From positions 1 to 37,165 of the forward strand of contig PFGT01000120.1 of NCBI GenBank assembly GCA_002782005.1: DNA of 37,165 nucleotides, read 5' to 3'. Made by a program: the position numbers and the translations under genes. Source of the stretch: Hydrogenophilales bacterium CG12_big_fil_rev_8_21_14_0_65_61_21. Lineage in GTDB: Bacteria > Pseudomonadota > Gammaproteobacteria > Burkholderiales > Thiobacillaceae. Shown here piece by piece: positions 1 through 37,165 of the stretch; positions within the stretch are counted from its first letter, which is position 1, and each line of letters starts with the position of its first letter. The notes under the pieces are model-generated. The model worked only from the letters and a program-made list of their open reading frames with translations, did not search any database and was not told where the DNA came from.

Positions 1-1001
1 CCATCCTGTTCGTGGATGAGGTCCATCGCTTCAACAAGTCGCAGCAGGATGCCTTTCTGCCGCATGTCGAATCGGGCCTGCTGACCTTTATCGGCGCGAC
101 CACCGAAAACCCATCGTTCGAGGTGGTGGGCGCCCTCCTCTCCCGCGCCCAGGTATATGTGCTGAACGCCTTGAGCGAGGATGAACTGAAGGCCCTGCTG
201 CAACGAACCTTAAGCCAGGGGCAACTCGACCTGACCCTGACGCCCGAGGCCGAGCCGCTTTTGGTGGCCTATGCCGACGGTGACGGACGGCGGCTAATCA
301 ATCTGATGGAGCAACTGGCGACGGCCGCCAAGACCTCGGGGCGGACGGTGGCCGACGCGGATTTCGTCGCCAGCGCGCTGTCACCCTCGCTGCGCCGGTT
401 CGACAAGGGTGGCGAGGCCTTCTACGACCAGATTTCGGCGCTCCATAAATCGGTGCGCGGTTCCGACCCGGATGCCGCCGTGTACTGGTTCAGCCGCATG
501 TTGGACGGCGGCGCCGACCCGCGTTATCTGGCGCGGCGCATCGTGCGCATGGCCTGGGAGGACATCGGCCTGGCCGATCCGCGCGGCGCCGAGATCGCGC
601 TCAACGCCGCCGACACCTACGAGCGGCTGGGTTCGCCCGAGGGCGAACTGGCCCTGGCCCAGGCGCTGATCTATCTGGCCTGTGCGGCCAAGTCGAACGC
701 CGGCTATATGGCCTACAACCAAGCCCGCGCCTTGGTCCGGGAAACCGGCAGCCAGGCCGTGCCGGTGCATCTGCGCAACGCGCCGACCAAGCTGATGAAG
801 GAACTCGGCTACGGCCGTACCTACCGCTATGCCCACGACGAACCGGAGGCCTACGCGGCGGGGGAAAGCTATTTCCCGGACGAGATGCCGAAGCCGCCGC
901 GCTTTTATCACCCCACCCCGCGAGGCCTGGAAGGCAAGATCGCAGAAAAGCTGGCGCACCTCCGGGCGCTGGATCGGGCGGCGGGCAAGAAAAAGACGTA
1001 G
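1..1001 (+). CDS. rarA: Replication-associated recombination protein A (RarA/MgsA), 5' end missing
   Basis: This is an AAA+ ATPase of the RarA/MgsA (WRNIP1) family, which acts at stalled replication forks and gaps together with SSB. The reading frame is already open at base 3 and codes for 332 residues; the family is usually about 430-450 residues, so roughly the first 110, including Walker A, lie outside the window. Visible are Walker B and its continuation ([20 protein letters not shown]), sensor 1 (GATTENPSF) and a candidate arginine-finger region (SRAQVYVL). The C-terminal tetramerisation part follows, with the family-typical [23 protein letters not shown] and YFPDEM stretches. The TAG stop overlaps the first arm of an inverted repeat that may end its transcript. 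Identity is firm from the motifs. Confidence 0.95.
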
Positions 1002-1067
1002 GTCGGGTTTCATCTCAACCAAACGCCGCCCATGGAACCCCTGTCGTCGGGATAAATCCCGACCTAC
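998..1067. repeat. REP-like inverted repeat after rarA
   Basis: The 10-base arms GTAGGTCGGG (998-1007) and CCCGACCTAC (1058-1067) are perfect reverse complements; the first arm contains the rarA stop codon. A tighter alternative hairpin pairs GTCGGG (1046-1051) with CCCGAC (1058-1063) around a 6-base loop. Motifs of the type GTAGGTCGGG...CCCGACCTAC recur as intergenic repeats in several proteobacteria. There is no U-run after it, so a role as factor-independent terminator is not supported. Confidence 0.6.
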
Positions 1068-1116
1068 AAAACCCTGCTGGTCTGCCCGGTGTCCGGTTGT
1101 GTCAAGTCAAAGTCGA

Positions 1117-1145
1117 TTCCAATTTGCCGCGCGTACTGCTAGAAT
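1117..1145 (+). promoter_or_regulatory. Candidate sigma-70 promoter of the rpsB-tsf operon
   Basis: The -10 is TAGAAT at 1140-1145 and is preceded by TGC, giving an extended -10. Seventeen bases upstream is a weak -35, TTCCAA (1117-1122). Transcription would start near 1152, leaving a leader of about 100 bases before rpsB. The call rests on sequence match only. Confidence 0.45.
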
Positions 1146-1173
1146 CCGCGCTCCCAATTTTGGGAAATCCACA

Positions 1174-1219
1174 CATCCGCCTGGTTAAGGTGTCTCCTAA
1201 CAGGGGCTATCGGCGGATG
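1174..1219 (+). promoter_or_regulatory. Structured rpsB leader, possible S2 autoregulatory RNA
   Basis: CATCCGCC (1174-1181) pairs perfectly with GGCGGATG (1212-1219). Inside it, GTTAAGG and CCTAAC can form a nested stem with one bulged A. The structure ends 33 bases before the rpsB start. In many proteobacteria ribosomal protein S2 represses its own mRNA through a structured leader, and the position fits that. I did not verify that it matches the known S2-leader consensus. Confidence 0.4.
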
Positions 1220-1252
1220 GCGGCTCAACCTTAACTAATTTGGAGTAGTGCT

Positions 1253-2005
1253 ATGTCCGTTACCATGCGCGAAATGCTGGAGGCCGGCGTTCATTTCGGC
1301 CACCAAACCCGTTACTGGAATCCCAAGATGGCCCCTTATATCTTCGGCCATCGCAACAAGATCCACATTATCAACCTGGAAAAGTCGCTGCCGATGTTCG
1401 AGGCGGCAGCCAAGTTCGTGCGCCAACTAGCCTCCAACAAGGGCACCATCCTGTTCGTCGGCACCAAGCGCCAGGCCCGTGAAATCATGGCCGAAGAGGC
1501 CGCCCGCTGCACCATGCCGTGGATTTCCCACCGCTGGCTGGGCGGCATGCTGACCAACTTCAAGACGGTCAAACAGTCGGTCAAGCGCATGAAGGATATG
1601 GAGGCCATGCTGGCTGAGGGCGCTCGCGAGTCACTGAACAAACGCGAAGTCCTGACCCTGCAACGTGAATATAACAACCTGAACCGCTCGCTGGGCGGCA
1701 TCAAGGAAATGGACGGCCTACCCGATGCCTTATTCGTGGTTGACGTCGGCTACCAGAAGATCGCCATCACCGAGGCCAACAAGCTGGGCATCCCAGTGAT
1801 CGGTATCGTCGACAGCAACAACACCCCTATCGGCATCGATTACATCATTCCCGGCAACGACGACTCCAGCCGCGCCATCCGCCTGTATGCCCGCGGTATG
1901 GCCGACGCTGTCCTGGAGGGCAAGGCCAACGTAATCGAGGAATTGGTCGCCGCCGTACAGGAAGATGAATACGTCGAGGTCGAGGAAGCCGGCAGCGCCC
2001 AGTAA
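1253..2005 (+). CDS. rpsB: 30S ribosomal protein S2
   Basis: Ribosomal protein S2 of the small subunit, 250 residues, normal for proteobacteria. It opens with the family signature ([20 protein letters not shown]) and keeps FVGTKRQAR near residues 70-78, the [10 protein letters not shown] stretch near 93-103, and PDALFVVDV and the GIVDSNNTP region used by the family pattern. The acidic tail ([16 protein letters not shown]) is typical. The ATG at 1253 has a GGAG at 1242-1245. It is followed by an intrinsic terminator and tsf, the usual rpsB-tsf arrangement, so S2 and EF-Ts probably share the upstream promoter with partial read-through. Confidence 0.98.
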
Positions 2006-2018
2006 TCGCTGCTTTGTC

Positions 2019-2047
2019 ATTCCCGCCTGCGCGGATATGGCAGGAAT
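2019..2047. repeat. Imperfect inverted repeat in the rpsB-tsf gap
   Basis: ATTCCCGCC (2019-2027) pairs with GGCAGGAAT (2039-2047) through one G-U-type mismatch, with an 11-base loop. The motif TCATTCCCGCCTGCGCGG resembles the widespread intergenic repeat family with TCATTCCCGC ends. It may help stabilise the rpsB mRNA end. Assignment to a repeat family is inference. Confidence 0.4.
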
Positions 2048-2063
2048 ACTTCACGACCTTGAG

Positions 2064-2085
2064 CGCCCCGTGACCGGGGCGTTTT
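2064..2085 (+). terminator. Intrinsic terminator/attenuator between rpsB and tsf
   Basis: CGCCCCG (2064-2070), loop TGAC and CGGGGCG (2075-2081) form a perfect 7-bp GC stem followed by TTTT. It would lower tsf transcription relative to rpsB, because tsf starts only 36 bases later and no clear promoter lies between them. Confidence 0.75.
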
Positions 2086-2121
2086 CACACCGAATTACCT
2101 AACTGAATCTGGAGAACGAAA

Positions 2122-2997
2122 ATGGCGGAAATCACCGCTTCCATGGTCAAGGAACTGCGCGAACGTACCGATGCCCCGATGATGGACTGCAAGAGGGCGC
2201 TGAACGAAGCCGAAGGCGATATGCAGACGGCCGAGGAAATCCTGCGCGTCAAGTTTGGCAGCAAGGCCGCCAAGAGCGCCGGTCGCATCGCCGCCGAAGG
2301 CATCGTCGGCATCCACATCAGCGCCGACGGCAAGCTGGGTTCGATGATTGAGGTCAACTGCGAGACCGACTTCGTGGCCAAGAACGATGACTTCCAGACC
2401 CTGGTCAAGAACCTGGCCGAAATGGTCGTTGCTCAAAACCCGGCCGACGTCGCCGCCTTGTCGGCGCTGAAGATCGGCGCCAAGACGGTCGAGGAAGTCC
2501 GCACCGAACTGGTCGGCAAGATCGGCGAGAACATCAGCATCCGCCGCTTCGTGCGGGTCGCCGCGCAGGGCAAGCTGGGCAGCTACATCCACGGCGGCGC
2601 CAAGATCGGCGTGTTGGTGGACGTGGCCGGCGACGAGGCACTGGCCAAGGACATCGCCATGCACATCGCCGCCTCCAAGCCCAGGGCGTTGGATACCTCC
2701 GGCGTCGCCCAAGAGCTGATCGACACGGAGCGCCGCGTCGCCACGCAGAAGGCGGCCGAATCCGGCAAGCCGGCCAACATCGTCGAGAAGATGGTCGAAG
2801 GCTCGGTGCAGAAATTCCTCAAGGAGGTCACGCTGCTGTCGCAGCCCTTCGTCAAGGACGACAAACAGACCGTGGCGCAGGTGCTGAAGGCCAAGGGCTC
2901 GCAGTGTCACGGCTTCACGCTGTACATCGTCGGCGAAGGCATCGAGAAGAAGGTGTCCGACTTCGCCGCCGAAGTGGCCGCCGCGTCCAAGGTGTAA
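2122..2997 (+). CDS. tsf: Elongation factor Ts
   Basis: Guanine-nucleotide exchange factor for EF-Tu in the cytoplasm. The 291 residues match the proteobacterial length. The UBA-like N-terminal domain (about 1-55) contains [13 protein letters not shown], and the core has the EF-Tu-contacting [10 protein letters not shown] motif at about 82-91, where the Asp-Phe pair intrudes into EF-Tu. The coiled-coil and C-terminal module follow, including [16 protein letters not shown]. The start has GGAG 7 bases upstream (2111-2114). The stop is only 3 bases before the GTG of pyrH, and AAGGTG at the tsf end is probably the pyrH ribosome-binding site, so tsf and pyrH are likely coupled. Confidence 0.98.
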
Positions 2998-3000
2998 TTT

Positions 3001-3714
3001 GTGGCCATCGCCCACCGCCGCATCCTGCTGAAGCTGTCCGGCGAGGCCCTGATGGGGCCGGATGCCTTCGGCTATCACGCCGAGACCCTGGCCGGCTTCG
3101 TCAAGCAGATCGACGAAGTGGCCGGTCTGGGCGTCCAGATCGGCATCGTGGTGGGTGGCGGCAACCTGTTCCGAGGCGCTGCCGGGGCGCTCTCCGGCAT
3201 GGACAGGGCCACCGCCGACGCCATGGGTATGTTGGCCACGGTAATGAACTCGCTGGCGCTCAAGGATGCCTTGATGGCGGCCGGCGTGCCGGCCCAGGTG
3301 ATGACCGCCGTGACCATCGCCCATGTCGGCGAACCGTTCGAGCGCGACGCCGCCGTGCGCCACCTCGAAGCTGGCCGCGTGGTCATATTCGGCGGCGGCA
3401 CCGGCAACCCCTTCTTCACCACCGATACCGCTGCGGCCCTGCGCGCCGCCGAGATCGGCGCCGACCTGATGCTCAAGGCCACCAAGGTTGACGGCGTCTA
3501 TACCGCCGACCCGAAGAAAGACCCTAGCGCCACGAAATACGACCGGCTGACCTTCGATGAGGCCATTGCCAGGAATCTGGGGGTATTGGATATGGCGGCC
3601 TTCGCCTTGTGTCGGGAACAGCGGATGCCCATGCAGGTATTCTCTATCTTCAAGGCCGGGGCGTTGCAACGTATAGTCCATGGCGAACCGGAAGGTACGC
3701 TCGTCACGCTCTAA
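3001..3714 (+). CDS. pyrH: Uridylate kinase (UMP kinase)
   Basis: Phosphorylates UMP to UDP with ATP, the bacterial hexameric amino-acid-kinase-fold enzyme of pyrimidine nucleotide synthesis. The 237 residues are full length. Seen are the N-terminal KLSGEAL nucleotide-binding strand, [12 protein letters not shown] near 48-59, the UMP-site region ([20 protein letters not shown]), [20 protein letters not shown] near 130-149, and [17 protein letters not shown] near 160-176. The start is a GTG that directly follows the tsf stop. The regulatory GTP/UTP control known for the family cannot be judged from sequence. The order tsf-pyrH-frr is standard. Confidence 0.98.
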
Positions 3715-3729
3715 CCAAAGGAGACCGTC

Positions 3730-4287
3730 ATGATCGACGACATCAAGAAGACCGCCGAAGACAAGATGAAGAAGTCCGTCGAGGCATTGAAGACGGAATT
3801 CAGCAAGGTGCGTACCGGTCGCGCCCATCCCGGCATACTGGACCACGTCAAGGTGGATTATTACGGCACCCCGACGGCCATCAATCAAGTCGCCAACATT
3901 TCTATCCTCGATGCCCATTCGCTCAGCGTGCAACCCTGGGAAAAGGGCATGGGCGCCAAGATCGAGAAGGCGATTCGCGACTCTGACCTGGGCCTGAACC
4001 CGGCCGGCATGGGCGACCTGGTGCGGGTGCCGATCCCGCCGATGACCGAAGAGCGACGCCGCGATTTGGTCAAGGTGGTGCGCGGCGAGGCCGAGGGGGC
4101 CAAGGTCGCGGTACGCAATATCCGCCGCGACGCCATCGCCCATCTGAAGGACCTGCTTAAAGACAAAGGTATCAGCGAGGACGATGAGCGCCGAGGCCAG
4201 GACGACATCCAGAAACTGACCGACAAGTACATCGCCGACATGGACAAGGTACTGGCCGAGAAGGAAAAGGATCTGATGGCGGTTTGA
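3730..4287 (+). CDS. frr: Ribosome recycling factor
   Basis: Together with EF-G it splits post-termination ribosomes. The 185 residues are exactly the usual length. The sequence has the expected long-helix N-terminus, the [19 protein letters not shown] turn into the small domain and [20 protein letters not shown]. The C-terminal helix ends in [22 protein letters not shown] lies 7-8 bases before the ATG. It follows pyrH by 15 bases and precedes uppS by 16 bases, so it is part of the same transcript. Confidence 0.98.
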
Positions 4288-4303
4288 TCGGCCGGCCACG
4301 CAC

Positions 4304-5056
4304 ATGATCCGAAAATTCTTCAGTTCCACCGCTGAAATCCCCGACGCCCCGCCGGTTCCGCGTCATATCGCCATCATCATGGACGGCAATGGTCGCTGGG
4401 CCAAGAAGCGGCTGATGCCTCGTGTCGCCGGCCATGTTCAGGGCGTCGAGAGGGTCCGCAATGTCATCAAGGCCTGCGCCGACAGGGGGGTCGAATTCCT
4501 GACCCTATTCGCCTTCAGTTCGGAAAACTGGCGCCGTCCTGCGGACGAGGTAACCAAGCTCATGGAGCTGTTCGTCATGGCATTGGAGCGGGAAGTGGAC
4601 AAGCTGAACCGCAACGGCATCCGCCTCCGCATCATCGGCGATCTCAGCCGTTTCGACGACAAGCTGCGCAAGCTGATCGCCGATGGCGAGGCCGCCACCG
4701 CCAAGCACACCCGGTTGACCCTGACCGTGGCCGCCAACTATGGCGGCCGTTGGGACATCTTGCAGGCGGTGAATGCCTGGCGTGCGGAGCATCCGCACAC
4801 CCACGCGATCACCGAGGAGGCCTTGGCCGAGCACCTTTCAATGGCCTATGCGCCGGAGCCGGACCTGTTCATACGCACCGGCGGTGAGCAACGCATCAGC
4901 AACTTCCTGCTCTGGCAGTTGGCCTACACCGAGCTTTATTTCACCAAAACACTGTGGCCCGATTTCGATGCCGCCGCGCTCGATGCGGCCATCGCCTCCT
5001 ACCAGAAACGGGAACGCCGCTTCGGCCGCACCAGTGAACAACTTGTCCAATCTTAG
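4304..5056 (+). CDS. uppS: Isoprenyl transferase (undecaprenyl diphosphate synthase)
   Basis: Cis-prenyltransferase that extends farnesyl diphosphate with isopentenyl units to C55-PP, the lipid carrier for peptidoglycan and O-antigen. The 250 residues are normal. The catalytic [13 protein letters not shown] motif is at about 24-36 (catalytic Asp27), with [13 protein letters not shown] near 67-79 and the C-terminal [20 protein letters not shown] substrate motif near 185-204. No strong ribosome-binding site is visible before the ATG, so coupling to frr is possible. Its 3' end overlaps the chosen cdsA start by 23 bases. Confidence 0.97.
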
Positions 5057-5828
5057 TCTGCGGCTAATGACCGGCGGCATCCTGGCTGCTGTCTTTCTGC
5101 TGGCGTTGTTCGTTGCGCCGCCGCCGCTCTGGCTGGCCTTCGTCGTGGTTGTGATTACCTTGGCGGCCTGGGAATGGGCCGGGTTGATGAACTTGGCCGC
5201 CCGCGCCCGCCTGGCCTACGCGGCAGCCACCGTGCCGCTGGCCCTGGCCAGTCAGGTATTTGAGCTTTCCGGCCTGGCCCCGATTTATTTACCCACCCTG
5301 CTGTTCTGGCTGCTGATCGCTCCGCTCTGGCTGTATCGCGGCTGGCAGCGGCCGGCGCCCTGGCTCGGGCTGATACTCGGTTGGGTGTTGCTGCTATCCA
5401 CCTTGCTGGCGCTGCTTCTACTCCAGGCCGAATCGCCCTATTTGCTGCTCGCTGCGGTTGGCATCGCCATCGTCGCCGACACGGCGGCCTACTTCTCCGG
5501 CCGGGCCTTCGGCCGGCACAAGCTGGCCCCGGTCATCAGCCCCGGCAAGACCTGGGAGGGCGCCATCGGCGGCGCCATGGCCGTGGCCCTCTACGCCCTG
5601 CTGCTGCCGACGCCGGAGGGTCTGGGCAAGACGGTCATGGTCGCCGCCGCGCTCGTTTTGTGCGCCCTAAGCGTGCTCGGCGACCTGTTCGAGTCCTGGA
5701 TCAAACGCCGGGCCGGGGTGAAGGACAGCAGCCGGTTGCTGCCCGGCCACGGCGGCATATTGGACCGCATCGACAGCCAACTGGCGGTGCTGCCGGCGGC
5801 CGCCCTGTTCTGGATATGGGTTAAATGA
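5034..5828 (+). CDS. cdsA: Phosphatidate cytidylyltransferase (CDP-diacylglycerol synthase)
   Basis: Integral membrane enzyme that makes CDP-diacylglycerol from phosphatidate and CTP, the entry to all phospholipids. The CDS signature is complete near the C-terminus: [20 protein letters not shown] followed by GILDRIDS. Six to eight hydrophobic segments precede it. The frame stays open far upstream inside uppS. I choose the GTG at 5034 (264 residues, beginning [11 protein letters not shown]) because CdsA proteins carry a short basic/hydrophobic stretch before the first helix. The ATG at 5067 (253 residues) is the alternative, and neither has a good ribosome-binding site. Its stop overlaps the dxr start as ATGA, indicating translational coupling. 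Confidence 0.93.
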
Positions 5829-7000
5829 CCATGCGCTATCTGACTATCCTGGGCTCCACTGGCACCATCGGCGTAAACACGCTGGACGTGGCGGCCCGCC
5901 ACCCGGACCGTTTCAAGGTCGTCGCGCTCTCGGGCCAGAACCAGATCGCCAAACTGGCCCAACAGTGTCGGCAATTCCGGCCAAAATACGCCGTGGTGCT
6001 GGACTCGGCGCGGGCGCTAGCGCTGAAAACGGCCTTGGCGGATATAAATATCGAAGTGTTATACGGCGTCGATGCGCTGGAACAAATCGCCAGCCTGCCC
6101 GAGGTCGATACGGTGATGGCCGCCATCGTCGGCGCTGCCGGTATGCGCCCGGCGCTGGCCGCCGCCCGGGCCGGCAAGCGGGTGCTGCTGGCGAACAAGG
6201 AAACCCTGGTCATGGCCGGGCAGTTCTTCATGGCAGCGGTACGGGCCAGCGGCGCGACCCTGTTGCCCATAGACAGCGAACACAACGCCATATTCCAGTC
6301 GATGCCGGAGCCGTATAGCGGCGACATGGCGGCCCACGGCATCCGGCGCATCCTGCTGACCGCATCAGGCGGCCCGTTTCGCACCCGGCCGGTCGAGACC
6401 CTGGCGGCGGTCACTCCGGAAGAGGCGGTCGCCCATCCGAACTGGTCAATGGGCAAAAAGATTTCAGTCGATTCGGCCACCATGATGAACAAGGGTCTGG
6501 AGGTGATCGAGGCCCACTGGTTGTTCAACGCCCGGCCCGACCAAATCGACGTGGTGGTGCATCCGCAGAGCATCGTCCATTCCATGGTGGAGTACCAGGA
6601 CGGCTCGGTCCTCGCCCAGTTGTCCAACCCCGACATGCGCATCCCCATCGCCCATGCCCTGGCCTATCCGGAGCGAGTGGCGACCGGCGTGCCCTGGCTC
6701 GACCTGGCCAAGCTGGGGCAGCTCACCTTCGAGGCGCCGGATACCGACCGGTTTCCTTGTCTCAAACTCGCCTTCCAGGCGCTGGCGGCCGGCGGCTCTT
6801 CGACCACCGTGCTCAATGCGGCCAATGAGGAAGTGGTCGCCGCCTTCCTTGATCGTCGCATACCATATCTAGCCATCCCGGAACTCCTCGGCCGCGTCCT
6901 GGAACGGCTGGGCGGGCAGCCGGCCGCCAGTCTGGCGGAACTGGAAGCCGTCGACGCCGAGGCCCGTGCCCTAGCCATTAAACTGATTGCCGCCCGATGA
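5825..7000 (+). CDS. dxr: 1-deoxy-D-xylulose 5-phosphate reductoisomerase
   Basis: Converts DXP to 2-C-methyl-D-erythritol 4-phosphate with NADPH, the committed step of the MEP isoprenoid pathway. The product feeds UppS encoded two genes upstream. The 391 residues are full length. Visible are the NADPH-binding GSTGTIG near residue 9, [12 protein letters not shown] near 121-132, the metal-binding PIDSEHNA near 149-156, TASGGPFR, and the flexible-loop region [28 protein letters not shown] (metal ligand Glu in its last part). The start overlaps cdsA by 4 bases; ATG two codons later is possible. It ends in an ATGA overlap with rseP. Confidence 0.98.
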
Positions 7001-8349
7001 CCACCCTGCTCGCCTTCGCCGTCACCCTTGGCATACTGGTCGTCATCCATGAGTTCGGCCATTTCCTGGTCGCCCGCGCTTGCGGCGTGAAGGTGCTACG
7101 CTTTTCCCTCGGTTTTGGCCCCGTGATCGCCAAGCGACTGGCCAGCAATGGCACTGAATGGGCGTTGTCTGCGATACCCCTGGGCGGCTATGTAAAGATG
7201 ACAGACGAGCGCGAGGGCGAGGTTGCGGCCGAGGACTTGCCCCACGCCTTTAACCGCAAATCGGTCGGCCAGCGCATGGCCATCGTGGTCGCCGGCCCGC
7301 TGTCCAACCTGTTGCTGGCGGTCCTGCTTTACTGGGCGCTGTTCGTCGCCGGCATCACCGTGCTCAAGCCTATCGTGGCGGCGCCGACCGGTGGTACGCC
7401 GGCCGCCCTGGCCGGTTTCCACAACGGTGACGTGGTGACTGCAATCGACAATGATCCAGTGGCCGACTGGCAAGACCTGTATTGGCTGGTACTGAAGCAC
7501 GGCATCAAGAATCCAGTCATGACGGTCGAGACGCGGGATGCCGCGAATCACATCGAGTACCGCCGCCTGGATGTCACTGGCATCGACCTGGCCGACGCCG
7601 ATCATGACCCGCTGGCCCGTATCGGCCTCATGCGTTATCTGCCCGATCTGCCGCCAGTGGTCGGCCAGGTCGTGGCCGGCAGCCGAGCAGAATCGACCGG
7701 CCTGAAGCCCGGTGATCGAATTCAGACCATAAACGGCCAAGCCATCGTGGTCTGGGAAGATATGGTGAAGATCGTCAAGGCCAGCCCGGAAAAGCCGTTG
7801 CGCTTGGCCCTGCTCCGGTCCGACAAAGCAATGACCGTCACGCTTACGCCAGCCGCCGCCCATGAGCTGGATCGGACCATCGGCCGAATAGGCGCCGCGC
7901 CGCACGTCGACCCGGCCCTATTCGCCTCGATGCAGGCCGAAATTCGCTTTGGCCCGGCAGCGGCCATGAAACGCGCCCTGGTCAAGACCTGGGATCTGTC
8001 GACCTTCAGCCTGGAGATGATGGGGCGGTTGGTCATCGGCCAGGCATCGCTGAAAAACATCTCGGGCCCGGTAACCATCGCCGATTATGCCGGCCGTTCA
8101 GCCGAGGCCGGGATAACCGCTTTCATCGCCTTCCTGGCGCTAATCAGCGTCAGTCTGGGGGTGCTCAACCTGTTGCCCATCCCGTTACTGGATGGCGGTC
8201 ATTTGCTGTATTATTTCGTCGAATTAATAACGGGTCAGCCAGTTTCGGACAGGATACAAGGGGTTGGCCAAAAAATCGGCATGGCCTTGCTTGCCACCCT
8301 GATGCTCTTTGCCCTATTCAACGATTTCCACCGTCTGCTCACCGGCTGA
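6997..8349 (+). CDS. rseP: RIP metalloprotease RseP (site-2 protease)
   Basis: Intramembrane zinc protease that cleaves anti-sigma-E factor RseA and remnant signal peptides in the inner membrane. The 450 residues match E. coli length. The catalytic HEFGH is at residues 18-22 in the first transmembrane helix, and the third zinc ligand lies in [16 protein letters not shown] near the C-terminus. Two tandem PDZ domains lie between about residues 110 and 310 ([12 protein letters not shown] and [14 protein letters not shown] mark their ligand loops). Four transmembrane segments are evident. Its place between dxr and bamA is classic and links it to the envelope-stress response that monitors outer-membrane assembly. 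Confidence 0.97.
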
Positions 8350-8362
8350 AACGATCATCGAT

Positions 8363-10705
8363 ATGCAAATAACAACTCTCCACAAACTGTCCGTCCTGTC
8401 CGCCGCGCTTTTGTTGTCTTACCCAGCAGCCGCTTTTGATGCCTTCCAGGTCAAGGATATCCAGGTCGAGGGCATACAACGGACCGAGGCGGGAACGGTA
8501 TTCAGCTACCTGCCGGTCAAGGTTGGCGAAACGTTGACCGAAGACAAGGCATCGGCCGCCATCCAGACGCTTTATGCCACTGGTTTTTTCAAGGATGTCC
8601 GGCTCGAAGGCCAGAATGGCGTACTGGTCGTGGTCGTTGAGGAACGCCCGGCCATCGCCCAGGTGGATTTCAGCGGCATGAAGGAATTCAACAAGGACGA
8701 GATCAAGACCGCCTTCAAACAACTGGGCCTGTCCGAGGGCCGCATCCTGGACAAGGCGCTGCTGGATAAAGCGGAACAGGAACTCAAGCGCCAGTACTTC
8801 AACCGCGGTTACTACGCGGTTCAGGTCAAGGCCCGGCTCTCGCCCCTGGAACGCAACCGGACGGCTATCAACTTCGATGTCAGCGAAGGTGATGTAGCCA
8901 AGATCCGCTCCATCGATATCGTCGGTAACCAAGCCTACAACGAGAAGGCGCTGCTCAAGCAGATGTCTCTGCGCACGCCAGGCTGGTTGACCTGGTTCAC
9001 CAAGGATGACCAATATTCCAAGCAGAAACTTTCCGCAGACCTGGAGACCTTGCGCTCGTTCTACCTCAACAAGGGCTATCTGGAATTCCGGATCGATTCC
9101 ACTAACGTCTCCATTTCCCCAGACAAAAATGACATCTACATCACGATCAATATCACCGAGGGCGGACCCTATACCGTCTCGGGATTCAAGATCGCGGGTG
9201 AACTGCCGGTTCCTGAAGCGGACCTTAATAAACTGATTCTGCTCAAGCCAGGCGAGAATTTCTCGCGTGAAAAGCTCAACGAAACGATCAAGAACATGGC
9301 CGACCGCCTGGGCAACGAAGGCTATGCCTTTGCCAACATCAACGCCAACCCGGAACTGGACAAGGACAAGAAGCAAGTCGCCTTCACCCTGCTGGTCGAC
9401 CCGGGGCGCAAGGTTTATGTCCGGCGTATCAACATCACCGGCAACAGCCATACCCGCGACGAGGTGCCGCGCCGGGAAATACGCCAGATGGAAGGCGCGT
9501 GGTACGACGCCGGGAAGATCAACCGCTCGCGTGAACGAGTCAGCAAGCTGGGCTACTTCAAGGACGTGACGGTGGAAACCCCGCCCGTGCCGGATACCCC
9601 CGATCAAGTCGATGTGAACATGAATGTCACCGAGCAATCGAACAACAGCTTCATGCTCGGCGCCGGCTATTCCAGCACCGACGGCATCGTCCTGTCCGGC
9701 TCGGTCACCATGAACAACATGTTCGGCTCCGGCAACAACATGTCGGTACAGATCAACAGCGGCAAGATCAACAAGGTCTACTCACTGTCCTACACCCAGC
9801 CCTACTTCACTCAGGATGGCGTCAGTCTCGGCTACGACATCTATCGTCGGGACTCGGACACGACCAGCCTGAATTCAGTGGTCGCCTATGGCACATCGAC
9901 GGTCGGCGCCGGCCTGCGACTGGGCATACCGCTGTCCGAATACGACACCCTCAACTTTGGCGGAGCCATCGAGCAATACACCCTGAAGCTGAATCCGGAC
10001 CCCACCGTCACCCCTCAACAAATGAGCAACTTCGCCCTCGAACACGGCGGTGATGCCAGCGGCTCGAAGACCAAATCGTTACGTCTGGATACCAGTTGGT
10101 CGCGCGACAGCCGAGATAGTTTTTTCTATCCGACCAAGGGCTCCTTCCAGCAATTCAGCGCCGAGATAGGCACGCCAATCGGCGATTTGAAATACTACAA
10201 GGCATCCTATCAACATCAGTGGCTGAAACCGTTATTCGGCAATATGACTCTGCTGCTGAATGGTGAAATCGGCTGGGGCGGCGGCATGAATGGCCAAACC
10301 CTGCCCTTCTTCCGAAACTACTATGCCGGCGGCATAGGTTCGGTGCGCGGCTTCGAGAGCGGCACGCTGGGCCCCAAGGCACTCAGTTCCGGCAGCCCAG
10401 TGGCGATCGGCGGCGACCGCCGTCTAGTTGGCAACGCCGAGTTGCTGTTCCCCTTCCCTGGCGCCGAGAACGATCACTCGCTACGCCTGAGCGTATTCGC
10501 GGACACCGGCGCGGTCTGGGGTCCGAACGATGTAAACGGTCAATACAGCAAGGTCTCGTTCGCCGACCTGCGCTACTCGGCCGGGCTCGCCGTCACCTGG
10601 GTTTCGCCCATGGGGCCAATCAAGATGAGTCTAGCCAAGGCTATTAAATCGATGCCAGACGACAAGAAGCAGATGTTCCAATTCCAGTTGGGCCAGGTAT
10701 TCTGA
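8363..10705 (+). CDS. bamA: Outer membrane protein assembly factor BamA
   Basis: Essential Omp85 protein that folds beta-barrel proteins into the outer membrane. The frame is open from 8309, but ATG 8363 gives a proper signal peptide (MQITTLHKL, then a hydrophobic core ending PAAAFDAF; cleavage near residue 22-24) and 780 residues in all. Five POTRA domains span about 24-425, the first beginning FQVKDIQVEGIQRTEAGTVF. The 16-strand barrel follows, with the conserved VRGFESG of the L6 loop near 655-661 and a C-terminal beta-signal ending in Phe (QFQLGQVF). It follows rseP by 13 bases and precedes its periplasmic helper skp. Confidence 0.97.
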   Translation: MQITTLHKLSVLSAALLLSYPAAAFDAFQVKDIQVEGIQRTEAGTVFSYLPVKVGETLTEDKASAAIQTLYATGFFKDVRLEGQNGVLVVVVEERPAIAQVDFSGMKEFNKDEIKTAFKQLGLSEGRILDKALLDKAEQELKRQYFNRGYYAVQVKARLSPLERNRTAINFDVSEGDVAKIRSIDIVGNQAYNEKALLKQMSLRTPGWLTWFTKDDQYSKQKLSADLETLRSFYLNKGYLEFRIDSTNVSISPDKNDIYITINITEGGPYTVSGFKIAGELPVPEADLNKLILLKPGENFSREKLNETIKNMADRLGNEGYAFANINANPELDKDKKQVAFTLLVDPGRKVYVRRINITGNSHTRDEVPRREIRQMEGAWYDAGKINRSRERVSKLGYFKDVTVETPPVPDTPDQVDVNMNVTEQSNNSFMLGAGYSSTDGIVLSGSVTMNNMFGSGNNMSVQINSGKINKVYSLSYTQPYFTQDGVSLGYDIYRRDSDTTSLNSVVAYGTSTVGAGLRLGIPLSEYDTLNFGGAIEQYTLKLNPDPTVTPQQMSNFALEHGGDASGSKTKSLRLDTSWSRDSRDSFFYPTKGSFQQFSAEIGTPIGDLKYYKASYQHQWLKPLFGNMTLLLNGEIGWGGGMNGQTLPFFRNYYAGGIGSVRGFESGTLGPKALSSGSPVAIGGDRRLVGNAELLFPFPGAENDHSLRLSVFADTGAVWGPNDVNGQYSKVSFADLRYSAGLAVTWVSPMGPIKMSLAKAIKSMPDDKKQMFQFQLGQVF

Positions 10706-10735
10706 TCGCGCCCATCGCCATATCAAGGAAAGCCC

Positions 10736-11233
10736 ATGTTTAAACCCATCCTACCTGCGGCCTTGCTGGCCCTACTACTGGCCAGTCCGTTGGTCAGCGC
10801 CGACACCAAGGTCGGCTATATCGACACCGAACGTCTGTTTAAAGACTCGCCCATGGCCGTCAAGGCCCAAAAAAAATTGGAGCAGGAATTCGCCAAGCGA
10901 GACCAGGAGATACAAAGGATGACCAAACAGGCACGCGACCTGCAAAACCTACTCGAAAAAGAGGACTTGACCCTATCCGAGTCGGAAAAGACCAGAAAGA
11001 CCCGCGACCTGGCTAATGTGACCCGCGAGCTACAGCGGGCGCAACGGGAACTTCGTGAAGATCTGAATCAGCGTAAGCAGGAAGAATTCAGCGCCATCCA
11101 TACCCGCGCCCGTAGTCTCATCATCGATATTGCCAACAAAGAGCGATTCGACCTCATCATCGAGAACGCCGTCTACGCCAGCCCACGCATAGACCTGACC
11201 GATCGGGTCATGAGGGCGCTGGAACAACGCTGA
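10736..11233 (+). CDS. skp: Periplasmic chaperone OmpH/Skp
   Basis: Trimeric, jellyfish-shaped periplasmic chaperone that holds unfolded outer-membrane proteins for BamA. The 165-residue precursor has a signal peptide (about 1-22, cut after LVSA) and then the family start [16 protein letters not shown] long charged coiled-coil region from about 45 to 120 forms the tentacles, and the short C-terminal strand contains [26 protein letters not shown] precedes the ATG by 6-7 bases. Placement between bamA and lpxD is conserved in proteobacteria. Confidence 0.93.
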
Positions 11234-11240
11234 ACCGACC

Positions 11241-12269
11241 ATGCCGCGCTACACCCTGTCACAACTTCAGGCCATTCTGGGCGGCGAAATCATTAGCCAT
11301 GGAGAGCAAACGCTAGACGATGTCGCCGCCCTGGACAAGGCCGGCCAGACAGATCTAAGTTTTGTCGTCAGCGAAAAATATCTGCAGGCGGCGAACGAAT
11401 CCGGAGCCGGTGCGCTGATCGTGCCGCCGCAACTGGTTGGCCAATTGAACCGCCCCTTATTGGCCATCGCCAACCCCCACCTTGCCTTCGCCCGCGCCGC
11501 CGCGCTATTCCATCCCGAGCCCGCGCCGCGACCGGGTATCCAGCCAAGCGCCACGGTTGATCCGAGCGCCGAGATCGGCGCCGGGGTCGAAATCGGCCCG
11601 CAGGCGGTCATCGGCGCGCATTGCCGGATCGGGCCGGGTTGCCGAATCGGGGCCGGCTGCGTGATCGGCGAAAACGTGGCGATCGGCCGCGACTGTCGCC
11701 TGTATCCCCATGTCACCATTTATCCGGGCTGCCAATTAGGCGACCGGGTCAGCCTGCACTCTGGCTGCGTGATCGGCTCGGACGGCTTCGGCCTGGCTTG
11801 GGCCAAAACGCACTGGTTCAAGGTGCCACAGGTGGGCCGGGTGGTGATCGGCGATGATGTCGAGATCGGCGCCAACACCACCGTCGACCGCGGCGCGCTG
11901 GACGATACCGTGATCGGCGACGGCGTCAAGATCGACAATCTAGTGCAGATCGCACACAACTGCTCGGTCGGTGAACACACCGCCATCGCCGGTTGCGCCG
12001 GCATCGCCGGCAGCACCAAGATCGGCCGCAGATGTCTGATCGGCGGCGCAGCCATGATCCTCGGCCATATCGAAATTGGTGACGGGGTCACGGTTTCCGG
12101 CGCTTCATTCATCGGCAAATCGATCAAGACGCCGGGCGTGTACACCTCCACCCAACCCCAGATGCCGCATGACGAATGGTTGAAGAATGCCGCCCAATTA
12201 CGCCACCTGGCGGCCATGCGGGAGCGCATCAGGGCGTTGGAAAAGCTGTTATCCGATAAGGAAAGATAA
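11241..12269 (+). CDS. lpxD: UDP-3-O-(3-hydroxyacyl)glucosamine N-acyltransferase
   Basis: Adds the N-linked 3-hydroxyacyl chain in the third step of lipid A synthesis, using acyl-ACP. The 342 residues are typical. The N-terminal uridine-binding domain (about 1-100) is followed by a left-handed beta-helix of hexapeptide repeats from about 105 to 295, visible as repeated IG-x-x-x motifs. The catalytic His falls at residue 239 in [17 protein letters not shown], the same number as in E. coli. The C-terminal helix ends [14 protein letters not shown]. The TAA stop shares its last base with the fabZ ATG (TAATG), so the two genes are coupled. Confidence 0.97.
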
Positions 12270-12706
12270 TGGAAATCACCGAGATCATGCGGCGACTGCC
12301 GCACCGCTACCCCTTCCTGCTGGTCGATCGAGTTCTGGAATTGACGGCCAACGAGAAGGTGGTCGCCATCAAGAACGTGACCATGAACGAACCACAGTTT
12401 ACCGGCCATTTTCCCCATCATCCGATCATGCCCGGCGTGCTCATCATCGAGGCCATGGCCCAGGCCGCCGGCCTGCTCGCCTTCGCCAGCCTGAGCGAAC
12501 CGCCGACCGAGGACACGGTCATCTATTTCGTTGGCATCGACAACGCCCGCTTCAAACGGCCGGTCGTGCCGGGCGACCAGATGCGCCTGGAGGCCAAGGT
12601 CGTCAGGAATATTCGTGGCATCTGGAAGTTCGAGGCCCGCGCCCTGGTCGGCGATCAACTGGCCTGCCAGGCCGATCTGATGTGCACCCTGCGGGACCTG
12701 GACTGA
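12269..12706 (+). CDS. fabZ: 3-hydroxyacyl-[ACP] dehydratase FabZ
   Basis: Hot-dog-fold dehydratase of type II fatty-acid synthesis; it competes with LpxA/LpxD for 3-hydroxyacyl-ACP, which explains its place in this cluster. It has 145 residues. The active-site motif [20 protein letters not shown] carries the catalytic His47 and Glu61. [12 protein letters not shown] at the start and [18 protein letters not shown] in the second half are family hallmarks. Start and lpxD stop overlap by one base. lpxA follows after 10 bases. Confidence 0.98.
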
Positions 12707-12716
12707 CCACACCGTC

Positions 12717-13487
12717 ATGATCCATGCCACCGCCATAGTCCACCCGGGAGCGCGCATCGGCGCCCGGGTCGAGATCGGCCCCTATGCCATCGTCGGCGAG
12801 CAGGTCGAGATCGGCGACGATTGCCGGATCGGTCCCCATGCCGTCATCACCGGCCATACCCGAATCGGTCGCGGCAATCGCATCTTCCAGTTCGTTTCCC
12901 TGGGCGAACAACCGCAGGACAAGAAGTACGCCGGCGAGCCCACCCGTCTGGAGATCGGCGACAACAACACCATCCGCGAATTCTGCACCTTCAACACCGG
13001 CACGGCGCAGGACGTCGGCGTGACCCGAATCGGCAATAACAACTGGATCATGGCCTATGTCCACATCGCCCACGACTGCCAGGTCGGCGATCAAACCGTT
13101 TTTGCCAATAATGCCACCCTGGCCGGGCATGTGCGGGTCGGCGACTACGCCATCCTGGGCGGCTTCACCGGCGTGCATCAGTTCTGCCGGATCGGCGCCC
13201 ACACGATGATCGGCATCGCCTCGGTCATCACCCAGGATGTGCCGCCTTTTCTCACCGTCGCCGGTAACCCGAGCGCGCCGCGCGGCATCAATAGCGAAGG
13301 ACTCAAGCGGCGCGGTTACAGCCCCGAGTCGCTGGCCGCCCTGAAGCGGGCCTACAAGACCCTGTACAAGTCGGGTCTGGGTCTGAAAGCCGCTCACAGC
13401 GCTATCGCCGCCGAAGCGGAAACCGTTCGGGAACTTCAGCCCCTGGCCGATTTCCTGGCCACGCCAGGACGCGGGATTATTCGGTGA
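12717..13487 (+). CDS. lpxA: UDP-N-acetylglucosamine acyltransferase LpxA
   Basis: First lipid A enzyme: transfers a 3-hydroxyacyl chain from ACP to the 3-OH of UDP-GlcNAc. The 256 residues are normal. It is a left-handed beta-helix of hexapeptide repeats (about 1-185) plus a helical C-terminal domain. With a constant offset of 6 from E. coli numbering, the catalytic His125 is His119 here (VHIAHDCQVG), and the acyl-chain ruler Gly173 is Ile167 (AHTMIGIASV). The bulky residue suggests a shorter hydroxyacyl donor than the C14 of E. coli, by analogy with the ruler Met in Pseudomonas LpxA. The GNPSAPRGINSEGLKRRG segment is typical of the family. Confidence 0.97.
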   Translation: MIHATAIVHPGARIGARVEIGPYAIVGEQVEIGDDCRIGPHAVITGHTRIGRGNRIFQFVSLGEQPQDKKYAGEPTRLEIGDNNTIREFCTFNTGTAQDVGVTRIGNNNWIMAYVHIAHDCQVGDQTVFANNATLAGHVRVGDYAILGGFTGVHQFCRIGAHTMIGIASVITQDVPPFLTVAGNPSAPRGINSEGLKRRGYSPESLAALKRAYKTLYKSGLGLKAAHSAIAAEAETVRELQPLADFLATPGRGIIR

Positions 13488-13497
13488 GTGAAAACCA

Positions 13498-13568
13498 GTG
13501 AGGGGTGAGGAGTTATGAGTGGTGCGGCGGAGCGGGTAGACTCACCCTCCTCACTCCTCACTCCTCAC
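13498..13568. repeat. GTGAGGAG-type inverted repeat spanning the lpxB start
   Basis: The arm at 13498-13513 (GTGAGGGGTGAGGAGT) is the reverse complement of 13553-13568 (ACTCCTCACTCCTCAC) with one mismatch in 16. The 3' side holds three tandem CTCCTCA-type units. The 39-base loop contains the only in-frame upstream ATG of lpxB (13515). The 5' arm also supplies the purine-rich ribosome-binding sequence. The paired mRNA could mask translation initiation. Confidence 0.7.
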
Positions 13569-14699
13569 CAAATAGGCATGGTGGCCGGCGAGGCATCGGG
13601 CGACCTGCTCGGCGGCCTGCTGATTCGGGCCCTGCGCGAGGCCGGACTGGCAGCGAATTGCTATGGCATCGCCGGCCCTGGGATGCAGGCCCAGGGCGCC
13701 CGCTCCCTGTTTGCCATGGAAACGCTCTCGGTGCGGGGCTATGTCGAGGCGCTGGCCAATCTGCGCCGGATATTGGCCATACGTCGGCGCCTTAAGACGC
13801 GTTTTCTGAACGACCGGCCAAAACTATTCATCGGCATCGATGCACCGGACTTCAACCTTGCCCTGGAGACCCGGCTGAAGCGAGCCGGCATCGCCACCGT
13901 CCATTTCATCAGCCCTTCCATCTGGGCCTGGCGACGCAAGCGTATCGCCAAGATTCGCCGGGCCGTGTCCCACATGTTGTTGATCTTTCCGTTTGAGGAG
14001 GCCATTTACCGCGAGGCTGGCATACCCGCCACCTATGTCGGCCACCCCCTTGCCTATGCCCTGCCGGAGAGGCCGGATCGCCGGCAGGCACGGGAAAAGC
14101 TCGGACTTGACCTCGACGGTGTCTATTTCGCCTTGCTACCAGGTAGTCGGCAAAGCGAATTGCGGCACCTGGCCGGTCTCTACCTGGAAACCGCCAAACG
14201 TCTATATGCCGAGCGACCCGACATTCGATTTCTGGCACCCATGGCGACACGGGAAACCCGCGACCTGTTCGAACAGGCTATCGAAGCCGCCGACGCTTAT
14301 GACCTGCCCATTCGCATCGTCTTCGGCCACGCCCACGACGTACTGCAAGCCGCCGACGCCGCCTTGGTGGCGTCGGGTACCGCAACGCTAGAAGCGGCGC
14401 TGCTGAACTGCCCTCACATCATCACCTACAAGGTGCCCTGGCTGACCTACCAGATCATGAAGCGCCAGGCCTACCTACCCTGGGTCGGCCTGCCCAATAT
14501 TCTGGCCGGCCGCGCCGTGGTGCCGGAGTTCATTCAGGAGCAGGCCAACCCCGAAACACTGACGGCGGCGCTACTCGGCCTATTGACCAATACGCCGTTG
14601 CGCGAAGCCATGTTCGACGCCTTTGCCGGCATTCGCTACAGCCTGCGCCGGGACACCCCCCGGCTGATCGCCCAGGCCTTGGCGCCGTTCCTGAGATGA
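13515..14699 (+). CDS. lpxB: Lipid-A-disaccharide synthase LpxB
   Basis: GT19 glycosyltransferase that joins UDP-2,3-diacylglucosamine and lipid X to make the lipid A disaccharide at the inner membrane. From ATG 13515 it has 394 residues. The family sequence begins only at about residue 20 ([16 protein letters not shown]), followed by [14 protein letters not shown] near 109-122, [42 protein letters not shown] and [12 protein letters not shown]. The first 18 residues ([18 protein letters not shown]) are encoded by the repeat that spans the start and have no family counterpart. An in-frame TGA at 13506 blocks any earlier start; the only later ATG (13578) would delete part of the first strand. 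It ends in an ATGA overlap with rnhB. Confidence 0.95.
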
Positions 14700-15295
14700 G
14701 CGCCGAGACCCAGTTGATCTGCGGCGTCGACGAGGCTGGACGCGGTCCCTTGGCGGGGCCAGTGGTCGCCGCTGCGGTCATCCTCGACCCGCTTCGGCCG
14801 ATTGCCAGGCTTAGGGACTCAAAAAAGGTGGCGCCCGCGAACCGGGTGCGATTGGCCGAGGAAATCCGCAACCACGCTCTGGCCTGGGCGGTCGCGGCGG
14901 CCAGCGTGGCCGAGATCAGCCAACTCAATATTCTGCACGCCACCCTACTGGCCATGCGCCGCGCGGTCATGGCATTGAACCCAGTGGCTGATCTGGCGCT
15001 GATCGACGGTAATCGCTGTCCCGATCTGCTCATTCCGTGCCAGGCCATCGTCAAGGGCGACGACCTGGAGCCGGCCATTTCGGCGGCCTCGATACTGGCC
15101 AAGACAACCAGGGATAAAGAAATGGCTAGACTTGCCGTTATATATCCGGGGTATGGTTTTGAACGGCATTGGGGTTATCCTACCCCGGCCCATATTGCCG
15201 CCCTGGAAACGCTTGGCCCGTGCTCGATACATCGCCTCGGCTTTGGACCGGTACGAAGGGTAATAGCTGAGCGCTTGAATTTGAATAGCGAATAA
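14696..15295 (+). CDS. rnhB: Ribonuclease HII
   Basis: Cuts RNA-DNA hybrids and removes single ribonucleotides from DNA. The 199 residues are full length. The catalytic carboxylates are in the N-terminal [16 protein letters not shown] motif (Asp and Glu near 12-13), in [10 protein letters not shown] near 101-110, and in the downstream helix of the fold. [24 protein letters not shown] is the conserved central segment. The start overlaps lpxB by 4 bases. The region around 15115-15175 uses several A/T-ending codons unlike the rest of the gene and coincides with a sigma-28-like promoter facing motA. Confidence 0.97.
15115..15141 (+). promoter_or_regulatory. Candidate sigma-28 (FliA) promoter for motAB, inside rnhB
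   Basis: TAAAGAAA (15115-15122), an 11-base spacer, and GCCGTTAT (15134-15141) match the flagellar sigma-28 consensus TAAAGTTT-N11-GCCGATAA at 11 of 16 positions with exact spacing. It points to motA, which starts about 168 bases downstream of the -10. motAB genes are sigma-28-dependent in E. coli and relatives. This is a sequence match only. Confidence 0.5.
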
Positions 15296-15308
15296 GGAGA
15301 CCACGACC

Positions 15309-16169
15309 ATGATGGTGATTATCGGCTGGGTTCTGGCATTGGCCGGCATCTTTGGCGGCTATGCTGCCGGAGGCGGACACCTCGCGGCACTAATGCAACC
15401 CCTGGAAGTGGTCATGATTTTTGGCGGCGCGGGCGGCGCGTTCGTTGCTGCCAATACCATGCACGGCGTCAAACACACCCTTTCCGGCCTGGCCAGTTGC
15501 TTCAAGGGGTCGAAATACAGCAAGGCCTTCTACATGAACCTGCTCGGTCTGCTGTTCGAGTTGCTGGCCAAGGTCCGCAAGGAAGGTTTGATGTCGCTCG
15601 AAAACGACGTCGAAGAACCTGATAAAAGCGCCATTTTCGGCAAGTATCCCGAGATCATGGCGGATCATCACGTGATCGAGTTCATCACCGATTACTTGCG
15701 CCTGATGGTGGGCGGCAACCTCAATGCCCTGGAGATCGAGAACCTGATGGATAACGAACTCGAAACCCATCACCATGAAGCCATGCATTCGTCCCACGCG
15801 GTCGCCAAGTTGGCTGACGGGATGCCCGCCTTCGGTATTGTCGCGGCAGTAATGGGCGTGGTGCACACCATGGAATCCCTAGACAAGCCGCCGCAGGAGC
15901 TGGGGATACTGATCGCCCACGCCTTGGTCGGCACCTTCATGGGGATTCTGCTCTCTTATGGCTTCGTCGCGCCGCTGGCCACTGTGCTGGAAGGCAAGGC
16001 CGATGAAGGGAGCAAGGTATTCCAGACCATCAAGGTCGTGCTGCTGGCCTCGCTCAACGGCTTCGCGCCTCAGGTCTGCGTCGAATTCGGGCGCAAGGTC
16101 CTGTTCTCCACCGAGCGTCCCAACTTCCGGGAACTCGAAGAGGACATCAAAAGCCGCAAGGGCAAATAA
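15309..16169 (+). CDS. motA: Flagellar motor stator protein MotA
   Basis: Proton-channel subunit of the flagellar stator; with MotB it turns ion flow into torque on FliG. The 286 residues align with E. coli numbering from this ATG: the torque-loop charges Arg90 and Glu98 and the channel prolines Pro173 and Pro222 all fall at the same positions, which supports the 15309 start. Four transmembrane segments are visible (about 4-22, 32-50, 170-190 and 200-222), with the large cytoplasmic loop between the second and third. GAGACC and AAGGAG lie just upstream. It is the first clear motility gene here and probably starts a transcript shared with motB and the next two genes. Confidence 0.97.
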   Translation: MMVIIGWVLALAGIFGGYAAGGGHLAALMQPLEVVMIFGGAGGAFVAANTMHGVKHTLSGLASCFKGSKYSKAFYMNLLGLLFELLAKVRKEGLMSLENDVEEPDKSAIFGKYPEIMADHHVIEFITDYLRLMVGGNLNALEIENLMDNELETHHHEAMHSSHAVAKLADGMPAFGIVAAVMGVVHTMESLDKPPQELGILIAHALVGTFMGILLSYGFVAPLATVLEGKADEGSKVFQTIKVVLLASLNGFAPQVCVEFGRKVLFSTERPNFRELEEDIKSRKGK

Positions 16170-16190
16170 GTCGCTAGCGGATAGAAAAAA

Positions 16191-17111
16191 ATGGCCGACG
16201 ACACCCAACGCCCAATCATCATCAAGCGCATCAAGAAGAGCGGCAGCGCGGCCCATGGCGGGGCCTGGAAGATTGCTTATGCCGACTTCGTGACGGCGAT
16301 GATGGCCTTCTTCCTGCTTATGTGGCTGCTCGGTTCCACCACCAAGGCACAGATGGAAGGCATCGCCGAATACTTCAAAACCCCACTCAAGGTCGCGCTC
16401 ACGGGCGGCTCGGGCGCTGGCGACGCCACCAGCATCATCAAAGGCGGTGGCACCGATCTGACCCGCAAGACTGGCCAGGTGATGAAGAGCGAGGACGCAA
16501 AGAAAAAAACGGTTATCAGTCTGGACAAATCAAAGTCGGAGAAGGAAGAAAAGGCCCGGCTCCAGGACATGAAAGCGAAGCTGGATAAGCTGATCGAGCA
16601 GAATGCCAAGCTCAAGCCATACAAGAATCAACTCAAGATTGACATGACCGACGAAGGACTACGCATCCAGATCGTCGATGACAAGAACCGGCCGATGTTC
16701 GATTCCGGCGGCGCGGCAATGAAGCCCTACACTCGTGAAATCTTGCAAGCCATCGGCAAGACGCTGAACGAGCTGCCCAACCGTATCAGCCTGTCCGGCC
16801 ACACCGACGCCGTGCGCTACACCACCGGCGAACGCGGCTACAGCAACTGGGAATTATCCGCCGACCGCGCCAACGCATCGCGTCGCGAACTAGTCTCAGG
16901 TGGTCTGGAAGACGGCAAGATCATGCGGGTCGTCGGTCTGGGTTCCGCTGTGCCATTCAACAAGGACAACGTCAACGACCCGGTCAACCGCCGCATGTCC
17001 ATCATCGTGATGAACAGGAAGGCGGAAGAGGCCATCACCCGCGAGGCCGGAAACCAGATCGAAGGCAGCACCGCCAATCAAATCGGGACGCAGCTTGAAC
17101 GACGCAAATAA
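16191..17111 (+). CDS. motB: Flagellar motor stator protein MotB
   Basis: Stator partner of MotA that anchors the complex to peptidoglycan. It has 306 residues. The single transmembrane helix contains the proton-carrying Asp32 in KIAYADFVTAMMAFFLLMWL, the same number as in E. coli. A plug/linker region with many Lys (about 95-150) precedes the OmpA-like peptidoglycan-binding domain (about 155-270), with LSGHTDAVRY, ELSADRANASRREL and RRMSIIVM. It follows motA by 21 bases. Its last 17 bases overlap the TTG start of the methyltransferase gene. Confidence 0.97.
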   Translation: MADDTQRPIIIKRIKKSGSAAHGGAWKIAYADFVTAMMAFFLLMWLLGSTTKAQMEGIAEYFKTPLKVALTGGSGAGDATSIIKGGGTDLTRKTGQVMKSEDAKKKTVISLDKSKSEKEEKARLQDMKAKLDKLIEQNAKLKPYKNQLKIDMTDEGLRIQIVDDKNRPMFDSGGAAMKPYTREILQAIGKTLNELPNRISLSGHTDAVRYTTGERGYSNWELSADRANASRRELVSGGLEDGKIMRVVGLGSAVPFNKDNVNDPVNRRMSIIVMNRKAEEAITREAGNQIEGSTANQIGTQLERRK

Positions 17112-17859
17112 CCTACTGAATCTGTCGTTCAGACGGGCCTTGCCCCCCGCTGTGCTGGCCTTATTGCTGCTGCTGTCGGCCTGGCTACCGGTTCTGCCGT
17201 TGCTGGCCCTGGGCTGGCCTCTGCCGCTCCTGGTCGCCATCCAAGGCATCCTCGCGGCACTTTTGTCCCGCTGGCTGGGTCTGCCCGGCTGGTGGCAACT
17301 CATTAACCTGCTGTTCTGTCCGTTGGCCTGGCTGGCGGCCGATAGTGGCATCGATCGGCGCTGGTTCCTGGCCGGATTCGCGCTGCTCGCCATAACCTCG
17401 CTGGGCAGCCTAAAAACCCGTGTGCCGCTTTACCTGTCCAGCCGGCGCGCCGTCGAGGAAATCGCCAAACGCCTGCCGGAGCGGCCCGATGTCCGGGTCG
17501 TCGATCTGGGTTGCGGCCTGGGCGGCCTGCTGATGGGGCTGGCCGCGACACGCGCCGACTGCCGCTTGAGCGGCGTCGAGATGGCGCCCTTGAACTGGTT
17601 GGTCAGCCGTCTGCGTCTGGGGCGCAAGGCGAATATCCGCTTGGGCAGTCTGTGGCGGGAAGACCTGGCTGGCTACGACGTGGTCTATGCCTACCTATCG
17701 CCAGCGCCGATGGCCCGGCTCTGGGACAAGGTTCGGCGCGAGATGCGACCAGGCAGTCTGTTTATCAGCAACAGCTTCGCCGTGCCGGGAGTCGCCGCCG
17801 ACGAAACAGTAGCGTTGCATGACCTGACCGATTCGAGGTTGCTGATATGGCGAATCTAA
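17095..17859 (+). CDS. Membrane-anchored class I SAM-dependent methyltransferase, substrate unknown
   Basis: The 254-residue product has an N-terminal hydrophobic half with about four membrane segments (about 16-36, 41-58, 66-80 and 90-104). A Rossmann-type methyltransferase domain follows. Motif I is VVDLGCGLGG at about 135-144, with an acidic residue after the second strand (SGVEMAPLNW) and YDVVYAYLSP as motif II; MRPGSLFISNSF resembles post-motif III. The substrate cannot be deduced. The start is a TTG overlapping motB by 17 bases without a clear ribosome-binding site, so translation probably depends on motB. It overlaps the next gene by 13 bases. Being locked into the stator transcript suggests a link to motility or its regulation, but that is inference. 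Confidence 0.75.
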   Translation: MNDANNLLNLSFRRALPPAVLALLLLLSAWLPVLPLLALGWPLPLLVAIQGILAALLSRWLGLPGWWQLINLLFCPLAWLAADSGIDRRWFLAGFALLAITSLGSLKTRVPLYLSSRRAVEEIAKRLPERPDVRVVDLGCGLGGLLMGLAATRADCRLSGVEMAPLNWLVSRLRLGRKANIRLGSLWREDLAGYDVVYAYLSPAPMARLWDKVRREMRPGSLFISNSFAVPGVAADETVALHDLTDSRLLIWRI

Positions 17860-19325
17860 CCTTCGAACATTGGCTCTCCAGACTGAAACCCGGCGAGACG
17901 CCGGTGTTTCGCCATACCAAGGATGCGCTCATGAAGCTGGCGCCGAGAGGCGACCGGCTTGGCGCCAAGGAAATCGCCGCGCCCATCTTGGCCGATCCGC
18001 TGGCCACCTTGCGCGTGATTTTTAACGCCAACAACCGCACCAGCCGCCATTTCAGCGCCGAGGTTACAACGGTGGAACAAGCGATCCTGATGCAAGGCGT
18101 CAGCCCATTTCTCGACAAGGCGCGCGCCTTCCCTGTACTGGAAGACTCCCCCCAGGGACGTGACCCGGAAATTCTCAGCTCGCTCTATCGTCTCGCCCGT
18201 CTGGCGCAACATTCCGCCTGGCAAGCGAGGGACTTCGCCACACTGCACCACGACCTCCACGCCGAAGAACCACAAATGGCGGCGTTGCTCTATTACGCAC
18301 CCGAGTTTCTGTTCTGGCTCGATGCCCCCGACATCGCCGATCAACTCGCCCAGTTGCGCCGGACCATGCCTTCGGCCGAAGCCGAACGACAGGTGCTCGG
18401 CTTCGCCCTGCCGCCGTTGCGGCTAATGCTGCTTGAAGCATGGAAGATTCCCGCTGGGGTATGCGGCTTGCTGGATGAGAAACACACCGATCAGCCACGG
18501 AATATCGTCCTCGACGCGGCGCTCAAGATCAGTCACCACAGCCGACGCGGCTGGTGGAACGAGCGACTTTCGGAAAGTTATGAGGCCCTCGCCCAGGTCG
18601 TTGGCCTGCCCTTCGATGAAGTCGTCAGGACCGTGCATGACAACGCCGTTCGCGCCGCCCGCGTGTATCACTGGATACCGGCGCCTCCGGCCGCCGCCTG
18701 GCTACCCATGCTGGCAGGCGAATGGCCGCTGGAGACGCAAAATCGGCCCTCGCGGCCGGCCGCCGCACCAGAAGCGAAACCGGCTGATGAAGATGCGCAC
18801 ACAGTCTGTCCAATGCCGGTCAAAACAGTACTGGAAGAGACCCTAGCCAATATCGAGGGCCATCTGGATGGCAGCCTCAGCCTGAGTCAGATGCTGGCCA
18901 TCATCCTCAAGGGCCTGCACATTGGCCTTGGTCTTTCCCGCGTGCTATTCGCCTTGGTGACGCAGGACGGCAAGCGGGTGAAGTGCCGCTTTACCCTCGG
19001 CATACCCAGTGCCGACCCCTTGCGCCAGTTCGAATTCGCAATCGACAGCCGCGACTTGTTCGGCCAGATCATGAAAAAGATGCAAGGCGTCTGGGTCAAC
19101 CAGGAAAACCGGGGCAAGCTCTGGCCCATGGTCGGACCGAATCTGCGTGCCATGATCGGCCAGGGCGATTTTTATGCCATGTCACTGTTCGCCAACGGCC
19201 GACCGATCGGCCTGATCTATGCCGATCGGGGCCATGGCGATTGCGAACTGGACCTCAAGACCTACAACGATTTCAAGCTGCTCTGCCTGGAAGCGGCCAA
19301 GGGGCTGAACCGGATCAAGGGCTGA
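17847..19325 (+). CDS. HDOD domain protein with C-terminal GAF-like domain
   Basis: The 492-residue cytoplasmic protein has an HDOD domain at about 25-270, recognised by the opening IAAPILADPLATLRVIFNAN, the FSAEVTTVEQAILMQGVSPF stretch and helical repeats afterwards. It lacks a complete HD metal-binding pair, as HDOD domains do. A Pro/Ala linker lies near 295-320. The C-terminal part (about 325-490) looks like a GAF domain: LSLSQMLAIILKGLHIGLGLSRVLFALV, FYAMSLFANGRPIGLIYADRG and a final helix. HDOD proteins often act in signalling and motility control; the ligand and partner here are unknown. The start overlaps the methyltransferase gene. The 3' end is 4 bases from the convergent DUF4197 gene. 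Confidence 0.8.
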   Translation: MANLTFEHWLSRLKPGETPVFRHTKDALMKLAPRGDRLGAKEIAAPILADPLATLRVIFNANNRTSRHFSAEVTTVEQAILMQGVSPFLDKARAFPVLEDSPQGRDPEILSSLYRLARLAQHSAWQARDFATLHHDLHAEEPQMAALLYYAPEFLFWLDAPDIADQLAQLRRTMPSAEAERQVLGFALPPLRLMLLEAWKIPAGVCGLLDEKHTDQPRNIVLDAALKISHHSRRGWWNERLSESYEALAQVVGLPFDEVVRTVHDNAVRAARVYHWIPAPPAAAWLPMLAGEWPLETQNRPSRPAAAPEAKPADEDAHTVCPMPVKTVLEETLANIEGHLDGSLSLSQMLAIILKGLHIGLGLSRVLFALVTQDGKRVKCRFTLGIPSADPLRQFEFAIDSRDLFGQIMKKMQGVWVNQENRGKLWPMVGPNLRAMIGQGDFYAMSLFANGRPIGLIYADRGHGDCELDLKTYNDFKLLCLEAAKGLNRIKG

Positions 19326-19329
19326 AGCG

Positions 19330-20100
19330 TCAGTGCGCGAAACTGCCGAAGACCTTTTTCAGCAGGTCGGTGGTACGCTCAACCGGATTGCTCCGAATCG
19401 CCTTTTCCTCGATGGCAAGTTTGCCGAACAAGCCATCCAGCGCCTTCGAAGTGACATAGCCATCGAGGTCGTCGGCCCCGCCCATGAACCGCGCCATCGG
19501 GCCGGCCTTGTTCATCATCTTCTTATAGGCCGAAGTGACGCCAGCCTGCTCGGTCGCGGCGGTGACAATCGGCTTGAACCGCTCGGTCAATTTCGCCGCG
19601 CTCTTCTTGCGAAAATACTGGGTAGCCGCATCGTCCGGACCTTTCAATATGCCTTTGGCATCCTCCAGCGTCATGCTATCGATGGCCTCCGAAAAAACAC
19701 TGGCGGCCTGTGGCATGGCCTTCTCGGCGGCATGATTCATGGTCGCGACGAACTGATCCGCCTGTTTGTCCTGATGCAAACCGCGCAACAACTTCTCGAC
19801 CTTGGCCAAACTATCCGGCATCGGTATCTTGACGCTTGCGTCGTTAAGGAAGCCGCCATCCTTGCCCAGTTGGGCAATAGCGCTCTTGGCGCCTTTCGAT
19901 AAGGCCTCCTTCAAGCCTTGGGTCATCTCGCTTTGCGACAAACCAGACAAACCGGCGGTGGCTGGCGTGACGCTGCCGGACGAGACGCCGCCGGCGCCAA
20001 GCTGTTTGAGCAGCCCGTCCTTGAAACCGGCATGGGCCAGCATCGGCCAAACGACTGCACTCAGGCAAATAACGACAAGACGCGCACGACTCGGTTTCAT
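19330..20100 (-). CDS. Exported DUF4197 family protein
   Basis: The 256-residue protein has a signal peptide (about 1-25, MKPSRARLVVICLSAVVWPM then a cut after AHA). A helical domain of the DUF4197 type follows. Recognisable are GLKEALSKGAKSAIAQLG, KIPMPDSLAKVEKLLR, FVATMNHAAEKAMPQAASVF, the DAKGILKGPDDAATQYFRKK segment and the C-terminal YVTSKALDGLFGKLAIEEKAIRSNP. No catalytic motif is visible and the function of the family is unknown. A GGAG stands 8 bases before the ATG. It is a lone gene, convergent with the HDOD gene and downstream of ppdK with a hairpin between them, so it may have its own promoter. Confidence 0.8.
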   Translation of the reverse strand: MKPSRARLVVICLSAVVWPMLAHAGFKDGLLKQLGAGGVSSGSVTPATAGLSGLSQSEMTQGLKEALSKGAKSAIAQLGKDGGFLNDASVKIPMPDSLAKVEKLLRGLHQDKQADQFVATMNHAAEKAMPQAASVFSEAIDSMTLEDAKGILKGPDDAATQYFRKKSAAKLTERFKPIVTAATEQAGVTSAYKKMMNKAGPMARFMGGADDLDGYVTSKALDGLFGKLAIEEKAIRSNPVERTTDLLKKVFGSFAH

Positions 20101-20193
20101 GGTCTATCTCCGTTCAGTGAAAAACACGCACGAGTATGGTTCGCTCATGACACCTAAGCCATGAGATGTATGTGCTAAACACTGGGTGGAAAT

Positions 20194-20225
20194 ACGCAAG
20201 GCAGGGCAATCGCCCGGCCTTGCGT
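20194..20225 (-). terminator. Hairpin after ppdK, probable terminator
   Basis: Read on the minus strand, an outer stem of nine bases (20217-20225 with 20194-20202) is followed, across one mismatched pair, by GGGC/GCCC around a GATT loop. It starts about 7 bases after the ppdK stop. The following tail (TATTTCC) is only weakly U-rich, so termination may be partial. Confidence 0.55.
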
Positions 20226-20232
20226 CAAACGG

Positions 20233-23028
20233 TCATTCCAGGCACTGATAATCCGCTTCCAGCAGCTTGGCCTGGGCGGCGGCAAGACGTGCGATTGGCA
20301 CCCTTGGGCCGGAACAGGATACGTAGTTGAGCCCGATGTGGTGGCAGAAATGGATCGAACCGGGATGTCCGCCATGCTCGCCACAGATGCCTATCTTCAG
20401 GTCTGAGCGGGTCTGGCGCCCGCGCTCCACCGCCATTCTCATCAACTGTCCAACGCCCTTGATGTCCAGCACCTCGAACGGGTTGTCCTGGAGGATGCCG
20501 GTTTCGTTGTAGGCGGGCAGGAACTTGTTTTCCGCATCCTCGCGGCTGAAGGAGAAGGTTGCCTGGGTCAGATCGTTGGTGCCGAAGGAGAAAAATTCGG
20601 CCATTTCCGCCATGCGCCCGGCGCGCAGACAACCGCGCACCACTTCCAGCATGGAGCCGAACTTGAAGCGCACGTTGATGCCGTGGGTCAGCTCGACCAG
20701 CTTGTGGATGCGCTGGACATAGCTGTGGATGCGCTCCAGCTCCTCCACCGTGGCGACCTGCGGCACCATGATCTCGGGATAGATTTCGATCCCCTCCTTG
20801 GCGCACAGGGCCGCAGCCTCCAGGATGGCCTGGATCTGCATCGAGTAGATTTCCGGATAGGTGATGCCCAGCCGAACGCCGCGGTGTCCCAACATGGGGT
20901 TGACCTCGGCCAGGGCGCGAACCTTTTTCAGCACCGCTTCTTTTTTGCTGATGACATCGTCTTCCAGGTGCGACTCCTTGAAGGAGTGCAGACCGCCCAT
21001 CAGCTTCAACAGGCCATCGGCCCATTGCTGGTAGAGCTTGGGGCTGAGCAGCTTGATGGTTTCCGGCAGCTCTTCCAGATTCTTGATGGTGTCGCGCAAC
21101 TGGTGCAGGTGGGCGATTTCCAGTTCCAGTTGCGATGCCGTCGGCAGGAATTCGTGCATCGGCGGATCGAGCAGGCGCACCGTCACCGGCAGCCCCTTCA
21201 TCGCCTTGAAGATGCCTTTGAAATCGGAACGCTGGATCGGTAGCAGACGGTCGAGCGCGGCCTGGCGCTCTTCCGGCGTTTCCGCCAGGATCATTTCCTG
21301 CACGATGGGCAGGCGGTCGGTGCCGTTGAACATGCGCTCGGTGCGGCACAGGCCGATCCCCCTGGCGCCGAATTCGCGCGCCTTGGCAGCGGACTCCGGC
21401 GTGTCGGCGTTGGCCAGTACCCGAAGGCGCGCCATTTCGTCGGCCCAGGCGAGCAAGGTGGCCATGTCCTCGGAGAATTTCGCTTCCACGGTCGGCACCT
21501 CGCCGGCATAAACATGGCCGCTGCTGCCGTCGATGGTGATGACATCGCCTTCGTGCAGCGTGGTGTCGCCGATCTGGGCGCTACGCAAATGATCGTTGAT
21601 GACGATCTGCTCGCAGCCGGACACACAGGGCTTGCCCATGCCGCGCGCCACCACCGCAGCGTGCGAGGTCTTGCCGCCGCGCGAGGTCAATATGCCCTGG
21701 GCCTGGAAGAAGCCGTGGATATCCTCTGGCTTGGTTTCTTCGCGCACCAGGATGATCTTCTCGCCGCCGCGACCACGAATCTCGGCCGTATCGGCATCGA
21801 ACACGATCTTGCCGGACGCCGCGCCGGGCGACGCCGGCAGGCCCTGGGCCAAGGATTTGCCCTTGAAATCGCGGATCAACTGCGGCACCAGCATCTGCTC
21901 CAGCATCGCCGGCTCAATGCGCAGCAGCGCGCGCTCCCTGGTAATCAGGCCCTCGTGAAACAGCTCCACCGAGGTGCGCACCATGGCATGGGCGTTCATC
22001 TTGCCGTTGCGGGTTTGCAGGCAGTAGAGCGTACCCTTCTCGATGGTGAACTCGAAATCCTGCACCTCGTGGTAATGCGATTCCAGCCGGTTACGCAATT
22101 CCACGAGCTGGCGGTAGATTTCCGGCATCTCCTTTTCCATCTCGGCGATCGCCTTGGGCGTGCGGATGCCGGCCACCACGTCCTCGCCCTGGGCGTTGGT
22201 GAGATATTCGCCGTAGATATGGTTCTCGCCGGTGCCGGGGTTACGGGTGAAACCAACGCCGGTGCCGGAATCATTGCCCATGTTGCCGAACACCATGGTG
22301 CAGATGTTGACTGCGGTGCCGTTGGCCATTTCCTTGGTGATCCTGAACTGCTTGCGGTAATCCACCGCGCGCTTGCCCATCCAGGAGCGGAACACCGCCC
22401 CCACGGCTATTTCAAGCTGCTCGAAGGGGTCTTGCGGAAACGGCCTGCCGCTGTGGTGCTGGGTGATAACGAGGAATTCGTCGGCTAGTTCCTTGAGGTG
22501 CTCGGCGGTGAGATCCAGGTCCACCTGCGCGCCATATTTTTTCTTGATCGCCGCCATGCGCTCATCAAAATGCTCGTCGCCTATGCCCAGCGCGATCTTG
22601 CCGAACAATTGAATAAAGCGACGCCAGGAATCATAGGCAAACCGCGCATTGCTGGTCTGCTTGATCAGCCCAGTGAGGGATGTTTCGTTGAGGCCGAGGT
22701 TGAGGATGGTGTCCATCATCCCGGGCATGGACATCGACGCGCCGGAACGCACCGAAACCAGGAGTGGGTTCTCGCCGCTGCCGAACCCCTTGCCGGTCTT
22801 CTTTTCCAGCGCCGCCATATGCGACCTGATGGTCGCCATCAGGCCATCCGGCAACTGGTTTTTTTCCAGGTAGGCGAGACAGGCTTCGGTGCTGATGGCA
22901 AAACCGGGCGGGACATTCAGCCCGATCTGCGTCATCTCGCACAGATTGGCGCCCTTGCCGCCCAACAGCATCTTATCTTTGCCGTTGCCCTCTTCGAATG
23001 CATATACGTATTTTTTGCCGTCAGCCAT
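20233..23028 (-). CDS. ppdK: Pyruvate, phosphate dikinase
   Basis: Interconverts pyruvate, ATP and phosphate with phosphoenolpyruvate, AMP and pyrophosphate; in bacteria it serves gluconeogenesis or PPi-linked glycolysis. The ATG at 23028 (931 residues) is chosen because GAGGGG lies 7 bases upstream; the ATGs 2 and 5 codons earlier sit on or against that site. The N-terminal ATP-grasp domain includes LLGGKGANLCEM and VSVRSGASMSMPGMMDT. The phosphohistidine domain carries His446 in GGKTSHAAVVARGMGKPCVSG. The C-terminal TIM barrel has GICGEHGGHPGSIHF and the catalytic Cys near 905 (YVSCSGPRVPIARLAAAQA). It stands alone, flanked by a hairpin at its 3' end and a 0.4 kb gene-free region upstream. 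Confidence 0.97.
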   Translation of the reverse strand: MADGKKYVYAFEEGNGKDKMLLGGKGANLCEMTQIGLNVPPGFAISTEACLAYLEKNQLPDGLMATIRSHMAALEKKTGKGFGSGENPLLVSVRSGASMSMPGMMDTILNLGLNETSLTGLIKQTSNARFAYDSWRRFIQLFGKIALGIGDEHFDERMAAIKKKYGAQVDLDLTAEHLKELADEFLVITQHHSGRPFPQDPFEQLEIAVGAVFRSWMGKRAVDYRKQFRITKEMANGTAVNICTMVFGNMGNDSGTGVGFTRNPGTGENHIYGEYLTNAQGEDVVAGIRTPKAIAEMEKEMPEIYRQLVELRNRLESHYHEVQDFEFTIEKGTLYCLQTRNGKMNAHAMVRTSVELFHEGLITRERALLRIEPAMLEQMLVPQLIRDFKGKSLAQGLPASPGAASGKIVFDADTAEIRGRGGEKIILVREETKPEDIHGFFQAQGILTSRGGKTSHAAVVARGMGKPCVSGCEQIVINDHLRSAQIGDTTLHEGDVITIDGSSGHVYAGEVPTVEAKFSEDMATLLAWADEMARLRVLANADTPESAAKAREFGARGIGLCRTERMFNGTDRLPIVQEMILAETPEERQAALDRLLPIQRSDFKGIFKAMKGLPVTVRLLDPPMHEFLPTASQLELEIAHLHQLRDTIKNLEELPETIKLLSPKLYQQWADGLLKLMGGLHSFKESHLEDDVISKKEAVLKKVRALAEVNPMLGHRGVRLGITYPEIYSMQIQAILEAAALCAKEGIEIYPEIMVPQVATVEELERIHSYVQRIHKLVELTHGINVRFKFGSMLEVVRGCLRAGRMAEMAEFFSFGTNDLTQATFSFSREDAENKFLPAYNETGILQDNPFEVLDIKGVGQLMRMAVERGRQTRSDLKIGICGEHGGHPGSIHFCHHIGLNYVSCSGPRVPIARLAAAQAKLLEADYQCLE

Positions 23029-23300
23029 GGTCATGCCCCTCAAGTTCCATGATTACAGAAACGCTATAGTCCATTTCCATCCTCGTTAAGCGAGGTCGGA
23101 CCCGACACTCGACGCCTCCCCACGAAGCGCGACAGCCGTTACCCCAATAAACACACCCGCAAGCCTTCCCCCATAAACCCGATACGACCATTTTCATCGT
23201 TTCCGGTCACACCGGGGCATGGCCGGGGGAAAGTTTACCTTTCGTCGTCATTCTGGACAAAGCTAAAGATGCAGATATCCGAATAGCGAATGCTTGAAAT

Positions 23301-23314
23301 GTGTCCATGGACAC
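23301..23314. promoter_or_regulatory. Perfect 14-base palindrome, possible operator
   Basis: GTGTCCATGGACAC is a perfect palindrome, about 270 bases upstream of ppdK on the minus strand. Its symmetry suits a dimeric regulator, but no regulator is recognised and it may be chance. Confidence 0.3.
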
Positions 23315-23351
23315 GCCGATTTATTCGGTTTCGAATAACCGATTCCCTTGT

Positions 23352-23425
23352 GCAGGTATCGTGGAGGCGACTTGCCCGCGATACCTGCGACGGCTATCGC
23401 AGGCGAGCCCATTCCCACGCTAGCC
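23352..23425. repeat. Pair of inverted REP-like elements (BIME-like)
   Basis: The first element (23352-23388) has perfect 10-base arms GCAGGTATCG and CGATACCTGC around a core GGCGACTTGCCCG. The second (23392-23425) has GGCTATCG and CGCTAGCC arms with one mismatch, and a related core on the other strand (GTGGGAATGGGCTCGCCTGC). Both resemble the GTGGGAGCGGGCTTGCCCGCGA type of REP found in pseudomonads and other proteobacteria. They lie just after the lemA stop and may protect or end its mRNA. Confidence 0.65.
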
Positions 23426-23442
23426 AACCGGAACCTTCAGGT

Positions 23443-24054
23443 TTACTTGGCCGGAGCCGGGGCACCGAAGTCCACCGTGGGCGGCGTGGCGATGGCCTTT
23501 TCGTTTTCGACCGTGAAATTGGCCTTGGTCTTGTAGCCGAACAGCATGGCGGTCAGGTTGCTGGGGAACTGGCGCACAGTGGTGTTGTAGTCCTTCACTG
23601 CCTGAATATAACGGTTGCGTGCCACGGTAATGCGGTTCTCGGTCCCTTCAAGCTGGGCCTGGAGGTCGCGAAAGGCGGTATCGGCCTTCAGTTGCGGGTA
23701 GTTTTCCGCCACCACTAGGAGCCGGCTCAAGGCGCTCGACAACTCACCCTGGGCGGACTGGAATTTGGCGAAGGCAGCCGGGTCGTTGACCAGTTCCGGG
23801 GTAGCGGCGATCTGGCCGACATGGGCACGGGCCTGGGTTACCTGGATCAAAATATCCCGCTCGTGGGCGGCATAGCCCTTCACCGTGTTGACCAGATTGG
23901 GGACCAGATCGGCCCGCCGCTGATATTGGTTCAGCACCTCGGACCACTGCGCCTTGATGGTTTCGTCCTGGGCTTGCATGGTGTTATATCCGCAACCGGT
24001 AAGTTGCGTAATCGATAACATTAAAACAAATATAAACAATATATTGCGGATCAT
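23443..24054 (-). CDS. lemA: LemA family lipoprotein
   Basis: The 203-residue protein is of the LemA family, whose biochemical role is unclear. The N-terminus is a lipoprotein signal: a hydrophobic core and the lipobox LTGC with Cys21, then the family-typical GYNTMQAQDETIKAQWSEVLNQYQRR. Long helices follow (RADLVPNLVNTVKGYAAHER at about 47-66; AENYPQLKADTAFRDLQAQLEGTENRI at about 117-143; RYIQAVKDYNTTVRQFPSNL further on). AAAGGAG precedes the ATG by 8 bases. LemA is often followed by TPM-domain genes; here it stands last in the tsaB-rimI-udg series, 15 bases after udg, and is followed by REP hairpins. Confidence 0.93.
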   Translation of the reverse strand: MIRNILFIFVLMLSITQLTGCGYNTMQAQDETIKAQWSEVLNQYQRRADLVPNLVNTVKGYAAHERDILIQVTQARAHVGQIAATPELVNDPAAFAKFQSAQGELSSALSRLLVVAENYPQLKADTAFRDLQAQLEGTENRITVARNRYIQAVKDYNTTVRQFPSNLTAMLFGYKTKANFTVENEKAIATPPTVDFGAPAPAK

Positions 24055-24069
24055 TGTTAACTCCTTTTG

Positions 24070-24786
24070 TTAAGCAGCATCAAGCATCAGCAAGGACTTT
24101 GCTAGACATAGATCGTCCCAAACCTTGGCCTTGTCAGCCGGGTTACGCAACAGATAGGCTGGATGATAAGTCACCACTAGCGGCACGTCGCGGTAGCGAT
24201 GCGCTTGGCCTCGCAGCCGGGAGATCGAGTCCCCGGTAACCAGCAAGCTTTGGGCCGCGAAACGCCCCATGGCCAGGATGATCTTGGGCCTAATCAGGTC
24301 GATTTGCCGCTCCAGATACGGGATGCAGGCCGCCACCTCGTCGGGCTTGGGATCACGGTTGCCGGGCGGGTGGGATTTCAGCACGTTGGCGATGTAAAGA
24401 TTTGTGCCGCGCGTAAGCCCGATCGAAACCAACATGGCATCCAGCAGCTTCCCTGCCTGGCCAACGAACGGCTCGCCCAAACGATCTTCCTCGGCGCCCG
24501 GCGCCTCGCCGACGATCAACCAGTCGGCGTTGATGTCGCCGACACCAAATACGCCTTGAGTACGGGTTTCGTGCAGTAGACAACGGCGGCAGGACAGCAC
24601 GGCTTGCCGCAGCGCTTCCAGGTCCATGTCGGCAATATCGTCAGCGCCGGCGACGGCCTGCCGATATTGCCCCACACCTGCCGTCACCGGGGCGGGCGAA
24701 GAAATAGGTTCTACGGCCGCCGCACGCAAGTGCCAGACTGGCCACAAGCCCAGCGTCCTCAGCCGTTCATCGTCCGGCATATTCAC
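24070..24786 (-). CDS. Family 4 (Fe-S) uracil-DNA glycosylase
   Basis: Removes uracil from DNA by hydrolysing the N-glycosidic bond. Its 238 residues include an N-terminal extension of about 55 residues that is common in proteobacterial members. Motif A is GEAPGAEED at 93-101 and motif B is HPAYLLRN at 208-215. The family carries a [4Fe-4S] cluster on four cysteines; here three are Cys66, Cys69 and Cys154, but the third ligand position (KCRPP in well-known members) reads KSHPP with Ser138. The Ser138-Cys154 spacing of 16 equals that of the Thermus enzyme. The codon is TCC, read directly. The start overlaps the rimI stop by 4 bases, so expression is coupled to tsaB-rimI. Confidence 0.9.
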   Translation of the reverse strand: MNMPDDERLRTLGLWPVWHLRAAAVEPISSPAPVTAGVGQYRQAVAGADDIADMDLEALRQAVLSCRRCLLHETRTQGVFGVGDINADWLIVGEAPGAEEDRLGEPFVGQAGKLLDAMLVSIGLTRGTNLYIANVLKSHPPGNRDPKPDEVAACIPYLERQIDLIRPKIILAMGRFAAQSLLVTGDSISRLRGQAHRYRDVPLVVTYHPAYLLRNPADKAKVWDDLCLAKSLLMLDAA

Positions 24787-25247
24787 AGGCCATACCTCAT
24801 CACCAGCGCATCCTCGCGACCTTGATCGGCGGGATAGTAATGCCGCCTCAAGCCCACGGTCTCGAAGCCCAAGCTGTCATACAGGTTGATCGCCTGAGTG
24901 TTGGAGGGGCGAACCTCCAGAAACAGGGTTTCGACGCCATATTCCGGCGCGCTTGACATCAACCGCTGCATCGTCCGACGGCCCAGCCCCCTGCCCTGCC
25001 AGGCCGGCATCACGCAGCAATTCAAGACATGTCCTTCGCCCGCACCGGCCATCAGGATGCTATAGGCCACAATATCGGAGTCGATTTCGGCCACCCAACA
25101 GCTATAGCCGGAGGTCAGGCAATCGACAAAGTTGCCCCGCGTCCAGGGATACGGGTAGGCCGCCCGTTCAATCAGGATGACCCGATCGACATCCGCCGAG
25201 ACCATCGGCCGGAAATGTGGGACTAATGGAGCGGCCAGGGCGTTCAT
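24783..25247 (-). CDS. rimI: Ribosomal protein S18-alanine N-acetyltransferase RimI
   Basis: GNAT-fold acetyltransferase of the RimI family; in E. coli it acetylates the N-terminus of S18. The 154 residues are full length. Motif A with the acetyl-CoA pyrophosphate loop is VMPAWQGRGLGRRTMQRLM at about 79-97. LFLEVRPSNTQAINLYDSLGFETVGLRRHYY is the typical C-terminal part, and AYPYPWTRGNFVDCLTSGY the substrate-side loop. It overlaps tsaB and the glycosylase gene by 4 bases each. The tsaB-rimI pair is common in bacteria. Confidence 0.93.
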   Translation of the reverse strand: MNALAAPLVPHFRPMVSADVDRVILIERAAYPYPWTRGNFVDCLTSGYSCWVAEIDSDIVAYSILMAGAGEGHVLNCCVMPAWQGRGLGRRTMQRLMSSAPEYGVETLFLEVRPSNTQAINLYDSLGFETVGLRRHYYPADQGREDALVMRYGL

Positions 25248-25903
25248 CGCTCGCAGGTCTTGAAGGCCACTTTGTCACGGACGTAGAAGGGTTCAGCCGT
25301 ATCTGCCGCCGCGCCTTGACCTGAGGCAAAGACGGGCAAGGCCAGTTGTGCGATGGCGCGAGCATGGGGATAGAGATTCGCTTGGACCTTGGCCAACTGT
25401 CCGGCCAGAAGATCGGGATAGGCAGCGAAACCGGTGCCGCAGCCCAACCAGTCGCCAGCATCCGGCAAGGTCAGCTCCGCCGGTTTCAATACCGCCGGCG
25501 CCATCGCCTCGACCATGACCTCGCCTTGTCGACGATAAGCCGCCGCGTAAATCTCGTGCATCCGGGCGTCGATACAGGCAATTATCCGATCCGCACCGGT
25601 CGCATAGGCCATGGCCTCAAGGGTGGCCACTCCGGCGACCGGGATGTCCACACCCAGCGCCAAGCCCTGAGCGACACCGCAGCCGATGCGCAGTCCGGTA
25701 AATGAACCCGGCCCCTTGCCGTAGGCCAGCCCGTCCAGATCGGCCAAACCTAAACCAGCCTCGGACAGCAATGCCCCGATCATCGGCAACAACAGTTCGG
25801 AATGCCGGTTGCCGGCCATCGCCTCGCACACCGACCAGGCGCCATCCAAATACAGCGCGGCCGAGCATAGTTCGGTGGAGGTATCGAATGCCAGTAGTTT
25901 CAA
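25244..25903 (-). CDS. tsaB: tRNA threonylcarbamoyladenosine biosynthesis protein TsaB
   Basis: Partner of TsaD and TsaE in making t6A37 on ANN-decoding tRNAs. The 219 residues show the ASKHA-type N-terminus LLAFDTSTELCSAAL, then NRHSELLLPMIGALL, GLAYGKGPGSFTGLRIG near 60-76, and IPVAGVATLEAMA. The start is TTG at 25903, supported by the conserved MKLLAFDTS beginning; no strong ribosome-binding site is seen. A hairpin lies 16 bases upstream and separates it from the HIRAN gene. Downstream it overlaps rimI by 4 bases, making tsaB-rimI-udg(-lemA) a likely operon. Confidence 0.95.
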   Translation of the reverse strand: MKLLAFDTSTELCSAALYLDGAWSVCEAMAGNRHSELLLPMIGALLSEAGLGLADLDGLAYGKGPGSFTGLRIGCGVAQGLALGVDIPVAGVATLEAMAYATGADRIIACIDARMHEIYAAAYRRQGEVMVEAMAPAVLKPAELTLPDAGDWLGCGTGFAAYPDLLAGQLAKVQANLYPHARAIAQLALPVFASGQGAAADTAEPFYVRDKVAFKTCER

Positions 25904-25918
25904 GGGTCGGGAACAGAA

Positions 25919-25946
25919 AGGTAGAAATCAGGAGTCGATTCTACCT
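25919..25946 (-). terminator. Hairpin between the HIRAN gene and tsaB
   Basis: AGGTAGAA and TTCTACCT are perfect 8-base complements with a 12-base loop, followed on the minus strand by TTCTGTT. It lies 12 bases after the HIRAN stop. The AT-rich stem and imperfect U-run make it a weak or moderate terminator; it also precedes the tsaB TTG by 15 bases. Confidence 0.5.
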
Positions 25947-25957
25947 GTTACCTATGC

Positions 25958-26332
25958 TTAATGGCGGTCATCCACAACCAGGACCTCGAACAGCACCCGC
26001 CGCCAAGGGTTGCGTCCCTTTTGCAGATTGACGATCCGGCCTTCGACCTGGGCGCCGTGATCCATGAGCCGGGCCAGGTCGACATTATCGGCGCGTGGCG
26101 CATAGCCAATCATGGCCCCGCGCCACTCAACACGGACGGCCTGGGCATCGTATGGGTTATCGGGTTCGCGGATCAGTTGCAGGCGGTCGCCCACCTGCAT
26201 GAGCGGAAACAGCGCCCGGCCAGCGTGATACTGGAAGCCTGCCAGGGGTGAGGTTTGCAGGATGACGCGTGACTCAACCTCGGCCCATGCCGACGCCGAC
26301 CAGGCTACCAACAGCCAGACCAGGCGTCGCAT
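25958..26332 (-). CDS. HIRAN domain protein with signal peptide
   Basis: The 124-residue product begins with a signal peptide (about 1-17, MRRLVWLLVAWSASAWA then EVE). The rest is a single HIRAN domain: SPLAGFQYHAGRALFPLMQVGD, the hallmark LIREPDNPYDAQAVRVEWRGAMIGYAPRADNVDLARLMD, and a final basic strand. HIRAN domains in helicases such as HLTF bind DNA 3' ends; stand-alone copies with signal peptides occur in bacteria but their role is unknown. It follows a small secreted-peptide gene by 12 bases and has no clear ribosome-binding site of its own, so the two may be coupled. Confidence 0.8.
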   Translation of the reverse strand: MRRLVWLLVAWSASAWAEVESRVILQTSPLAGFQYHAGRALFPLMQVGDRLQLIREPDNPYDAQAVRVEWRGAMIGYAPRADNVDLARLMDHGAQVEGRIVNLQKGRNPWRRVLFEVLVVDDRH

Positions 26333-26344
26333 GGGCTTATCGAA

Positions 26345-26479
26345 TCAACAACGATCAGGGCTGGCGCCGGGGCCACCACGCGGGCCAGGGGGATTATGGT
26401 CGCGGTCAAAGGCAAATGCCGGACCGGCCAGCAGCGAACTCAACAGCACAAACAGCAACGACTTCGAAAGCTTACGCAT
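26345..26479 (-). CDS. Small secreted Pro/Gly-rich peptide, function unknown
   Basis: A 44-residue product: a clear signal peptide (MRKLSKSLLFVLLSSLLAGP, cut after AFA near residue 23) followed by only 21 residues, FDRDHNPPGPRGGPGASPDR and a final Cys. AAGGAG stands 6 bases before this ATG; the ATG one codon earlier (26482) is only 3 bases from it, so I prefer the second. A longer open frame reaches 26542, but its extra residues look non-coding. No family is recognised. It probably forms a transcript with the HIRAN gene immediately after it. Confidence 0.6.
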   Translation of the reverse strand: MRKLSKSLLFVLLSSLLAGPAFAFDRDHNPPGPRGGPGASPDRC

Positions 26480-26543
26480 CATATTCTCCTTAGATTGACG
26501 TCGCGTCCTGTTCGGCGCTGATGGACAGCCTACCTGGATCAAG

Positions 26544-28505
26544 TTACTCAGCTGATTCCGAAGTGCAAGGAATTGTTTTAGATCGTTTCGTGAAAAACCC
26601 CGTGGCGTCGAGCTGCTTGCGGCTCCGGGTCATGGGTGGCAGCGACTGCCATATCCGCCGGCCATAGGGTTTATCGACCAGGCGCGGGTCGCAGATCATC
26701 AGCACACCGCGATCGCTTTCCCGGCGGATCAGCCGGCCGGCCCCTTGCTTGAGGTTGATGACCGCGTGAGGCAACTGATAGTCGAAAAACGGATTGCCGC
26801 CGGCCCGTTTCATGGCCTCGATACGCGCCGCCAGGACCGGGTCATCGGGCGGCTGGAATGGCAGCCGATCAATCATGACCAACGAGAGAGCCTCGCCGGC
26901 CACGTCGACGCCTTCCCAGAAACTCTGGCTGCCGAGCAACACCGCATTGCCCAGTTCCCGGAAGCGGTTGAGCAGCTCGCTGCGGCTGCCGCTGCCCTGT
27001 AACAGCAGGGGCATGGCCTGACCTTCCGACTGCATCTTTTCCAGCACCAGGCCATAGGCCTCGTTCATCGCCCTGAGCGAGGTAAAGAGCAGGAATGCCC
27101 GGCCGCCGCTGGCCTTGAGCACCGGCCAAACGGCCTCGACCACGGCCCGGGTATAGCCAGGCGAATTAGGATCTGGCATGGCCTCGGGGACGTAGAGCAA
27201 AGCCTGGTTCGGATAATCAAACGGGCTTTCCCAATAGCCTGTTTCCGCATCAGTCAGGCCGATCTGGCCAAGAAAGTGGCTGAAGTCGCCGCGCACCGCC
27301 AGGGTTGCCGAGGTAAAGACCCAGGCACGGCTGTCCTGTTGCAGTTGCCGGGCAAACAGCTCGCCGACGTCAAGCGGCGTGATGTGTAACAGTACTGCGT
27401 GTTGGGTTGCCTCCAGCCAGCGTATCTGCTTCCCATCCCCCGCCGGGTTCAACCAATCGTCGAAGACCGCCTCGGCCTGACGGCAGCGTTCTAGACAACT
27501 CTTCAAGCCTTCCGAGCGTTCCGCCTGGGCGTCCAACAGGCGTTCGAGTTCGGCCATCTCGTTGCGCAACGCTGCCAGCGACTGAGCGAACTCACCCTTT
27601 TGCAGTGCCTGGGCGGCGGGCAGCCGCATCGGCAGCGTGCCCAAAGCGATCCGTACATTGCGCGCCGCCGCATCGGTCTCGGCCGCCTGCTTGGGCAGAT
27701 CAGCGAAGTCGCTGGCCGCCTCGGCCGTCTCCTGCCGAATGTCGCGGGTCAGGTCCACCACCATACCGGTAGTCACTGTCCGGCCAAAGAATAGGCTGGC
27801 GATCTCGGGTAACTGATGAGCCTCGTCGAAGATCACGGCATTACAAGCCGGCAACAGCTCGCCGGCGCCCTCATCCTTGAGCCAGACATCGGCGAAAAAC
27901 AAGTGATGATTAATAACCACCAAGTCGGCCTCCAGCGCCTTCTTGCGGGCCTTGAGCAGGAAGCAGTCCTGGTGGTTCGGACAATCTGCTCCCAGGCAAT
28001 TGTCGCGGGTGGAGGTGGCAAAGGCCCAGGCCAGCGAATTCTCGGGCACTTCCGACAGGGCCATGCGGTCGCCGCTGCTGTCGATCCGTGCGAATTGGGC
28101 AATGCGGCGCAGATGCCGAGCCTGCTCCTGGGTGGTCAGCCGGGCATCAGCCAGCGCCCGCTCCAGGTGATAATGACAAACATAATTGGCCCGACCTTTG
28201 AGCAAGGCCACCTGAATCGGCCGCTTGAGGGCCTTGCGCACGGCCGGGATGTCGCGGTGGAAGAGTTGATCCTGCAAGGTCTTGCTGCCGGTGGACAGGA
28301 TACATTTGCCGCCCGCGAGCATGATGGGAATTAGATACGCCAGCGTCTTGCCAGTGCCGGTGCCCGCCTCCAACACCAATTGCGTGTGCACCTCCAAGGC
28401 GGAAAAAACCCGCCGAGCCATCTCAAGTTGTTGTCCGCGCGGCCGATAATGTGCAATAACGGCCTTGAGCGGACTCGCATCGGAAAAGTATTCGTCCAGG
28501 TCCAT
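26544..28505 (-). CDS. ATP-dependent DNA helicase, YoaA/DinG type (XPD-like Fe-S superfamily 2)
   Basis: A 653-residue helicase, closer in length to E. coli YoaA (about 636) than DinG (716). Walker A is AGTGTGKT at 47-54 and Walker B/DEAH is at 227-230 (VIFDEAHQLPE). Four cysteines at about 110, 170, 175 and 181 have the spacing of the XPD-type [4Fe-4S] domain. Later motifs include VFTSATL, GSQSFWEGVDVAGEAL (motif V), and HAVINLKQGAGRLIRRESDRG (motif VI). Such enzymes unwind 5'-overhang and forked DNA in repair of replication damage. It is transcribed alone, divergent from the hydrolase gene with only about 40 bases between the starts, so the promoters must overlap. Confidence 0.93.
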   Translation of the reverse strand: MDLDEYFSDASPLKAVIAHYRPRGQQLEMARRVFSALEVHTQLVLEAGTGTGKTLAYLIPIMLAGGKCILSTGSKTLQDQLFHRDIPAVRKALKRPIQVALLKGRANYVCHYHLERALADARLTTQEQARHLRRIAQFARIDSSGDRMALSEVPENSLAWAFATSTRDNCLGADCPNHQDCFLLKARKKALEADLVVINHHLFFADVWLKDEGAGELLPACNAVIFDEAHQLPEIASLFFGRTVTTGMVVDLTRDIRQETAEAASDFADLPKQAAETDAAARNVRIALGTLPMRLPAAQALQKGEFAQSLAALRNEMAELERLLDAQAERSEGLKSCLERCRQAEAVFDDWLNPAGDGKQIRWLEATQHAVLLHITPLDVGELFARQLQQDSRAWVFTSATLAVRGDFSHFLGQIGLTDAETGYWESPFDYPNQALLYVPEAMPDPNSPGYTRAVVEAVWPVLKASGGRAFLLFTSLRAMNEAYGLVLEKMQSEGQAMPLLLQGSGSRSELLNRFRELGNAVLLGSQSFWEGVDVAGEALSLVMIDRLPFQPPDDPVLAARIEAMKRAGGNPFFDYQLPHAVINLKQGAGRLIRRESDRGVLMICDPRLVDKPYGRRIWQSLPPMTRSRKQLDATGFFTKRSKTIPCTSESAE

Positions 28506-28546
28506 TGTCCCAGTGTAGCGGATGACCCCTTATGAGAGGAAACAAC

Positions 28547-29386
28547 ATGCCACGATGGTTGGCGATTTTGTTGGCCCTGGCGGTGGCGCAGTTGGCTTTC
28601 GGCAAAGAGGTCACCCTGGAAATGCCTAATCGCCTGATCGCCCGGGCCGATTATCAGATCGGCGCGGCCGACAAACCCGTTGTCCTGATCCTGCATGGTT
28701 TTTTACAAACCCATGATTTTCATACCGCCCACAACATGGCTGACGGCCTGCATGACCTGGGTTATAACGTCCTGGCGCCGACGCTGACCCTGGGCGTGCC
28801 CTATCGAAACCAGTCGCTTGCCTGCGAAGCCATTCATGGCCATAGTCTGGAGGACGACGAGGCCGAGATCGGCGTCTGGCTAGACTGGCTTGAAGCCAGG
28901 CACCAGGGTCCCATCATTCTGCTCGGGCACAGCACCGGCAGCGTCGAATTGCTGGCTTACCTCAGTCAGCACCGAGACCCAAGGATCAAAAAACTGATCG
29001 GCGCCAGCATCATCGAAGGCGCGCTGACCGGCGGCGAACAAGTCCGGAGCGAGATGATCGCCGACCTGAAACAGCGCATAGGGGCAAAAAACAACACCCC
29101 GGTCAGCCACCAGTTTTCCTATTGCAATCGCTACACCAGCACACCGAAGGGTCTGCTTTCCTATCTACGCTGGTCACCCAAACGTATTATCGTCACGGCC
29201 CAAGCAATCGCCACACCGATCACCTTCATCATGGGCGGCGCCGACCAGCGTTTGGCAACCGACTGGATCGCTCAACTGCGCAAGACTGGGAAAAAGATCC
29301 GGGTCATCGAGGGCGCCGGTCATTTTCTCGATGGCCAGTATGAATTCGACCTGCTGGATGTACTCGGTGAAGAGGTCCGCCTTTGA
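28547..29386 (+). CDS. Exported alpha/beta hydrolase, substrate unknown
   Basis: The 279-residue protein starts at the second ATG, 28547, which has GAGAGG 7 bases upstream; the ATG at 28532 overlaps that site. A signal peptide (about 1-19, MPRWLAILLALAVAQLAFG) is followed by an alpha/beta-hydrolase fold. The oxyanion-hole HGF is at 50-52, the nucleophile elbow GHSTG has Ser129, the acid is likely in MGGADQRL, and the catalytic His is in GAGHFLDG. These form a complete triad, so it is probably active, perhaps as an esterase/lipase in the periplasm. It is followed 18 bases later by a diguanylate cyclase, suggesting a two-gene operon. Confidence 0.8.
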   Translation: MPRWLAILLALAVAQLAFGKEVTLEMPNRLIARADYQIGAADKPVVLILHGFLQTHDFHTAHNMADGLHDLGYNVLAPTLTLGVPYRNQSLACEAIHGHSLEDDEAEIGVWLDWLEARHQGPIILLGHSTGSVELLAYLSQHRDPRIKKLIGASIIEGALTGGEQVRSEMIADLKQRIGAKNNTPVSHQFSYCNRYTSTPKGLLSYLRWSPKRIIVTAQAIATPITFIMGGADQRLATDWIAQLRKTGKKIRVIEGAGHFLDGQYEFDLLDVLGEEVRL

Positions 29387-29404
29387 AATGAAGCCGTCAC
29401 AGAC

Positions 29405-30847
29405 ATGAGCCGAACCTATAAGGTCATCCACCTGAGCATCGCTTTCGTCCTGGCGGTCGCCTTGCTGTTGTTGATACTGGGCATCCAGATGTATTTGGAG
29501 GTCCATGCCATACACGACCGCATGGAGCGCGAGCAACTGGCCAATGGACGCCGGGAGATCGCTCAGGCCATCGTCGACGTGGACCGGGACATCAGGGCAC
29601 GCGCCGAGCGTTTGGCGCGCTGGGACGAAGTGCGGCAGCAACTGGCCAACCCCGAATATTATGTCCTCTGGCGCGATGCCCGAATCCGGGCCGACGGTCT
29701 CATGACGCCCACAACCGATAGCATCGGGCTGTATGATCGCAACGGTCACATCCTGGCGCCCGATACTGGGAAAGGCGCGCTGCCGGCCCAACTGCCGTTG
29801 AGTCCGCCGGGTTATTTGGCGCGCAAATCGACCAGCCACGACGACCTGCAATATTTTTTCCCCATCTACGCCGACCCGGATCGGCGTATCTTGATGGGCT
29901 ACGGCGCTTTGGGCTTCGACATCCTGGACGAGCTTAAGCGTGTCCGCCAATTCGACTTCGTCGATCCGGACAGTTTCAGCCTGACGATCTCGGACCATGC
30001 CACGGTCAGCATGGCAAGCCTGGCCAGTCCAGCCCGATTCCAGTCGCCGCCGATGCGCAACCTGGATCGCTTCATGGCCGCCTTCCAGTCCGCCTTGATC
30101 CGACTTACCCTGATCGCCTTGTTTGTTTTGTCACTAGCCACCTTCCTGATTCACCGTTTCATGGTTCGGCCATTACGGCAAATATCCAATGATATCAATG
30201 TCATGCGCGAGGCACCGGGGCTCGCGGCGGAGGGCGGCAAATCCGCTCTTGTCCGTATCGAAGAACTGGACAACGTGCGTAGCTCGTTACGCGATTACCA
30301 AACCAGGGTGAGTGAACTGCAACTGGCGTTGGAGGACTCGAACCGACAGTTATTCGAACAGGCCCATCGCGATGCACTGTCCGGGGCATTCAACCGCCGC
30401 GCTTTCGATAACGACAGTCGGAATCTGGCGGGACGCTCGCCATTAGGCCGCTATACCCTGCTGATGTTCGATTGCGACCATTTCAAGGACATCAACGATC
30501 AGTACGGCCACGCGGCGGGCGATGCTGTCATCGGCGCGCTGGCCGATTGTCTGCAACGGGCCTTGCGCGCCGAGGACCGTCTCTACCGCCTGGGCGGCGA
30601 CGAATTTGCCGCGCTACTTCAAGACACCACACGAGAGCAGGCCGAGGACATCGTTCGACGCTGCCAGGAACAGATCGAAAGACACGATTTCGGCCAATAT
30701 GGGCTGACCATGCCAGTGGTGCTGAGCATCGGCGTCGCACAAGCCGACCCTGACCTGTCTTTCAACGAGGCGCTAAGGCGCGCCGATGCCGCCATGTACC
30801 GCGCCAAGCAGTCAAGCGACCGGAAGGTGGTGTTCTATGCGCCTTAA
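29405..30847 (+). CDS. Membrane diguanylate cyclase with CHASE4-like periplasmic sensor
   Basis: Makes the second messenger c-di-GMP from two GTP. The 480 residues show a first membrane helix (about 9-30) and a periplasmic domain (about 31-225) with RAERLARWDEV, resembling CHASE4. A second helix (about 230-250) is followed by a HAMP-like linker (about 251-305) and a GGDEF domain. The catalytic GGDEF is intact at 397-401, and the product-inhibition I-site RxxD is present at 388-391, five residues upstream. So it should be active and feedback-inhibited. It may respond to an envelope signal; the neighbouring exported hydrolase could act on or produce it, which is speculation. The 3' end is convergent with smc, 20 bases apart. 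Confidence 0.92.
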   Translation: MSRTYKVIHLSIAFVLAVALLLLILGIQMYLEVHAIHDRMEREQLANGRREIAQAIVDVDRDIRARAERLARWDEVRQQLANPEYYVLWRDARIRADGLMTPTTDSIGLYDRNGHILAPDTGKGALPAQLPLSPPGYLARKSTSHDDLQYFFPIYADPDRRILMGYGALGFDILDELKRVRQFDFVDPDSFSLTISDHATVSMASLASPARFQSPPMRNLDRFMAAFQSALIRLTLIALFVLSLATFLIHRFMVRPLRQISNDINVMREAPGLAAEGGKSALVRIEELDNVRSSLRDYQTRVSELQLALEDSNRQLFEQAHRDALSGAFNRRAFDNDSRNLAGRSPLGRYTLLMFDCDHFKDINDQYGHAAGDAVIGALADCLQRALRAEDRLYRLGGDEFAALLQDTTREQAEDIVRRCQEQIERHDFGQYGLTMPVVLSIGVAQADPDLSFNEALRRADAAMYRAKQSSDRKVVFYAP

Positions 30848-30867
30848 AGGTCGCCATCGCCCGGTAA

Positions 30868-33800
30868 TCAGGCGGCCTCGGCCAGCTTGACCGCATCCTC
30901 CACGTCCACCGCCACCGGCCGCGATACGCCCGGCTCGGGCATGGTCACGCCAATCAGGTGAGTGGCCAATTCCATACTGATCCGGTTGTGGGTGATGAAC
31001 ATAAACTGGGTCTGTTCCGACATCCTGGCCACTAGTCGGCAGAGACGTTCGGTGTTGCTGTCGTCGAGCGGCGCGTCAACCTCGTCCAGGATGCAGAACG
31101 GCGCCGGGTTCAGGCTGAAAAAGGCGAATACCAGCGAGATGGCGGTCAAGGCCTTCTCGCCCCCCGAGAGCAGATGGATGGTGCTGTTCTTCTTGCCCGG
31201 CGGCTGGGCCATGACCACCAGGCCAGCGTCGAGTATTTCTTCACCGGTGAGTATCAGTTGCGCCTCGCCGCCACCGAATAGTTCGACGAACAGGCGCCGG
31301 AACGAGGCGCTCACCGTTTCGTAGGTGGCCTTGAGGCGGGCGCGACTCTCGGCATCGATACGCTGAATGGCCTCTTCCAGGGTGGCTGCGGCGGTGGTCA
31401 GGTCAGCCGCCTGAGCATCCAGGTAAGCCTTGCGCTGACTGGCCGTGTCCAGCTCCTCCAGGGCCGCCATATTGACCGCGCCAAGCTCAGTGATCGCACC
31501 GCCTAACCGCTCGATGTCGGCGTTCAGTCCGCTGTCGCGCAGATCGGCGGTGAGCCTTTCGGCCAGCGCGGCCTCGTCCTGTTCCTGCAACTGCTCGGCG
31601 TATTGTTCTTCCTTGAGCCGGGCCTCCTGAAGCTTTAATTCCAGGGCCTGAACATTGGCCCGCAGCGGTTCCAGCTTACGCTCGGTCAGGATGCGGCTCT
31701 GTTCCAGTTCGCGCAGTTTCTGATTCGCCCCTTCCATCGCCTCCCGTACTGCCACCAAGGCGATTTCGGCCGCCTTGCGGCGTTCCAGCGCGGCCAGCAT
31801 CTCGTCCTGAACCACGACCGCATCCTGGCCCTGCAACTGGGCTTGCAGGTCCTGCCCGGCAAGCGTCAGTTCATCCAGCAACCGGTCGGTCTGCAACCGG
31901 CGTTCGGCTAGTGCGTCGAAACGGGTAGCCAGGGTCTTGACCCGGAAACCGGCCTCCTGAGCCTCGCGCTCGTCCCGGCGCAGTCGCTCGCGCAGGGCGG
32001 CCACGGCGGTCTCCTGTTCGCGACGCTCAGCCAGCTCGGTATCCAGGTTTTCCTGGGCGTATTCCTGTTGCAGCTTGGCATCCTGATAACGCGCCTCGGC
32101 CTCCTCACGGGCCATCGCCTCCTCGGCCAGTTGTTCCGCCAATTCGGCCAGATCATCGTCCAGTTGTTGGCGTCGTTCGTCCAGGCGCTTGACCGTCTCG
32201 CTTTCTTTTATAAACGCCATCTGGCGCTGGTGGGCCTCGGCCTGCGCCTGCTCGATCTCAACCTGGGTATCGTCCATCTCGCGGCGGGCGTCCCGCACCT
32301 TCTCGCCGGCCTCTTCGGCCATTTCCCGGACCTCGTCGTGCAGCCGCTCGGCCTCCTTCAGACGCACGCTCATGATTTCGATGTCGCGTGAGCGTTTCAG
32401 TAGGCCCTGATGGCCCTTGTCCGGGGCGTTGTAGGTGATCGCGGCGCGGCCGACCAGATGCCCCTGCGGGGTGGCGATCAGACCACCGGCCGGCAACCGT
32501 TCACGCTGAGCGACGGCTGTGGTGAGGTCGGGCGCGGTAAAGACCAGCGCCAGCCAATCGACCAGCAAACGCTCGGCGTACATATCAACAGTGCGTATAC
32601 GCTCGGCCAGTCTGGGCAGATCAGGCGCCGCCACAGGGCCGACATAAGCCACGCCGCTCGCCAGCGCCAGATCGAAACGGCCCTCTGGCGGCGCGTTCAG
32701 CCAGTCAGGCCGGTTCTCGGCCAAAAGTGCCGACAGCCGTTCGCCCAACGCCGCCTCCACCGCCGCTTCCCAGCCCGGTTCGACCCGGATACCCTGCCAC
32801 AACCGGCGGCACTCATTCAGCCCCTGTCGGGTCAGCCAGGCTTGGCCCTCCTCCTCGCTATCGCTGGCCTGTTCTTGCAGCTTTTTCAAGGCCGACAGCT
32901 CGGCCGCCAGCCGGTGCAGGTCGCGGCTGGATTGGTCGAGTTGTTCGGCGGCATCACGACGGACGCGCTCCAGGGTGGGAAAATCGGCGCGCAGGTCATC
33001 CTGTTGCGTCTTCAGCAATTCAACTTGTTGATTCGCCTCTTCCAGGTCCTGCTGTAAATCGGCCAGGTGTTGCGGCGTGGCATTCCCTAGGGCCGAGCGC
33101 TCCTGGCTAAGTCGGGTCTGGCGAATCTTGACCTGTTCGATGGCCCGCTCGGAATGCTGACGGTGGGTCAGTTCGACCTGGGCCTGGTGTTCGAGGCCGG
33201 CCAACTCGCGCTGGCGCTCGGTATAGCGGTGCTGGGCCGCTGCCAGGACTTGCTCGGCAGCTGGCAGGTTCCGCGCCGATTCCAGCGCCTTATCGGCCAG
33301 GGTCTCGGCTAGTTCGCGGGCAGCCTCGCCATCCATGCGGCATTGTTCGATCTGCTCGGCCAGGGTTTCCTGGTCCAAGCGGGTCTGCTCGGCCCGCTCA
33401 GTAAGTCGTTGCAAATCGTTTTGCAGACGTTCGCGGTTCTCCTTGATGTGGCGCTGTGCCTGTTCCAGCCGGGCCGCCTCGGCACCCTCGGCGTAAAAAT
33501 GCGCCTGGGCCTGATTGACCGCCTCGGTGGCCGAAAACTGCTCCAGTCGGGCGCTCTCCAGCTCGCTTTCCAGGCGCCGCAGCTCGGCCATGGCGGCCTC
33601 GATGTCATTATGGGCGCGGGCCATGTCCTGCACCAGCCGGGCCTGCCGGGCCTGAGCGTCACGCTTGCGCAGCAGCGACAACAAGCCTTCCTTCAGTGTC
33701 TTTTCTTCGTTCAGGGCGAAATAGCGTCGGGCCACCTCGGCTTGACCGGTCAGGCGCTCCAACTGGCCGGCCAGCTCGGCGCGTATGTCATCGACCCGGG

Positions 33801-34374
33801 CCAGGTTTTCATGGCTGTCGCGCAACCGGCTCTCGGCCTCCTTGCGTCGCTCCTTGTACTTGGACACCCCGGCCGCCTCTTCCAGGTAGCCGCGCAGTTC
33901 CTCGGGCTTCGATTCGATGATCCGGGAGATCATGCCCTGCTCGATGATGGCGTAGGCATCGCCGCCCAGACCGGTGCCCAGAAACAGGTCGTAGACATCG
34001 CGGCGCCGAACCTGAATGTTGTTGATGTAATAACTGGAATCACCGGCGCGCGTCAGCATCCGTTTTACTGAAATCTCGGCATATTGCGACCACTGCCCCT
34101 GCGCCCGACCCTCGCTGTTGTCGAACAGCATCTCCACCGAGGCGCGTGATGCCGGCTTACGGTTGGCCGAGCCGTTGAAGATGACGTCCTGCATGGTCGA
34201 ACCGCGCAGTTCCCGCGCCTTGGACTCGCCCAGCACCCAGCGCACGGCGTCGATCACATTGGACTTTCCGCAACCGTTCGGGCCGACAATGCCAGTCAAC
34301 CGCGCGGGCGCAGGAATAGTGACGGGGTCAACGAACGACTTGAAACCGGCTAGATGGATGTGTTTTAGACGCAA
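30868..34374 (-). CDS. smc: Chromosome segregation protein SMC
   Basis: ATPase of the bacterial condensin that compacts and separates chromosomes with ScpA and ScpB. The 1168 residues are full length. Walker A is GPNGCGKS at 31-38, preceded by the canonical N-terminus [17 protein letters not shown]. Two long coiled-coil arms (about 170-500 and 660-1000) flank the hinge (about 510-650). The C-terminal head has the ABC signature [13 protein letters not shown] near 1068-1080 and Walker [14 protein letters not shown] near 1093-1105. The start is TTG at 34374 with no clear ribosome-binding site. It is divergent from queF, 58 bases between starts. Confidence 0.97.
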
Positions 34375-34393
34375 GGAAAAGGGCTTCGGGTTT

Positions 34394-34399
34394 TATAAT
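34394..34399 (+). promoter_or_regulatory. Candidate -10 element upstream of queF
   Basis: A perfect TATAAT sits 33 bases before the queF ATG in the smc-queF divergent gap. No good -35 lies 16-18 bases upstream, so the match is partial. An activator or weak promoter is possible. Confidence 0.35.
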
Positions 34400-34432
34400 C
34401 TGCGACCGCATTTTAACTGTCCGACCAAAAAC

Positions 34433-34852
34433 ATGCCCAGCCAACCGCAAAAAACCCTGGAAACCTTCGCCAATCCCAACTCCGGGCGGGACTACCAGGT
34501 CCACATCGAGATACCGGAATTTACCTGTCTATGTCCCAAGACCGGCCAACCCGACTTCGCCACCCTGTTTCTGGACTATATCCCGGACCTGAACTGCGTC
34601 GAGTTGAAGAGCCTGAAGCTCTATATCTGGTCCTTCCGTGACGAGGGCCACTTTCACGAGGCGGTGACCAACCGCATCCTGGACGATCTGGTCAAGGCCA
34701 TCGACCCGCGTTTTATGCGCCTGACCGCCAAGTTCTACGTGCGCGGCGGCATCTTCACCAATGTCGTGGCCGAACACCGCAAGACCGGCTGGCAAGCCCA
34801 GCCCAAGGTCGAATTGAGCCAGTTCTCGGTGCAATCGAATACCCGGGGTTAA
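34433..34852 (+). CDS. queF: NADPH-dependent preQ0 reductase QueF (single-domain type)
   Basis: Reduces the nitrile of 7-cyano-7-deazaguanine (preQ0) to preQ1 in queuosine tRNA modification. The open frame extends upstream into smc antisense, but ATG 34433 gives [20 protein letters not shown] and 139 residues, matching the short Bacillus-type QueF rather than the 280-residue E. coli form. The catalytic Cys34 and Asp41 lie in [31 protein letters not shown] holds the substrate Glu and the NADPH-binding helix region. A single gene with its own upstream region. Confidence 0.95.
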
Positions 34853-34967
34853 CGAGCAGGGCATTGGGTCAAGACCGCCTATCACCCGAATTAACCAAAT
34901 CGAACGATTCGTTTAATCCGGACATTGCATGAATTGCCGTTGATGACCGCGTGCAAAGCATTGAAAC

Positions 34968-35042
34968 TGGTGGGCGGTATTGGTATCGAACCAACGACCC
35001 CTTCCGTGTGAAGGAAGTGCTCTACCACTGAGCTAACCGCCC
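34968..35042 (-). tRNA. tRNA-Val (anticodon CAC)
   Basis: The minus strand folds into a complete 75-base cloverleaf including the encoded CCA. The acceptor stem is GGGCGGT with ACCGCCC, the D arm contains TAGCTCAGTGGTAGAGC, and the anticodon stem CTTCC/GGAAG holds the loop TTCACAC (anticodon CAC, reading GUG). The T arm is GTTGGTTCGATACCAAT. The D loop is short. A strong promoter stands directly upstream, and it is divergent from gltX. Confidence 0.95.
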
Positions 35043-35053
35043 GAGAGCGGCGC

Positions 35054-35082
35054 ATTTTAAAGAGCCGGGCCAATCCGGTCAA
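35054..35082 (-). promoter_or_regulatory. Sigma-70 promoter of tRNA-Val
   Basis: On the minus strand TTGACC (35077-35082) and TAAAAT (35054-35059) are separated by exactly 17 bases, 11 bases before the tRNA 5' end. GC-rich bases follow the -10, as in stable-RNA promoters with discriminators. Confidence 0.75.
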
Positions 35083-35088
35083 AGGCTT

Positions 35089-35117
35089 TTTCCGTAACGC
35101 CTGGCTTCCAGTAAAAT
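35089..35117 (+). promoter_or_regulatory. Candidate gltX promoter
   Basis: The -10 TAAAAT (35112-35117) lies 29 bases before the gltX ATG; the -35 seventeen bases upstream is poor (TTTCCG). It sits just beside the divergent tRNA promoter. Confidence 0.35.
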
Positions 35118-35146
35118 CACGCTTTCGAAAAAAAGCCCCCTCACAC

Positions 35147-36571
35147 ATGATCCGCACTCGATTCGCCCCCTCTCCCACCGGCTATCTGCACATCGGCGGC
35201 GCCCGCACGGCACTATTTTCCTGGGCCTATGCCCGCAAGCACGGCGGCCAGTTCGTGTTACGCATCGAAGACACCGACCAGGAGCGCTCGACCCAGGCAT
35301 CGGTGCAGGCGATCCTGGACGGTCTAGCATGGCTGGGCATCGACTGGGACGAGGGGCCGTTCTATCAGATGGAGCGACTGGATCGCTACAAGACGGTGGC
35401 CGATCAGCTCATCGCCGAGGGTAAGGCCTATCACTGCTATGCCAGCAAGGAAGAACTGGATGCCCTGCGCGAGGGCCAGCGGGCGCGTGGCGAGAAACCC
35501 CGCTATGACGGCCGCTGGCGGCCGGAGGTCGACAAGATATTACCGGAGCCGCCGGTCGGGGTAACCCCGGTAATCCGATTCAAGACCCCGAGGGCCGGTG
35601 CGGTCACCTTTAACGATCTAATCAAAGGGCCGATCACCGTCGCCAACAGCGAACTGGACGACCTGGTCATCATGCGCGGCGACGGCGTGCCAACTTATAA
35701 CTTCGGCGTGGTGATCGACGATTGGGACATGGGCATCAGCCACGTCATCCGTGGCGACGATCACGTCAACAATACCCCGCGCCAGGTCAATATTCTGAAT
35801 GCCCTAGGCGCGCCGGTGCCGATCTATGGCCATGTGCCGATGATCCTGGGCCATGACGGCGAACGCTTGTCCAAGCGCCACGGCGCAGTATCGGTGTTGC
35901 AATATCAGGAGGATGGCTATCTGCCCGAGGCGCTGATGAACTATCTGGCTCGCCTGGGCTGGGGGCATGGCGATGCCGAAAAATTTAGCAAGGATGAATT
36001 CATAGAGTGGTTCGACCTGGCCGGGGTCAGCCATGCGCCCGGCCGTTTCAACCAGGAAAAGCTGGCCTGGCTCAACCAGCAATACCTGAAAGAGGCCGAC
36101 AACGCCCGCCTCGCTGAACTAACCAGCCCCTTCCTGGCCAAGCAAGGCATCGACACGGTTGGCGGCCCGGCACTGGCCGACCTGATGGCTCTATTGAAGG
36201 AGCGGACCGCCACCGTCGAAGAGCTGGCTGATGCCGCTCATATCTTCTATCGCCATAACCTGGCGACCGTCGAGGAACTGCAAACCAGGTTGGAGACCGC
36301 CGCCCTGCCCGCCTTCGAGCAACTACAGGTAGAGATGAATAGCGTGGTCTGGGAAGCCGACGTTTTGAATCGATTAGTCAAGGATACCGCCAAGGCATTC
36401 GGACTGAAGATGGGACAGATCGGAGTCCCTCTGCGCCTGGTCCTGTTTGGTACCGGGCATACGCCATCGCTCGACGCTACCCTGGTCGCGCTTGGCCGTG
36501 AAGAAACCCTGCGCCGTTTCGCCGCCGCCTGGCCGCATGCCCTGGCCGCGCTACAGGCTAAAGGCGATTAA
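35147..36571 (+). CDS. gltX: Glutamyl-tRNA synthetase
   Basis: Class I aminoacyl-tRNA synthetase that charges tRNA-Glu. The 474 residues are full length. The HIGH motif is in RFAPSPTGYLHIGGARTALF near 5-24 (HIGG form), and the KMSKS equivalent is RLSKRHGA near 242-249. The Rossmann core contains RIEDTDQERS; the connective and stem-contact segments include YNFGVVIDDWDMGISHVIRG. The C-terminal anticodon-binding helical domain follows. The discriminating-type signatures were not tested. No strong ribosome-binding site precedes the ATG. GST-like gene follows after 8 bases and may be cotranscribed. Confidence 0.97.
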   Translation: MIRTRFAPSPTGYLHIGGARTALFSWAYARKHGGQFVLRIEDTDQERSTQASVQAILDGLAWLGIDWDEGPFYQMERLDRYKTVADQLIAEGKAYHCYASKEELDALREGQRARGEKPRYDGRWRPEVDKILPEPPVGVTPVIRFKTPRAGAVTFNDLIKGPITVANSELDDLVIMRGDGVPTYNFGVVIDDWDMGISHVIRGDDHVNNTPRQVNILNALGAPVPIYGHVPMILGHDGERLSKRHGAVSVLQYQEDGYLPEALMNYLARLGWGHGDAEKFSKDEFIEWFDLAGVSHAPGRFNQEKLAWLNQQYLKEADNARLAELTSPFLAKQGIDTVGGPALADLMALLKERTATVEELADAAHIFYRHNLATVEELQTRLETAALPAFEQLQVEMNSVVWEADVLNRLVKDTAKAFGLKMGQIGVPLRLVLFGTGHTPSLDATLVALGREETLRRFAAAWPHALAALQAKGD

Positions 36572-36579
36572 TCCTGACC

Positions 36580-37086
36580 ATGAAGACCGACAAGAAACCC
36601 GCTTTATTGCAAAAAATGAGGCTCATCGCCTCATTGACCAGCCCATTCGCCCGCAAGGTACGCATCGTCGCCCATGAAAAGCGGGTCGATTTCGACCTGG
36701 TGATCGACAATCCTTGGGAGCCGAACAGCCATGTCCCGGAGTACAACCCCTTGGGCATGGTGCCGGTCTGGGTGTTGGACGATGGCAAGACCTTGTTCGA
36801 CTCGCGCGTCATCGTCGAATATCTGGACAACATCAGCCCGGTTGGCCACCTGATCCCCACCGACCCGCGGGCACGGATCGCGGTCAAGCGTTTCGAGGCC
36901 CTGGCGGACGGCATAAGCGATGCCGCCGTGCTGATCTTTCTGGAACGCAAGCGACCCGCCGAACATCGGGACCCGCAATGGATCGAACGTCAGTTGGCCA
37001 AGGTCAATGCCGGTCTGGCCGGGTTGAGCGCCGACATTGGCATGAACAAATGGTGCATGGGCGAGTTTCTCACCTGTCAACGCTAA
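36580..37086 (+). pseudogene. Glutathione S-transferase (YibF-like), truncated by an inserted element
   Basis: The frame codes for 168 residues. The thioredoxin-like N-terminal domain is intact (RLIASLTSPFARKVRIVAHE, NPLGMVPVWVLDDGKTLFDS, SRVIVEYLDN). The C-terminal helical domain starts (WIERQLAKVNAGL, NKWCMGEFLT) but stops abruptly after CQR. Full relatives run about 200-215 residues and continue after this GExxT with LADIA-type sequence, so about 40-45 residues are missing. The last codons (TGT CAA CGC TAA) belong to the element beginning at about 37075. The start is uncertain: the ATG at 36616 (MRLIASLTSP) fits family N-termini better, and neither ATG has a clear ribosome-binding site. 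Enzymatic activity is unlikely without the H-site helices. Confidence 0.8.
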
Positions 37087-37165
37087 ATAGAAATGTCCCC
37101 TTTCCTGCAAAGTAGAAATGTCCCTTTCACCTGCGCAGACCCGGTTATGGGGTTGCGTTACACCC
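37075..37165. mobile_element. End of an insertion element (partial), with subterminal direct repeats
   Basis: Homology to GST stops at 37074, and the sequence then begins TGTCAACGCTAAATAG. Two direct repeats follow 25 bases apart: TAGAAATGTCCCC (37088-37100) and TAGAAATGTCCCT (37113-37125), each followed by a TTTC-rich and CCTGC segment. A TGT terminus with repeated subterminal sites resembles IS21-type ends, but the family cannot be fixed from 91 bases. The transposase would lie outside the window. Confidence 0.6.

Follow-up and report, generated by a model that had tools for sequence, protein, structure and literature searches.

Introduction

The intervening sequence (IVS) in the 23S rRNA of Coxiella burnetii is a 428-nt element that carries terminal inverted repeats and an S23p ORF, with tandem heptamers just 5' of the ORF. 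The heptamer copy number varies among strains, and the IVS has been called selfish (PMC4990558, partial text). S23p resembles the Avd protein of diversity-generating retroelements in structure (PMC10053308, partial text), and we find a resemblance in sequence as well (PHROG 3206 match, E 2.9e-7).

Heptameric repeats have also been described between protein genes. The GGGAATC repeats of Xanthomonas are 7-bp units that are mostly intergenic, often lie between the same genes while varying in length and sequence, can form G-quadruplexes and generally show no link with mobile elements; facing arrays were counted in 70 and 75 cases in two genomes (PMC4692102, partial text). The TAACTGA heptamers of Beggiatoaceae are found near start codons and reach into the ends of ORFs. 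They contain stops in all frames in one direction and are open in the other, are arranged as direct repeats (169 sets and one indirect set in the genome studied) and have been proposed to be protein-binding sites (PMC4679880, partial text). The main text of the first paper makes no mention of S23, XCC0516 or four-helix, and that of the second none of S23, four helix or intervening sequence. Finally, REPs are 20-50 nt sequences that carry a leading GTAG and are partnered by TnpA-REP (PMC8266576, partial text).

Here we analyze a repeat between lpxA and lpxB in a 37,165-nucleotide stretch of DNA, called the window throughout. Like the TAACTGA repeats, its arrays lie near a start codon with stops in one direction and an open frame in the other, but they face one another, whereas TAACTGA repeats are direct (PMC4679880, partial text). 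Its unit, GTGAGGA, differs from the GGGAATC of Xanthomonas (PMC4692102, partial text), and the 5' arm contains a single run of GGGG. The hairpins of this class share with REPs and BIMEs a small intergenic palindromic form and a high copy number. They differ in being longer and built of tandem 7-mers, and the window stem has no GTAG at its 5' edge (PMC8266576, partial text). IVSs sit in 23S rRNA and are excised by RNase III, whereas the window copy is found between protein genes and has no ORF (PMC4990558, partial text).

The window element has the tandem 7-bp unit and the position between genes and at gene edges of a heptameric simple-sequence repeat, as well as the stem-forming terminal inverted repeats with tandem heptamers in the ends that are characteristic of S23p/IVS elements. 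It has no S23p ORF between the arms, and we do not class it as an IVS because it is located between lpxA and lpxB, outside 23S rRNA.

Results

Facing heptamer arrays surround the lpxB start codon

The window belongs to contig C97 of a genome (G000) of 2.27 Mb in 126 contigs. Two facing arrays of GTGAGGA surround the predicted lpxB start codon (Table 1).

Table 1. Features of the lpxA-lpxB junction in window coordinates.
Feature	Position	Strand	Basis and remarks
lpxA, upstream gene	12717..13487	+	ORF list; NF003657 and TIGR01852 lipid_A_lpxA; stop TGA 13485-13487
5' (sense) heptamer arm, GTGAGGGGTGAGGAGT	13498..13513	+	Sequence, inverted repeat; contains TGA 13506-13508 in the lpxB frame
SD-like GAGGAG within 5' arm	13507..13512	+	2 nt 5' of the ATG (short spacing); fully paired in predicted fold
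lpxB start ATG 13515-13517 and loop	13515..13546	+	Codons 1 to about 10; no other in-frame start lies between TGA and core
3' (antisense) heptamer arm	13547..13568	-	CTCCTCA x3.1 on + strand (TRF, sequence); encodes about residues 11-18 (PSSLLTPH)
lpxB, lipid-A-disaccharide synthase, 394 aa	13515..14699	+	PF02684 from residue 21, TIGR00215 from residue 17
Alternative ATG	13578..13580	+	Immediately 5' of VAGE; a start here would lose core QIG

An earlier note on this DNA had described complementary arms that enclose the start ATG, and both the sequence and an inverted-repeat search bear this out. The sense arm is identical at 15 of 16 positions to the reverse complement of 13553-13568, GTGAGGAGTGAGGAGT, and the search returned arms at 13498-13519/13547-13568 (86%) and 13497-13512/13547-13562 (94%). 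The units of the antisense array match at 100% (TRF), and the period-7 identity of the junction array (14/14) was reached by 0 of 300 shuffles. The minimum-energy pairing uses 13547-13562, which is one heptamer inward of 13553-13568. The loop of 33-39 nt is too small for an S23p ORF. The stem starts 10 nt past the lpxA stop, and 27 nt separate that stop from the lpxB ATG.

RNA folding of 13470-13620 gave -71.8 kcal/mol (z -3.63) and none of 200 shuffles was equally stable, in keeping with the start-codon hairpin that the note had postulated. The z value depends on the cut, being -2.43 with 15-nt flanks and -3.31 for the bare junction (1/300 shuffles). From -15 to +3, the mean unpaired probability is 0.17 for lpxB versus 0.40-0.53 for lpxA and the presumptive fabZ, skp and motA of the window. 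An intrinsic terminator or a known Rfam RNA was considered and dismissed. No T run follows the stem (13569 onward is CAAATAGGC), and eight Rfam matches with E values up to 1 within 13300-13800 include none that reaches the gathering cut-off.

The in-frame TGA of the sense arm bars an earlier lpxB start, as the note had argued. The only in-frame ATG, GTG or TTG between this TGA and the LpxB core is ATG 13515, followed by ATG 13578 and GTG 13581. It was also right that the family sequence starts past the repeat (Table 1). The further claim that the repeat supplies the ribosome-binding site and the first 18 codons holds in part: the SD-like sequence, start codon and extension all come from the element, but residues 1-10 are loop and only residues 11-18 or so are repeat units.

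The repeat could instead be an untranslated leader if lpxB truly starts at ATG 13578. The family profile begins just before this codon, codon usage in a simple gene caller also selected it, and genome G005 has an ATG at the same position, as part of 8 among 53 genomes (the window's included) with a start codon directly before VAGE. We nevertheless regard this start as very improbable. The remaining 45 genomes have no start codon there and hence require an upstream start, compact junctions start 5-7 residues before VAGE, and no SD precedes ATG 13578, where the longest SD match is 3 nt.

Arrays recur at lpxA-lpxB, but neither unit nor hairpin is conserved

LpxB was found in 111 of 117 genomes of the family, presumably Thiobacillaceae. 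We cut the lpxA-lpxB junction from 55 of these 111 genomes, and 53 junctions were readable (L186 and L189 were excluded). These and the other genome comparisons were mostly made on draft genomes, with gene calls at the junctions from our own script. The best LpxB match to a named record among the 80 matches listed is to a Parasulfuritortus MAG (L061, 84% identity), and G000 and G006 are sisters in an LpxB tree of 37 rows built by a quick method. Two MAG records titled Bordetella parapertussis (L085, L092) have LpxB proteins 53% and 50% identical to the window's, which is the Methylophilaceae range in the match list, and their labels look doubtful.

Junctions in genera g5-g7 are 17-30 nt long in 10 of 13 genomes and 181, 181 and 197 nt in the other three. 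Among the other 40 genomes, 39 have junctions of 42-127 nt and one has 220 nt. A separate insert of 181-220 nt is seen in L200 and L202 (G101 and G072 of genus g6, near-identical to each other) and in L188 (G050 of genus g3, partly alike by eye). Its fold is very stable in g6 (z -5.6 and -4.7) and not in g3 (z -1.0).

When only in-frame starts 2 or more residues upstream of VAGE are counted, the closest one in each of the 53 junctions is 3-30 residues away from it; the distance is 22 for the window and 5-7 for the ten compact g5-g7 junctions. The N-terminal extension is thus not conserved, which favors the reading given in the earlier note. The idea that relatives would simply lack the repeat is not supported, since heptamer-like arrays of other sequence lie at lpxA-lpxB in G002-G006, the five members of the genus with an lpxB match. 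In G002-G005 these are GTGACNN sense arrays without a comparable antisense array, and the weakest, that of G002, was equalled by 8 of 300 shuffles. In 12 of the 44 junctions long enough for a test (G000, G003-G006, G013, G016, G019, G042, G046, G060 and G068), no more than 3 of 300 shuffles equal the period-7 array, and the units differ (e.g., GTGACNN and CTCGCGA). Arrays therefore recur at this junction, but the unit, the hairpin and the extension are not conserved.

These data bear on whether the stem is a selected cis-regulator that tunes lpxB translation or stability relative to lpxA, in the manner of a REP-like intercistronic stem or of one cut by RNase III. The stable fold and the buried SD are in line with such a role, and a hairpin is kept at ilvC-psd in five genus members despite sequence turnover (see below), which resembles selection for a stem. 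However, a strong lpxA-lpxB stem is confined to the window and G013; in G002 it is weak (z -2.1), and in G003-G006 none is seen. With this distribution, the stem is no conserved regulator of lpxB. The 17-30 nt junctions of 10 of the 13 g5-g7 genomes manage without a stem, and similar stems precede unrelated genes. We consider selected regulation unlikely. In its stricter form, as a conserved regulator of lpxB, it was dismissed: fold z is -2 or lower in 5 of 44 junctions (G000, G013, G055, G101 and G072), and only two of the five form heptamer hairpins.

Heptamer-armed hairpins form a genome-wide class

The repeat is not peculiar to lpxB: the window copy is one of many heptamer-armed hairpins that lie mostly between genes. 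The note's call to look for further copies was answered differently at different stringency. The exact 16-mer occurs once, as does its reversed control, and TGAGGRGTGAGGRG with up to 2 mismatches shows little excess (55 versus 43 in the control). The looser pattern GTGANNN x3, with up to 1 mismatch, has 44 matches in the window's own genome versus 12 for the reversed control. Several heptamer types exist side by side in this genome.

An inverted pattern, GTGANNNGTGA-N15..45-TCACNNNTCAC, was found in 58 of 117 family genomes, with up to 51 counts per genome (overlapping matches included), and in 62 of 300 genomes of the order. The reversed pattern, used as the control, gave 0 in every genome of both sets. 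To place arrays relative to genes in the window's own genome, we used a simple codon-usage gene caller, scored arrays that reach the next ORF start as junctional, and sampled 27 stretches picked for array-like matches, 2 of which have no array by the script rule. Of 35 arrays, 27 lie at junctions of co-directional genes and 6 within genes; of the remaining two, one is between convergent genes and the other at a contig end. Twenty elements from four other genomes are distributed similarly, with 14 between co-directional and 2 between divergent genes and 4 that the crude caller placed within genes. Typically, a stop codon is followed by the sense arm, then by the loop and the antisense arm, and finally by the start.

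Arm similarity (n = 25) averages 0.77 within an element, 0.72 versus other elements of the same genome and 0.34 versus other genomes. In permutations, the difference within genomes gave p 0.066, and the difference across genomes was reached by 0 of 5000. The heptamer type thus appears to be mainly a property of the genome and only partly one of the element, judging from these arms. Purely local homogenization of the arms is unsupported at this p value and sample size. A separate observation concerns the GTGAAAN hairpins of genus g3 (L211 and L216; G044 and G051), which contain inner palindromes such as GCGGCTGCGCCGC and so may have a nested structure or include REP-like units.

Filled and empty sites and captured gene starts

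Between ilvC and psd, a hairpin is present in all five genus members with a match, including G000, where 76-92 nt separate the stop from the ATG; G005 has no match. The units are GTGAAAN in G000, GTGAGGA in G006, GTGAAGG in G004, GGGAAAN in G003 and GTGACNN-like in G002. In the same order, hairpin z is -8.7, -2.9, -4.9, -4.1 and -7.5, and the period-7 score is reached by 0, 2, 0, 2 and 15 of 300 shuffles. The G002 hairpin mixes 7- and 8-nt units. Because sister species carry different heptamers at one junction, a single ancestral heptamer was dismissed.

Other junctions are filled in some genomes and empty in others. The accB-accC spacer is 90-118 nt in G000, G004 and G006 versus 15-18 nt in G002, G003 and G005, where each empty spacer has GGAGG before the start. 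The hairpin is clear in G004 (z -6.0), moderate in G006 (z -2.4) and weak in G000 (z -1.58; period-7 reached by 58/300). At nuoI-nuoJ, the sites of G000 and G006 are filled, with spacers of 94 and 129 nt and z values of -3.9 and -1.98, respectively (in G006, period-7 82/300, with facing GTGAGGA-like ends by eye), and G002-G005 are empty with 9-27 nt. The identities of AccC and Psd are backed by family models; nuoI, nuoJ, accB and ilvC are presumptive names given from their sequences. Comparison of empty and filled sites side by side by eye revealed no clear target-site duplication of the kind expected for a MITE. The filled and empty sites, together with an S23p-bearing version (see below), lend support to the note's description of the repeat as mobile, although movement itself is only inferred.

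Arrays of this class also encode the starts of other genes. In the window's own genome, antisense heptamers encode the N-termini of RuvC, MVFSSPLTPHPSL (SSPLTPHPSL; family from residue 15; L247, G000:C35 near 59849-59886), and MurD, MRPSLLPPHSSLQ (RPSLLPPHSSL; family from residue 17; L251, G000:C92 near 16734-16774). Arrays are also found at the starts of RsmI, YbeY and FolP (L254, L252 and L258), of which FolP has later starts. The antisense array that precedes ruvC adjoins an IS4-type transposase gene in this genome, and yebC was not found near ruvC as far as the contig end (L247, L324). RuvC of G007 and G014 has array-encoded N-termini like that of the window's genome. Nine other genomes with a ruvC match have no arrays at ruvC, and G005 has no ruvC match.

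Much of this could in principle arise by plain simple-sequence growth, in which heptamer arrays in spacers grow by slippage and one arm is copied from the other by template switching across the spacer, with neither a mobile element nor a protein involved. Polymerase slippage has been raised as a source of heptamers (quoted in PMC4692102, partial text). The persistence of the hairpin at one junction where sister species have different heptamers fits this explanation, as does the coexistence of several types in one genome. Against it, heptamer type is mostly genome-wide rather than local.

Many S23p genes lie between facing heptamer arrays

In G007 and G014, which represent two genera outside the window's, the yebC-ruvC junction contains an ORF between facing GTGAGG arrays; from stop to stop, it has 119 codons in G007 and 122 in G014. 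Both products are PF05635 23S_rRNA_IVP proteins (E 5e-35 and 2e-32), and in each a stretch of 55 residues also matches TIGR02436. The genes are at L318 1136-1492 (G007) and L316 2048-2413 (G014), and each could start at an in-frame GTG that belongs to its last sense heptamer. The distance from the yebC stop to the ruvC core is 427 nt in G007 and 420 nt in G014 versus 9-32 nt in 8 of 9 other genomes (8 measurable). An ORF-less hairpin of G007 (L225) has the same unit, GTGAGG, as the arrays that flank S23p in that genome. The two S23p copies are like the Coxiella IVS in their size of about 430 nt and in carrying an S23p ORF with heptamers, here in facing arrays; they differ in sitting between yebC and ruvC instead of in 23S rRNA (PMC4990558, partial text). 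The yebC-ruvC junctions of G007 and G014 have room for the S23p ORF only, which sets them apart from Avd of diversity-generating retroelements. No S23p gene was found in 89 loci of the window's own genome, many of which overlap.

A tblastn search returned S23p relatives on 32 plasmid records, all below 60% identity and mostly cyanobacterial, and on 4 viral contigs. We analyzed 22 of the 32 plasmid loci; H3 and H18 were omitted because they nearly duplicate H2 and H17, and H12 and H26-H32 because their matches are split, short or weak. Flanks were scored as facing heptamers when one flank reached a period-7 score of 12 or more and the two matched exactly, in facing orientation, over 10 nt or more. 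By this rule, 16 of 28 S23p genes (plasmids, viral contigs, G007 and G014) are flanked by facing heptamers versus 2 of 129 control ORFs from the same stretches (Fisher 1.3e-12), a figure to be read with the relatedness of several S23p records in mind, such that the cases are not all independent. Requiring an 11-nt match changed the counts to 14 versus 0, and a score of 11 with a 9-nt match to 18 versus 2. The G014 gene passes the main rule. The other 12 genes miss it, including that of G007, which passes only the laxest rule with a longest exact facing match of 9 nt. Four S23p genes (L334, L339, L342 and L347) have a best period of 8 nt on both flanks, and the long heptamer arrays of L330 are direct rather than facing (AGCTAAA before and AGCCAAA after the gene).

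Slippage does not predict this association, seen in plasmids of cyanobacteria and in contigs of viruses, and it does not predict that S23p is inserted at yebC-ruvC together with both arrays. We rate growth by slippage as a possible but doubtful origin for the window repeat.

Discussion

The evidence tips slightly toward 13498-13568 (71 bp) being an ORF-less copy of an S23p-type selfish element with facing heptamer-array ends. The complete form would carry the gene for S23p, the 23S rRNA intervening-sequence protein, an Avd-like four-helix bundle, and the window copy may descend from an S23p copy. The weakness of some filled sites (accB-accC in G000 and nuoI-nuoJ in G006) and the mixed units at ilvC-psd in G002 speak against this origin. 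So do the failure to find S23p in the 89 loci of the window's own genome, the 12 S23p genes that miss the flank rule, the lack of a clear target-site duplication, the only partial link of heptamer type to the element, and the sense arrays of G002-G005 that have no comparable antisense partner at lpxA-lpxB. Among the literature matches listed, with subscription journals mostly outside the scope, we found no report that connects S23p to facing heptamer arrays, the Coxiella IVS excepted, and searches of literature text for the repeat strings returned only unrelated matches.

An S23p-type element could be tolerated between the lpxA stop and the lpxB core. The sense arm has stops in all frames because 7 is not a multiple of 3, and the antisense arm, being open in frame, could be read through. 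The older lpxB start was presumably lost here, so that the arm would now supply the SD-like sequence and the element would supply ATG 13515 and 18 extra residues. With the SD held in the predicted mRNA stem, ribosomes finishing lpxA 27 nt before the ATG would loosen the stem, and under this model lpxB translation probably depends on ribosomes arriving from lpxA. The hairpin may thereby affect lpxB expression. Stalling at a stem very near a stop is reportedly known for REPs and would be a further possible effect, on lpxA.

The larger S23p-carrying look-alikes suggest an origin for the heptamer repeats of several bacteria. Xanthomonas has an S23p protein of known structure (2gsc, XCC0516). In a tentative extension, which we hold with considerable reserve, the intergenic heptamers of Xanthomonas, Nostoc, Beggiatoaceae and the window's order would be the ends and ORF-less remnants of a single S23p-run selfish class. 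The species-specific 7-mer would be an address renewed by copying, and stops, ribosome-binding sites and starts would have been lent repeatedly to essential operons. If right, this joins heptamer repeats of unknown origin with S23p proteins of unknown function, and the two questions become testable together. Junction repeats would also be a simple means of rewriting the starts of essential genes (lpxB and murD; also ruvC), a point of importance for the annotation of start sites.

S23p genes were also seen among cas/cmr genes in 3 of the 22 plasmid loci, as expected of insertions at operon junctions. Two plasmids have S23p between cas6 and cas4 (type I-D), and a third has it between cas10 and a cmr3-family gene (L328, L330 and L339 together). 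A figure of CRISPR-linked proteins includes the 23S rRNA IVP family (PMC10910872, partial text), and S23p copies between cas/cmr genes may explain its presence there.
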